A stretch of DNA of 64,000 nt. Origin: Rhizobium leguminosarum bv. trifolii WSM1325 (GTDB taxonomy: Bacteria > Pseudomonadota > Alphaproteobacteria > Rhizobiales > Rhizobiaceae). Below are positions 1-64,000 of this stretch, piece after piece. Numbering within the stretch: position 1 is the first letter of the stretch; every line of letters starts with the position of its first letter. The stretch covers positions 558,001 to 622,000 of the forward strand of contig CP001624.1 in NCBI GenBank assembly GCA_000023185.1, read 5' to 3'. The notes below the pieces were generated by a model. It had not been told where the DNA came from. It saw nothing but the letters and a program-made list of their open reading frames with translations, and made no database searches. The position numbers and the translations under genes were made by a program.

Positions 1-268
1 CACGCGGCCATTCACAACACCTGCCGCGGCATCGGGCTCCGAACCAGCGGCCCCGCGACGAAACTAGGGGAGCAAGCACGCTCGGCCATAGTCTATCAAA
101 CTGGTAGTGTATGAAAGCGCTAAATGGCGCGGGTGGCAAGAGGTTTGTTGCCACTTATCTGCAAGATATTGAAATAAAACATAATTTAGACGTATTCCGT
201 GGAAGCTCGGTCGACCTGTGCTCCCCGAGCCGGGAATTGAACTTAAAAATGTCAGCTCCGCAGCGGCC
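1..268. other. Non-coding left edge with an imperfect dyad
   Basis: I see no convincing coding region here. Short open frames have no ribosome binding site and no recognisable protein. Positions 87-113 form an imperfect dyad with outer CATA/TATG and inner CTA/TAG arms around ATCAAACTGGT. This resembles operators of GntR-type regulators and may control a gene to the left of the window. That reading is inference from symmetry only. Confidence 0.35.
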
Positions 269-886
269 TCAACTGCCCTCGCCCGGATATTGTCTTGCCT
301 TCAGCAGGCCCGCCAGATACGCCGTGTTGCGGGCCAGCATGTCGACGGCATTGGTCACGACCTTCGGCACCTTGTCGAGATCGACGAAATTGGTGGACCC
401 CATCGCCTCGCCAACCCAATAGGCGACCGCATTGGCCGGAATGGTGAAACCGACGTCGTTCAGCGCCTGGAAGAGCTCGGCCGACACATGATGGGCGCCG
501 TCCTCATTGCCGACGACGGCAACCGTCGCGACCTTGCCATAGGAGACCATGCGGCCCTCATCGTCGCTCTCCTCGAGGAAGGCGTCCATGCGCTCCAGCG
601 CCCGCTTGCAGACACTGGATGGCTGACCGAGCCAGATCGGCGTCGCCATCAGCAGGATATCGGCGGAGAGCACCTTGGCGCGAATATCAGGCCAGTCATC
701 GCCGGCGCCCTCGTCGGAGGTGACGCCCGGCTTGACGTTGAAATCGGCGAGGCGAAGCACTTCGGTCACGACGCCGTGAGCGGACATCGCCTTGTCGATC
801 AGACCGATCATCCGGTCGGTCGAGGACGCGTCCTTGGCGTCGCTGGTCTTCAGCGTGGCGTTGAGGGCGAGGGCTTTGAGCGGCAT
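269..886 (-). CDS. NADPH-dependent FMN reductase / flavodoxin-fold protein
   Basis: The 205-residue protein has a flavodoxin-like fold. It opens with a beta strand (KALALNATLK) and the serine-rich flavin phosphate loop common to NAD(P)H-dependent FMN reductases. Residues around LLMATPIWLGQPSS match the second flavin-contact segment, where the isoalloxazine ring sits. A soluble flavin-dependent reductase (quinone, azo or iron reduction) is expected; the substrate cannot be read. I chose the ATG at 884-886 because GGAGAG lies just upstream; the frame stays open further upstream without homology. It is transcribed away from the ABC exporter gene, so the roughly 230 bases between them hold both promoters. 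Confidence 0.8.
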   Translation of the reverse strand: MPLKALALNATLKTSDAKDASSTDRMIGLIDKAMSAHGVVTEVLRLADFNVKPGVTSDEGAGDDWPDIRAKVLSADILLMATPIWLGQPSSVCKRALERMDAFLEESDDEGRMVSYGKVATVAVVGNEDGAHHVSAELFQALNDVGFTIPANAVAYWVGEAMGSTNFVDLDKVPKVVTNAVDMLARNTAYLAGLLKARQYPGEGS

Positions 887-1116
887 GGCTCTCTCCGGTA
901 GCGGTCGGCGGTTGGCGTTCGCCTGCTGCAACCCGCTCGCGCGCAGATTGTTCCCGCCCGGATGCGAGGCGACCTCACGTAAAAATAACCAACTGGTGAA
1001 TTCTTTACTTGAACCCCCAAATGGAATCGGCAAAAGTGAAGATGCTATCAATCCCTTCATGGATTTGCCGTCTTTTCGGGCCAGCGTCCGACCACACATC
1101 TATTGGAAAAAATACC

Positions 1117-2970
1117 GTGAGCAGCGATGCGTTAACACGCGCGACGAAGCCTTCGGCTTCGATGGCGCTTGCAACTGCGGCAGGCTGGGGCCGAGGCCTC
1201 TTCACATTGGTGCGTATCACCATGATGGCCTTCCGCCACCCCTGGCAATCCGGCTTCGCGATCGGCGCCACGCTTGTCGCCTCGACCTTCCAGCTGATGA
1301 TCCCGCGCCTTCTCGGCCACGCCGTCGACCACACGCAGATGGCGATGACCGGCGGTGCCGCTGGCCAGGCGGCACAGGACGCGCTTTTGACCACGGCGCT
1401 GCTGCTGCTTGGCGCCAGCGTGCTGCGCGGCCTCTTCACCATGATCCAGAACTATTACAGCGAAGCCGTCGGCCATCACATCGGCTACGAATTGCGGCTG
1501 GCCTGCTACGAGAAGATCCAGCGACTTTCTTTCAGCTTTCATGACACCGTGCATTCCGGCGACCTGATCACCGTCGGCCTGCTCGATCTCGAAGGCGTGC
1601 GCATGTACTTTTCCACCGCACTCGTCCGGATGATCCTGCTGTCGATCCTGATCGGCATCGGCGCCTATATGCTCTTGTCGACCGATATCCTGCTCGGCCT
1701 GCTGGCGATGAGTTTCGTGCCCTTTGTCGGCTGGCGCTCGTCGGTGACGCAGCTCAAGCTGCGCGCCACCTGGCTCGACCTGCAGGAGCGGCTTTCGGTG
1801 CTGACCCGCATCATGGAGGAAAATCTCGGCGGCATCCGCGTCGTGCGCGCCTTTGCCGCCCACCAACACGAGATTTCGAAGTTCGAGGCCGCGTCGAAGC
1901 GCGCGCTGGCACTTGCCCATCAGCGCGTCGGCATCCGCGTCACCAACACCAGCGCCATGACCCTCTCCTTCTTCGCGGCGATGGGCCTGGTGCTGTGGGT
2001 CGGCGGCGGCAAGGTGATGTCGGGCGAAATCACCGTCGGCACGCTGGCCTCGTTCCTGACCTTCATGACCATCCTGCAGATGCCGGTGCGCCAGCTCGGC
2101 CTGATGGTCAATGCTTTTGCCCGCGCCTCCACCTGCGGCTCGCGCCTCTTTGCCCTGCTCGACCTCGACGTCGCGATCAAGGATGCGCCGGATGCCAAGG
2201 AGCTGAACCTTACCGACGGCGTGCTGCGCTTCGAAAACGTCAGCTTCGCCTATCCGGGTTCTGAACAGCGCACCGTTCTTGACGATGTCTCCTTCGAAGC
2301 CAGGCGCGGCCAGACGATCGGCATCGTCGGGCCTCCCGGCAGCGGCAAGTCGACCATTGCCCATCTTATCCCCCGCTTTTACGACGTCAGCGGCGGCAAG
2401 ATCACCATCGACGGCCAGGACATCCGCAAGGCGACGCTGCAATCGCTGCGCCGGGCGGTTGCCGTCGTGCAGCAGGATTCCTTCCTGTTCACCACGACGA
2501 TCGAAAACAATATCGCCTATGGCGACCCGTGGGCGAAGGAAGGCCGGATCGAACGCGCCAGCGAAAGCGCCCAGCTGCACAATTACGTGCTCGGCCTTCC
2601 GACAGGTTACGGCACCGTCGTCGGCGAGCGCGGCGTTTCGCTGTCGGGCGGCCAGCGGCAGCGTCTTTCGATCGCCCGCGCGCTGATGCTGAAACCGGCA
2701 GTGATGATATTCGACGATTCGACGGCGGCAATCGATGCGGCCACCGAGCAGCGCATTCGCGGCGCCATGCGCCGCTACGCCGCCGACCGCGTGACGATCA
2801 TCGTCGCTCACCGCCTGAGTTCGCTGATGCATGCCGACCAGATCCTGTTCGTCGAAGACGGCCGGATCGTCGAGCGCGGCACGCATGAGGCGCTGCTGTC
2901 GCTCGGCGGGCGCTACAAGGCGCTTTACGAGCTACAGGTGCGGCCGGGCGACGAGGTCTTGAGCGCCTAG
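1117..2970 (+). CDS. ABC exporter half-transporter, degenerate-site subunit
   Basis: This is a fused membrane plus ATPase half-transporter (about 617 residues from the GTG at 1117) of the multidrug/lipid exporter type. Six membrane helices fill roughly the first 320 residues. The nucleotide-binding domain shows Walker A GPPGSGKST, Q-loop VVQQDSF, signature LSGGQRQ, Walker B VMIFDDST and H-loop IVAHRLS. The catalytic glutamate after Walker B is replaced by aspartate (DD instead of DE), typical of the non-hydrolysing site of a heterodimer. The next gene, 91 bases downstream, encodes the partner. The start is uncertain: TTG 1009 and ATG 1021 are in frame, but only the GTG has a GGAAAA-like binding site. 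The exported substrate is unknown. Confidence 0.85.
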   Translation: MSSDALTRATKPSASMALATAAGWGRGLFTLVRITMMAFRHPWQSGFAIGATLVASTFQLMIPRLLGHAVDHTQMAMTGGAAGQAAQDALLTTALLLLGASVLRGLFTMIQNYYSEAVGHHIGYELRLACYEKIQRLSFSFHDTVHSGDLITVGLLDLEGVRMYFSTALVRMILLSILIGIGAYMLLSTDILLGLLAMSFVPFVGWRSSVTQLKLRATWLDLQERLSVLTRIMEENLGGIRVVRAFAAHQHEISKFEAASKRALALAHQRVGIRVTNTSAMTLSFFAAMGLVLWVGGGKVMSGEITVGTLASFLTFMTILQMPVRQLGLMVNAFARASTCGSRLFALLDLDVAIKDAPDAKELNLTDGVLRFENVSFAYPGSEQRTVLDDVSFEARRGQTIGIVGPPGSGKSTIAHLIPRFYDVSGGKITIDGQDIRKATLQSLRRAVAVVQQDSFLFTTTIENNIAYGDPWAKEGRIERASESAQLHNYVLGLPTGYGTVVGERGVSLSGGQRQRLSIARALMLKPAVMIFDDSTAAIDAATEQRIRGAMRRYAADRVTIIVAHRLSSLMHADQILFVEDGRIVERGTHEALLSLGGRYKALYELQVRPGDEVLSA

Positions 2971-3061
2971 CAGGAATTCCCTTCTTCTGCCCACCGGGGA
3001 GAAGAGCGGACAAGCAATGACTATGCAGGCCACCGGACGTGATGGCCGCGGGAGGAATGGC

Positions 3062-4960
3062 ATGGCCGAGGAACTGGAAACCGAGCGTCCCGACGTTCGC
3101 GAGGATGGACGCCGCCCGCCGCGGGCGGTGGTCGGTTCGCATCGCGTCGAGGAGGAGATGTTCGGCAAGGCCTTCGACGGCAATATCGTCAAACGCATCT
3201 GGGGTTTCGTTCACCCCTATCGCCGCCAGGTCGTGTGGTCGGTCGTTGCTGTTTTGACCTTCACGATGATGCAGCTCACCATCCCGCTGATCATCCGCTA
3301 TGCCATCGACCACGGCATGTCCCCGGGCGGCAACCACTCGGCGCTGGCCTGGTCGATCGTCGCCTTTTCCATCGCCATCCTCATCAATTATGCAGCGAGC
3401 TACGCGCAGGAGACGCTGGTCGGCGGCGTGGCGGAGGACGTGCTCTTCGATATCCGCAAGGCGATGTTTTCGCATCTTCAGCACGTCTCGCTCTCCTTCA
3501 TGGACAAGACCGAAGTGGGCCGGCTGATGTCGCGGCTGCAGGGCGACGTCAACTCGATGCAGGAATTCCTCGAAACCTCGGTGCTGTCGGTCGGAGACAT
3601 CGTGCTGCTCTTCGGCATCGTCTTCGTCATGCTCTATCTCGATTTCAAATTGGGGCTGCTGACGCTCTCGGTGCTGCCGGTACTGTTCATCGTCCGGCTG
3701 TTCTGGCTGCCGCTGGCGCGCAAATCCTTCATGGCCGCGCACGAGACCAATTCGATTGCCGCCGGCGCCCTCGCCGAAGCGATCCACGGTGTGCGTGCGG
3801 TCCAAAGCATGGACAGGCAGGGCGTCAACTTCACGCTTTACGACGACAAGGCGCATGCCAACTTGCAGACGCATCTGACGGCGGCGCGCTATGCGCAGGT
3901 GATGGTGCCGATCGTCGACAGCCTGACCGGCGTGGCGATGGCGCTCGTCATCGTCGTCGGCGGCGCCCGCGTCCTCAATCAGGCGCTCGATGTCGGCGTG
4001 CTCGTCGCCTTCCTGTTCTACATCCAGCGCTTCTTCGACCCGATCCGCTCGCTGACCCTGCAATATTCAGTGATGCAGCGCGCCATGGCGTCTGGCCAGC
4101 GGCTGACCGAAGTGCTCGACGTGCCTGTCGACATCAAGGACGCGCCCGATGCCAAGGCCTTGTCGCGCGACATGGACGGCTCGGTGGAATTCAAGGACGT
4201 CGTCTTCGGCTACAATCCGAAACATCCGGTGCTGAAGCATGTCAGCTTCAAGGTCAATCCCGGCGAGACGGTGGCGCTGGTCGGCCCGACAGGGTCCGGC
4301 AAGTCGAGCTGCATGTCGCTGATCCATCGCTTTTACGACGTGCAGCAGGGCCAGGTGCTGGTCGGCGGCGACGATGTGCGTCATCTGACGCAGGATTCGC
4401 TCGGAGCGCAGATCGCCATGGTGCTGCAGGAACCCTTCCTCTTCACCGGCACCGTTTTCGAAAACATCCGCTACCACAAGCTGGAGGCGACGCGCGAGCA
4501 GGTGATCGAGGCGGCAAGGGCCGTCGGCGCGCATGACTTCGTGATGCGCCTGCCCGATGGTTACGACAGCGTTCTCGGCGAGCGCGGCGGCAACCTTTCG
4601 CTCGGCCAGCGCCAGCTGTTGAGCTTTGCCCGCGCATTGGTGGCGGACGCAAAGATCCTCGTGCTCGACGAGGCGACGGCCAATATCGACAGCTATACCG
4701 AAATGCTGATCCAGAAGGCGCTGGTGAAGCTGCTCGAAAACCGCACCGGCCTCGTCATCGCCCATCGGCTTGCGACGATCCGCGAGGCGGACCGCATCAT
4801 CGTGCTGCAGAACGGCGAAGTCATCGAAAGCGGCAACCACCGCCAGCTGATGAAGAACGGCAAACTCTATTCCAAGCTCTACAATCTGAACTACTCCTCC
4901 TTCGACGACATTCCCGAAGACGTGCTGGAAGAGACGACGGCAGCGGAATCGGCGACCTAG
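3062..4960 (+). CDS. ABC exporter half-transporter, catalytic-site subunit
   Basis: This is the second half-transporter (632 residues), the expected partner of the preceding gene. The transmembrane domain spans about residues 45-330. The ATPase domain has Walker A GPTGSGKSS, Q-loop MVLQEPF, signature LSLGQRQ, a complete Walker B with glutamate (VLDEAT) and H-loop VIAHRLA. The signature is altered (LSLGQ for LSGGQ). That alteration and the missing glutamate of the partner fall in the same composite ATP site, leaving one good site per dimer. I took ATG 3062 because GGAGGA at 3051-3056 sits five bases before it; ATG 3017 is also in frame but lacks a site. The N-terminal 35 residues are charged and probably cytosolic. 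Confidence 0.87.
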   Translation: MAEELETERPDVREDGRRPPRAVVGSHRVEEEMFGKAFDGNIVKRIWGFVHPYRRQVVWSVVAVLTFTMMQLTIPLIIRYAIDHGMSPGGNHSALAWSIVAFSIAILINYAASYAQETLVGGVAEDVLFDIRKAMFSHLQHVSLSFMDKTEVGRLMSRLQGDVNSMQEFLETSVLSVGDIVLLFGIVFVMLYLDFKLGLLTLSVLPVLFIVRLFWLPLARKSFMAAHETNSIAAGALAEAIHGVRAVQSMDRQGVNFTLYDDKAHANLQTHLTAARYAQVMVPIVDSLTGVAMALVIVVGGARVLNQALDVGVLVAFLFYIQRFFDPIRSLTLQYSVMQRAMASGQRLTEVLDVPVDIKDAPDAKALSRDMDGSVEFKDVVFGYNPKHPVLKHVSFKVNPGETVALVGPTGSGKSSCMSLIHRFYDVQQGQVLVGGDDVRHLTQDSLGAQIAMVLQEPFLFTGTVFENIRYHKLEATREQVIEAARAVGAHDFVMRLPDGYDSVLGERGGNLSLGQRQLLSFARALVADAKILVLDEATANIDSYTEMLIQKALVKLLENRTGLVIAHRLATIREADRIIVLQNGEVIESGNHRQLMKNGKLYSKLYNLNYSSFDDIPEDVLEETTAAESAT

Positions 4961-4972
4961 CGATCGTGGTTT

Positions 4973-5032
4973 CCGACAATCGGAGCTGATTTTCGGAAAG
5001 CACGATGCGAGGATTGAAAGTGTTAGAGCGTC
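4973..5032 (-). repeat. Dispersed intergenic repeat, copy 1
   Basis: On the minus strand this stretch reads GACGCTCTAACACTTT, then CGCATCGTGCTTTCC, then an AAAATC-rich arm. It aligns closely with 9624-9683 on the plus strand. Such short partly palindromic elements recur between genes in Rhizobium genomes. It sits between the ABC exporter operon and the small envelope protein. Confidence 0.6.
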
Positions 5033-5167
5033 GTTTGTGATGCCGTAAAGACGCACGGCGCTCTCGTTTAGGGCGTGCATTAATGCCTGTCGCAAAGTTT
5101 GAACGAACCAACGCGTTGCTGCCGCATTTCTCTCTTATCTGGGGCGAGTGCCACTGAGGAGAATGTC

Positions 5168-5485
5168 ATGAAAAGAGTTATTAGCAGCCTGTTGATCGCG
5201 ACGGCCCTTGTTGGATCGGCTATTCAGCCTGCTGCCGCACGCGATCACCGTCATCACGACAATACTGGCCGAATCATCGCCGGCGGCGTTGCCGCGGGCG
5301 TCGTCGGCGGCCTGATCGGCGGCGCAATCGCCAATGGCGGCCCTCGCTACGTTGACGAAGGCCCTCGTTATTTGGAGAGCCCCCGCTATGTCGAACCCCA
5401 GCCGAGATGCTGGTATGAGGACCGCGACGTCCGCAACCGCTACGACGGCGGCTATCACGCCGAAACCGTGCGGGTCTGCGAGTAA
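5168..5485 (+). CDS. Small secreted glycine-zipper protein
   Basis: The 105-residue protein has a signal peptide of about 23 residues (MKRVISSLLIATALVGSAIQ, then a PAAA cleavage region). A His-rich stretch (DHRHHDN) follows, then a glycine-zipper segment (GGVAAGVVGGLIGGAIANGG) of the kind seen in small outer-membrane or periplasmic proteins. The tail contains two RYVDEGPRYLESPRYVEP-like GPRY repeats and two cysteines (CWYED and the penultimate C) that may form a disulfide. The ATG at 5168 is preceded by GAGGAGA. It is a single gene followed by its own terminator at 5513-5545. The precise role is unknown. Confidence 0.75.
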   Translation: MKRVISSLLIATALVGSAIQPAAARDHRHHDNTGRIIAGGVAAGVVGGLIGGAIANGGPRYVDEGPRYLESPRYVEPQPRCWYEDRDVRNRYDGGYHAETVRVCE

Positions 5486-5512
5486 ACACGGGAACGTTGA
5501 TTTGATCTCTCG

Positions 5513-5545
5513 GCCGAGGTTGCCTGCCGCAGCCTCGGCTTTTTT
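5513..5545 (+). terminator. Intrinsic terminator after the glycine-zipper gene
   Basis: A GCCGAGG/CCTCGGC stem, extended internally by TGC/GCA pairing, is followed directly by six T residues. Confidence 0.8.
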
Positions 5546-5566
5546 CTGCAAAAATTTACGGCCGGC

Positions 5567-5785
5567 ATGCGGTCTGTTGTCCTCCTGATCCGCTTCGACG
5601 ACGTGCCGGAATCCTCCTGGGTGAGCTATCCGCTGCCCACCCAGGATCCGCTGACCATGGCGCAGCGCGCCTTCGAGCTGATGGAGCGGCGGCTTGAAAA
5701 CCCGGGGCTTGCCTCCGGGCTGCGAACGCGTCATTTCCGCAGCTCGTCATCCGCCAGAGCTTCAGACCTGACCCTCCCACGGCTT
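5567..5785 (+). pseudogene. C-terminal remnant of a LacI-family regulator
   Basis: Translation from 5567 gives IRFDDVPESSWVSYPLPT followed by AQRAFELMERRLENP. This is the conserved C-terminal end of a LacI-family effector domain (GFDDvP..W..YPLTT...A..A..LL..RLENP). After a frame change near 5735 the sequence continues as LVIRQSF, matching the usual LVVRxS ending. No DNA-binding domain or remaining effector domain precedes it; the stump starts directly after the terminator of the upstream gene. It is most simply a deletion remnant upstream of the intact LacI gene at 5849. It is not the N-terminus of that gene, although the frame is continuous into it. Confidence 0.7.
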
Positions 5786-5848
5786 TTCGCAGGCGCCATC
5801 CTGTGGCAAGAAGGGTTGACGCGTGACCCGGGAGGAAGATCGACGCAG

Positions 5849-6886
5849 ATGAAGGGTATCCGCCAGCTCGCCGAGCATCTCGACATTTCGATCGGAACGG
5901 TGTCCCGTGCGCTGAACGGCAAGCCCGACGTCAACGACGAAACGCGCCGGCGCGTGCTCGCCGCCGCCGAGGAACTTGGTTACGTCGCCAACCAATCGGG
6001 CCGCAGCCTTCGCCAGGGCACGACCAACGTCATCGGGCTGATGCTCGAAGTGAGCCGCGAGACGGTCGAAAACAGCGACGACTTCTTCCTTGGCGTCACT
6101 GACGGCCTGCAGAGGGTGTTTTCCCGCCACAAGCTCGATCTCGTCATGCTGCCCTGCCCCGATGACGAGGACCCGCATGAATATCTGAAGCGCATGGTGG
6201 CGCGCCGGCTTGTCGACGCGCTGATCATCTCTGCGACACGACGCACCGACCGGCGCATCGAGCTTCTGGAAAAGGCCCGCATCCCCTTCGTGGCGCTTGG
6301 CCGCAGCGCGTCGGGCGGCAGCTACACCTGGATGGATCTCGATTTCGAGGGCGTGGCGACGCGCGGTGTCGACCGGCTGGTCGCCAAGGGGCACCGGCGG
6401 ATCGCCGTGGCTGTCCCCTCCTCCGACATCAATCTCGGCTACCTCTTCCTCGACGCCTACCGCCAGGCACTGCAACGGCACGGCATCCCCTTCGACCCGA
6501 CCCTCGTCATCCGGGTCAAGTCGAGCGAACAGGGCGGTTATCAGGCCGGCCATGAATTGCTGATGATCGGAGAGCGGCCAACCGCGATCATCCTGATCCA
6601 CGAACTGATGGCGATCGGGCTTTACCGCCGGCTTGCCGAGGCCGGCGTCGTGCCCGGCCGTGACCTCGCCGTGGTCGGTTTCCGCGAGGAGCCGCGCACG
6701 CTTTTCCTGCAGCCGACGCTGACATCCTTTCGCATGTCGCTGCGCGATCTCGGTGCGCAGCTCGGCGAAACCCTGCTCGCCACCATGCCGGCCTATGCCG
6801 ATCATTATCCGCAGGGCGCCCGCAACAGGATCTGGCCGCTGGAACTCGTTCCAGGCGAAAGCGACGCTTTCATGTTGACGGCCTGA
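5849..6886 (+). CDS. LacI-family transcriptional regulator
   Basis: The 345-residue repressor-type regulator has its helix-turn-helix at residues 2-25 (IRQLAEHLDISIGTVSRALN), hinge helix around residues 45-60, and a periplasmic-binding-protein-like effector domain after that. ATG 5849 places the HTH at the N-terminus and follows a GGAGGA sequence at 5831-5836; the longer frame upstream belongs to a gene remnant. It converges tail to tail on the ACS-type permease gene with only seven bases between stop codons. The effector is unknown, and a sugar or sugar acid is typical for the family. Confidence 0.88.
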   Translation: MKGIRQLAEHLDISIGTVSRALNGKPDVNDETRRRVLAAAEELGYVANQSGRSLRQGTTNVIGLMLEVSRETVENSDDFFLGVTDGLQRVFSRHKLDLVMLPCPDDEDPHEYLKRMVARRLVDALIISATRRTDRRIELLEKARIPFVALGRSASGGSYTWMDLDFEGVATRGVDRLVAKGHRRIAVAVPSSDINLGYLFLDAYRQALQRHGIPFDPTLVIRVKSSEQGGYQAGHELLMIGERPTAIILIHELMAIGLYRRLAEAGVVPGRDLAVVGFREEPRTLFLQPTLTSFRMSLRDLGAQLGETLLATMPAYADHYPQGARNRIWPLELVPGESDAFMLTA

Positions 6887-6893
6887 AGCGGCC

Positions 6894-8186
6894 TCAAACC
6901 CCGCTCGCAGCTGCCGAATGCTCCCTGTGCGACAGCTGACGCGTGACGACGAAAACCAAGAGGGCTCCGGCAGCCAGGCAGGCGGCCAGGAAGAACATCG
7001 GCGCGATCGTGCTGCCGCTTGCTTCCTTGATCCAGGGCACGACGTTCTGGGCGACGAAACCGCCAAGATTTCCAACCGAATTGATGGCGGCAAGGCCCGC
7101 CGCAGCCCCCGCGCCCTTGAGGAAGCGTGAAGGCAGGCTCCAGAACACCGGCTGGGGCGCGAAGATCCCGGCTGCGGCAACGCAGAGGAAGGCGAATTGC
7201 AAAGTGTGGTTCGGGATCAGCGCCGAAAGCAGCAGGCAGGCGGCGCCGATGAAAGCCGGAATGACGATATAGGGCGTCTTCGATTGCGCCTTGTCGGCCA
7301 TGGTGGGAACGACATAGAGCGCGATCGCGACCAGCACCCAGGGAATGATGTTGAGGAAGCCGTTCACCGTGTTGCTGACGCCGAAAGCCTTGACGATGGT
7401 CGGCAGCCAATAGCTGAGGCCATAGGCCGAAAGCGGAAAGGCGATATAGCAGAGCGCCATCAGCAGGACACGCGGGTCGATGAGCGCCTTGAAGCCGTTT
7501 CCGGCGTGCTCGCCCATGCCGGCATTTTCGGAAGTGAGCCTTCGTTCGAGCCAATCCTTCTCCTCGCCGCTCAGGAAGCTTGCGTTTTCAGGCCGGCCGG
7601 GAAGATAGAAGAAGGTGACGATGCCGGCGATCACAGCCGGAACGCCCGTGGCCAGGAAGACCCACTCCCAGCCGGCAAAACCGTAGAGACCGTCGAGATC
7701 AAGCAGCACGCCGCCGAGCGGCGCACCGACGGCATTGGCGATGGCACTGAAGATCATGAACAGCCCGACCATCCTGCCGCGATAGGCCGAGGGAAACCAC
7801 AGCGTCAGCAGATAGAGGACGCCCGGAAAGAAGCCGGCTTCGCAGACACCAAGCAGAAAGCGCAGGATATAGAACATCGTCGCATTCTGCGTGAAGGCGA
7901 GCGCGATAGTAACGATGCCCCACGAGACCAGAATGCGCGCGAACCAGACACGGGCGCCGAGCTTGTCGAGGAAGAGGTTGCTCGGCACCTCGAAGAGAAA
8001 GTAGCCGATGAAGAACAGCGAAGCGCCGAGACCATAGGCATATTCGCTCATTCCGAGAGCATCGACCATCTGCAGCTTGGCGAAACTGACGTTCTGCCGA
8101 TCGATATAGGCGATGAGATAGAGAATGCCGAGAAACGGCATCAGCTTCCAGGTGATTTTCGAGATCAGCCGCTTCTCGTCGACCAT
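6894..8186 (-). CDS. MFS permease, anion:cation symporter (ACS) family
   Basis: The 430-residue, 12-helix major facilitator has the ACS signature in helix 1 (LIAYIDRQNVSFAKLQM), the cytoplasmic loop 2-3 motif and the loop 4-5 segment (LRFLLGVCEAGFFPGVLYLLT) typical of phthalate, tartrate and glucarate permeases. Uptake of an organic anion with protons is the expected role; the substrate is not visible. The start at ATG 8184-8186 is backed by GGAGGA upstream; the frame continues beyond without homology. It converges on a LacI regulator gene, whose product may respond to the same compound, but the arrangement does not prove it. Confidence 0.87.
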   Translation of the reverse strand: MVDEKRLISKITWKLMPFLGILYLIAYIDRQNVSFAKLQMVDALGMSEYAYGLGASLFFIGYFLFEVPSNLFLDKLGARVWFARILVSWGIVTIALAFTQNATMFYILRFLLGVCEAGFFPGVLYLLTLWFPSAYRGRMVGLFMIFSAIANAVGAPLGGVLLDLDGLYGFAGWEWVFLATGVPAVIAGIVTFFYLPGRPENASFLSGEEKDWLERRLTSENAGMGEHAGNGFKALIDPRVLLMALCYIAFPLSAYGLSYWLPTIVKAFGVSNTVNGFLNIIPWVLVAIALYVVPTMADKAQSKTPYIVIPAFIGAACLLLSALIPNHTLQFAFLCVAAAGIFAPQPVFWSLPSRFLKGAGAAAGLAAINSVGNLGGFVAQNVVPWIKEASGSTIAPMFFLAACLAAGALLVFVVTRQLSHREHSAAASGV

Positions 8187-8290
8187 AAGTATCCTCCGGT
8201 ATGACCATGCTTCGTCACGGCGTAGATAGAGCGGCCAGCCGATAATCAATTGCGCGTTGCATTTTCTCGGGGGCCGCGACCGGATCATAT

Positions 8291-8317
8291 GGCCGCACCC
8301 GGACACCGGGTGCGGCC
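8291..8317 (-). terminator. Perfect 12-bp hairpin between two permease genes
   Basis: GGCCGCACCCGG, ACA loop and CCGGGTGCGGCC form a perfect hairpin just past the stop codon of the Bcr-type gene in the direction of transcription. No T-run follows, so termination may be inefficient or factor-dependent. Confidence 0.5.
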
Positions 8318-8327
8318 TGGCTTCAGA

Positions 8328-9527
8328 TCATTCAGCTGGGGCGACGGCGGTGCGGCGGCCGATCGTTGCCTGGGTCAGCACGAAGGCTGCGAAGGCGCAG
8401 AGCGCGATGCCGGCGGCCATCGGAACGGCTGTGCCGTCGAAGAAGACGCTCGATATGACCATGGCGACGGCGGCGATCACGAAATGCAGCGTGCCCATCA
8501 GCGACGAGGCGGTGCCGGCGATCTCGCCGTGATCCTCAAGGGCGAGCACCGCGCTCGTCGGGATGACGAGGCCGAGGAAGCCGTAGCCGATGAACAGGAA
8601 GGTCGCCAGGACAGGCAACTGGTTGAAGCCGGCGGCCATCACCACCGCCATGACGACCATGGCAAGGGCAAAAACGCTGACCGCAATGCGCATGACGCGG
8701 ACGAGGCCAAAACGCTCGCCGAGCCAGCCCGTCGCCTGCGATACCGCGAAGAAGGAGACGGCATTGATTGAGAAGGCGAAACTGTATTGCGTCGGCGTCA
8801 GCCCGTAATGCTGGATCAGCACGAAGGGCGAGTTGGCGAGGTAGACCAGGAAGCTCGAAATGCCGAGGCCGCCGATGAAGGTCAGCGTCAGGAAGTTGCG
8901 GTCGCCAAGCAGCAGGCGGTAGGCAGCCATAGCGCTCTTCAGCCCGCTGCCGCTGCGTTCGGCCGGCGAACGGGTTTCGTCAAGCTGGGTGGCGAGCAGG
9001 ACGAGGCCGATGAAGGCGGCGATGGTCACGGCCCAGAATACGCCGCGCCAACCGTAAAACTCGATGACGGCGCTGCCCGTCAGCGGCGCCAGGATCGGCG
9101 AAATCGAAAAGACCAGCATCAGCAGCGACATCAGGCGGGCGGCCTGGACGCCGGTATGCATGTCGCGGACAATGGCGCGCGGGATGACCATGCCGGCGGC
9201 ACCGCCGATACCCTGAACGAAACGGAAGGCGATCAGCGTTTCGATATCGGTCGCCAGCGCGCAGCCGATCGAGGCGACGGAAAAGAGGCCGATGCCGAGA
9301 TAGAGTGGTAGCTTGCGGCCCCACATGTCCGACAGCGGACCATAGACCAACTGGGCGAGCGCAAAGGAGATGAAGAAGGCGAGAAGAGTGAGCTGGGTGA
9401 CGTTGTTATCGGCATGCAGGTCCTGGCCGATGGACGGCAGCGCAGGCAGATACATATCGATGGCAAAAGGCCCGATGGCCGACAGAAGGCCGAGAATGAG
9501 GGCAATGCGAAAGAAGGGAGCCGTCAT
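8328..9527 (-). CDS. MFS efflux pump, Bcr/CflA family
   Basis: The 399-residue, 12-helix exporter belongs to the DHA1 group. Helix 1 shows the Bcr/CflA pattern GPFAIDMYLPALPSIGQDL. The loop 2-3 motif is GPLSDMWGRK and the helix 5 antiporter motif region lies around RAIVRDMHTG...LAPLTGSAV. Proton-driven drug or metabolite efflux is expected. ATG 9525-9527 is the only start fitting the first helix; the binding site is weak (AAAGA). It is divergent from a TetR gene, and a TetR-type dyad lies between them, so repression by that regulator with relief by a pump substrate is likely. Confidence 0.87.
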   Translation of the reverse strand: MTAPFFRIALILGLLSAIGPFAIDMYLPALPSIGQDLHADNNVTQLTLLAFFISFALAQLVYGPLSDMWGRKLPLYLGIGLFSVASIGCALATDIETLIAFRFVQGIGGAAGMVIPRAIVRDMHTGVQAARLMSLLMLVFSISPILAPLTGSAVIEFYGWRGVFWAVTIAAFIGLVLLATQLDETRSPAERSGSGLKSAMAAYRLLLGDRNFLTLTFIGGLGISSFLVYLANSPFVLIQHYGLTPTQYSFAFSINAVSFFAVSQATGWLGERFGLVRVMRIAVSVFALAMVVMAVVMAAGFNQLPVLATFLFIGYGFLGLVIPTSAVLALEDHGEIAGTASSLMGTLHFVIAAVAMVISSVFFDGTAVPMAAGIALCAFAAFVLTQATIGRRTAVAPAE

Positions 9528-9600
9528 AATGGTGATCTTTCATAAAAGCGCAGCGGAGATACCGGATCGTCGCTTCGCGGCATTGGCTCTTAAAAGCGGC

Positions 9601-9620
9601 GTGCGTCCTCTCGGACGCAC
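9601..9620. repeat. Perfect 8-bp hairpin next to a dispersed repeat
   Basis: GTGCGTCC and GGACGCAC flank a TCTC loop immediately before the dispersed repeat copy at 9624. It may be part of the same intergenic element. Confidence 0.5.
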
Positions 9621-9623
9621 AAG

Positions 9624-9683
9624 GACGCTCTGACACTTTAAGTCTACGCATCGTGCTTTCCTAAAATCGGTTCCGATTTTCGG
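9624..9683 (+). repeat. Dispersed intergenic repeat, copy 2
   Basis: This stretch shares GACGCTCT.ACACTTT and CGCATCGTGCTTTCC.AAAATC.G with the inverted copy at 4973-5032. The match runs over about 60 bases. It lies in the regulatory region between the efflux pump and TetR genes. Confidence 0.6.
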
Positions 9684-9789
9684 GCCGATGCGCGGGTTCA
9701 ATGATGATCGTTCGCGCGAAGACGAAGTTGGGAGCTCATATCTCAGCGCGAAACCAGGAGTGTCAATAAATTTGGACACGGATGTAAAA

Positions 9790-9807
9790 TTAGACGCCAT
9801 TGTCTAA
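9790..9807. promoter_or_regulatory. Candidate TetR operator
   Basis: A perfect dyad, TTAGAC-GCCATT-GTCTAA, lies 29 bases before the TetR start and about 260 before the divergent efflux pump. A second short palindrome, AAGACGTCTT, follows it. Position and symmetry fit an autoregulatory TetR site. Confidence 0.6.
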
Positions 9808-9835
9808 AACGTCAAGACGTCTTATCTTCGCTCTC

Positions 9836-10540
9836 ATGAAAGAACGCATGACACCGGCAGTCCGAATGACGGGGCATACGCAGCGCGGACAATGCGCCAA
9901 GCGCATGTCGATCCTCGATGCCGCGGCAGACGTATTTTGTCGCCAGGGTTTTGCCGGCGCCAGCATTGACGAGATCGCCGCCGTCGCCTGCGTATCCCGC
10001 CAGACGATCTACAATCACTATCGCGAGAAGGAAACGCTGTTCGTCGCCGTCGTCGAAGACGTCATGAACCGCGCCAACGCCATGCTCTTCTCGGTGCTGT
10101 CGACCTTTCCTGAGCGCGCCGACAATCTCGAAGACGAGCTGACGGCCTTCGCCGTGCGCCTCAACAAGAACTGCATCTGCAACCACGACGGAAAATTCCT
10201 GCGCAAGCTGGTGCAGACCGAAGGCGAGCGATATCCGCACCTCTTCGAAAGCTGGCGCCAGCAGGGGCCGGGCAAGCTGACCACCGCGCTGTCAGCACTT
10301 TTCGGGCGGCTTGCCCATAAGGGGACGCTCGCCATCGACGATTTCGATGTCGCCGCGCGGCAGTTCGTGGCGCTCGGCAATGCCGATCTGCAGATGATGA
10401 TCCTTCTCGGCGGCACACCCACCGACGAAGAACTGGAAAAGGCGGCGCGCAACGCCGTCCATACCTTTCTCAAAGCCTATGGCAAGCCGGAGGCGGAAAA
10501 GGCCGGCCAACCGCCGCAGCTCGCAGCCATATCCGGCTGA
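9836..10540 (+). CDS. TetR-family transcriptional regulator
   Basis: This regulator has about 234 residues. The N-terminal HTH is clear (SILDAAADVFCRQGFAGASIDEIAAVACVSRQTIYNHYREKETLF). The C-terminal ligand domain resembles the AefR-like group (TEGERYPHLFESW...). It stands divergent to a Bcr/CflA pump, the classic arrangement for a local efflux repressor, with a perfect dyad at 9790-9807 between the two. Start choice is open: ATG 9836 and ATG 9848 are both plausible and both weak in binding-site terms. TTG 9800 would overlap the operator and is unlikely. Confidence 0.85.
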   Translation: MKERMTPAVRMTGHTQRGQCAKRMSILDAAADVFCRQGFAGASIDEIAAVACVSRQTIYNHYREKETLFVAVVEDVMNRANAMLFSVLSTFPERADNLEDELTAFAVRLNKNCICNHDGKFLRKLVQTEGERYPHLFESWRQQGPGKLTTALSALFGRLAHKGTLAIDDFDVAARQFVALGNADLQMMILLGGTPTDEELEKAARNAVHTFLKAYGKPEAEKAGQPPQLAAISG

Positions 10541-10607
10541 TCAGGCCCTTGTACGATCGGGTCCTACCGATCAGGCCCATCATTCCCACCCGATCAAGCC
10601 CATGCGA
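10541..10607. repeat. Short imperfect direct repeats between convergent genes
   Basis: Four near-copies of CGATCAGGCCC occur at about 10538, 10569, 10591 and 10605 between the TetR and response regulator stop codons. The function is unknown and no terminator T-run is evident. Confidence 0.4.
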
Positions 10608-11048
10608 TCAGGCAAAGACCGTCATTTGTGAGGGCACGACCGCGAACATGCCGACGCGGCGCGCGGCAAGATATTTCACCAGCTGTTCGACAACCGAAGG
10701 CAGGACCGGCTTCTGGACCACGCCGACCGCGCCCTTGACGCCGTCAGCAACCACTTCGGGATTGCCGGTCATGAAGACGACGGCAATGCCATGCTCCTGC
10801 GCCAGCCGCCGGCCGATTTCGGGCCCGGTCGGGCCGTCGGCGAGATTGACGTCGACCAAAGCGATATCGGCAAGCGGCGCCAGCCGCAGCGCCTGTTCGC
10901 AATCATTGGCAAGGCCCGCCACCTGCATGCCCATACCTTCCACCGTCGCCTCGAGATCGAGGGCGATCAGGAATTCATCTTCGACGATCAATACTCTCTG
11001 TTTCATCAGATCATCTCGTTGCCAGCGCCGCACGACATTGGTGGCCAT
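10608..11048 (-). CDS. Single-domain response regulator
   Basis: The protein has 146 residues from ATG 11048, or 132 from the internal ATG 11006, which lies closer to the receiver domain. The receiver carries the acidic pair (VEDEF), the phospho-acceptor aspartate (IALVDVNLAD), the switch threonine (VFMTGNP) and the conserved lysine (VQKPV). No output domain follows. It resembles rhizobial stand-alone receivers that take phosphate from HWE/HisKA2 sensor kinases and act by protein contacts. No kinase gene is adjacent. AGGGG precedes the longer start. Confidence 0.85.
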   Translation of the reverse strand: MATNVVRRWQRDDLMKQRVLIVEDEFLIALDLEATVEGMGMQVAGLANDCEQALRLAPLADIALVDVNLADGPTGPEIGRRLAQEHGIAVVFMTGNPEVVADGVKGAVGVVQKPVLPSVVEQLVKYLAARRVGMFAVVPSQMTVFA

Positions 11049-11202
11049 GATACGTCCCCTTGGTTACGCCTATACTCCGAAAGAGGGATCCGCTCCGGCA
11101 GCCTATCCGACGCGAAACTCACGGCGGTAACGGGCAACTTGGCGATATGTTCCGCGGTGAAACGCCGTTTCTTGTATTTAAGATATTGTTAACGTTGACA
11201 AA

Positions 11203-11228
11203 TTCTTAAGAATAAAGAAGCTTAAGAA
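11203..11228. promoter_or_regulatory. AT-rich dyad overlapping a promoter-like TTGACA
   Basis: TTCTTAAG and CTTAAGAA are perfect 8-base arms around AATAAAGAAG, with TTGACA at 11195-11200 touching the left arm. The element lies about 100 bases before the L,D-transpeptidase gene and could be its operator. No good -10 box was found. Confidence 0.35.
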
Positions 11229-11332
11229 AAAAGGTGGCGCCCAATCGTGCTCAGTTTCAACCGCGCACCTTCTGAATGGGGACGCGATAAGGCAGTATTA
11301 GCCATTCGGTGAGCTTGAAGACGAGGACCAGG

Positions 11333-11872
11333 TTGAGAAACAAATTTGTCATTTTAGCCGCCGTGGTCGTCAGCTTGTTCGCCTACACGAAATTGATGGC
11401 CAGGATCGGCGCCGGCTCACCACCTCCAGATGCGCCGTTGGAGCAACAGGCTGACCGCATTCGCGTTTATAAAACCGAACGTCGCATGGTCCTTCTCAAA
11501 GGAGATACCCCCATCTCAACATACCGGATTTCTCTTGGGCAGGCGGCCGATGAGGGTCCCAAGCAACGAGAAGGTGACGAGAAAACGCCTGAAGGGCGTT
11601 ATGAGATAGACTGGCGCAATCCGAAGTCGATGGCGCATCTGAGCCTGCACATTTCATATCCAGACCCTGATGATCGGCGCAACGCTGAAGCCGGTGGCTT
11701 TCCTCCCGGCGGCAATATCATGATCCACGGACTTCCCAATGGCTGGGGCCTATTCGGAAATGCCCATCAACTGTGGGATTGGACGGATGGATGTATTGCG
11801 GTCACCAACGCCGAGATGCGTGAGATTTGGGCTCGTGTCCCCAACCACACCCCCATAGACATTATGCCCTGA
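11333..11872 (+). CDS. L,D-transpeptidase (YkuD) family protein
   Basis: A single N-terminal membrane segment (KFVILAAVVVSLFAY) is followed by a YkuD domain from about residue 40 (RIRVYKTERRMVLLKGDTPISTYRISLG). The catalytic region is IMIHGLP...WTDGCIAV, with His and the nucleophilic Cys in the family spacing (HG, about 20 residues, then [ST]xGC). It should cross-link or anchor to peptidoglycan in the periplasm. I prefer TTG 11333, just before the signal anchor and with GAGGA upstream. GTG 11309 is in frame without a binding site. It is a stand-alone gene, convergent with msrA. Confidence 0.85.
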   Translation: MRNKFVILAAVVVSLFAYTKLMARIGAGSPPPDAPLEQQADRIRVYKTERRMVLLKGDTPISTYRISLGQAADEGPKQREGDEKTPEGRYEIDWRNPKSMAHLSLHISYPDPDDRRNAEAGGFPPGGNIMIHGLPNGWGLFGNAHQLWDWTDGCIAVTNAEMREIWARVPNHTPIDIMP

Positions 11873-11926
11873 AGGTTGTGACGAACTCACTGCATCCCTG
11901 CGTTCAAAGCCCATAACCAGGACCGA

Positions 11927-12631
11927 TCAGCCCTTGACCTTCATCACCAGGACCGGTTTGCCGCGGTAGTCGGCGGGAAACAGCGATTTCAGGTTTTCGA
12001 TCTTCGGTAGGTCGTTGTAGACGATATAGGGATAGGTCGGATTGAGCGTCAGGAAATCCTGATGATAGGCTTCGGCCGGATAGAAGCCTGTCGGTTCGGA
12101 CACCTTGGTCACGATCGGCTGGGGGAAGACATGCGCCTTGTCCAACTGGCTGATATAGCTCTCGGCGACCTTGCGCTGCTCGGGATCGGCAACGAACAGC
12201 GCCGAACGGTACTGCGTTCCCCGGTCCGGACCCTGAAAATTCAGCTGCGTCGGGTTGTGCGCCACCGAGAAGAAGATCTGCAGCAACTTGCCGTAGGTCA
12301 CCTGTTTCGGATCGAACTTCACCTGGACGGCTTCGGCATGGCCCGTCGAGCCGGTGCTGACGGTTTCGTACTGCGCCGTTACGGCGTCGCCGCCGGCATA
12401 ACCGGAGACGGCGCTCTCGACACCCTTCACGTGTTGGAAGACGCCCTGGACACCCCAGAAACAACCGCCGGCGAAAATGGCGGTCTCGGTGCCTGAGCCG
12501 GCCGCCTCGTCGACGGCTGGCGGCGGAACGACGACGGCATCTTCGGCCGCGCCTGCGGCACCGGTCCCGAGCGAGAATAGAGTGGCGGCAAGGAGCGCGG
12601 CAAGGCTCCTGCGGTGGGAAGACATGGACAT
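11927..12631 (-). CDS. msrA: Periplasmic peptide-methionine (S)-S-oxide reductase
   Basis: This MsrA has 234 residues. A signal peptide (SLAALLAATLFSLGTGAAGAA) precedes the catalytic domain, which begins ETAIFAGGCFWGVQ; the Cys in GCFWG is the nucleophile. Other family residues are visible: GYAGG, GHAEAVQVKFDP and the ending YHQDFLTLNP. It reduces methionine-S-sulfoxide in exported proteins. The signal peptide sets it apart from the usual cytosolic MsrA. GGAGG lies seven bases before ATG 12629-12631. It is divergent from the alpha-2-macroglobulin gene, so both envelope genes share a control region. Confidence 0.93.
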   Translation of the reverse strand: MSMSSHRRSLAALLAATLFSLGTGAAGAAEDAVVVPPPAVDEAAGSGTETAIFAGGCFWGVQGVFQHVKGVESAVSGYAGGDAVTAQYETVSTGSTGHAEAVQVKFDPKQVTYGKLLQIFFSVAHNPTQLNFQGPDRGTQYRSALFVADPEQRKVAESYISQLDKAHVFPQPIVTKVSEPTGFYPAEAYHQDFLTLNPTYPYIVYNDLPKIENLKSLFPADYRGKPVLVMKVKG

Positions 12632-12830
12632 GGCGCTACCTCCTGCGATGGCCCAAATCCTTGCTCATCCTCGCAAAAGGCGCAAATCACAAGGCGGTCA
12701 CTCACGCCGATGTGACAGCCAGACGAAAGCGCCTGTGCGAACATGAAACAGCGCTCAACTTGAGTTGACAATGTCGCGAGGAGTGGGGAGAGTGCCCGCC
12801 GGTCAGAGCCAGCATTTCCGGGGGGAACCT

Positions 12831-15800
12831 ATGTCCGTGCGCTCGTTTTTCGCTTTCGCGACAATCGCATTTTCCATGATCGCCGTCAGCTTTCCCGCCG
12901 TCGCTGCGGAGACCAAGCGCGACATCCAGACGATCAAGGACGCCGATTTCTTCGGCTTCGATCTTCGCACCGAACAGAACATCTCGCTCGATCAGTGCAA
13001 GACCTCCTGCATCGGCGACAAGAGCTGCAAGGCCTTCACCTACAATCCCAAGGTGAAATGGTGCTTCCTCAAATCCGATTTCAAGACGATGAACGCCTTC
13101 CCCGGCGCCATCGCCGGCAAGATCGTCGAAACGGCCGCCCAACAGGAGAGGGATATCGGCGCTGCGCCGCGCCTGACCTTCCTGACGAACGATCTCATCC
13201 AGCAGGCTCACGACTTCAAGGATAATCTGACCCTTACCGACGACCAGCAGGGTCAGGGCGTCGACAGCCTGACAGCCAATGCCCGCCTCGACCTCACCGC
13301 CAACAACCTGGCCGACGCGCTGAAGTCCTTCCATGGGGCGCTGTCGATCACGCCTGACGACGCCGATCTCTGGCTCGAAACCGCGCGCGCCGCAGCCTCG
13401 CTCGGCAGCGCCGAGAGCAACACGACGGGACAGGCCGTGGTCGATGCGCTGAACGGCTACGAGCTGACGCGCACCGCCGCCAAACGCGCCGAGGCGCTGG
13501 CCGTGCTCGCCACTGCGCTGGAGCGGAATGCCAACTACCGCCCGGCGCTCGACGCCTATAAGGCGAGCCTGGCGCTTGTCGGCGCCAAGGATGTGCAGGC
13601 GGCCTACCTGCAGCTGAAATCGACGCAGGGTTTCCGCGTCACCGAACACACTGTCGATGCCGACAGCGCCACGCCGCGTGCCTGCGTCACCTTCTCCGAG
13701 GCGCTGGTCAAAACCACCGATTACACACCCTTCGTGACGCTGAACGGCGAAGCACCGAAGGCACTCGAAACCAAGGACAAGCAGATCTGCGTCGAGGGGC
13801 TGACGCATGGCCAGACCTATAAGATCGCCTTGCGCACCGGCCTGCCGTCATCAGTCGACGAGGTGCTGGAAGCACCTGTCAGCGTCGACGTCTACATCAA
13901 GGACCGCAGCCAGATTGTGCGTTTCACCGGTGACAGCTTCGTGCTGCCCTCGACGGCGCGCCGCGGCATCCCGATCGTTTCGGTCAACATGACCTCGGCC
14001 AACCTCAAGCTTTACCGCATCGGCGATCGTGCCATCGCGCCGCTGCTGGCCAATTCGCAGTTCCTGTCCCAGCTCGACGGCTACAGCGCTCAAAATATCC
14101 AGGACCAGAACGGCGAGCTCGTCTGGCAGGGCTCGATCGACATCGCCAACGAACTCAACAAGGACATCGTCACCAGCTTCCCGGTCGACGAGGCGCTGCC
14201 CGAGCGCAAGCCCGGCATTTACGTGATGACCGCAACGGCGGCAAACGGCCCGGCGCAGGAGTGGGATTCGCAGGCGACGCAATGGTTCCTGGTCTCCGAT
14301 ATCGGCGTCACCACCTATGCCGGCACCGACGGGCTCAACGTCTTCACCCGCTCGCTCGCTTCGGCCAAGCCGATATCAGGCGTCGAGCTGCAGCTGCTGG
14401 CCAAGAACAATGAAGTGCTTGGCACCGCGACGACCGACGAAAACGGCCGCGCCACCTTCACCGCCGGCCTGATCCGCGGCACGGCGGCACTGACGCCCGC
14501 CGTCATTACCGCCAAAAACGGCACCTCGGACTACGTCTTCCTCGACATGACGCGCGCCGGCTTCGACCTTTCCGACCGCGGCGTGACGGGCCGCGCAGCA
14601 CCCGGCGCGATCGACGTGCTGACGTTTACCGAACGCGGCATCTACCGCGCCGGCGAGACGGTGCATGCGCAGGCGCTCGCCCGCGACACCGATGGCAACG
14701 CCATCGAGAACCTGCCGCTCACCTTCATCTTCAGCCGCCCCGACGGTGTCGAAGACCGGCGGATCGTCAGCCAGACCAGCAATCTCGGCGGCTATACCGT
14801 CGATTTCCCCACCCAGGAAACCGCCATGCGGGGCACCTGGACGATGAACATCTATACCGATCCCAAGGGCAGCGCGATCGCCACCAAGAGCTTCCTTGTC
14901 GACGATTTCGTCCCAGATCGCACCGACATGGAGATCAAGACCGAGGCCAAGGAAGTCGGTCCGGACACGCCGGCGACGATCACCGTTTCGGGCAAATATC
15001 TCTACGGCGCCCCGGCCGCCGGCCTGACGCTCGAAGGCGACGTCGTCGTCAAGCCGACGCGTGAGAGTGCGGCCTATAAGGGCTTCCTCTTCGGGCTCGC
15101 CGACGAAGAGGCGAGCGAGGATTCGCGCCTGCCGATCGACGGGCTGCCGGAACTCGACGAGAACGGCGAAGCTTCGACGGATCTCACCATCAGCGAACTG
15201 CCGGCCACGACACAGCTGCTCAACGCCACCGTCTATATGCGCATGCAGGAGGCGGGCGGCCGCGCCATCGAGCGCTCCTTGACCATCCCGGTGAAGAACG
15301 AGCGCGCGTCGATCGGCATCAAGCCGGAATTTTCCGACGATCTACCGGAGAATTCGATCGCCAACTTCACGGTGATCGGCGTTGATGCCAACGGACAGAA
15401 GCAGGAGACAAAGGGCCTGCGTTGGAAATTCTACAGCCTCAACCGGCAATACCAGTGGTACCGCGAGGGAACGGCTTGGAAATACGAGCCTGTCTACACC
15501 GCCGAGCAGGTCTCCAACGGCAGCGTTGACGCGACGATGGACGGCGGCAAGATTTCCGTGCCGGTGACGTGGGGCCGCTATCGCCTCGAAGTGGAAAGCC
15601 CCGATGCCGACGGCCCGACCTCCAGCGTCGAATTCGACGCCGGCTGGTTCGTGAGTTCGACCTCGACCGAAACGCCCGACGGGCTGGAAATCGCCCTCGA
15701 CAAGGACAGCTACAAGATCGGCGAAACCGCCAAGCTGAAAGTCACCTCGCGCTATGGCGGCGAGCTGATGGTGACGGCGGGAACCGAAAAGCTGGTTGCC

Positions 15801-18299
15801 GTACAGAACGCCACGATCGGCGAAACCGGCGGCGAGGTCGACATCCCGGTCACGGCTGACTGGGGTGCCGGCGCCTATGTGACCGCCACGCTCTTTCGCC
15901 CCGGCGACGCCCAGGACAGCCATATGCCGATGCGCTCGATCGGCATCAAATGGCTGAAGGTCGATCCCGAACAGCGCGCGCTGCAGGTAACGATCGACAC
16001 GCCCGAAAAGATGCTGCCGCGCGGACCACTGAACATTGGCCTGCAGGTGGCGGGCGCCGGCGCCAACGAGGATGCCTATGTGACGGTTGCCGCCGTCGAT
16101 GTCGGCATTCTCAACCTGACGCGCTACGAACCGCCGAACCCGGAGGACTGGTATTTCGGCCAGCGCCAGCTCGGCCTTGAAATCCGCGACCTCTATGGCC
16201 GCCTGATCGACGGCTCGCTGGGTGCGACCGGCAAGCTTAGGACCGGCGGCGATGGCGGCGCCATCGCGCTGCAGGCAAGTCCGCCGACGCAAAAGCTCGT
16301 CGCCTTCTTCTCCGGGCCGGTGAAGCTCGACGCCGAAGGCAAGGCCAATGTCTCCTTCGACATCCCGCAATTCAACGGCACGGCGCGAGTCATGGCGGTC
16401 GCCTGGTCGAAATCAGGGGTCGGCCACGGCGTCAAGGATGTCATCATCCGCGATCCTGTCGTGGTGACCGCAAGCCTGCCGAAGTTCCTCTCTCCCGGCG
16501 ACAAGGCCAATCTGCGCCTCGACATCGCCAACACCGATGCGCCGGCCGGCGACTACAAGCTGCAACTGACCGGCAATGACGCAGTCGGCATCGAAGAAGC
16601 ATCCGCCTCGCAGACGATCCGCCTCGAGGCCGGTGCGAAATCCGAGTTGACGCTTTCGCTCATCGGCAAACAGCCAGGCGCCGGCAACGTCTCGATCAAC
16701 CTCTCCGGCGCTTCCGGCCTTTCGCTCGACCAGACGCTCGACGTGCCGGTGCGCCCGGCCTCCTTGCCGATCACCGAACGCAGGGTGCTGGCGCTGAAGC
16801 CGGGGGCAAAGCTCACCGTCGACAAGAACCTGCTGGCCGACAGCGTGCTGCCCGGCGCCTCGATCAGCGTCAACGTCACCCGTTCGGCAGCCTTCGATAT
16901 CCCAGCGCTGCTGATGACGCTCGACCGCTATCCCTTCGGCTGCGCCGAGCAGACCACCAGCCGGGCGCTGCCGCTGCTCTATCTCGCCGAAGTGGCCAAG
17001 CAGGCGGGCATGGCAGACGACGACGATGTGAAGAAGCGCGTGCAGGATGCGATCTACCGCGTGCTCTCCTATCAGGCCTCGGCCGGCAGCTTCGGTCTCT
17101 GGGGACCGGATTCGGGCGATGTCTGGCTTGATTCCTACGTCACCGATTTCCTGACGCGGGCCCGTGAAATGAAATACGACGTGCCGGAAAGAGCTTTCGT
17201 CCAGGCGCTCGAAAACCTGCAGAACACGTTGTCCTACACCACCGACATCAAAGGCCAGGGCGACCAGATCGCCTATGCGATCTATGTGCTTGCCCGCAAC
17301 AAGAAGGCCGCGATCAGCGATCTGCGCTACTATGCCGATACGATGATCAACGACTTCCCGACGCCGCTCGCCAAGGCGCATATCGCCGCCGCGCTGGCGC
17401 TCTACGGCGACGCGCAACGTTCGAAGAATATTTTCCTCGACGCGCTGCAGATGTCGGAGCAGTCGATGGTGTCACGCGTGAACCTGTCGCGTACCGACTA
17501 CGGTACGATCCTGCGCGACGGCGCGGCGATCCTGGCGCTCGCCGCCGAAAGCCGGCCGGTCCCGCCTGTCATCCCGGAACTTGCCAAGGCGGTCGGCAAG
17601 GAATGGGAGCGCAGCAGATATAAGAGCACGCAGGAAGAAGCCTGGATGCTGCTTGCCGCGCGCGCCATCCAGGGCGGTGACGATGGCCTGAAGGTCGATG
17701 TCAATGGCGCTGCGCACACCGGTGCCTACATGGCACGCATGACCGGCGATGCCTTGGCTGACCATCCGCTGACGCTGACCAACCAGACAAACGACACGGT
17801 TTCGGCGGTTGTCACCACCGTTGCCGCCCCGACGGTGCCGCTGCCGGCCGGCGGCGACGGCTTCACCATCGAGCGGACCTATTACACGCTGGACGGCGAG
17901 CAGGCGAATGTCAGCGAGGCGAAGCAGAACGAACGCTACGTCGTCGTCATCCATGTGCGCGAAACCAACGACTGGCCGTCGCGCATCGTTATCACCGACC
18001 TTATGCCGGCCGGCTTCGAGATCGACAATCCTAACCTCGTCGATAGCGCCCAGATGACGAATTTCGACTGGATCGGCGAGATCTCCGCCGCCCATACCGA
18101 ATTCCGCTACGACCGCTTCGTCGCCGCCTTCAACCGCGCGGCGGGCGACAACCGCGAATTCAACGTCGCCTATGTCGTGCGCGCGGTTACCCCCGGCACC
18201 TACGACCATCCGGCCGCAAACGTCGAGGACATGTACCGGCCGGATCTTTCGGCCCGCACGGCAACCGGCAAGATGGAGGTCGTGACGGCGCAACAATGA
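12831..18299 (+). CDS. Bacterial alpha-2-macroglobulin with PAN domain
   Basis: This is a very large envelope protein of about 1822 residues. After a signal peptide comes a PAN/apple-like domain (about residues 24-95, cysteines in the DQCKTSCIGDKSC and KWCFLKSDF segments). A helical TPR-like stretch (residues 130-260) and repeated macroglobulin beta domains follow. The thioester motif CAEQ is at about residue 1371 (YPFGCAEQTTSRALPL). Such proteins trap proteases that enter the periplasm, in partnership with PBP1c. The start at ATG 12831 follows GGGGGGAA; an upstream in-frame ATG at 12765 would mask the signal peptide. The next gene overlaps it by ATGA. Confidence 0.92.
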   Translation: MSVRSFFAFATIAFSMIAVSFPAVAAETKRDIQTIKDADFFGFDLRTEQNISLDQCKTSCIGDKSCKAFTYNPKVKWCFLKSDFKTMNAFPGAIAGKIVETAAQQERDIGAAPRLTFLTNDLIQQAHDFKDNLTLTDDQQGQGVDSLTANARLDLTANNLADALKSFHGALSITPDDADLWLETARAAASLGSAESNTTGQAVVDALNGYELTRTAAKRAEALAVLATALERNANYRPALDAYKASLALVGAKDVQAAYLQLKSTQGFRVTEHTVDADSATPRACVTFSEALVKTTDYTPFVTLNGEAPKALETKDKQICVEGLTHGQTYKIALRTGLPSSVDEVLEAPVSVDVYIKDRSQIVRFTGDSFVLPSTARRGIPIVSVNMTSANLKLYRIGDRAIAPLLANSQFLSQLDGYSAQNIQDQNGELVWQGSIDIANELNKDIVTSFPVDEALPERKPGIYVMTATAANGPAQEWDSQATQWFLVSDIGVTTYAGTDGLNVFTRSLASAKPISGVELQLLAKNNEVLGTATTDENGRATFTAGLIRGTAALTPAVITAKNGTSDYVFLDMTRAGFDLSDRGVTGRAAPGAIDVLTFTERGIYRAGETVHAQALARDTDGNAIENLPLTFIFSRPDGVEDRRIVSQTSNLGGYTVDFPTQETAMRGTWTMNIYTDPKGSAIATKSFLVDDFVPDRTDMEIKTEAKEVGPDTPATITVSGKYLYGAPAAGLTLEGDVVVKPTRESAAYKGFLFGLADEEASEDSRLPIDGLPELDENGEASTDLTISELPATTQLLNATVYMRMQEAGGRAIERSLTIPVKNERASIGIKPEFSDDLPENSIANFTVIGVDANGQKQETKGLRWKFYSLNRQYQWYREGTAWKYEPVYTAEQVSNGSVDATMDGGKISVPVTWGRYRLEVESPDADGPTSSVEFDAGWFVSSTSTETPDGLEIALDKDSYKIGETAKLKVTSRYGGELMVTAGTEKLVAVQNATIGETGGEVDIPVTADWGAGAYVTATLFRPGDAQDSHMPMRSIGIKWLKVDPEQRALQVTIDTPEKMLPRGPLNIGLQVAGAGANEDAYVTVAAVDVGILNLTRYEPPNPEDWYFGQRQLGLEIRDLYGRLIDGSLGATGKLRTGGDGGAIALQASPPTQKLVAFFSGPVKLDAEGKANVSFDIPQFNGTARVMAVAWSKSGVGHGVKDVIIRDPVVVTASLPKFLSPGDKANLRLDIANTDAPAGDYKLQLTGNDAVGIEEASASQTIRLEAGAKSELTLSLIGKQPGAGNVSINLSGASGLSLDQTLDVPVRPASLPITERRVLALKPGAKLTVDKNLLADSVLPGASISVNVTRSAAFDIPALLMTLDRYPFGCAEQTTSRALPLLYLAEVAKQAGMADDDDVKKRVQDAIYRVLSYQASAGSFGLWGPDSGDVWLDSYVTDFLTRAREMKYDVPERAFVQALENLQNTLSYTTDIKGQGDQIAYAIYVLARNKKAAISDLRYYADTMINDFPTPLAKAHIAAALALYGDAQRSKNIFLDALQMSEQSMVSRVNLSRTDYGTILRDGAAILALAAESRPVPPVIPELAKAVGKEWERSRYKSTQEEAWMLLAARAIQGGDDGLKVDVNGAAHTGAYMARMTGDALADHPLTLTNQTNDTVSAVVTTVAAPTVPLPAGGDGFTIERTYYTLDGEQANVSEAKQNERYVVVIHVRETNDWPSRIVITDLMPAGFEIDNPNLVDSAQMTNFDWIGEISAAHTEFRYDRFVAAFNRAAGDNREFNVAYVVRAVTPGTYDHPAANVEDMYRPDLSARTATGKMEVVTAQQ

Positions 18300-20374
18300 G
18301 GCGGTGGCACAAGTTTGCGATCGGGTCGGCTGCCGGCATCGTTGTTGCCGGTGCGGCTCTCTTTGCGCTCGATGCCGCCGACAAGGCCTTTCCGCCGCCG
18401 CTGGACAGGGCAAATGCCGTATCCGCCGAAGTGCTGGATGCCGACGGGCAATTGCTGCGTGCCTTCGCGACGTCGGAAGGCCGCTGGCGGCTGAAGACGG
18501 CGGTCTCCGACGTCGACCCGCAATTCCTGCGCATGCTGATCGCCTATGAGGACCAGCGTTTCTACGACCACGGCGGCGTCGACCCCTGGGCGCTCGGACG
18601 CGCTGGCGTGCAACTGATCAGCAACGGCCGCATCGTCTCCGGCGCCTCGACGCTGTCGATGCAGGTGGCGCGGTTGATCGAGCCGCGCGAAGGGCGCTCG
18701 CTTTCGGCAAAACTCCTGCAATTGGTGCGCGCCATGCAGATCGAGCGGCGGCTGTCGAAGCAACAGATTCTCGACCTCTATCTCACACACGCGCCCTATG
18801 GCGGCAATCTGGAAGGCGTGCGCGCCGCAAGCCTTGCCTATTTCGGCAAGGAACCGCGGCGCCTGACGATCGCCGAGGCAGCGTTGCTCGTCGCCCTGCC
18901 GCAATTGCCGGAACGGCGCCGGCCGGACCGCAACCTCAAGGCCGCCGAGACCGCGCGCAAGCGCGTGCTCGACCGCGTCGCGGTCGCTAGAGCCGTTGGC
19001 GACGGCGAAGCGGAGCGGGCTGAAGGCGTCGCGGTTCCTGCGCGGCGCATGCAATTGCCCGCACTTGCCGCCCATGTCGCCGAATCAGCACTTCGCAAGG
19101 AGCCGACGGTTCTCAAGCATCAGACGACGCTGAAGAAACAGGTGCAGCAAGGGCTGGAGGCAGTTGCGCGGGCAGCGGCATTCAAGCTCGGGCCGAAGCT
19201 CTCGCTTGCCATGGTGATGGCGGATGCGCAGACGGGCGCGATCGTCGGCGAGGTCGGCTCGGCCGATTATTTCGATGCCAGCCGCTCCGGCTGGATCGAC
19301 ATGACGCGCGTCAACCGCTCGCCGGGCTCGACGTTGAAGCCCTTCATCTACGGGTTGGCCTTCGAGCAGGGCTTGGTGTCCCAGGAGACGATTATCGAAG
19401 ACCGGCCCGCCGATTTCTTCGGTTATCGGCCGCGCAATTTCGACATGAGCTATCAGGGCGACGTCACCGTGCGCGAGGCGCTGCAGCTTTCGCTGAACGT
19501 GCCGGCCGTAAAGCTGCTCGATGCCGTCGGGCCGTCGCGGCTGATGGTCCGCTTTCGCCGCGCCGAGGTTCGCCCGGTCCTTCCGCCGAACGAGACGCCG
19601 GGGCTTGCGATCGGTCTTGGCGGCGTCGGCATCACCCTGAAGGATCTGGTGCAGCTCTATACGGCGCTCGCCAATCGCGGTCAGCCGGTCAGGCTCGGCG
19701 ACGGCGTCACCGGTGCACCGGCCAAGCTCGACGGCGAACCGCTGCTGGAACCGGTCGCGGTCTGGAACGTCGCCGATATTCTCTCCGGGGTTATTCCGCC
19801 CGCCGGCGCGCCGCAGCGCGGCATCGCCTACAAGACCGGCACGAGCTATGGCTATCGCGACGCCTGGTCGGTCGGCTATGATGGGCGCTATGTGCTCGGC
19901 GTCTGGGTCGGACGGCCTGACAATAGCGCCGTGCCGGGATTGACCGGCTATGGCACCGCCGCGCCGATCCTGTTCGAGGGGTTCGCCAAGTCAGGCATCG
20001 CGACGACGCCGCTGCCCCGCCCGCCCGCAGGCGCCGTGCGCATCGCCCAGTCCGAGCTGCCGATCAGCCAGCGGCGTTTCGCCCTCAATGCCAGCGGCCT
20101 GCTCGCCTCCGGCCGCGAGGCCGCACCTCAGATCATCTATCCGCCCGAGGGCGCGCATGTCGATCTCGGCGCTGGGCAAGGCAACCTGTCACCGCTGATG
20201 CTGAAGCTCCAGGGCGGCCGCGCCCCCTTCCGCTGGCTTGCCAACGGCAAGCCGCTGCCTGATCTCTCCCGCCGGCGCATCCAGCAATGGCTGCCTGATG
20301 GCGGCGGCTACTCGAAACTGACCGTCATCGACTCGGCCGGACGCGCCGCAAGCGTCGGCGTCTTCATCGATTGA
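18296..20374 (+). CDS. pbpC: Penicillin-binding protein 1C
   Basis: This bifunctional peptidoglycan synthase has 692 residues. An N-terminal membrane anchor (residues 8-28) precedes the GT51 glycosyltransferase domain with EDQRFYDHGGVD (catalytic Glu near 85) and GASTLSMQVAR. The transpeptidase domain has SPGSTLKP (active Ser about 345), SLN and KTGTS. The C-terminal BiPBP_C domain typical of PBP1c is present (IIYPPEGAHVDL onward). The start overlaps the macroglobulin stop (ATGA), so translation is coupled. PBP1c and alpha-2-macroglobulin are a recurrent pair proposed to repair the wall where proteases intrude. Confidence 0.93.
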   Translation: MRRWHKFAIGSAAGIVVAGAALFALDAADKAFPPPLDRANAVSAEVLDADGQLLRAFATSEGRWRLKTAVSDVDPQFLRMLIAYEDQRFYDHGGVDPWALGRAGVQLISNGRIVSGASTLSMQVARLIEPREGRSLSAKLLQLVRAMQIERRLSKQQILDLYLTHAPYGGNLEGVRAASLAYFGKEPRRLTIAEAALLVALPQLPERRRPDRNLKAAETARKRVLDRVAVARAVGDGEAERAEGVAVPARRMQLPALAAHVAESALRKEPTVLKHQTTLKKQVQQGLEAVARAAAFKLGPKLSLAMVMADAQTGAIVGEVGSADYFDASRSGWIDMTRVNRSPGSTLKPFIYGLAFEQGLVSQETIIEDRPADFFGYRPRNFDMSYQGDVTVREALQLSLNVPAVKLLDAVGPSRLMVRFRRAEVRPVLPPNETPGLAIGLGGVGITLKDLVQLYTALANRGQPVRLGDGVTGAPAKLDGEPLLEPVAVWNVADILSGVIPPAGAPQRGIAYKTGTSYGYRDAWSVGYDGRYVLGVWVGRPDNSAVPGLTGYGTAAPILFEGFAKSGIATTPLPRPPAGAVRIAQSELPISQRRFALNASGLLASGREAAPQIIYPPEGAHVDLGAGQGNLSPLMLKLQGGRAPFRWLANGKPLPDLSRRRIQQWLPDGGGYSKLTVIDSAGRAASVGVFID

Positions 20375-20432
20375 GGGAACAAAACCCAGCTGCAACCGTT
20401 TGGAACAATCTCCCTTCAACGTCAGCGGCCTC

Positions 20433-23042
20433 ATGACTCTCCCGACAGCGACCTACCGGATACAATTCCGCAACGGCATGACCTTCGATCGCGCCTGCGA
20501 CCTCGTTCCCTACCTCAAGACACTCGGCATCAGCCACCTCTACGCCTCTCCGATCTTCACCGCCGTCAGCGGCTCGACCCACGGCTACGACGTCACCGAC
20601 GCCAACGAGATCGACCCGGTGCTCGGCGGTCGGGCAGGATTCGAACGGCTGACGGACAGCCTCGCCTCGGCGGGCATGGGGCTGGTCCTCGACATCGTGC
20701 CGAACCACATGGCAGCCTCGCCGGAAAACGGCTGGTGGCGCGACGTGCTGACATTTGGCCGGCAAAGCGCCTATTTTAGCCACTTCGACATCGACTGGAG
20801 CGAACCGCTGACGCTGCCGCAGCTCGGCCAGGATTTCGAGGGAGCACTGGCCAGTGGCGAACTGCGCGTCGCGCTCGACGAAACGCATGGCAATTTCGCC
20901 TTCGGTTATTTCGAAACGCTGTTGCCGCTGAACCCCGGCAGTTACGGAGCGATCGCAAACCGGCTCGGCGATCCGGTTGCCGACAGAATGGCGGAGACCG
21001 CGGCCGCGACCTCCGGCGAGAACTTCAACCGCGCGATGCGTGACATTCTCTTCGAAGGCGGCGATCGGGCAGTCCTCCGGCAGAAGCTCGATGACCTCTC
21101 GGCCGATCGCGATTTCATGCAAAGCCTGCATGAGGCACAGCATTGGCGGCTCACCCATTGGAAGGAGGCGGCACGACATCTGAGCTATCGCCGCTTTTTC
21201 GAGGTGACCGGATTGGTCGGCACCCGCGTCGAAGATCCAGCCGTGTTCGAGGACATGCACCGGCTGGTGATCGAGCTGGTGCGCCATGGCAAAGTCCAGG
21301 GCCTGCGCATCGATCATGTCGATGGGCTCGCCGAACCCACGGCCTATCTGGACAGGCTGCGGGAGGCCGCCGGACCGGACAGCTATATCGTCGTGGAAAA
21401 GATCCTGGGAACCGGTGAGGTCCTGCCGGAGAACTGGCCGGTTGCCGGCACCACCGGATATGAATTCATCGCCGCGCTGAGCGAGCTGTTCATCGACGGC
21501 GGCGGTCTGCGCATAATGGACGTTGCCTATCGCAGCGTTGCCGGTGAGACGGCTGATCTCGAGGAGGGCCGGAGAATTGCCAAGCGACTGATGGTCGAAC
21601 GCAATTTCGCCGGCGAGACCGACAGGCTGGTGTCGATCGCATCAGGCATCTTTCCCGAGGTGAAAAGAGACGACATCGCCACTGCGCTCAGCGAGTTGCT
21701 GATCGCCTTTCCGGTCTACCGCACCTATGGCGACGGCGGCCCACTTTCCTGGCAGGATTCAGCAGTGCTTGCCGCCACCGCCTCGCAAGCCATGACGCGG
21801 CTCGATGACCGGCGTGCTTGCGACCATGTGCTGAAGCTCCTCGAAGGCAAGGTCGAAGGCGACGCGGCCCACGACTTCCGTATCCGCTTCCAGCAATTGA
21901 GCGGGCCGGTAATGGCGAAGGCGACGGAAGATACGCTGTTTTACCGTTACAATAGGCTGCTTGCCGCCAACGAAGTCGGCGGCGAACCTGGCAAGGCGCC
22001 TGGCGGCCCGGACGAATTTCACCGCCGCATGGCCGAGCGGGCGCGGCTGCAGCCGCATGGGCTTTCGGCCAGCGCCACCCACGACACCAAACGCGGCGAG
22101 GATGCGCGTGCAAGGCTTTATGCGTTGAGCGAAGGCGCGGATGTTTTTGCCCAGGCGGTCGCGCGTTGGCGCGAGATGAACCGTCCCTGGCTGAAGGATC
22201 TGGCGGATGGCACCGCGCCGGAACCCAATGTCGAATGGATGCTTTATCAGGCTCTGGCCGGCATCTGGCCGGAGGATTTCGACAGAGCACAGACGGAAGA
22301 ACTCCGCGAACGCTTCACCGATTACGCCGTCAAGGCGGTGCGCGAGGCAAAACTGCGCAGCGGCTGGACAAAACAGGATGCCGACTACGAGGAAGCGGTC
22401 ACCACCTATGCCGCGGCGCTGGTCTCGCCCGATAATGACGTCTTCCTCGAGGATTTCGAAAGGGTGCTGCAGCCCTTCATCGCGGCGGGTTACCTCAACA
22501 GCCTGTCGCAGACGCTGCTCAAGCTGACGGCCCCCGGCATTCCCGATATCTACCAGGGTGCCGAAGGCTTCGATTTCAGTCTCGTCGATCCCGACAATCG
22601 CCGGCCGGTCGATCATCAGCAACTGACGGCCTGGCTAGCCGAACCCGGTCCGATCGCCAAGCTGCAGGCGGCAGCGTTGAAACAGCGCCTCGTCGGGATC
22701 GGCCTGCAGCTGCGCCAACGGCACGCGGACCTCTTTGCTGGAGGCGACTATCTGCCGCTGAAGGTGACGGGCAACCGGCGCGACCATGTGCTTGCTTTTG
22801 CCCGAGTGCACAAGAGTGATTTCGCCATCATCGCGGCGCCGCGGCTGATGTTCGGCTGGCTCGATCCGGGCGTGCTCTTTGCCGGCCCGGAATTCTGGGA
22901 GGATACGACGATTGCCGTCCCCTCCCCGCTTCACGGGTTGAAGGCCGACATGCTGACCGGAAAGACGATCGAGCCCGGCGGCAGCATTTCGGTCGCCGCC
23001 CTGCTCGGGAGCCAGCCCGTCGGGCTGATCACCCCGATCTGA
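20433..23042 (+). CDS. treY: (1->4)-alpha-D-glucan 1-alpha-D-glucosylmutase (maltooligosyl trehalose synthase)
   Basis: The enzyme has about 869 residues and is a GH13 member that converts the reducing end of maltodextrins into a trehalosyl unit. TreZ then releases trehalose. It begins PTATYRIQFRNGMTFDRA, the standard TreY opening. GH13 regions are visible: LVLDIVPNHMA (region I), GLRIDHVDGL (region II with the nucleophile Asp), YIVVEKIL (acid/base Glu) and SATHDTKRGED (region IV). ATG 20433 fits the family start; TTG 20400 is the alternative. No treZ or treX gene is next to it here, which is unusual since these are normally clustered. Confidence 0.92.
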   Translation: MTLPTATYRIQFRNGMTFDRACDLVPYLKTLGISHLYASPIFTAVSGSTHGYDVTDANEIDPVLGGRAGFERLTDSLASAGMGLVLDIVPNHMAASPENGWWRDVLTFGRQSAYFSHFDIDWSEPLTLPQLGQDFEGALASGELRVALDETHGNFAFGYFETLLPLNPGSYGAIANRLGDPVADRMAETAAATSGENFNRAMRDILFEGGDRAVLRQKLDDLSADRDFMQSLHEAQHWRLTHWKEAARHLSYRRFFEVTGLVGTRVEDPAVFEDMHRLVIELVRHGKVQGLRIDHVDGLAEPTAYLDRLREAAGPDSYIVVEKILGTGEVLPENWPVAGTTGYEFIAALSELFIDGGGLRIMDVAYRSVAGETADLEEGRRIAKRLMVERNFAGETDRLVSIASGIFPEVKRDDIATALSELLIAFPVYRTYGDGGPLSWQDSAVLAATASQAMTRLDDRRACDHVLKLLEGKVEGDAAHDFRIRFQQLSGPVMAKATEDTLFYRYNRLLAANEVGGEPGKAPGGPDEFHRRMAERARLQPHGLSASATHDTKRGEDARARLYALSEGADVFAQAVARWREMNRPWLKDLADGTAPEPNVEWMLYQALAGIWPEDFDRAQTEELRERFTDYAVKAVREAKLRSGWTKQDADYEEAVTTYAAALVSPDNDVFLEDFERVLQPFIAAGYLNSLSQTLLKLTAPGIPDIYQGAEGFDFSLVDPDNRRPVDHQQLTAWLAEPGPIAKLQAAALKQRLVGIGLQLRQRHADLFAGGDYLPLKVTGNRRDHVLAFARVHKSDFAIIAAPRLMFGWLDPGVLFAGPEFWEDTTIAVPSPLHGLKADMLTGKTIEPGGSISVAALLGSQPVGLITPI

Positions 23043-23082
23043 GGACTAGTCGGCGCAAAAATCATATCCATGAAAATAGTGC

Positions 23083-23113
23083 TTGACCTTCCAGTCGCTG
23101 GAAGGTGGATAAG
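23083..23113 (+). promoter_or_regulatory. Copper-responsive MerR-type (CueR/HmrR) promoter-operator
   Basis: The -35 is TTGACC and the -10 is GATAAG, with a 19-bp spacer. Between them lies a perfect dyad with arms ACCTTCCA and TGGAAGGT around GTCGC (23086-23106). The overlong spacer spanned by a MerR-class palindrome is the hallmark of promoters activated by DNA distortion. It drives the copper ATPase gene. Confidence 0.9.
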
Positions 23114-23148
23114 CCTATCCAACGGCCCTTCGGGCATAGGAGATAGTC

Positions 23149-25674
23149 ATGGATATCAAGCACGAGCACGACCACCACCATAGCAACGCCGATGGCGATG
23201 ATCATGGCCATTGCGGCCATGATCAGGAGAAGGCTGCCGATGCCATGATCCGTGATCCTGTCTGCGGCATGACCGTCGATCCGCAGGCCGGCAAACCCTC
23301 GCTCGAGCATGAGGGCCGCACCTATCATTTCTGCTCCGAGGGCTGCCGGACCAAGTTTGCGGCAGTACCTGAGGATTATCTGAGCGCGAAGGACCCCGTC
23401 TGCGGCATGACCGTCGATCGCTCGACAGCGAAGCACTTCCTGAAAGCCGACGGTGAGAAATTCTATTTCTGCTCGCCCGCCTGCCAAGCGAAATTCGAAG
23501 CCGACCCCGCAGCCTATCGCGACGGCAAGCACCCGCCGGCAAAGCCGGCACAAAAGGGCACGCTCTATACCTGCCCGATGCATCCCGAAGTCGTCAGCGA
23601 TCGTCCCGGCGACTGCCCGAAATGCGGCATGGCGCTGGAGCCGATGGGCATTCCGCCTGATGACGAAGGTCCGAACCCTGAACTCGTCGATTTCATCAGG
23701 CGGCTCTCGGTCAGCGCCATTCTCGCCCTACCGTTGCTGGCGCTCAGCATGGGGCCGATGTTCGGCCTGCCGCTCCGCGACGCGATCGGCGAACCCCTGG
23801 CGTCGTTCATCGAACTGCTGTTGGCAACGCCGGTGGTGCTCTGGGCGGCCCTGCCCTTCTTCCGCCGCGCATGGGCGTCTGTCGTCAACCGCAGCCCAAA
23901 TATGTGGACGCTGATCGGTCTCGGCGTCGGCACCGCCTATCTCTACAGCGTCGTTGCCACGCTTGTGCCCGGCATCTTCCCCATGGGCTTTTATGGCCAT
24001 GGCGCGGCCGTGCCCGTCTATTTCGAGGCAGCAGCCGTCATCGTCGCGCTCGTCTTCGTCGGCCAGGTGCTGGAATTGAAGGCGCGCGAACGCACCGGCT
24101 CGGCAATCCGCGCTCTTCTCGACCTTGCGCCGAAGACGGCGCGGCGCCTCGATGCCGACGGCAGCGAGCGTGACGTGCCGGTGGACGATATCCAGACTGG
24201 GGACCGGCTGCGCGTGCGCCCCGGCGAGCGGGTGCCGGTGGACGGCTCCATCCTCGAAGGCCAGTCGACGGTCGATGAATCGATGATATCAGGCGAGCCT
24301 CTGCCCCTGGAAAAGTCGAAGGGCGACCCGCTGACCGGCGGCACGATCAACAAGAACGGCACCTTCGTCATGACCGCCGAAAAGGTGGGTGCAGACACGG
24401 TGCTGTCGCGCATCGTCGACATGGTCGCCAAGGCGCAACGCTCGCGGGCGCCGATCCAGGGCGCGGTCGACCGGGTCTCGGCCGTCTTCGTGCCGGCGGT
24501 GGTCGCCGCTGCCGTCCTTGCCTTCCTCGTCTGGGTCGCGATCGGGCCGGAGCCGCGCATGGCGAATGGCCTGCTTGCCGCCGTCGCCGTTCTCATCATC
24601 GCCTGCCCCTGCGCGCTCGGGCTTGCGACGCCGATGTCGATCATGATCGCGACGGGGCGGGGCGCACAGGAAGGCGTGCTGATCAAGGACGCCGAAGCGC
24701 TCGAGCGTTTTTCCAAGGTCGACACGCTGATCGTCGATAAGACCGGCACGCTGACCGAAGGCAAGCCGAAGCTTACCGATATCGTCGCCTTCGACGGGGT
24801 CGGAGAAGAGCGGCTGCTGTCGCTGGCAGCAAGCCTGGAGCGCGGCTCCGAACATCCGCTGGCCGAGGCGATCGTTTCCGGCGCCGAGGAGCGCGGCGTC
24901 CCCTTCGTCGAGGTCAGCGCCTTCGAGGCAAGGACCGGCAAGGGCGTTCAGGGCCTTGCCGGCGGCACATCGGTGGCGCTTGGCAATGCGGCGATGCTTA
25001 GCGATCTCGGCATCGATCCCCACGCACTTGCCGAGAAGACCGAAGCCCTGCGCGGCGACGGCAAGACGGTGATGTTCGTGGTATTCGACGGCGCGCTTGC
25101 CGGTCTTGTCGCCGTTGCCGACAGGATCAAGCCGACGACAGCCGCCGCCATCAACGCGCTGCACGACAGCGGGCTGAAGATCATCATGGCGACCGGCGAC
25201 AACGAGGCCACGGCGCGTGCGGTGGCAAAAAGCCTCGGCATCGACGAGGTGCGCGCCGATGTGCTTCCGGAAGGCAAGAAGGCGCTGATCGACGAATTGC
25301 GTGCCAAGGGCGCCATCATCGCCATGGCCGGCGACGGCGTCAACGATGCGCCGGCCCTTGCCGCCGCCGATGTCGGCATCGCCATGGGGACCGGCGCCGA
25401 CGTCGCGATGGAAAGCGCCGGCATCACCTTGGTGAAGGGCGATCTGAACGGCATCGTCAGGGCACGGCGGCTGGCGGAGGCGACGATGCAAAACATCCGC
25501 CAGAATCTCGGCTTCGCCTTCGGCTATAACGCGCTCGGCGTGCCGATCGCGGCCGGCCTGCTCTATCCGATCTTCGGGCTGCTGCTTTCGCCGATGATCG
25601 CCGCGGCGGCAATGAGCCTGTCGTCCGTTTCGGTCATTGCCAATGCGCTGAGACTGCGTTTTGCAAAACTATAG
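23149..25674 (+). CDS. actP: Copper-translocating P1B-type ATPase
   Basis: The 841-residue Cu(+) export ATPase has an N-terminus with a His cluster ([20 protein letters not shown]), then two YHS-type metal domains (each DPVCGMTV...HFCS..C..KF, about residues 36-125). A heavy-metal-binding segment (YTCPMHPEV...[10 protein letters not shown]) follows. The classic GMTCxxC domain is absent. The core has the membrane metal site [10 protein letters not shown], the phosphorylated aspartate [15 protein letters not shown] and [16 protein letters not shown] site precedes ATG 23149. It is transcribed from the dyad promoter at 23083-23113 with the regulator gene directly behind it. The symbol follows rhizobial usage; copA is equivalent. 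Confidence 0.92.
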
Positions 25675-25683
25675 GAGATGGCA

Positions 25684-26073
25684 ATGAATATCGGCGAAGC
25701 ATCGGAACGCTCCGGCCTGCCTTCCAAGACCATCCGCTACTACGAGGATATCGGCCTCATCCGCCCCGAAAGGGGCGGAAACGGCTATCGCGACTATGCC
25801 GCAACCGACGTCCACAAGCTGCGCTTCCTGCAGCGCTCGCGCGGCCTCGGCTTTTCCGTCGAGGAATGCCGGCAATTGCTGGCGCTCTATGAGGACAAGG
25901 AGCGGGCAAGCGCCGACGTCAAGGATATTGCCGAGACAAAGCTTGCCGAGATCGACCGCAAGATCCGCGAGCTGACGGAACTGCGCCGGACGCTGGAGCA
26001 CCTGGTGCATGCCTGCCACGGCAACGACAGGCCGGACTGTCCGATCCTCGAAGAGCTTTCGGACGGCGGCTGA
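25684..26073 (+). CDS. hmrR: MerR-family copper-responsive regulator (HmrR/CueR)
   Basis: The 129-residue activator has an N-terminal winged HTH (MNIGEASERSGLPSKTIRYYEDIGLI) and a dimerisation coiled coil. The C-terminal metal-binding loop CHGNDRPDC (Cys-x7-Cys) is the Cu(I) signature of the group. The AGGAG of the ribosome site overlaps the actP stop codon. ATG 25684 has the right spacing, while ATG 25678 directly abuts the site and is less likely. Being cotranscribed with actP, it should control its own level through the upstream dyad. Confidence 0.92.
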   Translation: MNIGEASERSGLPSKTIRYYEDIGLIRPERGGNGYRDYAATDVHKLRFLQRSRGLGFSVEECRQLLALYEDKERASADVKDIAETKLAEIDRKIRELTELRRTLEHLVHACHGNDRPDCPILEELSDGG

Positions 26074-26092
26074 CCATTTCAGGCGAATTGCA

Positions 26093-26401
26093 TCAGGAAA
26101 GCTGGGGCATGTTCTGGTTGGCTGCCCGCGAGGTTTGAGCCCGCTCGTCGGGCTCGTCGTCTTCGCCGTCGTCCAGCACCCCGTCATCCAGCCGATGCTT
26201 GATCGCCAGCGCATAGATCACGTCGAGAATATTGCGGTCTCTGAGATGAGGATCCATCAGGGCGAGAAGCGAGGCCCGGACGATCTTCTTGCTGGTGGCC
26301 TTCGGACAGCGCGCCTTGACGAAATCATAGAGCGCCTCATCCGTCAGCCCTTCCATGGCGCCGTCCACGAGAGCTTCGTAGACCCGCTTCTTTTCCTTCA
26401 T
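26093..26401 (-). CDS. Conserved small protein of unknown function
   Basis: The acidic, soluble protein has 102 residues (KEKKRVYEALVDGAMEGLTDEALYDFVKARCPKA...). The helical body (residues 1-75) is followed by an acidic tail (DDGVLDDGEDDEPDER). I recognise no characterised domain. An AGGGGAAAA ribosome site before ATG 26399-26401 and the coding character support a real gene. It converges on the copper regulator gene and is divergent from the ECF sigma gene. Confidence 0.65.
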   Translation of the reverse strand: MKEKKRVYEALVDGAMEGLTDEALYDFVKARCPKATSKKIVRASLLALMDPHLRDRNILDVIYALAIKHRLDDGVLDDGEDDEPDERAQTSRAANQNMPQLS

Positions 26402-26553
26402 TCTTGATTTTCCCCTGCAAATCAGCGGCGTCATGATCCGTCATGTAATTGTCATAAACAATTGGGGATTTGAGGCGTCGGTCCGCTTGAGAAGACTATT
26501 TTGATGATGATCCGACGATGATCTGCGGCCTGCATGATTTTTTCACGTCCGCG

Positions 26554-26581
26554 GGAATAAAACCCGCCGCATATCCGTATA
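26554..26581 (+). promoter_or_regulatory. Candidate ECF-type promoter of the sigma factor gene
   Basis: GGAATA and CGTATA are spaced by 16 bases, the form of an ECF sigma -35/-10 pair. The start codon of the sigma gene lies only eight bases after the -10, so the transcript would be nearly leaderless. Autoregulation is an inference. Confidence 0.45.
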
Positions 26582-26588
26582 CTCAATC

Positions 26589-27128
26589 ATGGAACGCAAA
26601 GACCGCCCCTTCGACGTCATCGGACAGCTTGCAGCGCTGAGGCGCTACGCTCGCTCGCTGGTGCGCAATTCGGACGAGGCGGAGGATCTGGTGCATGATG
26701 CGCTGGTGCGCGCCTTCGAGAAGCGAAAGAGCTTCCGCAGCGGCGGCAACCTGCGCACCTGGCTGCTCTCGATTCTGCACAATGCTCATATCGATCGTCT
26801 TCGCCGGAACCGGTCGCTGACGCGACGCCACGATGAAGCAGCTGTCGAAGCCGAGCAGTCCCTTCCAGCCGGCCAGGAACATGCCGTGCGCCTGCAGCAG
26901 GTGCGCGACGCCTTCTTCGACCTGCCGGAGGAACAGCGTGAGGCGTTGCATCTCGTCGCGATCGAAGATCTTTCCTACCAGGAAGCCGCCCAGGCGCTTG
27001 GCATTCCTGTGGGGACGCTGATGTCGCGCATCTCCCGCGCGCGGGCTCAACTGCGCGAATTCGAGGAGAAGACGCCGCGGGTTTCGCATCTGAGAATCAT
27101 CGGAGGGAACGGCAATGAAAGCAATTGA
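26589..27128 (+). CDS. ECF RNA polymerase sigma factor
   Basis: This sigma-70 family factor of the extracytoplasmic-function type has 179 residues. Region 2 is VIGQLAALRRYARSLVRNSDEAEDLVHDALVRAFE...RTWLLSILHNAHIDRLRR. Region 4 is FFDLPEEQREALHLVAIEDLSYQEAAQALGIPVGTLMSRISRARAQLRE. Regions 1.1 and 3 are absent, as expected. The following anti-sigma gene overlaps its 3' end by 14 bases. The inducing stress is not shown by the sequence. Confidence 0.9.
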   Translation: MERKDRPFDVIGQLAALRRYARSLVRNSDEAEDLVHDALVRAFEKRKSFRSGGNLRTWLLSILHNAHIDRLRRNRSLTRRHDEAAVEAEQSLPAGQEHAVRLQQVRDAFFDLPEEQREALHLVAIEDLSYQEAAQALGIPVGTLMSRISRARAQLREFEEKTPRVSHLRIIGGNGNESN

Positions 27129-27882
27129 TCCGATCCTCGATGCCGATCTCGACGCCTATGTGGATGGCGAGCTCGATGTCGCCCGTCGCATCCAGGTGGA
27201 ATCCTATCTTTCCGAGAATCCGTCGATTGCCGCCAAGGTCATGGCCGACCTCAGCGTCAAGGGCGAACTGCGTCTGGCGCTGGCCGGCGAAAGTGCCTTT
27301 GGCCGCCCCGAGACCCGCGATGCCGCCCGCCGGCTGGAACGTGGCCTTTCCTATGGCCGCATCTTCCATTCGATGCAGCGCATTGTCGCTGTCGGCATTC
27401 TGATCGCCGCCGGCTGGGTGGCGCACAATTCCTTCGGCGCCTTCTCGGCGACCGAGGTGGTGGCATCGGTTCCGGCACCCGCCTATGTCGAGGATGCCAT
27501 CCGCGCCTATCAGACGGCGGCGCTGCGCCAATCTATGCCTCCGCAGACGCCGGCCACTTATAACGCCGACGATATTCGCGCCGCCACCGCGATCGTGATG
27601 CCCGAACTGCCTAGGGATTGGAAGGTCGCCGACGTGCAGATCTTCCCGTCTGAATTCGGGCCCAGCGTCGAGATGGCGATCGAACAATCGGATGGAAAGC
27701 AACTGTCGCTTTTCGCCGTCCGTCCGGGCGCCTTCGAGGTCAAGCCTGTCAGCCATCTGACGCTGGAAAAAGCAGAAGCCGCCTATTGGCAAATCGGCGA
27801 GGTCGCTTATGCGCTGATCGCCGACGATAGCGGTCTCAATCTCGACCAGGCGGCCGAACGGCTCGCCCGCTCGCTCTATTAA
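27115..27882 (+). CDS. Membrane anti-sigma factor
   Basis: The protein has 255 residues. The N-terminal segment (DADLDAYVDGELDVARRIQVESYLSENPSIAAKV) is the anti-sigma helix-loop-helix found in ChrR/RsiW-type proteins, here without zinc-ligand cysteines. One transmembrane helix lies at about residues 84-105 (MQRIVAVGILIAAGWVA), and the rest is a periplasmic sensor region. The gene overlaps the sigma gene by 14 bases, so the pair is made together. By family logic it holds the sigma factor at the membrane until an envelope signal releases it. Confidence 0.82.
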   Translation: MKAIDPILDADLDAYVDGELDVARRIQVESYLSENPSIAAKVMADLSVKGELRLALAGESAFGRPETRDAARRLERGLSYGRIFHSMQRIVAVGILIAAGWVAHNSFGAFSATEVVASVPAPAYVEDAIRAYQTAALRQSMPPQTPATYNADDIRAATAIVMPELPRDWKVADVQIFPSEFGPSVEMAIEQSDGKQLSLFAVRPGAFEVKPVSHLTLEKAEAAYWQIGEVAYALIADDSGLNLDQAAERLARSLY

Positions 27883-27902
27883 TTCAAACCGAGGAGATCA
27901 GC

Positions 27903-28613
27903 ATGAACCCGATCAATCCCCGCTACGGTGCCGTCGCCGGCTCCCAGGCCCTCTTCGACGAAGGCCTTCGCCAGCATATGCTGCGCGTCTACAACTATAT
28001 GGCTCTCGGCCTCGTCATCACAGGACTCGTCGCCTTTGTCGTCGGCTCGACGCCGGCACTCTACGTCCCGATCTTCGGCTCGCCGCTGAAGTGGGTGGTG
28101 ATGCTTGCTCCGCTCGCCTTCGTCTTCTTCTTCTCGTTCAAGATCCAGACGATGTCGGCCGGCACCGCCCAGATCACCTTCTGGGCCTTCTGCGCCGTGA
28201 TGGGGCTATCGCTCGCGTCCGTCTTCCTGGTCTTCACCGGGGCGAGCATCGCGCGGACCTTCTTCATCACCGCGACGATGTTCGGCGCCACCAGCCTCTA
28301 CGGCTATGCGACAAAGCGTGATCTCTCGCGCATGGGCTCGTTCCTGATGATGGGCCTCTTCGGCGTCATCATCGCCTCTGTCGTCAACATCTTCCTGGGT
28401 TCGAGCGCGCTGCAGTTTGCGATCTCGGTGATCGGCATCGTCGTCTTCGTCGGACTGACCGCCTACGACACGCAGAACATCAAGGAACAGTATTCGGAAA
28501 ACTTTGATCAGGAATCGAACCAGAAGCTCGCCGTCTTCGGTGCGCTCTCGCTCTACCTGAACTTCGTCAACATCTTCCAGCTTCTGCTCAACTTCACGGG
28601 CGAGCGGGAATAG
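27903..28613 (+). CDS. Bax inhibitor-1 (BI-1/YccA) family membrane protein
   Basis: This seven-helix inner-membrane protein has 236 residues. Family features are the soluble N-terminus ending in LRQHMLRVYNYMALGLVITG, the closely packed helices and the acidic conserved core near the end (GLTAYDTQNIKEQY, with NFVNIFQLLL as the last helix). Bacterial members are proposed pH-sensitive calcium leak channels or modulators of membrane proteases. It follows the anti-sigma gene by 20 bases and may be in its operon. A strong terminator closes the unit at 28703-28728. Confidence 0.88.
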   Translation: MNPINPRYGAVAGSQALFDEGLRQHMLRVYNYMALGLVITGLVAFVVGSTPALYVPIFGSPLKWVVMLAPLAFVFFFSFKIQTMSAGTAQITFWAFCAVMGLSLASVFLVFTGASIARTFFITATMFGATSLYGYATKRDLSRMGSFLMMGLFGVIIASVVNIFLGSSALQFAISVIGIVVFVGLTAYDTQNIKEQYSENFDQESNQKLAVFGALSLYLNFVNIFQLLLNFTGERE

Positions 28614-28702
28614 GACTGCGCTTCTGGGGGCAAAGGAAGCGCAAGAGCGCCTGGTCTGCAGTCTGTGACAGGATGGCAGGTCGGGTGCTCACCCAAAAGA
28701 AA

Positions 28703-28728
28703 CGGCCGGGTCAAAGCCCGGCCGTTTT
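28703..28728 (+). terminator. Intrinsic terminator after the BI-1 gene
   Basis: A perfect CGGCCGGG/CCCGGCCG stem with a TCAAAG loop, flanked by AA on the left and TTTT on the right, lies about 90 bases past the stop codon. Confidence 0.85.
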
Positions 28729-28754
28729 CGTTCTTCAAGCACTTCGCGTCAAAC

Positions 28755-28875
28755 CGGACTCATGCGACGCGCTTTAAGTCTTTGTCTAATCCTTGACCTT
28801 GTCCCAAAACCGCTGCACACTTTTGGGCGACATGCTTTAGAGCGCCGCGTATCTTTTCAGACGCGCTGTGGCTGT
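28755..28875. repeat. Rhizobial dispersed intergenic repeat element
   Basis: The stretch holds CCCAAAA (28803-28809) paired with TTTTGGG (28821-28827). It also has ATGCGACGCGCTTTAAGTC and GCGCCGCGTATCTTTTCAGACGCGC segments typical of intergenic repeats I know from Rhizobium genomes. It sits at the left border of the metal-resistance island. Confidence 0.5.
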
Positions 28876-28902
28876 TATTTGGTGCTTTCAAACCGGCAAG
28901 TC

Positions 28903-29001
28903 GCGATCCACGCCCAGACGGCAAATCTGAAGCATCTGGGCAAGCACTGCCATCGCGATGATCGGCACGACTGCCCGATCATCGACGAGTTCGCCAATCA
29001 G
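28903..29001 (+). pseudogene. C-terminal remnant of a MerR-type copper regulator
   Basis: In one frame this stretch encodes LKHLGKHCHRDDRHDCPIIDEFAN. That is the C-terminal end of an HmrR/CueR-like protein with an intact Cys-x7-Cys loop; compare LEHLVHACHGNDRPDCPILEEL in the intact regulator at 25684-26073. Nothing resembling the HTH or coiled coil precedes it; the dispersed repeat lies there instead. It is therefore a gene stump, probably left by the event that inserted or trimmed the neighbouring metal island. Confidence 0.75.
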
Positions 29002-29105
29002 AGCGAAAAAGCGCCGCCGCCTGCGATCCACTCCCGCTTCGGTCTCAACGGATTGAAGACAGAACACGGGGGGCGCTAGCCGCACCTCCGGTCCCGAGGG
29101 CGACG

Positions 29106-29660
29106 TCATTCCATCCTGAACCTGACGTGGCAGGTCGTGCAGGTCTGTAGCATGAGGTGGAACGCGTGTTCCGCCGGCAGCGCCGACAACTCGTGCTCGT
29201 TGCGAACGTGGGTGCCGAGGGGCCCGCCGCCCGTCGCCTCTCCAGGCTTGATGCGCATGCTGGCGGGCATCCCTCCGGGGTTGTTCTCCGCGGCGGCATC
29301 CAGCGCGACGGCGTAGTCGCGTAGTCCGTTGGCGAGGCGGTCGAATCGCTCGCGCTCTTCGAGGATGTTCGGCCTCGCCTTCGACTGCGGACTGGCGGCC
29401 TCGGAGGCGAAATGTGCGGAGAGAACGCTCCCGGATTTGTCGCGGATCGTGTTGGCCGCCCATTTGAACTCGTCGGCCTTGTAACTCGCCGGATCCTTGA
29501 ACATGCCGGAGATCGTCTTCGCTGCGGCGGCCATGGCCTTCATGTCCGCTTGTCTGAGGGTGACCAGGTCCTCCGCGCCCGGCGATGGAACCGACGCCAT
29601 CAGGACTGCTCCCACGCCGTAGAGCAGCCCGACCTTCTTCATGTAACTGGTCCGTTTCAT
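29106..29660 (-). CDS. Cytochrome c' family heme protein
   Basis: The protein has 184 residues. A signal peptide (MKKVGLLYGVGAVLMASVPSPGA region) is followed by a four-helix cytochrome c' fold with the heme motif CTTCH near the C-terminus (LQTCTTCHVRFRME). The conserved opening segment RQADMKAMAAAAKTISGMF and the SALPAEHAFH stretch fit the family. These periplasmic proteins bind nitric oxide or shuttle electrons. ATG 29658-29660 is preceded by GGAACG; the internal ATG 29642 is an alternative. It is the last gene of a minus-strand cluster of metal-related genes. Confidence 0.8.
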   Translation of the reverse strand: MKRTSYMKKVGLLYGVGAVLMASVPSPGAEDLVTLRQADMKAMAAAAKTISGMFKDPASYKADEFKWAANTIRDKSGSVLSAHFASEAASPQSKARPNILEERERFDRLANGLRDYAVALDAAAENNPGGMPASMRIKPGEATGGGPLGTHVRNEHELSALPAEHAFHLMLQTCTTCHVRFRME

Positions 29661-29697
29661 CAATGCTGCGTTCCAAACCGGCCGGTGCCACCTGCTG

Positions 29698-29726
29698 CGG
29701 ATATCCGTCGCTTCACCGGATATCCG
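29698..29726. promoter_or_regulatory. Paired palindromes CGGATATCCG
   Basis: The 10-base palindrome CGGATATCCG occurs at 29698-29707 and again at 29717-29726. Centre spacing is 19 bases, about two helical turns, directly upstream of the cytochrome c' gene. This is compatible with a cooperative operator; no known regulator is assigned. Confidence 0.45.
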
Positions 29727-29769
29727 TTCTCAGCTAGGCAGGAAGAGGGGCGGACGTCGCCCTCCCCGA

Positions 29770-30102
29770 TCACGCCGCCATCTTGCGGCAGCTATCGGCG
29801 CAACGGCGGCAGGCGTCGACGCAGCTTTGCATGTCGCCCACCCGCTCGCAGTCTTCGGCGCACTGGCCGCAGATTTCGGCGCATTCCAGGCAGACATGCT
29901 TGTGGTGCTCCGAGCCGATCAGCATAAAATGCGCGGAGGTCCGGCAGATCTCCGCGCAGGCCATCATCAGCTTGAAGTGCGAAGGCTTGGTATGTTCGCC
30001 GCCCAGTTCCAAGCAGTGGCCCATCGCCATCGACAGGCATTCGCTGTAGCAGGCGAGGCAGTTGTCGATGCAGGTCTTCATTTCAGTCGACATGTGATGC
30101 AT
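29770..30102 (-). CDS. Four-helix-bundle Cys-rich copper-binding protein (DUF326/Csp-like)
   Basis: The 110-residue protein has 13 cysteines spaced along helices (CIDNCLACYSEC, CAEIC, CLECAEICGQCAEDC, CVDACRRCADSC). This is the pattern of the DUF326 and copper storage protein families, whose bundle interior is lined with thiolates binding Cu(I). No signal peptide is seen, so a cytosolic store is likely. A GGAGA site precedes ATG 30100-30102. It lies 11 bases behind the DUF305 gene in the same transcript direction, supporting a metal-handling operon. Confidence 0.88.
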   Translation of the reverse strand: MHHMSTEMKTCIDNCLACYSECLSMAMGHCLELGGEHTKPSHFKLMMACAEICRTSAHFMLIGSEHHKHVCLECAEICGQCAEDCERVGDMQSCVDACRRCADSCRKMAA

Positions 30103-30113
30103 GGCTCAATCTC

Positions 30114-30545
30114 CTACTTGGCTTCCTTGTCCACCCACTTTGACATCTCTTCGATCTCCTTTTTCTGGGCTTCGATGACCTTCTGGGCCATCTGCTTAGC
30201 CTCATCATTGTCGCCGTACTTAAGCTCTACCTCCGACATGCTGATCGCGCCCATGTGGTGGGCGATCATGCCGCAGACGAAGGAGACGTCGGCGTCCTTC
30301 TTCATCATCCCCTGCATCATGTTCATGTGCATATCCTTCATGCCGTCCATCGACGCCTTTTGGTAGTCGCTCATGTAGCCCATTGGCATGCCGCCCGAAG
30401 GCATTACCGCCTTCGACATGTCCATGTCTTGGGACTTGCATTTCTCCGGGTAGGCCATCGTCGACTGGGCGGAGGCCACCGACGGGAGGATTGAGAAGGA
30501 GGCGGCGACTGCCGCGCACAGGGTAAGGCTGGTGTACGTCTTCAT
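30114..30545 (-). CDS. Secreted DUF305 family protein
   Basis: The protein has 143 residues. A signal peptide (LTLCAAVAASFSILPSVASA) is followed by a Met/His/Asp-rich region (MDMSKAVMPSGGMPMGYM and MKDMHMNMMQGMM), which suggests copper or silver binding. The DUF305 ferritin-like helical core carries FVCGMIAHHMGAISMSEVEL, the family HHxxA motif. DUF305 proteins often occur in copper and silver resistance islands. ATG 30543-30545 follows GGAGA. It is cotranscribed with the Csp-like gene. Confidence 0.87.
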   Translation of the reverse strand: MKTYTSLTLCAAVAASFSILPSVASAQSTMAYPEKCKSQDMDMSKAVMPSGGMPMGYMSDYQKASMDGMKDMHMNMMQGMMKKDADVSFVCGMIAHHMGAISMSEVELKYGDNDEAKQMAQKVIEAQKKEIEEMSKWVDKEAK

Positions 30546-30585
30546 TTCTCGATCTCCAAATCTGCTTGAGGTTGGTTGTTCTGTC

Positions 30586-30939
30586 TCAGACTGCCGGAAA
30601 GCGGGGCGGCGGGTCGATCGCACGGATCAGCAGCAGCGGCCTCTCGACGGACGGCGTCGGTTCATGCCTCTCCGGTTCGAAGCGCGGAGCCGCGACCTTG
30701 GCAAGTTGCGGAAGAAGCGGACAGCAGTGCACCGTCGAACAGCACCCGGTCTGCGGGTTGTCGGCATGCCCCGGATGGTGATCGCGGTGCGCGACAACGG
30801 CGCAGTGCTGGCTTTGAAGAGTACTCGGCGCTGCGGCCACGTCAAAAGGATTCGCCGCAATGACGATCGCGACGACGAGAAGCTGAGCGTAGCGGAATAT
30901 GCTCCATGGTCCCATTCGGCTGGATTTCCCTTCCACCAT
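30586..30939 (-). CDS. Small Cys/His-rich exported protein of a metal island
   Basis: The protein has 117 residues. An N-terminal hydrophobic helix (FRYAQLLVVAIVIAANPFDVAAA) is followed by a His/Cys-rich stretch (HCAVVAHRDHHPGHAD...TGCCSTVHCC) and a proline-rich end (RAIDPPPRFPA). I do not recognise a named family. Proteins of this layout occur beside copper-resistance genes, and the ligand-rich centre suggests periplasmic metal binding. ATG 30939 or the internal ATG 30915 could be the start; neither has a strong ribosome site. It leads the minus-strand set with the DUF305, Csp-like and cytochrome c' genes. Confidence 0.6.
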   Translation of the reverse strand: MVEGKSSRMGPWSIFRYAQLLVVAIVIAANPFDVAAAPSTLQSQHCAVVAHRDHHPGHADNPQTGCCSTVHCCPLLPQLAKVAAPRFEPERHEPTPSVERPLLLIRAIDPPPRFPAV

Positions 30940-31071
30940 TGAACCGCGCGGCAGCAGCGATGTTCCAAGCTATCAGAGATCTGTGGCGGCGCCGCGTTTT
31001 GGCAACGGGGCGATGAGCAAGCGTTAACAGTCGCCGGCTAGTCTAGCGGTCTCTCGCTCGGAAAAAATTTG

Positions 31072-31578
31072 ATGAAACGTGGCTATTCGCTGGCCCAGAT
31101 AGGTCTTCACTGGCTGTGGTCGCCCTCCTGGTGCCGGTCCAGTATCTGACGGGCGGCAGCATCGAGAGAACCCACCACGCCGTCCACATGGGAATGACCC
31201 CGGCTTACTGGGACGTCGTCCAGCACCATCTTCACAACTACTCAGGAATGGCGATCGGCCTGCTGATGGGCGTGCGGCTAGTTTTTCGTCTCCTTCAGAC
31301 GGCCGAGACCCGCGCGCCCGGCACGTGGGCCGGGCGCGCGGCCACGGCTCTTCACCATGCCTTCTACGCAGCGATCCTCGCGCAGGCCTGCATGGGCTTC
31401 GTCGCGAGCTATCTCTGGTTTGGAACCGCCCCCCTACCACGTCGTCGGATCGAGGATCATTCTGGCGATGGTGGCGCTGCATTTCGTAGCGGCGATTTGG
31501 CCCACGGTGGTCGCCCGCGACGCGACGGTCGACCGGATGGTGTTCCCGCGTCGGACGCGCTCAGCCGATGATCTGTAA
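31072..31578 (+). pseudogene. Cytochrome b561, two frameshifts
   Basis: Joined across two frame changes, the sequence reads as a complete small cytochrome b561. It begins MKRGYSLAQIGLHWL and continues after a one-base loss near 31115 as VALLVPVQYLTGGS...MAIGLLMGVRLVFRLL...FVASYLWFGTAP. After one extra C in the C-run near 31432-31437 it runs as YHVVGSRIILAMVALHFVAAIWPTVVARDATVDRM. Heme-ligand histidines of the family remain visible. The two shifts cancel each other. No intact frame is left, so it is either a pseudogene or carries sequencing errors in the C-run. Confidence 0.8.
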
Positions 31579-32101
31579 CGTGGCGAATGTCAGCTCGACG
31601 TAGCGGCCGGTCTTGGCGACGAACACCAGGATCGTGAAGGGGAGGACCGGCTCCCTCAGCACGCCGGCGACAACAGTCAGGGCGTCGCCAAAAAGCGGCA
31701 TCCAGGACAGGAGCAACGTCCGTTTTCCACATTTCCGGTACCAGGGGGACAAACGCTCGAGCGCCTGTTCGTCTACGGGAAATCAGCGCCGATCCCGGAA
31801 CCTTTCGATACCACGGCCGAGAAACCAGTTGACGATGCTTCCAAGCGTGTTTCCGACGCGGGCGACGGCGAGCAGAGCCAGGACGGGGAACTTGCCAGTA
31901 AGAAGAAGCCGTCAACAGGGCCGTTTTTCTACGATGATCGATCTTGCGTGCCCATCAGTACGGGCTCCTGCATCGGCAGCACGGTCGCCGCGCCGAGAGC
32001 GGCGGCGAACAGGGCGACATAGGCGAAACAGACCGTCTGGATCCAGAACTAGAACCAAGCCCGGTCGGCCGCCGCGCAGGACACAGAAGGACTCGGGGCA
32101 T
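31561..32101 (-). pseudogene. YqaA/DedA-like membrane protein, nonsense and frameshifts
   Basis: On the minus strand an ATG at 32099-32101 follows GGAGGAGAAA. After a frame change the product reads FAYVALFAAALGAATVLPMQ. Following another disruption it reads TGKFPVLALLAVARVGNTLG and NWFLGRGIERFRDRR, then a TGA where Trp is expected. It resumes as FPVDEQALERLSPWYRKCGK, LLLSWMPLFGDALTVVAGVL and TILVFVAKTGRYVEL. This is the YqaA family of small VTT/DedA-like membrane proteins. It converges on and slightly overlaps the broken cytochrome b561 gene. Confidence 0.75.
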
Positions 32102-32565
32102 TTTCTCCTCCGTGATCAGCCGCCTGTCCATATCATATTCGCAAAGATGTCGCGATCAGCCAGCGGCAGGACACCTGCAAGAGTCATAGAGGTTCAAGTT
32201 AAATCCCCGCGGCCGAGAGCGTGCCCATAGGACGCTATGGCGGAACACGTCCGTCACATCGCCGTCAGATCAGCCCGGCGTTTTTATTGAGCAAGCACTC
32301 GATACCGATGGGAGTTGGAGATCTGCGCGCCCGGAGCCCATCGCCCAGTAAAGCACCGGACCTAGTCCTCGCCGTCCACTTCCTGCGCGGCCGATTCCGC
32401 CCGCGTAGCATGACCGCTCTGCAATCCCACATCCTCCAGCAACCCGACGTCCGGTAAGTCATGCAGGCGCGTCAAAACGGAAGGTGGAAAAGAAATGTTT
32501 CGTCGTCACAAGGCGCTCCCGCGGTCGGGCTGCGCGAAAATCGATTACAATTTTTGGAGAATGCG
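32102..32565. other. Region without a recognisable gene
   Basis: Only short frames with no homology are present. The stretch separates the decayed metal island from the replication region. I found no terminator, repeat or convincing promoter in it. Confidence 0.4.
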
Positions 32566-33705
32566 CTAGATGATACCCCAGGCGCGATAACGGCCCCGGC
32601 CGGTAATTTCACGAATGCCGATCTCGTTGACGAGGTTCAGCGCGCCGCGTGGTGTGATGCGCAGATGACGGGCGATCATCGCCGCCGAGACCATCGGCCG
32701 CGACAGGATGAAGTCGGCAAGTTCCGGCAGGCTGCTGTTTGAACGGCGGCCGCGAAAGCGCAGCTCCATCTGCGTGCGCGCCAGCGACAAGCGATCGATT
32801 TCCTTGAGGCCGGCCACGGCACCCAGATGCATCGCCTCCAGGAAGGCTTGCAGCCGCGTGGCCCGATCGCGCGCCCGACGACGCTCATGGCGCACCAGCT
32901 TCAGTCCGCCGTAAAAAGAGAAGAGATGCGAGGCGACCTTTCCGCGAGCGCGTAGATGGCTTGCGACCAGAAGGCCACCGAGCCAGTGCTGACGCCGCAA
33001 CGGCTCGATCCTTTCCCAGGCTTCGAAGAGGATGATGGCACCGAGAACCGGCGGCAAGCTATCGGCCAATGGCTGGACGCTCCGCCATTCCGCAAGCCGC
33101 TGTTCCTCGTCCCACTCGTCGTCACCGAGCAAGCCGAGAGGGTCTTCGTTACGTCTTGCCGGAGTAACGGCGGTCGTCTCGCTTGCCGGCGTTTTCCCTG
33201 TGTGGATATCGAGCAGCTTTTGCGAGCGGGCAAGAAGCGCATCGATCTCCGCCATCTCGGCAGCGAGCGGCCGGTCCTCATCCTCAGCCTCAGCCTCTCC
33301 GTCGCTCTCGAGCGGAACTGCAACGCTCTTTGCGTCCGGGACCTTCCCCTCCCCTTCCCCGCCGGTTGCAGTCAGCGTCGCAAGGCCCGAGACGCCGAGT
33401 GCCCAGGCGGGTTCGCCGGTCCAAATGCGCCGACGTGCCCGCAGCACCGAATGGGCGATCGTCAGTTCATGGGTGGGAGCGCGGCTATCCATGTGCGCAT
33501 CATGCAAAACGAGATCCTCGACATGCACGAGTTCGCCGGCCACCCAGAGCGCGCCGGCGGCGTCGAAGAAATGGCTGCGTTCGGCAAACCCCTCGCCGAC
33601 CGGCGAGCGCAACACCCGCTCGTCCAGCCGCGCCACGGCATCCTCCGCCGCGGTAACGGCTGAAAGCAAGGTTTGAAGCATCACACTGTCGATATCGTAG
33701 CGCAT
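32566..33705 (-). CDS. DUF1612 / HTH plasmid-associated protein
   Basis: The protein has 379 residues and is of the type first seen beside rhizobial plasmid origins (RHE_PE00001-like). The N-terminal two thirds (DUF1612) contain an acidic central stretch (ESDGEAEAEDEDRP). The C-terminus holds a winged HTH (FILSRPMVSAAMIARHLRITPRGALNLVNEIGIREITGRGRYR). DNA binding is therefore likely; the role is not established. It lies 180 bases downstream of repC in the same direction. ATG 33703-33705 is the start in the family-like N-terminus MRYDIDSVMLQ. Confidence 0.75.
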   Translation of the reverse strand: MRYDIDSVMLQTLLSAVTAAEDAVARLDERVLRSPVGEGFAERSHFFDAAGALWVAGELVHVEDLVLHDAHMDSRAPTHELTIAHSVLRARRRIWTGEPAWALGVSGLATLTATGGEGEGKVPDAKSVAVPLESDGEAEAEDEDRPLAAEMAEIDALLARSQKLLDIHTGKTPASETTAVTPARRNEDPLGLLGDDEWDEEQRLAEWRSVQPLADSLPPVLGAIILFEAWERIEPLRRQHWLGGLLVASHLRARGKVASHLFSFYGGLKLVRHERRRARDRATRLQAFLEAMHLGAVAGLKEIDRLSLARTQMELRFRGRRSNSSLPELADFILSRPMVSAAMIARHLRITPRGALNLVNEIGIREITGRGRYRAWGII

Positions 33706-33885
33706 TGTTAAGCTTTACGGTTTTTCACAAAGGGAAGCAAAAAGCATGTTTTCTTCCGCCATGTATGACATGGTTAACGGTGTATTTCAACAAAACTGCG
33801 GGGAAGGAAGCCGTTATGATCGCTGATCGACCGGCCACATATGCTTCTAACCGTCGCAGCTGGTGCGAAACTTTTTCATAGCCGC

Positions 33886-35100
33886 TCATCCGGTTTTCCT
33901 CGCTGTCGGCCCATTTGCCCGCATCAGCGCCATCAGCATCGGTCCGAGCGAGAATTCGCCGCGCTCCGCTCGCCGGGTCAGGTCACGCAAGTAGCCGCCG
34001 GCCGAATTGATATGTCCGCCCCTTTCGAGAATGCAGGCGATCACAGTGGCGGCGTTTTCCGGCCCCATGACATCGCAGGCCAGCTGATAGGCGCTGGGGC
34101 TGACGCCGAGCGTGGATCGGACGACGACGGCCGCGGCCATCAGATCCCGCCAGCTGCCAATGCCGCCGCCCGGCCCGTAAGCGACGATCTCCGGGCAGGC
34201 CTGCAGCACCATGGCAAGGGGGAAGGATTTCGGCGGCTCCCGCCACGGCTGCGGTTCTTCCTCCGGCTTTGCGCCCTGCTTCGGTTCGAAGCTTGGTTCA
34301 AGTTCAGATAAGTGGTCTGGGTTTGAATTATGTATGTGCCGACCGTTCTGGTTATCATTGCCGGCTGTTTTTTCTGTTTTCGACTTCAATTCCAGCGTCT
34401 TGACGATCAACTCCCGGAAAGCTTCGAGATCGCCCAGCAGGCTTTCCATCTCCGCAGCTGAGGGGCGGCGCGGCAGGCTTGCGGTAAGCAGATTGAAATG
34501 CTTCTGCATCTCGATCCATTCGCCGGCAATTTTCTCTTCCAGGGCGATCTCGATGAGCTTGGTGATGTCACGCCGGCAAAGTGTCAGCCGCTCCCTCAGA
34601 CGCTTCCATTCGAGCTTGGCGGCCATCACCTGGGCCGCCTGCGCCTCGATCTCGTGGGCGCGCGCAAGCAATGGCGCCAAGCTGAAGCCAAAGGCTTCAC
34701 CAAACCCGCCCTCGCCGTTGCGGCGGGCAAAACGTTTGCCGTTCGGACTATCCCGCCGGATGATCAGGCCGGCTTCCACCAGCATCGCCAGGTTCCGCCG
34801 CAGCGTCGTGCCGGCCATGCCATGCGTGCGCAGCGACAGCTGCTCGTTCGAGGGAAAGACGACGAAGCCGTTGGCCTCGGCAATCTCGTTCTTCGGGTAG
34901 AAGGTCAATAGCGCATTGAGAACAGCCAGGGCACGGTCCGATACGCCGACCATGTCCTTTGCTTCGCATAGCGCGCGAAAGATCTTCCACTTGTCGACCG
35001 ATGCGTCCGGATCGACCTTGCTGGCACTTGCTTGGCTTGCCAGCATGCCAAGCGTCATCGATCGCCGCCCAAAGGGCGTCGATACATATTGAGGCTCCAT
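33886..35100 (-). CDS. repC: Plasmid replication initiator RepC
   Basis: The protein has about 404 residues and is the RepC initiator of repABC replicons. The start MEPQYVSTPFGRRSMTLGML matches the conserved RepC opening (TTPFGRR.MTL). The N-terminal domain contains the DNA-binding winged helix (SDRALAVLNALLTFYP...LVVFPSNEQLSLRTHGMAGTTLRRNLAMLVEAGLI), followed by a linker and a C-terminal helical domain (SWRDLMAAAVVVRSTLGVSPSAYQLA). An AT-rich tract lies inside the gene near 34300-34390, where repABC origins are found. ATG 35100 is preceded by AGGTGAGG; GTG 35109 is the alternative. The upstream leader is countered by the antisense RNA. Confidence 0.94.
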   Translation of the reverse strand: MEPQYVSTPFGRRSMTLGMLASQASASKVDPDASVDKWKIFRALCEAKDMVGVSDRALAVLNALLTFYPKNEIAEANGFVVFPSNEQLSLRTHGMAGTTLRRNLAMLVEAGLIIRRDSPNGKRFARRNGEGGFGEAFGFSLAPLLARAHEIEAQAAQVMAAKLEWKRLRERLTLCRRDITKLIEIALEEKIAGEWIEMQKHFNLLTASLPRRPSAAEMESLLGDLEAFRELIVKTLELKSKTEKTAGNDNQNGRHIHNSNPDHLSELEPSFEPKQGAKPEEEPQPWREPPKSFPLAMVLQACPEIVAYGPGGGIGSWRDLMAAAVVVRSTLGVSPSAYQLACDVMGPENAATVIACILERGGHINSAGGYLRDLTRRAERGEFSLGPMLMALMRANGPTARKTG

Positions 35101-35194
35101 GTCCCTCACCTTTTCTCAAGGCAAAAGAAAGCTACCACCCAAAAGGATGCCGAAGACGCTTGACAGTGATTCGAGGAAGTGCGATTCTCAGATT

Positions 35195-35244
35195 GTCCAG
35201 ATATGAGAAAGGCTTCCGCGGCGGCAACGTTCGGAGGCTTTTTT
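35195..35244 (+). ncRNA. repABC antisense RNA (ctRNA, incompatibility factor)
   Basis: It is encoded opposite to repB-repC in their 154-base spacer. The promoter has TTGACA (35160-35165), 17 bases and GATTCT (35183-35188). The transcript would be about 50 bases and ends at a terminator with stem GCTTCCG (35212-35218) against CGGAGGC (35232-35238) and six T residues. Location, length and terminator-like hairpin match the ctRNAs that lower RepC synthesis by pairing with the repC leader. The exact 5' end is inferred. Confidence 0.85.
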
Positions 35245-35254
35245 CTTTTGCGGC

Positions 35255-36250
35255 CTATTCTCCTGCTTGCAACCTGCCGGCCCGATAGGCTTCGTAAAGC
35301 TCATCGAGACGGCGTGAAATGTAAGCGCCGAAATCCGGCGCATCGCCGGTCTTCAACGCGATCGTGAAGGAATTTCCGGCGCTCTTGATTCGGCCGGCAA
35401 CCTTGCCGCCGCTCTTCGGCTTCCAGTCATATTCCGTGGCCTCGGGTTTGGCCTCTTTCTTGGCGAGCTCGGCAACCAAAAGCTCAAAACGGCGATCGCT
35501 CTCTTCTGCCACGAAACTTCCAGAAGCAATGAGCTTGGCAAGCCGAGCGGCCGTCATTCCATTCCAGTCCTGGGCAAGCGCCATCCACCTGCGTCGCCCG
35601 ATGCCGGGTGCGGCTCCGACCGACCTGACGATCTCGGCGGGAATGGCTTTTGCGACGGATATCAGCTTCGATAGCTCCGTCTTGTCCGTCGACAGCGCCT
35701 TCATGATGACCGGGCGCTCAAAACCCTTGAGCTCAAGATTGAGGGCAAAGACCGCGCGCTCGATGTAAGAAAGGTTCCGACGCGCCGAATTCTCAATGCC
35801 CTGCGCGATGACGACGTCGGTATCGTCGAGCTTTCGGACGATGGCCTGTACCTTGAGGCCGAGCAACTTGACTGCCTGTAGACGGCGATGGCCGTAGGCG
35901 ATCTGGTAGCGGTCCTCGTCGTTGGGATGGCGGCGAACGAGGATTGGCACTTCCTGGCCGTTCTCGGCAATCGACCGCACCAACTCATCTTCCAAATCGA
36001 GGGGCTGGTCGGCAAGGCGGTCGCGGACGAAGGAGGAGTCGATCAGATCAGGATCGAGCTCGATGATGCGTTCACCGGAGAGCAAAGCCTCCTGCATCGC
36101 CCTGCTCTCTTCCTCCATGCGGCCAAGGGTCAGCGCCATCGTCCGAACCGGCCCGGCCGATCCGCGCGAAGATTGCTCCTCGTAGTTGGCCGCGGCCAAC
36201 TCCTGCGCTGTATCGTCGAATAGACCTTTGAGGCGATCGCGTCTGCTCAT
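35255..36250 (-). CDS. repB: Plasmid partitioning protein RepB (ParB-like)
   Basis: The centromere-binding protein has 331 residues. It begins MSRRDRLKGLFD as RepB proteins do. The ParB nuclease-like domain follows (IIELDPDLIDSSFVRDRLAD...LVRSIAENGQEVPILVRRHPN...YQIAYGHRRLQAVKLLG), then an HTH region (NLSYIERAVFALNLELKGFERPVIMKALSTDKTELSKLISVAKAIP) and a C-terminal dimerisation part. The start overlaps the repA stop by four bases (ATGA). One copy of a 16-bp palindrome lies inside the 5' part of the gene. Confidence 0.94.
   Translation of the reverse strand: MSRRDRLKGLFDDTAQELAAANYEEQSSRGSAGPVRTMALTLGRMEEESRAMQEALLSGERIIELDPDLIDSSFVRDRLADQPLDLEDELVRSIAENGQEVPILVRRHPNDEDRYQIAYGHRRLQAVKLLGLKVQAIVRKLDDTDVVIAQGIENSARRNLSYIERAVFALNLELKGFERPVIMKALSTDKTELSKLISVAKAIPAEIVRSVGAAPGIGRRRWMALAQDWNGMTAARLAKLIASGSFVAEESDRRFELLVAELAKKEAKPEATEYDWKPKSGGKVAGRIKSAGNSFTIALKTGDAPDFGAYISRRLDELYEAYRAGRLQAGE
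36185..36200. promoter_or_regulatory. Candidate parS site within repB
   Basis: The perfect palindrome GTTGGCCGCGGCCAAC is identical to the copy at 37562-37577 beyond repA. It fits the general form of repABC centromere sites (GTT, GC-rich core, AAC) and sits in the 5' part of repB. Confidence 0.6.
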
Positions 36251-37452
36251 GCTCGACCCCAGGCTTTGTGAATACCGGCGAGCACCTCGCCATTGGCAGC
36301 ATTGACCGATTCCAGCGCGCGGTCATAGGTCGAGCGGCGCACCTGCCCCTTCTCGATCTCATAGAGCGTCTGCTTGGTCAGGCCGACATCGGCGATCGCC
36401 GTCGACTTGAGAATGGTAGCCGTCAACACGTCGTCACTGAAAAGGCTGCGCAGCAGCGCAACGATCTGCGACTGCGGCGCATCGAAGGGTTCGTGACGCG
36501 TGACGACATATTTGATGAAATCATGCTGCAGGTCGCCGCCGGCCTTGCGGACGACCGAAAGCAGATCCGAAGTCATCAGCAGGAACTGCGACATGGACGC
36601 GACGTCGACCATCTGCGGATGGATGGTGATGAGCAGCGATGTGGCGGCACAAACGGCGCCAAGCGTGAGGTAACCGAGCTGCGGCGGACAGTCGATCACC
36701 ACGATGTCGTAATCGGCCTCGACCTCTGCAATGGCGATGCCGACCCGACGGAAGAACAGCTCGCCAGGTCGCTGCCGGTCGTTCAGTGCCCGTGGCGTCT
36801 CATGCTCGAACTCCATCAGTTCGAGATTGCCCGGCACCAGATCCAAACCGTCGAAATAGGTCTTGCGGACGATCTCCTTCAGCGGCTTGCGGTCTGCATC
36901 ATAGCGAATTGCGCCATAGAGCGTATCGCCTTCGGAAAGATCGAATTCCGGCTGAACGCCGAGCATGGAGGAGAGCGAGGCCTGCGGATCGAGATCGATC
37001 GCAAGCACCCGGTAACCCGCCAGCGCCAGATACTGTGCCAGATAAAGCGTCGTCGTGGTCTTGGCCGAGCCGCCCTTGAAATTGGTGACGGCAACCGTCT
37101 GCAGCTTTTCGCCAGGGCGACGCCACGGCTGATAGGAAAGCGCGTCCTTCGGCTTGAGCTTGGCCATATACTGGCGCAATTCGTTGATCTGGCCGAGCGT
37201 GTAGGAACGCCGGCCATTCTGGGCAAGATCCGGCTGCGGTCCCTTGCCATCCAGTGAAAGCTGGCGAAGATAGCCGTCCGAGACGCCGATCATCTGGGCC
37301 GCCTCGCCGGAGGAGAATGTTCGTAGCGTCTTTTGCGAGAGCGGCGGAAACAGCTTGTCGCGAAGCAGCTTCAGTTGCCGCGACAGCTGGTTGGCATGCC
37401 GCTCGATCCGTACATCTGTCGTCGATACGCTAATGTTGTCCAAAACACCCAA
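36247..37452 (-). CDS. repA: Plasmid partitioning ATPase RepA (ParA-like)
   Basis: The ParA-type ATPase has 401 residues. The N-terminal domain with an HTH (SGEAAQMIGVSDGYLRQLSLDGKGPQPDLAQNGRRSYTLGQINELR) binds the operator. The deviant Walker A is FKGGSAKTTTTLYLAQYLA. Further ATPase motifs are VLAIDLDPQASLSSML and YDIVVIDCPPQLGYLTL. The start codon appears to be TTG: 37452, or 37443, which has better spacing to AAGGA. Transcription begins in the operator-containing region at 37453-37520 and runs through repB and repC. Confidence 0.93.
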   Translation of the reverse strand: MGVLDNISVSTTDVRIERHANQLSRQLKLLRDKLFPPLSQKTLRTFSSGEAAQMIGVSDGYLRQLSLDGKGPQPDLAQNGRRSYTLGQINELRQYMAKLKPKDALSYQPWRRPGEKLQTVAVTNFKGGSAKTTTTLYLAQYLALAGYRVLAIDLDPQASLSSMLGVQPEFDLSEGDTLYGAIRYDADRKPLKEIVRKTYFDGLDLVPGNLELMEFEHETPRALNDRQRPGELFFRRVGIAIAEVEADYDIVVIDCPPQLGYLTLGAVCAATSLLITIHPQMVDVASMSQFLLMTSDLLSVVRKAGGDLQHDFIKYVVTRHEPFDAPQSQIVALLRSLFSDDVLTATILKSTAIADVGLTKQTLYEIEKGQVRRSTYDRALESVNAANGEVLAGIHKAWGRA

Positions 37453-37456
37453 TCCT

Positions 37457-37503
37457 TTTCGATGCGCTTTTCTGTCAACATAGCGTCAAAAAGCGTATCG
37501 AAA
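37457..37503. promoter_or_regulatory. RepA/RepB operator of the repABC operon
   Basis: Long inverted arms, TTTCGATGCGCTTTT (37457-37471) and AAAAGCGTATCGAAA (37489-37503), match at 14 of 15 positions. They lie immediately upstream of repA, where RepA with RepB represses the operon. Confidence 0.75.
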
Positions 37504-37561
37504 GTGACACGATTCGGGATTTGCAGCAACAACAGGGCTCCGATGCTACCCACAAGGCTCG

Positions 37562-37577
37562 GTTGGCCGCGGCCAAC
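37562..37577. promoter_or_regulatory. Candidate parS site upstream of repA
   Basis: GTTGGCCGCGGCCAAC, a perfect 16-bp palindrome, is repeated exactly at 36185-36200. Two identical copies within 1.4 kb around repA are best explained as RepB-binding partition sites. Confidence 0.65.
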
Positions 37578-37646
37578 TCCCGTTCAGCCCTTGCGACGAC
37601 CCGGCTTTTTCGGCAAGACCGCCAGGACTCGAAGGGGAGTATCCGC

Positions 37647-38411
37647 TTGAAGCACATTCATATCATCGGCATCGGCACGGGCAACCCTGAGCACCTCACC
37701 ATACAGGCGATCAACGCGATGAACGCTGCCGACGTGGTCTTCCTGCCGGTCAAGGGCGCCGGCAAGGAAGAACTCGCCGAGATCCGGCGGGAAATCTGCG
37801 AATGTTATATCACCCGGCCGGCAGCCAGAATTTCAGAATTTGCGGTGCCGCAAAGGCAGACGGCAGACAAGACCTATGTGCAGAGCGTCGACGCCTGGCA
37901 CGGTGAGATCGCCCGCATCTATGGAGAGCTGATCTCCGGTCTCCCGGACGATGGCAGCGGCGCCTTTCTCGTCTGGGGTGATCCCAGTCTCTACGACAGC
38001 ACGATCCGCATCATCGAACGCGTGCGCCGGGAAAGCAGCCTGGATTTCGATTACAGCGTCATTCCCGGCATCACCAGCATCCAGGCGCTGGCGGCCAGCC
38101 ACAGAATCCCTCTCAACCTCGTCGGCAAACCGATCGAGATCACCACAGGGCGCAGGCTGGCGCAGGACGGACTTTTGACCGACAGCACCGTCGTCATGCT
38201 TGACGGCGAACAGGCTTTTGCGAAGATCGACGATCCCGACGCCGAGATCTTCTGGGGCGCCTATCTCGGCACCAAGGACGAGATCGTCAGATCAGGGCGA
38301 CTTGGCGACATCGCCACCGACATTCAGACGCTGAGGGCCGAGGCCAGGCAGCGGCACGGCTGGATCATGGACATCTATCTCCTGCGCAAGGGACGTGATT
38401 TCGAGGTATAG
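37647..38411 (+). CDS. cobF: Precorrin-6A synthase (deacetylating)
   Basis: CobF has 254 residues. It is an S-adenosylmethionine-dependent methylase that adds the C-1 methyl to precorrin-5 with loss of acetate. The tetrapyrrole methylase fold is clear: HIHIIGIGTGNPEHLTIQAI at the start, FLVWGDPSLYD and YSVIPGITSIQALAASHRIPLN. The start is TTG 37647, seven bases after GGGGAG; the open frame extends upstream through the parS-like palindrome without homology. It is the first gene of the cob cluster and divergent from repA, so the replication operator and the cob promoter share one spacer. Confidence 0.93.
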   Translation: MKHIHIIGIGTGNPEHLTIQAINAMNAADVVFLPVKGAGKEELAEIRREICECYITRPAARISEFAVPQRQTADKTYVQSVDAWHGEIARIYGELISGLPDDGSGAFLVWGDPSLYDSTIRIIERVRRESSLDFDYSVIPGITSIQALAASHRIPLNLVGKPIEITTGRRLAQDGLLTDSTVVMLDGEQAFAKIDDPDAEIFWGAYLGTKDEIVRSGRLGDIATDIQTLRAEARQRHGWIMDIYLLRKGRDFEV

Positions 38412-38483
38412 CGGTTCGAGCCGTTTCCATCACGCTTTGCCGGGTCGGCCGCGATCATGTAAGAAATGATCAGAGGATCGAGA

Positions 38484-39866
38484 ATGAGCATTAAGGCCGC
38501 AAAGGCGAGCGACAGGACGGGCGAGGCGGATCTGCATGGTCGCCCAGCGGTGACGATGCGCAGGCGCGGCGCCTGCCCCGCCCTTGCCGCGCCCATGCCG
38601 ACCGGCGACGGTTTGCTGGTCCGGTTGCGGCCGGTCGGCGGCGCGTTGACGCTGTCGCAGTTCGCCAGCCTTGCCCGCTCCGCCGCGGACCATGGAAACG
38701 GCATTCTCGAAATCACCGCCCGCGGCAATCTGCAGATCCGAGGCCTTCGGACTGAGACCGTCGGACAGCTCGCTGCCGATATCGATGCCGCCGGCATCAC
38801 CGTGCCGGACGGGCCGGCGATCGAGACATCGCCACTGCACGGCATCGACCCGGAAGAAATATGCGATCCAGCGGCAATGGAAATGGCCTTGCGCAGCATG
38901 CTCCGTGATCAGCTAGCGTCGCCGCGGCTCGCGCCAAAACTCTCGCTCGTCGTCGACGGCGGTGGGGCCTTCGGCTTGTCGGCACTGTCCGCCGATATCC
39001 GTATTGTCGCGCAATCCCCCGCAGAATGGCTGGTCGCGATCAATGGCGACGGTGAAACCGCAATGCCGGTCGCGATCGGTCCTGCGGAGGCGGCGATATC
39101 GGCCGTCGGCGAAATTTTGAGCCTGTTGGCGATCCTCGGGCAGGGCAGTAGGACAAGGGATATCGATCCGGCGCTTCTGCGGGCGCGTTTTCCGGCGATG
39201 GATGGCGTTAAATTCTTTCCTTCACGCGCGGCAGGGATGCCGCTTGCCGGCTCGCACAGGCTCGAGGACGGCAAGACCATACTCGGGGTCAGGCCGGCAT
39301 TCGGGCAGATGAGAGCGTCTGATCTGATCGCTTTGCTGGATCTGGCAACGGACCGCGGCGCAACAGCCATCCGGCTTGCGCCCGGTCGCGGTTTCTTCCT
39401 CATCGGGCTTTCCGCCGATACAGTGCCGGCTATGCAGATGGCCGCCGCCGGACTTGGCTTCAGCACCCAGCCTGGCGACAATACCGAGCATATTGCCGCC
39501 TGTGCCGGCGCCGGCGCCTGCGGCTCCGCTTTCTACGAGACGCGAGCTCTGGCGCGCCGGCTCATTGGCGCAGCACCTGCCCTTTTCGACGGTTCGCTGA
39601 CGCTGCATCTGTCCGGCTGCGCCAAGGGCTGCGCTCATGCCCGGCCGGCGCTGACGCTGACGGGCTCGGCGGAAGGTTATGGCCTCATCCTCAATGGCCT
39701 TGCCGCCGATCAGCCGGTCGAACGGATCGCTGGCGGTCGGATCGATTTCGCTATAGAGAGGCTCGCCCGGTCCATCGAAGACAACAAAGACGCTGGCGAA
39801 TCGACCGCCGCCTGCCTTACACGGCTTGGCGCAACCGGCGTTTCGAAGGCGCTGCGACAGGAATAG
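38484..39866 (+). CDS. cobG: Precorrin-3B synthase
   Basis: CobG has about 460 residues. It is the oxygen-dependent ring-contraction enzyme that makes precorrin-3B, so the pathway here is the aerobic one. The sequence has the nitrite/sulfite reductase ferredoxin-like half domain (LTLSQFASLARSAADHGNGILEITARGNLQIRGL) twice. The iron-sulfur cluster cysteines lie in ACAGAGACGSAFY and SGCAKGCAHARPA. ATG 38484 has GAGG at the right distance. cobH begins two bases after the stop. Confidence 0.93.
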   Translation: MSIKAAKASDRTGEADLHGRPAVTMRRRGACPALAAPMPTGDGLLVRLRPVGGALTLSQFASLARSAADHGNGILEITARGNLQIRGLRTETVGQLAADIDAAGITVPDGPAIETSPLHGIDPEEICDPAAMEMALRSMLRDQLASPRLAPKLSLVVDGGGAFGLSALSADIRIVAQSPAEWLVAINGDGETAMPVAIGPAEAAISAVGEILSLLAILGQGSRTRDIDPALLRARFPAMDGVKFFPSRAAGMPLAGSHRLEDGKTILGVRPAFGQMRASDLIALLDLATDRGATAIRLAPGRGFFLIGLSADTVPAMQMAAAGLGFSTQPGDNTEHIAACAGAGACGSAFYETRALARRLIGAAPALFDGSLTLHLSGCAKGCAHARPALTLTGSAEGYGLILNGLAADQPVERIAGGRIDFAIERLARSIEDNKDAGESTAACLTRLGATGVSKALRQE

Positions 39867-39868
39867 GA

Positions 39869-40501
39869 ATGCCAGACTACGATTATATCCGCAGCGGCGA
39901 TGCGATCTACGAGCGTTCCTTTGCCATTATCCGTGCCGAGGCCGATCTTTCGCGCTTCACTGACGATCAAGCCGAAATCGCCGTGCGCATGATCCATGCC
40001 TGCGGGCTGGTCGAGGCGGCGGATCATTTTCTGTTCTCGGCCGATTTCGTCAGCGCGGCACGCGATGCGCTGAAGGGTGGTGCGCCGATCTTCTGCGACG
40101 CCGAAATGGTATCCCAGGGTGTGACCCGGGCGCGGCTGCCGGCGCAGAACGAGGTGATCTGCACGCTGCGCGATCCGGCGACACCTGAGCTTGCACGCGA
40201 GACCGGCAATACGCGCTCGGCTGCCGCCATGCATCTCTGGCTCGATCGGCTGGGCGGCAGCGTTGTTGCGATCGGCAATGCACCGACGGCGCTCTTCCAT
40301 CTGCTCGAACTCCTGCGCGACGGCGCCCCGAAACCCGCAGCGATCCTCGGCATGCCTGTCGGCTTCGTCGGCGCGGCGGAATCGAAGGATGCATTGGCGG
40401 AAAATTCCTACGGCGTCCCCTTTGCCATCGTCGGCGGCCGGCTCGGCGGCAGCGCCATGACGGCAGCCGCCATCAATGCATTGGCGAGGCCAGGTCTATG
40501 A
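39869..40501 (+). CDS. cobH: Precorrin-8X methylmutase
   Basis: CobH has 210 residues and moves the C-11 methyl to C-12, giving hydrogenobyrinate. Family segments are YIRSGDAIYERSFAIIRAEADLSRF, the substrate-binding VRMIHACGLVEAADHFLFS with the catalytic His, VTRARLPAQNEVICTL, and PVGFVGAAESKDAL. The ribosome site AGGAATAGGA lies in the end of cobG. The start of cobI overlaps its stop by ATGA. Confidence 0.94.
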   Translation: MPDYDYIRSGDAIYERSFAIIRAEADLSRFTDDQAEIAVRMIHACGLVEAADHFLFSADFVSAARDALKGGAPIFCDAEMVSQGVTRARLPAQNEVICTLRDPATPELARETGNTRSAAAMHLWLDRLGGSVVAIGNAPTALFHLLELLRDGAPKPAAILGMPVGFVGAAESKDALAENSYGVPFAIVGGRLGGSAMTAAAINALARPGL

Positions 40502-41229
40502 CGACAAGCGGCCGTCTGATCGGCGTCGGCACGGGCCCCGGCGATCCGGAGCTCCTCACCCTCAAGGCCGTGCGCGCCATCGAAGGCGCTGATGTCATCG
40601 CCTATTTCGCCAAGCAGGGCAGGGGAGGCAACGGCAAGGCGATCGTCGAACCGCTGCTGAAATCCGGGGTGACGCTGCTGCCGCTCTTTTATCCGGTGAC
40701 GACCGAGATCGACAAGAACGACGAACGCTATCAGAGCCTGATCACCCAATTCTACAACCAGTCTGCCAAAGCCGTTGCCGGGCATCTCGATGCCGGGCTG
40801 ACCGTCGCCGTTCTCAGCGAAGGCGATCCGCTCTTCTACGGCTCCTATATGCACCTGCATGTCAGACTTTCCACACGCTACCCGACGGAAGTGATCCCGG
40901 GTATCAGCGCCATGTCGGGCTGCTGGTCGCTGGCCGGCATGCCGATCGTTCAGGGCGACGATGTGCTTTCCGTACTGCCCGGTACGATGGCCGAGACCGA
41001 GCTGACGCGCCGCCTTGCCGATACGCAGGCCGCCGTCATCATGAAGGTCGGCCGCAACCTGCCGAAGATCCGCCGGGCGCTGGCGGCGGCCGGGCGGCTT
41101 GCGGAGGCCGTCTATGTCGAGCGCGGCACCATGGCGAATGCGGCGATGGAAAAGCTTGCCGACAGGACCGACGTCGACGCGCCGTATTTTTCGCTGGTGC
41201 TGGTGCCGGGCTGGGAGGGCAGCCGATGA
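40498..41229 (+). CDS. cobI: Precorrin-2 C20-methyltransferase
   Basis: CobI has 243 residues and transfers a methyl group from S-adenosylmethionine to C-20 of precorrin-2. The opening GRLIGVGTGPGDPELLTLKAVRAIEGADVIAYF, AVLSEGDPLFYGSYMHLH and VIPGISAMSGCWSLAGMPIVQGDD are typical. It overlaps cobH and cobJ by four bases at each end, so the three are translationally coupled. Confidence 0.94.
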   Translation: MTTSGRLIGVGTGPGDPELLTLKAVRAIEGADVIAYFAKQGRGGNGKAIVEPLLKSGVTLLPLFYPVTTEIDKNDERYQSLITQFYNQSAKAVAGHLDAGLTVAVLSEGDPLFYGSYMHLHVRLSTRYPTEVIPGISAMSGCWSLAGMPIVQGDDVLSVLPGTMAETELTRRLADTQAAVIMKVGRNLPKIRRALAAAGRLAEAVYVERGTMANAAMEKLADRTDVDAPYFSLVLVPGWEGSR

Positions 41230-41990
41230 GCGGCAGGCTTTTCGTGATCGGCACCGGTCCCGGCAACCCCGAGCAGATGACGCCGGAAGCGCTGGCTGCT
41301 GTCGATGCGGCGACGGATTTCTTCGGTTACGGACCTTATCTCGACAGGCTGCAGCTCCGCCACGATCAGCTGCGGCATGCCTCGGACAATCGCGAGGAGC
41401 TCGACAGGGCAGGGGCGGCCCTCGCCATGGCAGCCGATGGCGCCAAGGTCTGCGTCGTCTCCGGCGGCGACCCTGGCGTCTTCGCCATGGCTGCCGCGGT
41501 CTGCGAGGCGATCGAGAACGGGCCGGCCGCCTGGCGCGCGGTCGATCTCGTCATCCTGCCCGGCATCACGGCGATGCTGGCAGTGGCGGCAAGAGCAGGC
41601 GCACCGCTTGGCCACGATTTCTGCGCCATCTCCCTGTCTGACAACCTAAAGCCTTGGAGTATAATAGAAAACCGTCTTGCGTTGGCGGCAAAGGCAGGTT
41701 TTGTCATCGCGCTCTACAATCCGATCAGCCGGGCACGGCCCTGGCAGCTCGGCGAAGCCTTCAAGCTGTTGCGTGACCATCTGCCTGCAGCAACACCGGT
41801 TATTTTCGGGCGCGCGGCCGGGCGGCCGGACGAACGCATCGCCGTCCAGCAGCTGGCGCAGGCAGATGCGTCGATTGCCGATATGGCGACCTGCATCATC
41901 ATCGGCTCGGCCGAGACGCGCATTGTCACACGGCCAGGCCGGCTGGACCTCGTCTATACGCCGCGGTTCATGGCGGGGGGAAACAGGTGA
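41226..41990 (+). CDS. cobJ: Precorrin-3B C17-methyltransferase
   Basis: CobJ has 254 residues and methylates C-17 with ring contraction to precorrin-4. Motifs are LFVIGTGPGNPEQMTPEALAAV, FFGYGPYLDRL, VCVVSGGDPGVFAMAAAV, ILPGITAMLAVAARAGAPLGHDFCAISLSD and FVIALYNPISRARPWQL. Its last 37 bases overlap the 3' end of cobK, which is transcribed from the other strand. Confidence 0.94.
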   Translation: MSGRLFVIGTGPGNPEQMTPEALAAVDAATDFFGYGPYLDRLQLRHDQLRHASDNREELDRAGAALAMAADGAKVCVVSGGDPGVFAMAAAVCEAIENGPAAWRAVDLVILPGITAMLAVAARAGAPLGHDFCAISLSDNLKPWSIIENRLALAAKAGFVIALYNPISRARPWQLGEAFKLLRDHLPAATPVIFGRAAGRPDERIAVQQLAQADASIADMATCIIIGSAETRIVTRPGRLDLVYTPRFMAGGNR

Positions 41991-42724
41991 TCGATCGCTG
42001 CCAGCGCCGCCTCGACAGTGTCGACCGCCTTGACGATCGAGGCCGGGTCGCGCGCCACCATCATCACCTCGATACCGAGCAGGCGGGCTGCCTCGATCTT
42101 CGCATAGGTCGCGGCACCGCCGCTATTCTTGGCAATGATGACGTCGATGTCGTGCTGTCTCAGCAGAGCGCGCTCACCGTCCAGCGCGAACGGACCACGA
42201 TCGAGGATGTACTGGACATTATCAAGCGCAAGCGCCGGTTCGACGGGATCGACACTGCGGACGAGATAGTGATGTTGCGGTGCGGCTTCCGCGTGATGGG
42301 CACCCTGCCGGCCCGTCGCCAGAAAGACATGGCGGGGGGAGGGGCCGAGCGCTTCGATGGCAGCCGGAATGCTCTGCACGTCCCGCCAGCGATCGCCGGC
42401 CACGCGTTGCCATTCGGGACGGCGCAGAGCGATGGCAGCAACGCCAGTGGTCTCGGCCGCAAAAGCGGCATTGGCCGAAATGCGCTCGGCGAAGGGGTGC
42501 GTGGCGTCGATCAACAGGTCATATCCGCCGGCCTTCAGGAAATCGGCAAGTGCGACAGCGCCGCCGAAACCGCCGATGCGGACCGGAACAGGCTGCACGG
42601 CCGGTTTTTCGGTGCGGCCGGCAAGCGACAACAAAACATCGCAATCATCACGCGCCGCCAGCGCCTCGGCCAGCAGCCGCGCCTCGCTGGTGCCGCCAAG
42701 GATCAAGATGCGGGGTCTTCCCAT
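41954..42724 (-). CDS. cobK: Precorrin-6A reductase
   Basis: CobK has 256 residues and is the NADPH-dependent reductase that forms precorrin-6B. It begins PRILILGGTSEARLLAEALAAR and carries the conserved DLLIDATHPFAERISANAAFAAE and KNSGGAATYAKIEAARLLGIEVMMV segments. It is the only inverted gene in the cob cluster. Its end overlaps cobJ tail to tail. Its ATG is the complement of the CAT in the same CATG that starts cobL. Its promoter must therefore lie inside the cobL coding region. AGGAG stands 11 bases before the start. Confidence 0.93.
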   Translation of the reverse strand: MGRPRILILGGTSEARLLAEALAARDDCDVLLSLAGRTEKPAVQPVPVRIGGFGGAVALADFLKAGGYDLLIDATHPFAERISANAAFAAETTGVAAIALRRPEWQRVAGDRWRDVQSIPAAIEALGPSPRHVFLATGRQGAHHAEAAPQHHYLVRSVDPVEPALALDNVQYILDRGPFALDGERALLRQHDIDVIIAKNSGGAATYAKIEAARLLGIEVMMVARDPASIVKAVDTVEAALAAIDHLFPPAMNRGV

Positions 42725-43955
42725 GTCTGATGTTGCTCCTGCGTCCGGCCAGCGCTGGCTGACTATTATCGGCATCGGCGAAGATGGTCCAGAAGGGCTG
42801 GGCGAGGAGGCGAAGAGGCTGATCGCCACCGCGCCCGCCGTCTTCGGTGGCGTGCGCCACCACGCACTTGCTGCCTCGCTGATCACAGGCGAAAGGCTTT
42901 CCTGGCAGAGCCCGTTCGAGCGCTCGGTCGACGCCATCCTCGAAAGGCGTGGCACGCCTGTTGTCGTGCTCGCCTCTGGCGATCCCTTCCTCTATGGTGT
43001 CGGCGCAACGCTCTCCCGCCATGTGGCGGCGGAAGAGATGCGCAGCATTCCCGCACCCTCGGCCTTCAGCCTTGCCGCCTCCCGCCTTGGCTGGCCGCTA
43101 CAGGAGGTTGCAACGATCTCGCTGCATGGACGGCCGATCGATCTGATCCGGCCGCACCTGCACTCCGGACGGCGCATCGTCGCGCTGACCTCGGACGAGA
43201 AGGGGCCCGGCGATCTGGCTGCGCTGCTGACTGCTGCTGGCTTCGGTCAGTCGCAACTTACCGTGCTCGAGGCGCTTGGCGGCGCTCGGGAACGGCAGAG
43301 AAGCGTCCTGGCCGCGGATTTCGACCTGCTGGACGTCGATCCTCTGAATGTCTGCGCCGTCGATATCGCGGCAGGGGAGGGGGCTCGCATCCTGCCGTTT
43401 GCCGCCGGGCTCGAAGATGAGCTGTTCGAGCATGACGGACAGATCACCAAACGCGAAATCCGGGCGATGACGCTTTCGGCGCTCGCGCCGCGTCATGGCG
43501 AACGGCTCTGGGATATCGGCGCGGGCTCGGGATCAATCGGTATCGAATGGATGCTGGCCGATCCGTCACTGAAGGCGATCGCCGTCGAGCAGTCGCCGGA
43601 ACGGGCTGCACGTATCGCACGCAACGCATCCGCTTTCGGCGTGCCGCATCTTGCCGTCGTCGAAGGTGCTGCGCCCGATGCGCTTAGGGGCCTCGCGGCG
43701 CCGGATGTGATCTTCCTCGGCGGCGGCGGTAGCGAGCCGGGTGTTGTCGATACTGCGATTGCCGCACTGAAGCGGGGAGGGCGGCTCGTTGCCAATGCCG
43801 TGACGCTGGAGATGGAGGCGGTCCTGCTGGCCGAACATGGCAAGCGCGGCGGTTTCCTCACGCGGATCGAAATATCGCGCGCCCAGCCGATCGGCGGCAT
43901 GAGCGGCTGGCGGCCGGCGATGCCGGTGACGCAGTGGCGCTGGACGAAAGGATGA
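42723..43955 (+). CDS. cobL: Precorrin-6Y C5,15-methyltransferase (decarboxylating)
   Basis: CobL has 410 residues and two fused domains. The N-terminal CbiE-like tetrapyrrole methylase ([33 protein letters not shown]) occupies about residues 1-205. The C-terminal CbiT-like methylase/decarboxylase has [38 protein letters not shown]. It methylates C-5 and C-15 and removes the acetate carboxyl. The start codon shares CATG with the divergent cobK start, leaving no intergenic space. Its mRNA must come either through cobK in antisense or from a promoter inside cobK. Confidence 0.94.
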
Positions 43956-43959
43956 CGAG

Positions 43960-44718
43960 ATGACGGTGCATTTCATCGGCGCGGGACCAGGTGCTGCGGA
44001 TCTGATCACGGTGCGTGGCCGCGATCTCATCGCCCGATGCCCGGTCTGCCTTTATGCCGGCTCGATCGTCTCGCCCGAACTGCTGCAATATTGTTCGCCG
44101 GACGCCCGCATCGTCGATACGGCGCCGATGTCGCTCGACGAAATCGAGGCAGAATATCTTCGCGCCGCCGGAGCCGGCCAGGATGTCGCCCGGCTGCATT
44201 CCGGCGATCTCTCGGTCTGGAGCGCGGTCGCCGAGCAGGTGCGCCGGCTGCAAAAGCACGGCATCGACTATACCATGACGCCAGGCGTTCCGGCCTTTGC
44301 CGCCGCAGCCTCGTCGCTCGGCCGCGAACTGACGATCCCGGCCGTGGCCCAAAGCCTGGTGCTGACCCGCGTTTCCGGCCGTGCGTCACCGATGCCGAAC
44401 GACGAGACACTGGCAAAGTTCGGCGCGACGGGCGCCACGCTGGCGATCCATCTGGCCATCCATGCACTGAAGCAAGTGGTCGAAGAGTTGACGCCGCTTT
44501 ACGGCGTCGACTGCCCGGTCGCGATCGTCGTCAAGGCCTCCTGGCCGGACGAGCGCATCCTGCGCGGCACACTCGGCGATATCGAGGTAAAGATTGCGGC
44601 CGAGCCGATCGAACGCACGGCGATCATCTTCGTCGGCCCTTCGCTTGCGGCCGAGGATTTTCGCGAGAGCTCACTTTATGATCCGGCCTATCAGCGCCGG
44701 TTCAGAGGCAGGCAGTAG
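43960..44718 (+). CDS. cobM: Precorrin-4 C11-methyltransferase
   Basis: CobM has 252 residues and methylates C-11 of precorrin-4. Characteristic segments are [77 protein letters not shown] and [17 protein letters not shown]. It follows cobL by four bases and closes the cluster; a GC-rich hairpin follows at 44726-44754. Confidence 0.94.
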
Positions 44719-44725
44719 TTTCGAG

Positions 44726-44754
44726 CGAGAGGCCGCGGCCAGCGCGGCCTCTCG
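44726..44754 (+). terminator. Hairpin after cobM
   Basis: An 11-bp perfect stem (CGAGAGGCCGC/GCGGCCTCTCG) has a seven-base loop and starts eight bases past the cobM stop. It lacks a T-run, so it may stabilise the 3' end or act with Rho. Confidence 0.55.
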
Positions 44755-44818
44755 TGGCAATCGTCCTGCGCGCCGCCCCAACACCAATGGCGGTATCAGC
44801 CGACGCTTTGGCCAGATC

Positions 44819-45631
44819 TCAAACCCGCGCGCTGAGATAATCCATGCTGGCGCGCAGCGCGCCGGCCGGGTCCTTCAGCGCATGCACCTCCGCCGCGAAG
44901 GGCTCGAAGGAGAACGGGCCGTTATAGCCCGCCTGCAACAGGGCCCTGACCTGCCCGGCATTGTCGAGTAGGTCGTCGGCGTCGACCAGGACACGGTGGG
45001 AATCGCGCATATCGGCAACAGCAACGGAAGGATCGTCGACGCCGGAGATGTGTACGAGGCCAGCAAGCTCGGGGAAGGTCGCCGCTTCGCCGGCAAGATG
45101 ATGGTGGAAGGTGTCGTGGACGAGCCTGAAGGTCGATTGCGCACCGAGTTCCCTGATCGCCTCGGCCGCCTCGGTCTTCGAGCGTAGCGAGCAAATCTCG
45201 AAACCGAGCGGCTCGACGAGACCGATAATGCCGGCTTTCTCCAGCATCGGCTTCAATGCAACCAGAGACTGACGCAGATTGACCTGCCGTTCGCCATCGG
45301 CGCAGCCGGTGCCGTCGTTCTTCGGAACGAGGACAAGCGCCTTGGCGCCGGAAGCGCCGGCATAATCGATCAGCTCCTGCGCTTCGGCGGCCCGGGCCGC
45401 GTTCCACTCGTTGAAGCGCTGCAGGGCGTTGATCGAAATGATCGTCACGCCATGGCGGGCAGCCGCTTGCCTGATCACCTCGGGTTTGGTGCCGTCGAGG
45501 ATGGCATTGCCGGAAAGGTCGTTGCGGATTTCGACGGCATCGATGCCGAGCGATCGGGCCAGCGCAAAGAAATCGTCGATGGCAAGCGACGGCGCGGCCA
45601 TATGGTTGAGCGCAAAACGGATCGACGTCAT
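44819..45631 (-). CDS. TIM-barrel sugar isomerase/epimerase (IolI/hydroxypyruvate isomerase-like)
   Basis: The protein has 270 residues and belongs to the xylose-isomerase-like TIM barrel group (AP endonuclease 2 family). Metal-ligand positions are visible: Glu in GLVEPLGFE, Asp-His in FRLVHDTFHHH, the HISGVDDP segment, and the final Glu in GPFSFEPFA. Substrates of relatives include inososes, 2-keto-myo-inositol and hydroxypyruvate. A GGAGGAG site lies before ATG 45629-45631. Its position behind a LacI regulator, and the moc-like operon on the other side, suggest a role in inositol-derivative catabolism. That link is inference. Confidence 0.8.
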   Translation of the reverse strand: MTSIRFALNHMAAPSLAIDDFFALARSLGIDAVEIRNDLSGNAILDGTKPEVIRQAAARHGVTIISINALQRFNEWNAARAAEAQELIDYAGASGAKALVLVPKNDGTGCADGERQVNLRQSLVALKPMLEKAGIIGLVEPLGFEICSLRSKTEAAEAIRELGAQSTFRLVHDTFHHHLAGEAATFPELAGLVHISGVDDPSVAVADMRDSHRVLVDADDLLDNAGQVRALLQAGYNGPFSFEPFAAEVHALKDPAGALRASMDYLSARV

Positions 45632-45792
45632 GATCGGTATCTCCTCCTGATCTCCGCATCTAGGCGGAGCAGTCCTCGTGAATGGGTCAGCGAATCTCTA
45701 TCGGAATTCGCGTCGCAATCCATCCGTCATCCCCAGCACCCGCTTTCATTGCTGAGAGAATATCGACCGGAATGATGGAATTCCATCACGCG

Positions 45793-46821
45793 TCAGATGT
45801 TCTCGGAAATATGAATCTCGAACGGTAGGAAGAGCTGTCCGGGAACAGCCGTTTCTCCGTTTTCGATGGCGCCCGTCATCAGCACCAACAACTCCTTGCA
45901 GAGGGCGGGCAGGGGAGTGCCGATCGCCATGGCGACGACATCATCGGCAAGGCCGGCCTTGCTGTCGGGCGTCAGCTCGTTCACCACCAAGACGATCCTG
46001 CCGCCGACACTTTCTTCGCGGAATGCCGAAATTGCCCCCTCCATACCGCCGCCACAGACATAGAGGCCAACGAGATCGGGATATTTCTGCAGCAGCGTCA
46101 GCGTCGCCTCATGGGTGATCTCGGCCGTCTCGAGATTGATCAGCGTATCGACGACATCGAACTCCGGCGCATTCTCGCGAAAATAGGAACGGAAGCCGAT
46201 TTCTCTGAGCTCATGGCCGTGAAAGCGGTGGCTGCCGACGAAACAGGCGACCTTGCCGGGCTTGTGTGCCGTGCGCGCAATCGTCCAGGCGGCGGTGCGC
46301 CCGACCTTGCGGTTGTTGACGCCGACATAGGCGTCGCGCACGCCGGTGGCGAGGTCGGAGAGTAACGAGAACACCGGAATGCCACGCTCCTTCAGCTCCT
46401 CGACCGCCGTCGTCACCGCGGGATAATCCGGGCCGACCAGAGCAACGGCCTGGTTGCGAGCGCCGAGCGTCTTGATCTTTTCGACGATCGCTGCCGGTGT
46501 CGCGGCCGACGGAAAGTCGATCTGCGTCTGGATGCGCGCGGACGTCAGAGCGCGCGCTGCGGTTTCGATCTCACGCACGAAGCTCTGATAGAAGGGCTGC
46601 ATCGGCTTCTGCAGCAGGAAGGCGAGCTTGTATTGCGGCAGATCCTCGAAGACGCGCTGCTTGATCAGCCCGACAGCGTGATAGCCGATCGACTGTGCCG
46701 CATCATAGACCCGTCGCGCCGTTTCCTCACGCACCCGGTGGCGGGCGTTGAGAACCCGGTCGACGGTGGCGACGCTGACGCCGGAGGCGCGGGCAAGATC
46801 GGATATGGTGGGACGGCGCAT
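45793..46821 (-). CDS. LacI-family regulator, inositol/pentose-type
   Basis: The regulator has 342 residues. The HTH is at residues 4-27 (TISDLARASGVSVATVDRVLNARHRVREETARRV), using VDRVLN in place of the common VSRALN. A sugar-binding-protein-like effector domain follows (KLAFLLQKPMQPFYQSFVREIETAARAL). AGGAA stands before ATG 46819-46821, where the HTH begins; TTG 46842 is also in frame but would overlap the operator. A 25-bp perfect palindrome lies just upstream, between it and the divergent oxygenase operon. It probably regulates both itself and that operon. Confidence 0.87.
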   Translation of the reverse strand: MRRPTISDLARASGVSVATVDRVLNARHRVREETARRVYDAAQSIGYHAVGLIKQRVFEDLPQYKLAFLLQKPMQPFYQSFVREIETAARALTSARIQTQIDFPSAATPAAIVEKIKTLGARNQAVALVGPDYPAVTTAVEELKERGIPVFSLLSDLATGVRDAYVGVNNRKVGRTAAWTIARTAHKPGKVACFVGSHRFHGHELREIGFRSYFRENAPEFDVVDTLINLETAEITHEATLTLLQKYPDLVGLYVCGGGMEGAISAFREESVGGRIVLVVNELTPDSKAGLADDVVAMAIGTPLPALCKELLVLMTGAIENGETAVPGQLFLPFEIHISENI

Positions 46822-46841
46822 CTGCGTTCCTGATGGATTCA

Positions 46842-46866
46842 ATCATGAATGCAAGTCATTCATGAT
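46842..46866. promoter_or_regulatory. Perfect palindromic operator for the LacI-type regulator
   Basis: Arms ATCATGAATG and CATTCATGAT flank CAAGT. The site lies 21 bases from the regulator start and 87 from the mocD-like start, in the only divergent spacer of the locus. Confidence 0.7.
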
Positions 46867-46952
46867 AGCTTTTGATAGATTATATCAAGCCTGCATTGAG
46901 CGCTTTCCAAAGTCAACCTATTCTCTCAGGCAACGGCAACGGGAGGCGGATA

Positions 46953-48041
46953 ATGGCGACCCAGACAAAGAAGCGCGACTACGACCTTCTCGGCGAAAGC
47001 GGCCGCACCGCGGTGGAAACGGGGCTGGCGGCAGCCGAATGGTATCACACCGACATTGCGCGCAAGGAGATGAAGGCGCTGATGCAGCGCTCCGATGCGC
47101 CGGCGATCCGCGACACGATCATCTGGCTCGGCGCCATGGCAACCTTTGCCGGGCTCGGCATCTATTTCTGGGGCTCGTGGATCGCGCTGCCCTTCTTCCT
47201 CGCCTACGGCGTGCTCTACGGCTCGGCCTCCGACAGCCGCTGGCACGAATGCGGCCATGGCACTGCCTTCAAGACGCGCTGGATGAACGATGTCGTCTAC
47301 CAGATCGCCTGCTTCATGATCATGCGCAACCCGGTGACCTGGCGCTGGAGCCATGCGCGCCATCATACCGATACGGTGATCGTCGGCCGCGATCCCGAGA
47401 TCGCCGTGATGCGGCCGCCTGATCTCTTCCGGCTGGTGCTTAATTTCTTCGGCATCCTCGACGCCTGGCATGCGATCGTCGATATGCTGCGCAATGCCTT
47501 CGGCGGCGTCAGCGCGGCGGAAAAGACCTTCATCCCGGAGATGGAGCAGCCAAAGGCAATCCGCATCGCCCGCATCTGGCTGGCGATCTATCTCGTCACG
47601 ACCGCAGCCGCGATCGCCGTGGGTTCGATCCTGCCGCTGATGCTGATCGGCCTGCCTCGCCTCTACGGCGCCTGGCACCATGTGCTGACCGGACTGCTCC
47701 AGCATGGCGGCCTTGCCGACAATGTGACCGACCATCGCCTGAACAGCCGCACGGTCCATATGAACCCGATCAGCCGCTTCATCTACTGGAACATGAACTA
47801 CCACGTCGAACACCACATGTTTCCGATGGTGCCCTATCACGCGCTGCCGAAGCTGCACGCAATGATCAAGCACGACCTGCCGGCGCCGAACCCATCGATC
47901 TGGTCCGGCTATATCGAGATGATCCCGGCTTTCCTGCGCCAGCTGCGCAATGAGGATTATTTCTTGAAGCGCGAACTGCCGGCCACCGCGCGGCCCTATC
48001 GCGAGGAATTCCACAACGAGCTGGCCCCGGCCGCGCAATAA
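46953..48041 (+). CDS. mocD: MocD-like diiron oxygenase (fatty acid desaturase fold)
   Basis: This membrane-bound diiron enzyme has 362 residues and the three histidine boxes HECGH, HARHH and HVEHH. Two to four membrane helices lie between them (IIWLGAMATFAGLGIYFWG, WLAIYLVTTAAAIAVGSILPLML). In rhizobia, MocD of the rhizopine (3-O-methyl-scyllo-inosamine) gene set has this architecture. There it works with a Rieske ferredoxin (MocE) and a reductase (MocF) to remove an O-methyl group. All three are present here in order. GGGAGGCGG precedes ATG 46953. The natural substrate here is unproven; a methylated inositol is my inference. Confidence 0.8.
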   Translation: MATQTKKRDYDLLGESGRTAVETGLAAAEWYHTDIARKEMKALMQRSDAPAIRDTIIWLGAMATFAGLGIYFWGSWIALPFFLAYGVLYGSASDSRWHECGHGTAFKTRWMNDVVYQIACFMIMRNPVTWRWSHARHHTDTVIVGRDPEIAVMRPPDLFRLVLNFFGILDAWHAIVDMLRNAFGGVSAAEKTFIPEMEQPKAIRIARIWLAIYLVTTAAAIAVGSILPLMLIGLPRLYGAWHHVLTGLLQHGGLADNVTDHRLNSRTVHMNPISRFIYWNMNYHVEHHMFPMVPYHALPKLHAMIKHDLPAPNPSIWSGYIEMIPAFLRQLRNEDYFLKRELPATARPYREEFHNELAPAAQ

Positions 48042-48062
48042 TTACAATTCAGGGAGGACAAG

Positions 48063-48377
48063 ATGAGCGGAAACTGGATTCAGGTCTGCGACAAGGACGA
48101 GATCGACGAAGAAGATGTCATCCGCTTCGATCACGACGGGCGCACCTTCGCGGTCTACCGCAGCCCGGACGACGAATTCTTCGCCACCGACGGGCTCTGT
48201 ACGCATGAACATATCCATCTCGCCGACGGGCTTGTCATGGATGAGATCATCGAATGTCCAAAGCATAACGGCCGCTTCAACTACAAGACGGGCGAAGCCA
48301 AGGGCGCGCCGGTCTGCGTCAATCTGAAGACTTATCCTGTCAAGATCGAAGACGGTGCCGTCTTCATCTCGCTCTGA
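48063..48377 (+). CDS. mocE: MocE-like Rieske 2Fe-2S ferredoxin
   Basis: The soluble Rieske ferredoxin has 104 residues. The cluster ligands are CTH (DGLCTHEHIHL) and CPKH (IECPKHNGRFNYKTGEAKGAPV), in the usual two-loop arrangement. It would pass single electrons to the diiron oxygenase encoded 21 bases upstream. A GGGAGG site precedes ATG 48063. The match to MocE of rhizopine-catabolising rhizobia is by family and by gene order. Confidence 0.87.
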   Translation: MSGNWIQVCDKDEIDEEDVIRFDHDGRTFAVYRSPDDEFFATDGLCTHEHIHLADGLVMDEIIECPKHNGRFNYKTGEAKGAPVCVNLKTYPVKIEDGAVFISL

Positions 48378-48388
48378 GGGAGGTTGGC

Positions 48389-49615
48389 GTGGTTCATTAC
48401 GTCATCCTGGGCGCCGGCGAATGCGGTGCGCGCGCCGCCTTCGCCTTGCGGGAAAAGGGTTTTGCCGGCGAGATAACGCTGGTTGGGGCCGAGCCGCTTC
48501 CGCCCTATGAACGGCCGCCACTTTCGAAGGCCGGCTCCACCGATGCAAGTGATCCGAAATTTATCGCCGCGGCGGAAAAATACGTCGAAAACGGTATCCG
48601 GTTGCTGACCGGCCTCGAGGCAAGGGATCTCGATACCCCATCCAGGACCGTTAGGCTTTCGGACGGTAGCGTGCTTTCCTACGACAAGCTTCTGCTTGCG
48701 ACGGGTGCCGCCGCGCGGTCGTTCCCCGGCGCACCGGTAGGCAGCCGACAGATTCGTTCGCTGCGGACGCATCACGATGCGGCGGCATTGCGCGATGCCA
48801 TGAAACCGGGACGGCATATCGCCATCATCGGGGGCGGGTTCATCGGACTGGAACTTGCGGCAACGGCGCGGCTGCTTGGCGCCGAGGTCACCGTCATCGA
48901 GGGGCTGGAGCGCGTGCTGAAGCGTGGCGTGCCGGAGGAGATCGCCCATCTCCTCACCGAGCGCCACCGCGCCGAGGGCGTCGATATCCGCTGCGGCGTC
49001 TCCATCGAGGCGCTGACTGCGGACAACGGACAAGCCCTGATTAGATTGTCGACCGGCGAGGCGATCGAAGCCGATCTCGTCCTTGTCGGCATCGGTGCAC
49101 GGCCGAATGTCGAGATCGCCGAAAAGGCAGGCCTCGCAATCGACAATGGTATTGCCGTCGATATCCATCTCCAGACCTCCGCACCCGATGTCTTTGCGGC
49201 CGGCGACTGCTGCTCCTTTCCGCTGTCGATCTATGGCGGCCGGCGGGTGCGGCTCGAATCCTGGCGCAATGCCCAGGAGCAGGGCACATTGGCCGCGGCC
49301 AACATGCTCGGCCTTAACGAGGCCGTTTCGGCGGTGCCGTGGTTCTGGTCGGATCAGTACGACATGACGCTGCAAATATCAGGCCTTGCCGAAGGGGCTG
49401 CCACGCATCAGCGCCGCGAGCTCGGCGCAGGCGCCTTCATTCTTTTCCATCTCGACGCCGACGGACGATTGATCGCCGCAAGCGGCATCGGACCGGGCAA
49501 TGCGGTGGCACGCGACATCCGGCTCGCCGAAATGCTGATCGCAGCGCACGCCCATCCGAACCCGGCAGCACTCGCAGCCAGCGACATCAAGCTGAAATCC
49601 CTGCTGGCCGCCTGA
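48389..49615 (+). CDS. mocF: MocF-like FAD-dependent ferredoxin reductase
   Basis: The protein has 408 residues. It has two Rossmann motifs: FAD-binding VILGAGECGARAAFALREKG at the start and NAD-binding HIAIIGGGFIGLELAATA in the middle. A late FAD contact is TSAPDVFAAGDCC. This is the class of reductases that feed Rieske ferredoxins of oxygenase systems. The GTG start at 48389 follows GGGAGG. It is cotranscribed with mocD and mocE. Codons near 49288-49303 create a 15/16 match to the parS-like palindrome, probably by chance. Confidence 0.87.
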   Translation: MVHYVILGAGECGARAAFALREKGFAGEITLVGAEPLPPYERPPLSKAGSTDASDPKFIAAAEKYVENGIRLLTGLEARDLDTPSRTVRLSDGSVLSYDKLLLATGAAARSFPGAPVGSRQIRSLRTHHDAAALRDAMKPGRHIAIIGGGFIGLELAATARLLGAEVTVIEGLERVLKRGVPEEIAHLLTERHRAEGVDIRCGVSIEALTADNGQALIRLSTGEAIEADLVLVGIGARPNVEIAEKAGLAIDNGIAVDIHLQTSAPDVFAAGDCCSFPLSIYGGRRVRLESWRNAQEQGTLAAANMLGLNEAVSAVPWFWSDQYDMTLQISGLAEGAATHQRRELGAGAFILFHLDADGRLIAASGIGPGNAVARDIRLAEMLIAAHAHPNPAALAASDIKLKSLLAA

Positions 49616-49620
49616 GCCGC

Positions 49621-49645
49621 CCGATATTTTCACCCGATATTTTCA
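49621..49645 (+). repeat. Tandem duplicated 12-mer before the PanB-like gene
   Basis: CCGATATTTTCA occurs at 49621-49632 and 49634-49645, directly before the AAAGGA ribosome site of the next gene. The A/T-rich tandem may raise translation or be a recent slip duplication. Confidence 0.5.
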
Positions 49646-49657
49646 AAGGAATTGATG

Positions 49658-50470
49658 ATGAAAAAACATAGACGCGCGACCGTCGCCGATCTGCTTGCCG
49701 AAAAAGGCAAGCGCCAGCTCACCATGCTGCGCGTCACCTCGCTGGAGGAGGCGGACGCCGCCGAAAAAGCGGGGATCGACATCGTCTCGGTGCCGCCCTC
49801 GCTGCTCGGGCCGGTCTTTCGCGAAGCCGCCCCCACTCTCTTTGCCATTCCGGGGCTCGAATATGGCGACCATGTTTCGGCCGAGGACTATCTGCGTGCG
49901 GCCTTCGCGGCGCTGAAGGCAGGTGGTGATGCGGTCTATTGCGCCGCAAGCCTGCAGACGATCCGGCGCATGCGCGATGAAGGTATCCCCGTCTGCGGCC
50001 ATCTCGGGCTGATCCCTTCGAAGGCCACCTGGACCGGCGGCTTCCGCGCCGTCGGCAAGACGGCAGCGAGTGCGGCCGAGATCTGGCGGCAGACCAAGGC
50101 GCTGGAAGAGGCCGGCGCCTTCGCCGCCGAAATCGAAGTCGTCCCAGGGGATGTCGCTGCCGCCATCAGCCCCAACACCTCGATGCTGATGATCTCCATG
50201 GGGGCAGGCAGCGGTTGCGACGCCCAATATCTCTTCGCCGACGACGTGCTCGGCGCCAATCGCGACCACTATCCGCGTCATGCCAAGATCTATCGCGACT
50301 TCGCCGCCGAACACGACCGGTTGCAGCGCGAGCGCATCGCCGCCTTCACGGAATTTGCCGAAGACGTCAGAACCGGCGCCTATCCGGAAAAGCGCCATCT
50401 CGTCGGTATCGACGACGCTGAACTGGAGATCTTCCTGCAGCGGCTGAAAAGCGAGACGGGCAAGAGCTGA
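49658..50470 (+). CDS. PanB-fold protein (ketopantoate hydroxymethyltransferase-like), divergent active site
   Basis: The protein has 270 residues and belongs to the PEP mutase/PanB superfamily. Conserved PanB parts are PVCGHLGLIPSKATWTGGF, the catalytic-Glu region (AFAAEIEVVPGDVA) and ISMGAGSGCDAQYLFADD. By my alignment with E. coli PanB, the first metal-binding Asp segment (VGDSLG) is VPPSLLG here. The second Asp is also lost, and the KIEGG Glu segment is YCAAS. A normal magnesium-dependent ketopantoate synthase is therefore unlikely. AAAGGA precedes two ATGs; 49658 has the better spacing. As the last gene of the moc-like operon it may process a pathway product. Confidence 0.72.
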   Translation: MKKHRRATVADLLAEKGKRQLTMLRVTSLEEADAAEKAGIDIVSVPPSLLGPVFREAAPTLFAIPGLEYGDHVSAEDYLRAAFAALKAGGDAVYCAASLQTIRRMRDEGIPVCGHLGLIPSKATWTGGFRAVGKTAASAAEIWRQTKALEEAGAFAAEIEVVPGDVAAAISPNTSMLMISMGAGSGCDAQYLFADDVLGANRDHYPRHAKIYRDFAAEHDRLQRERIAAFTEFAEDVRTGAYPEKRHLVGIDDAELEIFLQRLKSETGKS

Positions 50471-50601
50471 GGGCAAACGAGCTCTCTTGCCTCGATGATG
50501 TGGGAAGCGCCGCAAAGGTGCTTCCTCTCCATTGGCTTCCGTCCCGGCCTGTGTCAGGAATTATCCGTTCGATTCATTCGGAACGGAGTATTCGGTCCCC
50601 T

Positions 50602-51498
50602 GTGACGATCGGCTTTGCGCATGCGGAATTGATTGCGGTGCTCGTCGCGGTGACGGGGGACGAACCGCGCGTGATGACCATCCGCTCTGGCAACGCGCTG
50701 CCGTCGGGACCTTTCGAAATGGGGCATCGAACCCTGCAATCGGGCCTGCGCGAATGGGTGCAGGAGCAGACGGAACATCCCGTCGGCTACCTCGAACAGC
50801 TCTATACCTTCGCCGACCGTGACCGGAACAACGACATCCCAGGCGGACGGACGATCTCGATCAGCTATCTCGGCCTCGTCAACGAGCAGTCGGGCGCCGG
50901 CCGGCCGGGATGGCACGGCTGGTACGAATATTTCCCCTGGGAAGACCACCGGCAGGGCCGGCCAGCCGTGCTTGACGAGATTATGGCGCGTCTGAGGAGC
51001 TGGGCAGATGCCGATCCGGCAAGGCGTGACCATCGCCATCGCCGGGCCGATTTCACCTTCGGCCTCGACGGCGGCGGCTGGAACGAGGATCTGGCCCTGC
51101 AGCGCTATGAACTGCTTTACGAAGCACGGCTCGTCTCGGAAGCCGGATGCGGGGCGGAGACCAATCTCGGCGGCGCGATGTTTGCCGATCACCGCCGTAT
51201 TCTCGCAACCGGAATCGCCCGGTTGCGCGCCAAGATCAAATACCGCCCCGTCGTCTTCGAGCTGATGCCGGAGAGCTTCACGCTGCTGAGACTGCAGCGC
51301 ACCATCGAAGCCTTGGCGGGGCTGACGCTGCACAAGCAGAATTTTCGCCGCCTCATCGAACAGCAGGAACTGGTCGAGGAAACCGGCGGAACCGAAAGCG
51401 AAACCGGCGGCCGGCCGGCCAAGCTCTTCCGCTTTCGCCACACCGTGCTCGAAGAACGGGCATTGGCTGGAACGAAATTACCGCTCTCTCGCAATTGA
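50602..51498 (+). CDS. nadQ: Nudix-related NAD biosynthesis regulator (NadQ-type)
   Basis: The protein has about 298 residues from GTG 50602. The N-terminal part resembles a Nudix domain (AELIAVLVAVTGDEPRVMTI...LPSGPFEMGHRTLQSGLREWVQEQT), and the C-terminal part is a winged HTH (LRLQRTIEALAGLTLHKQNFRRLIEQQELVEE). In alphaproteobacteria this family is assigned to repression of nadABC by comparative genomics. The gene stands directly upstream of nadA, and two matching dyads fill the 69-base spacer. The open frame reaches GTG 50500, so the start is uncertain. A Nudix ADP-ribose or NAD-derived effector is inferred. Confidence 0.8.
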   Translation: MTIGFAHAELIAVLVAVTGDEPRVMTIRSGNALPSGPFEMGHRTLQSGLREWVQEQTEHPVGYLEQLYTFADRDRNNDIPGGRTISISYLGLVNEQSGAGRPGWHGWYEYFPWEDHRQGRPAVLDEIMARLRSWADADPARRDHRHRRADFTFGLDGGGWNEDLALQRYELLYEARLVSEAGCGAETNLGGAMFADHRRILATGIARLRAKIKYRPVVFELMPESFTLLRLQRTIEALAGLTLHKQNFRRLIEQQELVEETGGTESETGGRPAKLFRFRHTVLEERALAGTKLPLSRN

Positions 51499-51553
51499 CA
51501 TATGCTCACTATGAGAATATCTCTTGACCTAAGATATGCTCAAAGAGAGCATA
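51495..51553 (+). promoter_or_regulatory. nadABC promoter with two NadQ-type operators
   Basis: TTGACA (51495-51500) is spaced 17 bases from TATCTC (51518-51523). Two dyads of the same design overlap and follow it: TATGCTC-ACTAT-GAGAATA (51501-51519, one mismatch) and TATGCTC-AAAGA-GAGCATA (51535-51553, perfect). One lies between -35 and -10 and one downstream, as for repressor sites. Confidence 0.78.
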
Positions 51554-51567
51554 AATAGGAGCCGGTC

Positions 51568-52539
51568 ATGAATTATCCTGTTTCCGCATCTTCGCTCTAC
51601 GAGCGCGTCAGCCGTGTCATTCCCAAAGCCGAATGGATGACGTTTGAAAATGACGTCGACGCGATCCTCGAGCTCAAGCGCCGCCGCAACGCCGTCATTC
51701 TCGCGCACAACTATCAGACACCGGAAATCTTCCACGGCGTGGCCGATATCGTCGGCGACAGCCTGGCGCTCGCCCGCAAGGCGATCGAGGTCGACGCCGA
51801 TGTCATCGTGCTTGCCGGCGTGCATTTCATGGCCGAGACCGCCAAGCTGCTGAACCCCGGGAAAACCGTGCTGATCCCGGATCTCGGCGCCGGCTGTTCG
51901 CTGGCGGATTCGATCACGCCCGAAGATATCGCGCTGCTGCGCCAGGCCCATCCCGGCGTGCCCATCGTCACCTATGTCAACACCTCGGCCGCGGTGAAGG
52001 CTGCCTCCGACATCTGCTGCACCTCGGGCAATGCCAAGCAGGTGGTGGAATCGCTCGGCGTACCGAAGGTGCTGATGATCCCGGACGAATATCTGGCGCG
52101 CAACGTCGCCCGCGAGACCGATGTCGAGATCATCGCCTGGCATGGCCATTGCGAGGTGCACGAACTCTTCACCGCCGAGGACGTGCGCCAGCTGCGAGAA
52201 AACCATCCGGGCGTCATTGTGCTCGCCCATCCCGAATGCCCGCCCGAGGTGGTGGCCGAAGCCGATTTCGCCGGCTCCACCGCCGTGATGTCGGACTATG
52301 TCGGCCGGCAGAAGCCGGCGCGCGTCGTGCTGCTCACCGAATGCTCGATGAGCGACAATGTCGCCGTGCACCATCCCGACGTCGAATTCATTCGACCCTG
52401 CAATCTCTGCCCGCATATGAAGCGCATCACGCTGGCCAATATCCGCGCCGCACTCGAGGAAAACCGCCACGAGGTCACCGTTGATCCGGCAATTGCGGCG
52501 GCCGCGCGCCGCGCCGTCGAGAGGATGCTGGCGATATGA
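51568..52539 (+). CDS. nadA: Quinolinate synthase A
   Basis: NadA has 323 residues and condenses iminoaspartate with dihydroxyacetone phosphate to quinolinate, using a [4Fe-4S] cluster. Cluster cysteines lie in [20 protein letters not shown] and [11 protein letters not shown]. Other markers are [13 protein letters not shown] and [15 protein letters not shown]. It is the first gene of nadABC, with the regulated promoter just upstream and nadB overlapping its stop by ATGA. Confidence 0.95.
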
Positions 52540-54077
52540 CCGAGCTTCTCGAGCAGCTATCAGGACGCACGGTGATCGTCGGCAGTGGGCTTGCGGGATT
52601 GGTGACCGCGCTGACACTGGCGCCAGAACCTTCCGTGATCGTCACTCGCGCGGCTCTTGGCGCGGAGACGTCGAGCGCCTGGGCGCAGGGCGGCATCGCC
52701 GCCAGCATGGGCGCCGACGATAGCGCGGCACTGCATCTTGCCGATACGCTTGCGGCCGGCGACGGGCTCTGCGATCCGGCGATCGCCGCCGGCATCATCG
52801 CCGAGGCGCCGGCGGCGATCGCCGCGCTGGAAAAAGCCGGCGTCCGCTTCGACCGGAATGCCGCCGGCGAACTTTCGCTCGGGCTGGAGGCGGCCCATAA
52901 TCGCCGCCGCATCGTCCATGCCGAAGGTGACGGCTCGGGTGCGGCGATCATCGCCGCGCTGATCAATGCAGTGATGAAAACACCGGCTATATCAGTGCTC
53001 GAAGGTTTCGAGGCGCGGCGGATGTTGATGGACGGCGAAAAGGTCGCCGGCCTGCTCTGCGCGACCGCGAATGGGGCCGCCATTCTGCCGACGTCAAGGG
53101 TGGTGCTCGCCACCGGCGGCATCGGCGGGCTTTACGACGCGACCACCAATCCGATCGGCAATTTCGGCCAGGGGATCGCGCTTGCAGCAAGGGCCGGTGC
53201 CGCGCTCGCCGATATGGAGTTCGTCCAGTTCCATCCAACCGCACTCGATTCGCGCCGCAGGCCGTTAGCGCTGATCAGCGAGGCGGTGCGCGGGGAGGGG
53301 GCTTTGCTCGTCAACGAACGAGGCGAACGGTTCATGGCCCGCATTCCAGGCGCCGAACTTGCGCCGCGCGACGTGGTGGCGCGGGCGATCAGCGCCGAAA
53401 TCGCCCGCGGCGGACGGGTCTTTCTCGATGCCCGCGATGCTCTCGGCAGCCGCTTTGCCACGCGCTTTCCTGTCATCTCGACCCTTTGCGGCGAGGCCGG
53501 CATCGATCCGGCGAAAGACCTCGTTCCCGTGCGCCCGGCCGTTCACTATCACATGGGCGGGGTTGCCACGGATGCAAATGGCCGCAGCTCGGTTCCCGGC
53601 CTCTGGGTCGCCGGAGAGGCGGCCTCGACCGGCCTGCACGGGGCAAACCGGCTTGCCAGCAACTCGCTGCTGGAAGCGGCTGTCATGGGTATGCGGGCGG
53701 CACGCGACATTTCAGGCATGCCGGCAAGTGGTACCGGCACCATCTCCGCCGGGAGTCTCCCGGCGGCTGCCGATGCGTCATTCGTGCGGCCGATCGTCTC
53801 GCGTCATCTCGGCGTGTTGCGCAATGCCGGCGCCATTCATGGCGCCATCGCCGCCCTGCTGCCGCTTGCCGAAGGCAAAGGCCCGGCCGCCGATCCGGCC
53901 ATCGTCGCGCTGCTCATCGCCGTCTTTGCCAGCCTGCGGATGGAATCGCGCGGCGCCCATGCCCGCACCGATTTTCCGTTGAAGCTCGCCAATGCCAACC
54001 GGCGCCGGATGTGCCTCTCCGACGTTCTGGAGATCGCCCGCGCGACGCCGCCCTATGCCCTTGCAAGGAGTGCCTGA
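52536..54077 (+). CDS. nadB: L-aspartate oxidase
   Basis: NadB has 513 residues and is the flavoenzyme that oxidises aspartate to iminoaspartate for NadA. The FAD motif is [17 protein letters not shown]. Further family segments are [97 protein letters not shown] and a C-terminal helical domain. Translational coupling with nadA (ATGA) and a one-base gap to nadC show one operon. Confidence 0.95.
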
Positions 54078-54078
54078 G

Positions 54079-54978
54079 ATGAGCCTCGTTCCCCTTCCGC
54101 GCCTGATCGTCGAGCCGCTGGTGCGGGCGGCCCTTCTCGAAGATTTGGGTCTTGCCGGTGACATCACCTCGGCCTCGGTCATCCCTCGCGATCACCGTTC
54201 GACGGTGGTGATGGCGGCCCGTCAGCCGGGCGTGATCGCCGGTCTCGATGCCGCCGAACTCGCCTTTTCCCTCGTCGATCCCGAGATCGTCATGCGCCGC
54301 CATCGTCAAGATGGCGACGCGGTCAAGGCTGGCGATGTGATCGCCACCATCGAAGGCCCCTCGCGTGGCCTGCTGAGCGCCGAGCGCACCGCGCTGAATT
54401 TCCTCGGTCACCTCTCTGGCATCGCCACAGTGACGGCAGGGATCGCCGCCGCCATCCGCGGCACCAAGGCTTCCGTCGCCTGCACGCGCAAGACGACGCC
54501 CGGCCTGAGGGCACTGGAGAAATATGCGGTGCGGGCCGGCGGTGGCATGAACCATCGTTTCGCGCTTTATGACGCGGTGCTGATCAAGGATAATCACGTC
54601 GCCATCGCCGGTGGGGTCACGGAGGCGATCCGCCGGGCGCGGGCAGGCGTCGGCCATATGGTGAAAATCGAGGTCGAAGTGGACACGCTCGATCAGCTGC
54701 GTGAAGCGATAGAGACCGGCGTCGACGCCGTGCTGCTCGACAATATGACGCTTAATGAGCTGCGCGAGGCCGTCGCCATCGTCGCCGGCCGGGCGATCAC
54801 CGAGGCATCCGGCCGCGTCACGCCGACAACGGCCGCCGCAATCGCGGCTTCCGGTGTCGACCTCATTTCGGTCGGCTGGTTGACGCACAGCGCCCCGGTG
54901 CTGGATATCGGGCTCGATTTCGTCGAGGCCGCGACGGCAACGGAGGTTAGCCCGAAACGGATTGCACAGGTGCTGTGA
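54079..54978 (+). CDS. nadC: Nicotinate-nucleotide diphosphorylase (carboxylating)
   Basis: NadC has 299 residues and converts quinolinate and PRPP to nicotinate mononucleotide. Motifs are LLEDLGLAGDITSASVIP, ALNFLGHLSGIAT, CTRKTTPGLRALEKYAVRAGGGMNHRFALYDAVLIKDNH and ITEASGRVTPTTAAAIAASGVDLISVGWLTHSAP. ATG 54079 follows GGAGTG and lies one base past the nadB stop. It completes a self-contained quinolinate-to-NaMN branch. Confidence 0.95.
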   Translation: MSLVPLPRLIVEPLVRAALLEDLGLAGDITSASVIPRDHRSTVVMAARQPGVIAGLDAAELAFSLVDPEIVMRRHRQDGDAVKAGDVIATIEGPSRGLLSAERTALNFLGHLSGIATVTAGIAAAIRGTKASVACTRKTTPGLRALEKYAVRAGGGMNHRFALYDAVLIKDNHVAIAGGVTEAIRRARAGVGHMVKIEVEVDTLDQLREAIETGVDAVLLDNMTLNELREAVAIVAGRAITEASGRVTPTTAAAIAASGVDLISVGWLTHSAPVLDIGLDFVEAATATEVSPKRIAQVL

Positions 54979-55017
54979 CCCCTCAGTGTCCGTCCGACAA
55001 TTCAGGAAGCTCGGGCA

Positions 55018-55147
55018 AATGCATGACGAGGGTCCGATGGATGCGGCGTAAAGCCAAGGCCTTGGCGGAGTTGGTCGCTTCCGGGTCTTTCCTCAGCCGG
55101 CGGCTTCGGCTGATCCAGGCGAAGAAGCGCTGCGCGTCGCTGAACCG
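55018..55147 (-). mobile_element. IS5-family transposase remnant
   Basis: On the minus strand the frame reads AQRFFAWISRSRRLRKDPEA and continues TNSAKALALRRIHRTLVMHL. This matches the C-terminal end of IS5-group transposases (ERTFAWL.R.RRL.KD.E......A.......LML..L). Catalytic DDE residues and inverted repeats are absent, so only a tail of the element is left. It lies between nadC and a broken NmrA-type gene. Confidence 0.65.
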
Positions 55148-55218
55148 CCTCTGCAACGAAAGGGAACCTTTGAAAGGACGAGGGGTTATGCGCCACATCA
55201 CTGCTGGAGACATGGCAA

Positions 55219-56068
55219 ATGTACATCGTTGTTGGCGGGACGGGCCACGTCGGCTCCGCCGTGGCGCAGACGCTGCTCGACGAAGGCGAAGCCGTCACGA
55301 TCGTTACTCGAAATTCTGACAAGGCCGGTGCATGGCGACAGCGGGGCGCGGAGGTCGCCGTCGTCGACGTCCACGACGTGACGTCGCTGCCGTCGTGGGA
55401 AGCGGGCCTTCCTCCTGAACCCGAGCGCTGACATATCGAGCGATACGGATCGGGAGGAACGCGAGAACGTGCGCTGCATGCTCGAGGCGATCGAAGGATC
55501 TGGGCTGGAGAAGGTGGTGGCGCAATCGACCATGGGCGCGCAGCCAGGCGAGAAATGCGGCGATCTCAGTGTTCTTTACGAACTGGAAGTCGGCCTGAGG
55601 AACCAGCCGGTTCCTGCCAGTGTCATCCGCGCAGCCTACTACTTCAGTAACTGGGGTACGATGCTGGGGGCCGTCACGAGGGACGGGGTGCTAGCGACCA
55701 TGCTCCCTGCAGACCTCAAGCTCCCAATGGTCGCGCCGGAGGATCTAGGAAAGGTGGCGGCGCGGATCCTGCAGGAGCCGATCGAACGGATCGGCATATA
55801 CCCCGTCGAGGGGCCGCAACGGTACTCCCCCAACGATGTCGCCGCAGCCTTCGCTGCCACCCTTGGCCGGGCCGTTCGCGTCGACGTGATCCCGCGCGAA
55901 AACTGGGAAGACGCATACCGCGGTTTGGGCTTTTCCGACGCGGCGGCTCACTCATATGCGAGGATGACGGCTCTCACCGTCGATGGTCCCGAATATCCCG
56001 AGGATGCTATTCGAGGATCGACCTCGCTGCAGGCCTACATAGACAAGCTTGTTCGCGACCGATCCTAA
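55219..56068 (+). pseudogene. NmrA/QOR2-like NAD(P)-binding protein, frameshifted
   Basis: The first part encodes the Rossmann start MYIVVGGTGHVGSAVAQTLL and continues EGEAVTIVTRN...AEVAVVDVHDVTSL. It then runs into a stop at 55429-55431. From about 55395, in the next frame, the protein continues RGKRAFLLNPSADISSDTDR and ERENVRCMLEAIEGSGLEKV to a normal C-terminus (LQAYIDKLVRD). A short deletion around 55390-55400 explains the shift. Intact relatives are NmrA-like atypical SDR redox sensors or quinone reductases. A GGAGA site precedes ATG 55219. Confidence 0.8.
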
Positions 56069-56466
56069 CGCGTCGGGATGGACGAACAGAGAAAGCCAGA
56101 CCGCCAAAAGCCACTTGGTTGCCGGGCCCGGGCGTCCGCAGAAGGCGCTTCCAATCAGGCCTAAGACACTTTCTTGGAACCCCCATCGACCCGATCACTC
56201 AACCCATACTCGGACGGGCACTCAGGCTTACGCCGCAAATAACCTGCCCCACAGGATGCAACCCGCATCCTCACGGAAGTGTTGGCAAAGCATTTCCTCC
56301 CCGTGTGGCGCGAGAATATGCAAATATTCGATGAAACTTCTTCTTTTTAAAGCAAAACCGCTATGCGTCTGGCTCTTATGGCTCTAACATGTTTTTTGAT
56401 TGGCCGGTGCGCTTGCGCGCCTTGGCTTTCAGGGGTGAGAACCGAGATGCAACGGACATCCGGCAG
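56069..56466. other. Intergenic region with an AT-rich dyad upstream of a BTAD regulator
   Basis: No gene is evident. The perfect dyad GAATAT-GCAA-ATATTC lies at 56316-56331, followed by an AT-rich stretch (CTTCTTCTTTTTAAAGC) that could hold a promoter for the BTAD/TPR gene. The frame of that gene is open from ATG 56389. Confidence 0.4.
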
Positions 56467-58392
56467 ATGCTGACGAACAGGCTATGCCTGCTCGGAAGAC
56501 CGCGATTGCTGGCGGCGGGGAGGGAGCTCCCCTTGCCGGAGAAGTCGTATTTTCTCCTTGCCATGCTCGCCGCCGAACCCAATGTCGAACTCGACCGCGA
56601 AACCGTCAGGCGGCAGCTCTGGCAATCGGAGCTGCCGGAAAAGCGGGCCGGCAGCCTGCGCCAGCTGCTGGCGCGCATCGAACTGAGCATTCCCGCCGGC
56701 CTCCCACCGCTGCTTGCCGCGACCCGAACCCATATCGGCCTTGCCGATGGCTGGGAGGTCGACGTTCATATCCTGAAACAGAAAGGGCCACTCGCACCCG
56801 AAGACGGCGGCCTGCTGAACGGCGAATTTCTCGACGGCGTCAAATCGCCGACGCAGGGCGCCGAGGACTGGCTGACCTTTGAGCGCCAGCGTGTCGACGA
56901 ATTGCGCTCCGCCCATCTCACCCGGCTGATCGAGACATCGGAAGACAGATCGGATGACGAGCAGGTCACACTCGCCAGGCGCCTGCTGGAACTCGACCCT
57001 GCCAGCGAGACGGCCTATCGCGCCTTGATGCGCACCTATGTCCGGATGAACGATCCGGCAGCGGCGCGTCAGGCCTATCTGAAGTGCAAAAGCCAGCTGA
57101 AGGACGACTTCGACACCGAGCCGGAAGAAAGCACCACCGCTCTTGCCCGCGAGCTCAACCTGGTGCCGGCGGCACAGGCGACGTCAGCCCAGCCGGCGCC
57201 TGATCTGTCCATCAATTCGGTCGGCCAACCGCGCATCATCATCCTGCCGCCGGAAAGCATCTTCACCGATCCGCTGATGGAGCGCGTCGGCAGGGCGCTT
57301 CTTGAAGACGTCACCATCGGCCTCAGCCAGCAGCGGGGCTTCAAGGTGATCGCGGCGCATACCAGCCTGGAGATCCTCAGCCGTTCGATCGATCCGTCGC
57401 GTGCTGTGCCCGGTCCGCTCGACCTGCGCTTCGACTATGCGGTCTACGTCACCATCCAGGGCCGCGACGAGGATGTTTATGCCACTTGCCGTCTGACGCG
57501 GACGACGACGTCGGAGGTGATCTGGGCCGTCGAACTGCCGCTGGTCATGCAGAAGATCAGCGAATCCTTCGCGCATCTGACGCGGCGGATCGTCTCCTCG
57601 CTCGCCGACACGATCGAGCGTCACGAACTGGCGATGCCGATCGGCGACGCGCCGCCGTCAGCCTACCGTCTCTACCTGGAAGGCAAGCGGCTGATCGCCC
57701 ACACCGACCTGCAGCATCTGCGCCAGGCACGCAAATGGTTCAAATCCTCGCTCAATCGTTATGAACATTTCTCTGCCGCCCATGCCGGCATGTCGCGCGC
57801 GCTCGGCATGGAATGGCTGATCCGCGGCATGCGCGACAAGGAACTGCTCGACGAGGCGAACGGCGCTGCCCGGCAGGCGCAGCAGTCCGACCCGAACAGC
57901 GGCCGGGCTTACCGCGAGCTCGGCTTCGTGGCGCTTTATCGCCGTCGTTTCGACGAAAGCCTGGAATATTTTCAGCAGGCCCAGGATCTGAATCCCAACG
58001 ATGCCGACATCCTCGCCGACTATGCCGACGCGCTTTCCCATGATGGCGATTTCGATCGAGCGCTGGAGCTCAGCCGCGCTGCCTTCAAACTCAATCCGCT
58101 GCCGCCGGACTATTATTACTGGAACCTCGGCGGCATCCACTTCATGCGCGAAGAGTATGAAATGGCGATCGAGGCGCTGGAACCGGTGAAGACGAAGCAG
58201 GCGACAGCCCGCCTGCTCGCTGCCTCGCATGCCATGGCGGGCGAGACGGGCAAGGCCAGGAACTACGCCAGGGTGGTGCTGGAAAACTTCCCCGATTTCC
58301 GCAGTGAGGACATCCGTCATTTCGTCCCCGATCGCGATCCCGCCTATACGGAACCGCTCATACAGGGCCTGCAACTTGCCGGACTTCCCTGA
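56467..58392 (+). CDS. BTAD/TPR transcriptional regulator
   Basis: The regulator has about 641 residues. Residues 4-95 form an OmpR/SARP-like winged helix (RLCLLGRPRLLAAGRELPLPEKSYFLLAMLAAEPNVELDRETVRRQLW). Residues 100-245 form a bacterial transcriptional activation domain (DWLTFERQRVDELRSAHLTRL...LLELDPASETAYRALMRTYVRMNDPAAARQAYLKCKSQL). A central alpha/beta domain follows, with TPR repeats at the end (SGRAYRELGFVALYRRRFDESLEYFQQAQDLNPNDADILADYADALS). ATG 56467 puts the HTH at the N-terminus; ATG 56389 is the longer alternative. It lies 105 bases upstream of the peptide/YcaO/TfuA genes and is their likely activator. Confidence 0.82.
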   Translation: MLTNRLCLLGRPRLLAAGRELPLPEKSYFLLAMLAAEPNVELDRETVRRQLWQSELPEKRAGSLRQLLARIELSIPAGLPPLLAATRTHIGLADGWEVDVHILKQKGPLAPEDGGLLNGEFLDGVKSPTQGAEDWLTFERQRVDELRSAHLTRLIETSEDRSDDEQVTLARRLLELDPASETAYRALMRTYVRMNDPAAARQAYLKCKSQLKDDFDTEPEESTTALARELNLVPAAQATSAQPAPDLSINSVGQPRIIILPPESIFTDPLMERVGRALLEDVTIGLSQQRGFKVIAAHTSLEILSRSIDPSRAVPGPLDLRFDYAVYVTIQGRDEDVYATCRLTRTTTSEVIWAVELPLVMQKISESFAHLTRRIVSSLADTIERHELAMPIGDAPPSAYRLYLEGKRLIAHTDLQHLRQARKWFKSSLNRYEHFSAAHAGMSRALGMEWLIRGMRDKELLDEANGAARQAQQSDPNSGRAYRELGFVALYRRRFDESLEYFQQAQDLNPNDADILADYADALSHDGDFDRALELSRAAFKLNPLPPDYYYWNLGGIHFMREEYEMAIEALEPVKTKQATARLLAASHAMAGETGKARNYARVVLENFPDFRSEDIRHFVPDRDPAYTEPLIQGLQLAGLP

Positions 58393-58497
58393 TGCACCGC
58401 CTTTTAACGAAGCCTGTAACGCTTAAATGACGCAGGCAATGTTTCCCTCCGATGGTTAACGGCAGCAAGGCGCTGTCTAACCAATCGGAGATGAAAC

Positions 58498-58641
58498 ATG
58501 AAGACGAATGCTGACACCACCGCAGCTCAGACACAGTCACTGCGCTTCTCTGCAGCCGCCAAGGCAGCCATGAAGCAGGACGAGCTCAACGTTTCCGCCA
58601 ATGCGCTCGAGAGCCTGACGCATGCGCTGAGGTTCCGCTAG
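58498..58641 (+). CDS. Putative RiPP precursor peptide for the YcaO-TfuA pair
   Basis: This 47-codon gene has a clear GGAG site seven bases before ATG 58498 and a stop at 58639-58641. It lies 13 bases before the ycaO gene in the same direction. The peptide begins MKTNADTTAAQTQSLRFSAA and ends ESLTHALRFR. It has two LRF motifs (residues 15-17 and 44-46), many Ala, Ser and Thr, no cysteine and no aromatic residue apart from the two Phe. Size, position and composition suit a ribosomal substrate. With no Cys, thiazoles are excluded; a backbone thioamide or Ser/Thr-derived change is possible. A free-standing small protein is the alternative. Confidence 0.6.
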   Translation: MKTNADTTAAQTQSLRFSAAAKAAMKQDELNVSANALESLTHALRFR

Positions 58642-58654
58642 GGAACAGATCGGT

Positions 58655-59917
58655 ATGTCTGCTTTCACCGACCTTGAAACGCTTGCCGGTGACCTTAAAC
58701 GATCATCGGCCGGTGTCAGCGACTACCATGACCGCGCCGTCACGCCGGCGCAGACCTTGGCGGCCATCAGGCCGCATCTGCGCGAATTCGGCATTACGCG
58801 CGTCGGCCTCCTGACTGCACTCGACGTTTTGAACATCCCCGTCGCCTTCGCAACGAGGCCGAACAGCCATACGCTCTCGGTCTTTCAGGGCAAGGGTATC
58901 GACAACGATGCCGCCATGGCCTCGGCGGCGATGGAGGCGGTCGAGACGCGGATCGCCGAAATTGCCCCCAACGACATGACGCAGGCAACGATCGAGAACA
59001 TGCGGGCGGAGCATGCCGCGATGATCGATCTCGACAATGTCGCACGCTGCGCACCCGACGAAATCGGACGAGCTCCCATCCCCTGGTGCTCCGGGCTCGA
59101 CATTCTTTCCGGCAGCAGCGTCTTCGTGCCCTGGTGGCTCGTCGGTCTCGACCATCGCGGCGAGAGGCCGCCCGGCTTCGAGCAGTCGAGCGATGGGCTC
59201 GCCTCCGGCAACACCCCGTCCGAAGCGGTCCTGCATGGGCTTTGCGAGCTGGTGGAGCGCGACGCCTGGGCCCTGACCCAGCTGAAGTCGCCCGAGCGCC
59301 TGAAGGAGAGCCGCATCAACCCCGCCTCCTTCGGCGATGCGGTCATAGATGTCATGACCGACCGGATCACCCGTGCCGGCATGAAACTGCTGCTGCTCGA
59401 CATGACGACGGATATCGGCGTTCCCGCTTTTCTGGCCGTCATCATGCCAGGCAACATTTCAGACCGTGTCGACGCGCGCTGGTCGCATGTCTGCGGTGGC
59501 TGCGGCTGCCACCCCGATCCGGTGCGCGCCGCGCTGCGCGCCATTACCGAAGCGGCGCAGAGCCGGCTCACCGCGATTGCCGGCAGCCGCGACGATTTCT
59601 CGCCGCGCATCTATCAGCGGCTCGACAGGAGTGCGGCGATGCAGCAGGTAGTCGAACTGTGCGAGGGCGACGGCCGGATGCGCTCGTTCCACGCCCGCGA
59701 TCGCCGCCCGGCGACGATCCAGGACACCATCGGCCATATTGCCGACCGGCTGGCGGCAACCGGCATCGAGCAGATCGTCGTCGTGCCGTTTCCGCACCCG
59801 GCCCTGCCGATCTCCGTCGTCAGGGTGATCGTGCCGGGACTGGAGGTCGATATCTCAGGCCAATATATCCAGCTCGGCCTGCGCGCCGTCAACACCATGA
59901 GAGGAGCCGAATCATGA
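58655..59917 (+). CDS. YcaO-domain peptide-modifying enzyme
   Basis: This YcaO enzyme has 420 residues. Typical segments are the ATP/Mg-binding AAMASAAMEAVETRIAEIAP, DGLASGNTPSEAVLHGLCELVERDAWAL, and RAALRAITEAAQSRLTAIAGSRDD. YcaO enzymes use ATP to activate backbone amides, giving azolines, amidines or thioamides. The C-terminus lacks the Pro-rich PxPxP tail of azoline-forming cyclodehydratases. No E1/Ocin-ThiF partner is nearby; the neighbour is TfuA, which points to the thioamide-forming class. It overlaps tfuA by ATGA. Confidence 0.9.
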   Translation: MSAFTDLETLAGDLKRSSAGVSDYHDRAVTPAQTLAAIRPHLREFGITRVGLLTALDVLNIPVAFATRPNSHTLSVFQGKGIDNDAAMASAAMEAVETRIAEIAPNDMTQATIENMRAEHAAMIDLDNVARCAPDEIGRAPIPWCSGLDILSGSSVFVPWWLVGLDHRGERPPGFEQSSDGLASGNTPSEAVLHGLCELVERDAWALTQLKSPERLKESRINPASFGDAVIDVMTDRITRAGMKLLLLDMTTDIGVPAFLAVIMPGNISDRVDARWSHVCGGCGCHPDPVRAALRAITEAAQSRLTAIAGSRDDFSPRIYQRLDRSAAMQQVVELCEGDGRMRSFHARDRRPATIQDTIGHIADRLAATGIEQIVVVPFPHPALPISVVRVIVPGLEVDISGQYIQLGLRAVNTMRGAES

Positions 59918-60657
59918 AGGTGCTGTTCGTCGGCCCGAGCCTTGGCAGCGATCTTGCCGCAGCAAGAGCCATGTCCTCCCGCATCGATTTCCGGCCGCCG
60001 GCGGCTGCCGGCGACATCCTGAAGGCCGTTCAGGACGGCGCCACCGCGATCGGTCTCGTCGACGGCTATTTCGGCGATCTGCCCTCGGTCTGGCACAAGG
60101 AAATACTTTACGCACTCGAACATGATGTCGCCGTTGCCGGCGGCGCCAGCATGGGCGCGCTGCGGGCAGCCGAATGCGCCCCCTTCGGCATGGTCGGGCT
60201 CGGCTCGATCTTCGAAGATTACGAGTCAGGGCGGCTGCTCGACGACGAGGCCGTCGCGCTTGTGCATGCGCCGCAGGAGCTCGGCTGGCTGCCGCTTTCC
60301 GTACCCTGGGTCGATTTCGAGCCGACCATCGATGCGCTTCACGCCGTTGGCGAAATTTCGCTCGCCGAGCGCAAGAAACTCCTGCTTGCCGGCCGTTTCC
60401 TGCATTTCTCCGAGCGCACCTATGCGAAGGTGGCCGACGAGTGCCATTTCCGCAAGCCGCGCCGCGACCACATCCTCGCCGCCATCCGGGGGAACCGCGT
60501 CGAGCGCAAGCGGGGCGACGCGTTATTGGTGCTGGAATGGCTGTGCCTGGACAAATTCCGCCCTATCAACCGTGACTGGCGCTTTGCCGCGACCTCGCAC
60601 TGGGAACTCCTGCACGCCGAAGTCACGCGCAATGCGGTTCCTGTAACGCTTGAATAA
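59914..60657 (+). CDS. TfuA family protein
   Basis: The protein has 247 residues and a TfuA-like core. The opening is KVLFVGPSLGSDLAAARAM. Diagnostic stretches are AIGLVDGYFGDLPSVWHKEILYALEHDVAVAGGASMGALRAAECAPFGMVGLGSIFEDY and DDEAVALVHAP. GGASMGALRAAE resembles a nucleophile elbow. TfuA was named from the trifolitoxin locus of Rhizobium leguminosarum. In studied systems it partners YcaO to install thioamides, probably by delivering sulfur. Coupling to the ycaO stop by ATGA shows the two are made together. Confidence 0.88.
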   Translation: MKVLFVGPSLGSDLAAARAMSSRIDFRPPAAAGDILKAVQDGATAIGLVDGYFGDLPSVWHKEILYALEHDVAVAGGASMGALRAAECAPFGMVGLGSIFEDYESGRLLDDEAVALVHAPQELGWLPLSVPWVDFEPTIDALHAVGEISLAERKKLLLAGRFLHFSERTYAKVADECHFRKPRRDHILAAIRGNRVERKRGDALLVLEWLCLDKFRPINRDWRFAATSHWELLHAEVTRNAVPVTLE

Positions 60658-60723
60658 CGGTCGCGGCGGAAGATGCAGTAATGATGGAATCGTAGGGTTC
60701 CACGACCAAAGAGGGCGGGAACG

Positions 60724-60990
60724 ATGTTTGAACAACACAACGAAGCTACCGGCAGCGAATACGCAAGGATCTTCCGGCTGCTGTCGGCAGCCAAGGAGGA
60801 GGCTGAAAAGCTTCAGCTGCGCAATCTGATGCACCTGACGAACATGGCGCTGCTGCAGGTCGTCATCGATTGGGACGGCATAGATCCCGACAGGGAGCTT
60901 GACGTCAATCTCGAGAAGCTGGTCGGCAGCAAGGCCAAGATCGCAATGAAGGATGCCAGCGAGAATCTAATCCTGATCGATCGCCATTGA
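60724..60990 (+). CDS. Small unknown protein next to tfuA
   Basis: The soluble, charged protein has 88 residues (RIFRLLSAAKEEAEKLQLRNLMHLTNMALLQVVIDW, then DRELDVNLEKLVGSKAKIAMKDASENLILIDRH). An alpha-helical N-terminus with heptad-like Leu spacing is followed by a mixed C-terminus. GAACG is a weak ribosome site. I recognise no family. It lies 66 bases after tfuA and may belong to the same unit, for example as a scaffold, immunity or regulatory protein, but nothing in the sequence decides this. Confidence 0.6.
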   Translation: MFEQHNEATGSEYARIFRLLSAAKEEAEKLQLRNLMHLTNMALLQVVIDWDGIDPDRELDVNLEKLVGSKAKIAMKDASENLILIDRH

Positions 60991-61001
60991 TCCCGATCAA
61001 T
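60986..61001 (+). terminator. Short hairpin and GATCC-rich repeats after the small gene
   Basis: ATTGATC-CC-GATCAAT forms a perfect hairpin overlapping the stop codon. GATCCTCAT-like repeats follow to about 61036. There is no T-run; termination is possible but weak. Confidence 0.35.
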
Positions 61002-61071
61002 CGCTATCGATCCTCATAGATCCTTGTTGATCCTCATGCGGTCCGTTGGGTTCGCGTGAAGGACAACCGGT

Positions 61072-61476
61072 CTATTCGGCCGCTTCGGTGTCCAGCTGTT
61101 CGGTGTTGGCAATCGCCTGGACGAGCTTCAGAATCTTCTTGCGAAGCGCTTCGTTCTTGATCGAAAAGAACGCCGCGTTGAGAAGGACGCCTTCGCGCGA
61201 AATAACGAATTCCTCGCTGGGAGCGGGGTTGTCGTTGGCATTATCAGGGGTCGACAGGTCGTCGAAGAACGTCCTGACATCAACCTTCAGCGCGCCGGCG
61301 ATTTCGACCAGCATGCTGGCGGAAACGCGGTTGGAGCCCTTTTCGTATTTCTGGATCTGCTGGAACGTTACGCCAACACGATCGCCCAGTTCCGTCTGAG
61401 AAACTTTCCTCAACAGACGCTGGATGCGGATCGTCTTTCCGACGTGAACATCGACGGAATGCGGTTCTTCTTTCAT
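61072..61476 (-). CDS. XRE-family HTH regulator
   Basis: The protein has 134 residues. The Cro/C1-type HTH spans about residues 10-65 (VHVGKTIRIQRLLRKVSQTELGDRVGVTFQQIQKYEKGSNRVSASMLVEIAGALKVDVRTFF). It is close to the rhizobial PraR-like group. The C-terminus (residues 75-134) is helical. It is convergent with the small gene at the end of the YcaO-TfuA locus and may or may not regulate it. A GAAGG site lies before ATG 61474-61476. Confidence 0.87.
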   Translation of the reverse strand: MKEEPHSVDVHVGKTIRIQRLLRKVSQTELGDRVGVTFQQIQKYEKGSNRVSASMLVEIAGALKVDVRTFFDDLSTPDNANDNPAPSEEFVISREGVLLNAAFFSIKNEALRKKILKLVQAIANTEQLDTEAAE

Positions 61477-61678
61477 CTTATTTCCCTTCTGAAGGCAGCG
61501 GACAGGGGGTTATTCGCCATATCCGTGTCAACAACTTTTAGCCGAGATAATTAAGGCTAGCAATTGCTTGCATGTAGATAGCGTTAAGCCCGAATATCTG
61601 GCCTTTTTTGTCCCGGAATGGTACAAAAAACATGCCAAAATGACACGCCCAGGAGACCGGTCGCTTTATTTTGTGACG
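61477..61678. other. Intergenic region with weak dyads
   Basis: No gene is present. TAGCC/GGCTA arms near 61541-61561, and TTTTTGT/ACAAAAA arms at 61605-61611 and 61623-61629, are the only visible structures. They lie upstream of the XRE gene and downstream of the amidohydrolase gene. Confidence 0.35.
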
Positions 61679-62515
61679 TCAGAGCGACCAAAGGCGCTGT
61701 GCATTGGCGAAAAGCAACTTCGAGCGCTCCGTCTCGCTCACGCCGGAAAGCATGGCATGGGTCGCCGCAACCCAGGTCGAGAGGCCGCCGCCGAGCGTAC
61801 AGACCGGCCAGTCGCTGCCCCAGACGACGCGGTCCCAGCCGAAACTCGCGATCACATGTTCGATATAGGGCTGCAGCGTTTCTGCCGTCCAGGTCTTCGC
61901 ATCGGCATAGGCGACGACGCCGGAGACCTTGCAGACGACATTCGGCCGCCGGGCAATCTCTGATATGCCGGCCTTCCAGGGCTCAAAGGCGTCCGAGCGG
62001 ATATCCGGCACGCCGCAATGGTCGAGAACGAACTGTAGGTCGGGCGCAAGATCGGCGAGGGCGGTCACACGGCTCGCCTGATGCGGCAATGTGCAGAGGT
62101 CGAAAGTCAGGCCGCTGCCGCCGATACGCCTGATGTTTTCGCGAAACAGGGCGCCTTCGGAGACATTATCGGGCACGACATGCAGCACGCGGCGAAACCC
62201 CTTGACGAAGGGATCGGCCTTTTGCCGCTCGAGATAGGCGGCAAAGCCTTCCGCTTCCGGCCGGCAGGAGACGATGGCGCCGGCAATCAGACTGCCTTCC
62301 TTTTTGGCGATCTTGGCGACGTGATCGGTCTCGGTCTGCATCGCAGTGGGATCGACATCGACCTCCATGTGCAACACCGTGGTGATGCCGCAGCGCCTGG
62401 CCTCCGTCGCATAGGTCTCGTAGAGGAAATCATGATCGAGATCAGGCGCGCCGGAGAGCCAGGGATAGGGCAGCGCCGACCGATCGATGATATGCAGATG
62501 GGTGTCGATGAACAC
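61679..62515 (-). CDS. Amidohydrolase-2 family lactonase (L-fuconolactonase-like)
   Basis: The protein has 278 residues and a TIM-barrel fold of the amidohydrolase-related (COG3618) family. The metal motif HxH opens it (FIDTHLHIID), with FVLDHCGVPD and VVWGSDWPVCTL later. Family members open sugar lactones such as L-fucono-, L-rhamnono- or galactarolactone. The GTG start at 62513-62515 follows GGAGAG. Neighbouring IclR regulator, decayed sugar mutarotase and SDR dehydrogenase genes fit a deoxy-sugar oxidation pathway, so an L-fuconolactonase role is likely but inferred. Confidence 0.82.
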   Translation of the reverse strand: MFIDTHLHIIDRSALPYPWLSGAPDLDHDFLYETYATEARRCGITTVLHMEVDVDPTAMQTETDHVAKIAKKEGSLIAGAIVSCRPEAEGFAAYLERQKADPFVKGFRRVLHVVPDNVSEGALFRENIRRIGGSGLTFDLCTLPHQASRVTALADLAPDLQFVLDHCGVPDIRSDAFEPWKAGISEIARRPNVVCKVSGVVAYADAKTWTAETLQPYIEHVIASFGWDRVVWGSDWPVCTLGGGLSTWVAATHAMLSGVSETERSKLLFANAQRLWSL

Positions 62516-62607
62516 GCGTCTCTCCTCAGGGCGTGGCTTTGCCGCAACCTATCCCTGGTGAATGGATTGTTCAAATAGAAATTCCCGCTTCGCGCCGATG
62601 CCACCCG

Positions 62608-63393
62608 TCAGCCGGAATTGACGACACTGGCGCCGGCAAGCAGCGAAAGCTGGGCAGCGGTCTTCTGCACCAGCGTGATCGCCTGGGTGATATCGGGAGC
62701 CGACGGCGCGTTGACGAGCGCGATGAAGGGGCAGGTGAGGGCGGCGATGGAGCGGTGGTCCGGTCCGAGAACGGGAGCTGAAAGATTGTAGACGCCAGAT
62801 GTCTGGGCGCTCGCCATCATCTCGTAGCCGCGCTCGCGGATCTGGTCGAGACGATCGTAGAATTCTGGCCCGAGTTCGACCTCCGCACGACTGCGCACAT
62901 GTTCTAAGATCATCATCTCCCGCTCCTCCTCGCTGCGGAAGGCGAGCAGCACATGCCCCGACCCGGTGTCGAAGAGGCTGATATGGGCGCCGATGCGGAT
63001 CGAAAACCCCCAATAGTCCGGCGCCTCCTGTTGGGCGATGACGACGGCAGCACCCCGATCGAAGACGGCGAGATGATTGGCCTGGCGCGTGCGCTGGGCG
63101 AGATCGCGCATCAGCGGCGTGGCATAGGAGGCGAGCCGGCGCACCGGAGCGTGCAGCTGCGCAAGGCCGAAGAGCTTCAGCGTCAGCGAGTAGCGGTCGC
63201 CATCCAGCCGGGTGACGTAACCGCGGCGCACCAAGCGATCGAGCATGCGGTAGAATTCGTTGGGGCTGCGGTCGAGCCGCTTGGCGATGTCGGCCTGGGT
63301 GAGGCCGCTGTCGACGCCGGCGAGCAATTCCAGGATATCGAGGCCCTTGTCGAGGGCAGGAGCGCGGTAGCGGTCGGACTCGTCAGTCTCCAT
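62608..63393 (-). CDS. IclR-family transcriptional regulator
   Basis: The regulator has 261 residues. The winged HTH is at residues 12-65 (ALDKGLDILELLAGVDSGLTQADIAKRLDRSPNEFYRMLDRLVRRGYV). The effector domain (residues 80-255) has the family pattern ANHLAVFDRGAAVVIAQQEAP and SAPVLGPDHRSIAALTCPF. It lies 92 bases upstream of the lactonase gene in the same direction. A perfect dyad at 63483-63502 lies about 90 bases upstream of its start, between it and the divergent sugar genes. Control of the sugar cluster is likely. Confidence 0.88.
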   Translation of the reverse strand: METDESDRYRAPALDKGLDILELLAGVDSGLTQADIAKRLDRSPNEFYRMLDRLVRRGYVTRLDGDRYSLTLKLFGLAQLHAPVRRLASYATPLMRDLAQRTRQANHLAVFDRGAAVVIAQQEAPDYWGFSIRIGAHISLFDTGSGHVLLAFRSEEEREMMILEHVRSRAEVELGPEFYDRLDQIRERGYEMMASAQTSGVYNLSAPVLGPDHRSIAALTCPFIALVNAPSAPDITQAITLVQKTAAQLSLLAGASVVNSG

Positions 63394-63482
63394 TGCTTCC
63401 TCCTGTGAATATCAGCCTGCATATACGCAGAACCGCAGCCGGAAAAGCAAAACTTCGCACTTGACCCTTGGCCAATCGTTTG

Positions 63483-63502
63483 TTTGTCTATAAACAGACA
63501 AA
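63483..63502. promoter_or_regulatory. Candidate IclR operator
   Basis: Perfect arms TTTGTCT and AGACAAA flank ATAAAC in the divergent spacer between the IclR gene and the plus-strand sugar genes. Confidence 0.6.
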
Positions 63503-63542
63503 TCATCACTGAAGAACATGCCGAGGACAGGGAGGAACGACC

Positions 63543-63798
63543 ATGCAGCGCATGGGAATGGCCATCGGCCCTGGAGCCGGCGACGGTTGCCGTAGTCAAG
63601 CCTCCGCATTCAGCCGGTTTGCGGGATCCGGCGCTGATCTGCCTTTTCAACAGTGGCAAGTCCTCCATTTAATACAGAGAGCCGAACGCATCCGAAAGCA
63701 GGCCCACGCAATGGCGGCCTGGATGCCTTGCTAGAACCCGCTTGAAACGCGCAAAGAGGGCGAATGGTGGACGACGATGGACAAGACGCCATCACGAC
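63543..63798 (+). pseudogene. Degenerate L-rhamnose/L-fucose-type mutarotase
   Basis: A strong GGGAGGA site precedes ATG 63543, which begins MQRMGMAIG as the RhaM-type mutarotases do. The sequence then changes frame repeatedly (EPATVAVVK..HSAG.RDPALI; compare KPEAVAEYKRLHAAVWPEVLALI). Near the end it reads MPC, stop, NPLETRKEGEWWTTMDK, with TAG where Gln of the family CMPCQ.PLETR.EGEWW stands, and finishes near HHD. Several indels plus a nonsense codon make it a decayed gene. It sits where an anomer-converting enzyme would belong in the L-fucose-type cluster. Confidence 0.78.
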
Positions 63799-63842
63799 CG
63801 AGCTTCGCCAAGACATGAACCGCATTCCATCGTCCAGCTTAG

Positions 63843-64000
<158 letters not shown>

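What the first reader, a model, noticed from the sequence alone, without database searches (positions are those of the whole stretch)
56467..61476. Candidate undescribed YcaO-TfuA RiPP locus in a Rhizobium replicon
The sequence shows, in one direction, a BTAD/TPR regulator, a 47-codon peptide gene with a good ribosome site, ycaO, tfuA overlapping ycaO by ATGA, and an 88-residue unknown protein, with an XRE regulator convergent behind. The YcaO protein lacks the PxPxP tail and there is no cyclodehydratase partner or dehydrogenase. Known YcaO-TfuA pairs install thioamides. The peptide has no Cys, so azole formation from Cys is excluded. No protease or dedicated exporter is seen in the locus, so the mature product or its export route is unusual, or encoded elsewhere. 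A thioamidated signalling or antibacterial peptide is my inference.
Basis: partly seen in the sequence, partly recalled or inferred. Interest (0 to 1): 0.85.

Follow-up and report, generated by a model that had tools for sequence, protein, structure and literature searches.

The report
Conserved rhizobial peptide locus with switch
Root-nodule bacteria carry a conserved six-gene block that appears to make a small, chemically altered peptide and to hold its own quorum-sensing-like on switch; peptide-modifying gene pairs of this kind are known in bulk, but I found no description of this peptide or its control genes.

Summary
On a 661-kb plasmid of Rhizobium leguminosarum bv. trifolii WSM1325 lie, in order, a SARP-type BTAD/TPR regulator, a 47-codon peptide gene, ycaO, tfuA (ATGA overlap), an 88-codon gene (p88) and a convergent XRE gene. 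The peptide is real: found in 91 of 148 Rhizobium genomes, each time beside p88, dN/dS about 0.17. Of 57 named loci fetched, 54 keep all six genes. All 48 distinct peptides end in HA[LMV][KR][FY][RQ]. Among solved structures YcaO is closest to an archaeal thioamidation-type enzyme, so thioamidation of this peptide is the best reading; chemistry is untested. New here: a near-invariant 11-bp direct repeat before the peptide gene, of the type SARPs bind; and p88, whose relatives sit directly behind the AHL synthase gene cinI, the place of cinS, an anti-repressor of the XRE repressor PraR. The XRE beside p88 is PraR-like. The locus may thus carry its own CinS/PraR-like switch, though p88's direct similarity to R. 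leguminosarum CinS is weak. YcaO-TfuA clusters of Rhizobium are in print in bulk: a new variant of a known kind. A stable signalling or housekeeping role fits better than a bacteriocin.

The parts
56407..58392 (+).
58417..58433 (+). Proposed SARP operator: 11-bp direct repeat TAACGC-N5-TGACGC
   Evidence: Pattern TNAC[AG]N6TNAC[AG]C in the BTAD-peptide spacer of 54 of 55 loci (strict TNACGC-N5-TNACGC in 39); 0.15% of base shuffles of the spacers. The 55th, L081, differs at the last base only
58498..58641 (+). Proposed precursor peptide gene, 47 aa, MKTNADTTAAQTQSLRFSAAAKAAMKQDELNVSANALESLTHALRFR
   Evidence: 91 of 148 Rhizobium genomes; dN/dS about 0.17; RefSeq WP_012763602 hypothetical protein
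58655..59917 (+). ycaO, 420 aa
   Evidence: PF02624 1.7e-68; best solved relative MJ1094, 6pe3/6peu, 3.7e-33
59914..60657 (+). tfuA, 247 aa, ATGA overlap with ycaO
   Evidence: PF07812 3e-37; NF033432 165.1 bits, below its cut-off 235.2
60724..60990 (+). p88, proposed CinS-like anti-repressor, 88 aa, three predicted helices
   Evidence: Close form in the same 91 genomes as the peptide, 2.2-2.45 kb apart; relatives at 58-62% directly behind cinRI in all 6 loci fetched of 8 such copies; model pLDDT 79.6
61072..61476 (-). PraR-like XRE regulator, 134 aa, convergent
   Evidence: HTH_3; 44% to own PraR-like protein over 128 aa; in 14 of 14 loci
61561..61566 (.). CAATTG site upstream of the XRE gene, possible auto-operator
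   Evidence: The one CAATTG position shared by all 14 loci; 9 of the 14 have further copies elsewhere; 15 of 19 aligned named loci

Best explanation
A regulated locus for a thioamidated peptide. The SARP-type regulator binds the 11-bp direct repeat at 58417-58433 and turns on pep-ycaO-tfuA-p88 (inferred). YcaO recognises the R[FL]SAAA stretch and, using ATP and sulfur handed over with the help of TfuA, exchanges O for S at one or more backbone amides of the conserved C-terminal HA[LMV][KR][FY][RQ] (inferred from family and conservation; site not shown). p88 is a CinS-like anti-repressor that ties up a PraR-type repressor, most simply the XRE encoded next to it, so that the locus joins or copies the cell-density circuit (relatives and gene position shown; binding inferred). 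The product probably acts in or between cells of the same species as a signal or regulator, since the peptide is stable in evolution and no exporter, protease or immunity gene goes with it (inference).
For: Block kept in 14 of 14 orthologous loci and 54 of 57 named loci. Peptide and close p88 in the same 91 of 148 genomes, same contig, 2,214-2,452 bp apart. Peptide dN/dS 0.17; tail HA[LMV][KR][FY][RQ] in 48 of 48 distinct peptides, R[FL]SAAA in 44. YcaO matches MJ1094 at 3.7e-33, azoline enzymes TruD and LynD at about 1e-13; NCBIfam's best model is the McrA-glycine thioamidation YcaO. Direct repeat in 54 of 55 spacers against 0.15% of shuffles; strict form elsewhere 24 times in 1,003,376 base-strands. 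Regulator residues 2-231 align to AfsR; SARPs bind direct repeats, classically 11-bp units (PMC10972967, passages). p88 relatives in the cinS slot in 6 of 6 fetched loci. CinS inactivates PraR (PMC4149787, abstract start and passages). XRE is 44% like the own PraR-like protein, C-terminal domain included.
Against: No chemistry was tested. YcaO and TfuA score below the cut-offs of the McrA thioamidation equivalogs, and a second archaeal YcaO, 6ci7/6cib (its thioamidation role is recalled), scores 2e-11, weaker than TruD. Direct similarity of p88 to the 67-aa R. leguminosarum CinS is weak (hhalign probability 4.4, E 0.0093, 22% over 37 columns); no fold match for p88 at E 0.001. No PraR box TTGCAA lies at window 55001-62500, though 9 of 14 loci have one somewhere within about 3.5 kb of the ycaO start. 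The published praR-mutant array lists no pRL1106xx gene (PMC4149787 Table 1; the gene numbers of this locus are my estimate). No site for the XRE common to the loci was found before the peptide gene. The loose repeat pattern alone is not rare: 2 in the window, 0.95 expected, and the 55 loci are related.
Confidence: 0.5

Rival explanations
1. Narrow-spectrum bacteriocin: the modified peptide is exported by a general transporter and kills related rhizobia, as phazolicin or trifolitoxin do.
For: Phazolicin and trifolitoxin, azole-modified peptides of rhizobia, are anti-rhizobial (PMC9670871, PMC10128002, abstract starts in listings). Basic C-terminus.
Against: No immunity, protease or exporter gene among the six conserved genes; low dN/dS and presence in 91 of 148 genomes do not look like an arms-race toxin.
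Confidence: 0.2
2. The peptide is not the substrate. YcaO-TfuA thioamidates a host protein, as archaeal YcaO-TfuA does McrA and E. coli YcaO does uL16; the 47-aa protein is a small regulator.
For: YcaO and TfuA are most like the McrA proteins in NCBIfam. PMC13063428 (abstract) shows protein thioamidation in Pseudomonadota.
Against: The peptide gene lies before this ycaO in 55 of 57 named loci (54 by tblastn, Aureimonas by reading; the two without it, L133 and L134, have YcaO at 38 and 35%). Other YcaO-TfuA loci of the genus carry other small proteins in the same slot, some with repeats. The model of the E. coli-type YcaO scores 14.7 against a cut-off of 700.
Confidence: 0.17
3. Other backbone chemistry: azoline from Ser/Thr or amidine ring formation rather than thioamide.
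For: YcaO enzymes also make these (recalled; amidine title listing); the peptide has Ser and Thr.
Against: No E1/ocin-ThiF or dehydrogenase gene in the block; the tail HA[LMV][KR][FY][RQ] has no Ser, Thr or Cys; PMC8120280 ties the YcaO-TfuA pair to thioamides (abstract start).
Confidence: 0.08
4. p88 is not an anti-repressor but a peptide-binding helper or immunity protein, and the XRE pairing is coincidental. (This rival concerns one part only and does not add to the others.)
For: Same strand and 66 bases behind tfuA; weak similarity to CinS; no binding data; 57 of 100 genomes lack the 67-aa CinS type, so its absence where p88-like copies sit behind cinI is weak evidence.
Against: p88 relatives sit behind cinI, with no YcaO match in the stretches fetched; p88 in the block is faced by a PraR-like gene in 54 of 54 loci.
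Confidence: 0.3

Closest known systems
YcaO-TfuA thioamidation pair of methanogens (McrA-glycine); MJ1094 (role recalled)
   Same: YcaO best match among solved structures, TfuA adjacent, no E1-type partner gene
   Different: Substrate here seems a 47-aa peptide; both proteins score below the NCBIfam equivalog cut-offs
Thioamidated RiPP clusters (thioviridamide-like thioamitides, thiovarsolins)
   Same: TfuA-YcaO pair with a small precursor gene
   Different: No Cys in 47 of 48 peptides, no other tailoring genes or protease in the block; BTAD, p88 and XRE instead
Rhizobium TfuA-YcaO clusters counted in PMC8120280 and PMC10434180
   Same: This locus is probably among them (inference: R. leguminosarum and R. 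etli plasmids)
   Different: In the sections and passages I saw, neither names this precursor, the SARP-type repeat, or a CinS/PraR-like pair; their supplements were not seen
CinS/PraR anti-repressor switch of R. leguminosarum quorum sensing
   Same: Small helical protein with relatives behind cinI, facing a PraR-like XRE
   Different: Here the candidate rides in a peptide-modification operon; binding untested; R. leguminosarum CinS itself is only weakly similar
SARP regulators such as AfsR
   Same: Winged helix plus BTAD; 11-bp direct repeat before the neighbouring gene
   Different: Long middle part and TPR tail; Gram-negative; binding untested

Membership tests
YcaO-TfuA pair | YcaO domain protein next to TfuA domain protein | tested here: met
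YcaO-TfuA pair | Thioamide in the product | not testable with these tools
   Needs mass spectrometry
McrA-glycine thioamidation equivalogs (TIGR03266, NF033432) | Score above curated cut-off | tested here: not met
   202.5 against 365 and 165.1 against 235.2
E. coli-type YcaO (NF040716) | Score above curated cut-off | tested here: not met
   14.7 against 700
Linear azol(in)e peptides | Cyclodehydratase partner gene and PxPxP tail | tested here: not met
   No such gene among the six, tail NTMRGAES
Thioviridamide-like thioamitides | Cys-containing core with AviCys tailoring enzymes (recalled) | tested here: not met
   No Cys in 47 of 48 distinct peptides; no such genes in the block
RiPP | Conserved small gene beside the modifying enzyme | tested here: met
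   that it is the substrate is inferred
RiPP | Leader cleavage and mature product | not testable with these tools
   No protease in block; needs experiment
SARP | Winged helix plus BTAD | tested here: met
SARP | Binds direct repeats before target gene | tested here: inconclusive
   Repeat present in 54 of 55 spacers; binding not tested
PraR-like XRE | HTH and C-terminal domain homologous to PraR | tested here: met
   44% over 128 aa; identity of the own protein as PraR inferred; tree does not resolve the nearest paralogue
CinS | Gene directly behind cinI | tested here: not met
   p88 itself is behind tfuA; its relatives are behind cinI in 6 of 6 fetched loci
CinS | Sequence similarity to R. 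leguminosarum CinS | tested here: inconclusive
   hhalign probability 4.4, E 0.0093
CinS | Binds PraR and lifts repression | not testable with these tools
   Needs binding assay

The most novel reading that the evidence does not exclude
A thioamidated intracellular or cell-to-cell signal peptide built into the rhizobial quorum-sensing network: the SARP-TPR regulator or the PraR-type repressor senses the modified peptide, and p88, a second CinS-like anti-repressor made from the same operon, latches the locus on and cross-talks with CinS/PraR. The local XRE could be the unknown second target of CinS that PMC4149787 had to postulate.
Probability: 0.2. Interest if true: 0.88.

Novelty: new variant of a known kind. 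Interest (0 to 1): 0.62.

Why it matters
PMC10434180 says that the role of thioamide clusters conserved on Rhizobium plasmids is unknown (passage). This gives a defined candidate precursor, a short list of residues to look at, a candidate operator, and a possible link to a well-studied quorum-sensing switch, so the question can be tested in ordinary R. leguminosarum or R. etli strains. If the modified peptide is a signal, it would be a new kind of regulator in legume symbionts.

Tried and rejected
PraR as direct regulator of the locus: the published array lists no pRL1106xx gene, and no TTGCAA box lies at window 55001-62500. Against this, 9 of 14 loci have a TTGCAA within about 3.5 kb of the ycaO start, and the four most divergent of the 14 (L042-L045) share one some 2,825-2,864 bases before ycaO, ahead of the BTAD gene; not followed up. 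Counting genes from the cobalamin operon pRL110625-32 (PMC5118466 passage; map), whose place I assume to lie past the mapped stretch, puts the locus near pRL110603-607, so the array's pRL110586 is probably not in it; an estimate.

XRE operator before the peptide gene: none common to the loci. CAATTG upstream of the XRE is the one position shared by all 14; 9 of 14 have further copies, L037 one in the BTAD-peptide spacer.

p88 by fold: no PDB match at E 0.001. p88 to CinS by profile: weak, kept as inconclusive. XRE tree: few supported forks, long branches, not used. Defence library: at E 0.001 only the XRE had hits, to the HTH parts of several models.

Same repeat in other loci: of 15 further loci scanned up to 3.6 kb upstream of ycaO, L050 (41% BTAD) and L130 had the loose pattern, 13 had none; two of the 13, L056 and L059, showed no BTAD gene. 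The match in L130 is far upstream; its BTAD-peptide spacer holds a near form ending in G, seen by eye.

dN/dS: 32 gapless 47-codon peptides, 432 of 496 pairs used; identical pairs and those with dS of 0, of 2 or more, or not computable were dropped. Peptide starts were chosen by a length rule of mine.

Absence of the peptide in 57 of 148 genomes is an upper bound: in many genomes only 47 of the candidates were scored.

Literature: searches found no paper naming this peptide. They cover open-licence papers only; supplements were not seen.
Full report
What is there. The window lies on plasmid pR132502 (660,973 bp) of Rhizobium leguminosarum bv. trifolii WSM1325 (assembly contig C3). RefSeq already annotates the peptide as a hypothetical protein.

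Is it more than chance? Of 41 genomes (own plus 40 relatives), 28 have some match to the YcaO and 14 have one at 70% or more. In these 14 the order BTAD, peptide, YcaO, TfuA, p88, convergent XRE is kept. In 148 Rhizobium genomes the peptide profile finds 91. p88 is found in 98, of which 91 have the close form (E below 1e-47) and 7 only a divergent one; the 91 are exactly the peptide's 91, same contig, 2,214-2,452 bp apart. The peptide is in 115 plasmid records, 114 Rhizobium and one Sinorhizobium; 120 plasmid records hold a YcaO at 60% or more. A protein database gives 48 relatives of the peptide; where an organism is named it is Rhizobium.

The peptide. 56 loci give 48 distinct sequences. The first 12-15 residues vary; R[FL]SAAA is in 44 of 48 and the tail HA[LMV][KR][FY][RQ] in 48 of 48, including Neorhizobium (HAMRYQ) and Aureimonas (HAMKFR). 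Besides the start, one Ser, one Ala, one Asn and the His-Ala of the tail are invariant. dN/dS over 432 pairs is 0.17. The Aureimonas form has two Cys, the other 47 none. A conserved inner motif and tail suit a recognition site and a modified end, but this is inference.

The enzymes. YcaO matches MJ1094 (6pe3/6peu) at 3.7e-33, the azoline enzymes TruD and LynD at about 1e-13, and a second archaeal YcaO, 6ci7, at 2e-11. NCBIfam's best models for YcaO and TfuA are those of McrA-glycine thioamidation, but the scores are under their cut-offs. So the thioamide reading rests on family, not on a test.

The p88/XRE pair. Eight divergent p88 copies at E 1e-28 to 1e-30 were found; I fetched six (L070-L075). 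In all six the copy, 58-62% identical, lies directly behind a LuxR and an AHL synthase gene whose synthase is 74-80% like that of the own genome, where a 67-aa frame follows. I take these as cinR, cinI and cinS; the names come from recall plus the gene order given in PMC4149787 and PMC5977203 (passages). [quoted passage not shown] PMC4149787 adds that CinS must touch a further unknown regulator. The 67-aa type is found in 43 of 100 Rhizobium genomes. It is absent from the six genomes of that sample that carry a divergent p88 copy and not this block (G013, G018, G024, G079, G120, G132), but as 57 of 100 lack it anyway this is weak support. Direct comparison of the two types is weak. The XRE is 44% like a 138-aa protein of the own genome whose HTH, residues 19-72, agrees with the 19-73 given for PraR; its 99% relative in G041, whose peptide position equals that on R. 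johnstonii 3841 pRL11, lies at 423 kb, near where I would expect RL0390. The paralogue tree is poorly resolved.

How it most likely works. SARP regulator on; operon made; YcaO-TfuA thioamidates the peptide tail; p88 removes a PraR-type repressor. Shown: gene content, conservation, homologies, repeat. Inferred: every binding and chemical step, and the role. Stable conservation and lack of export, protease and immunity genes in the block favour an inner or kin signal over a toxin.

What is known. PMC8120280 (sections 11-13 and passages) counts over 500 TfuA clusters in Rhizobium. PMC10434180 (passages) reports thioamitide-related clans on Rhizobium plasmids and says their role is unknown. PMC9354803 (passages) reports thioamide clusters in Rhizobium. 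I found no paper on this peptide or its switch in searches, which cover open-licence papers only. Hence: new variant of a known kind.

Noticed in passing
L046 (own genome C1:3200000-3217000), also L049, L052, L054-L060, L133: A second YcaO-TfuA type (about 36-40% identity) has in these 11 loci a different precursor-like gene, in the own genome MAKAVIIGIPGEAGLWLADLDAGTV...; some have repeated tails such as AGRMDEGPAS (L052) or DVAVGFEPKEAAFSG (L059). 9 of the 11 also show XRE and BTAD genes. Three tested had no convincing Pfam or NCBIfam family.
   Followed up: partly
L076-L079: A third p88-like group (about 41-48% to p88). In L076, the one read in full, it lies by a LysR gene, and a 183-aa protein without Pfam match is nearby; an XRE match lies within about 3 kb in all four.
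   Followed up: partly
window 52536-54978: nadB and nadC lie on the plasmid just upstream of the block, nadA before them; in R. johnstonii pRL11 a pantothenate-pathway gene (3-methyl-2-oxobutanoate hydroxymethyltransferase) is near them: basic metabolism on a plasmid.
   Followed up: no
L189 (NC_008384 630898-648140): Near the block in R. johnstonii 3841 lies a run of genes for a protein kinase, serpin, trypsin-like protease and two caspase-family proteins.
   Followed up: no
L130, peptide before ycaO: Aureimonas peptide MHMKANATIKVAPAACPVHLSAEAREAIGSCSVIPRDNGMGSVVHAMKFR has two Cys, unlike the other 47 distinct peptides.
   Followed up: no
L038, L040: About 133 bases separate the peptide gene from the aligned YcaO start, instead of 11-14 in the other 12 loci, and a longer frame is open.
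   Followed up: no
L042-L045, 2,825-2,864 bases before ycaO: The four more divergent loci share a TTGCAA (the published PraR box) ahead of the BTAD gene.
   Followed up: no
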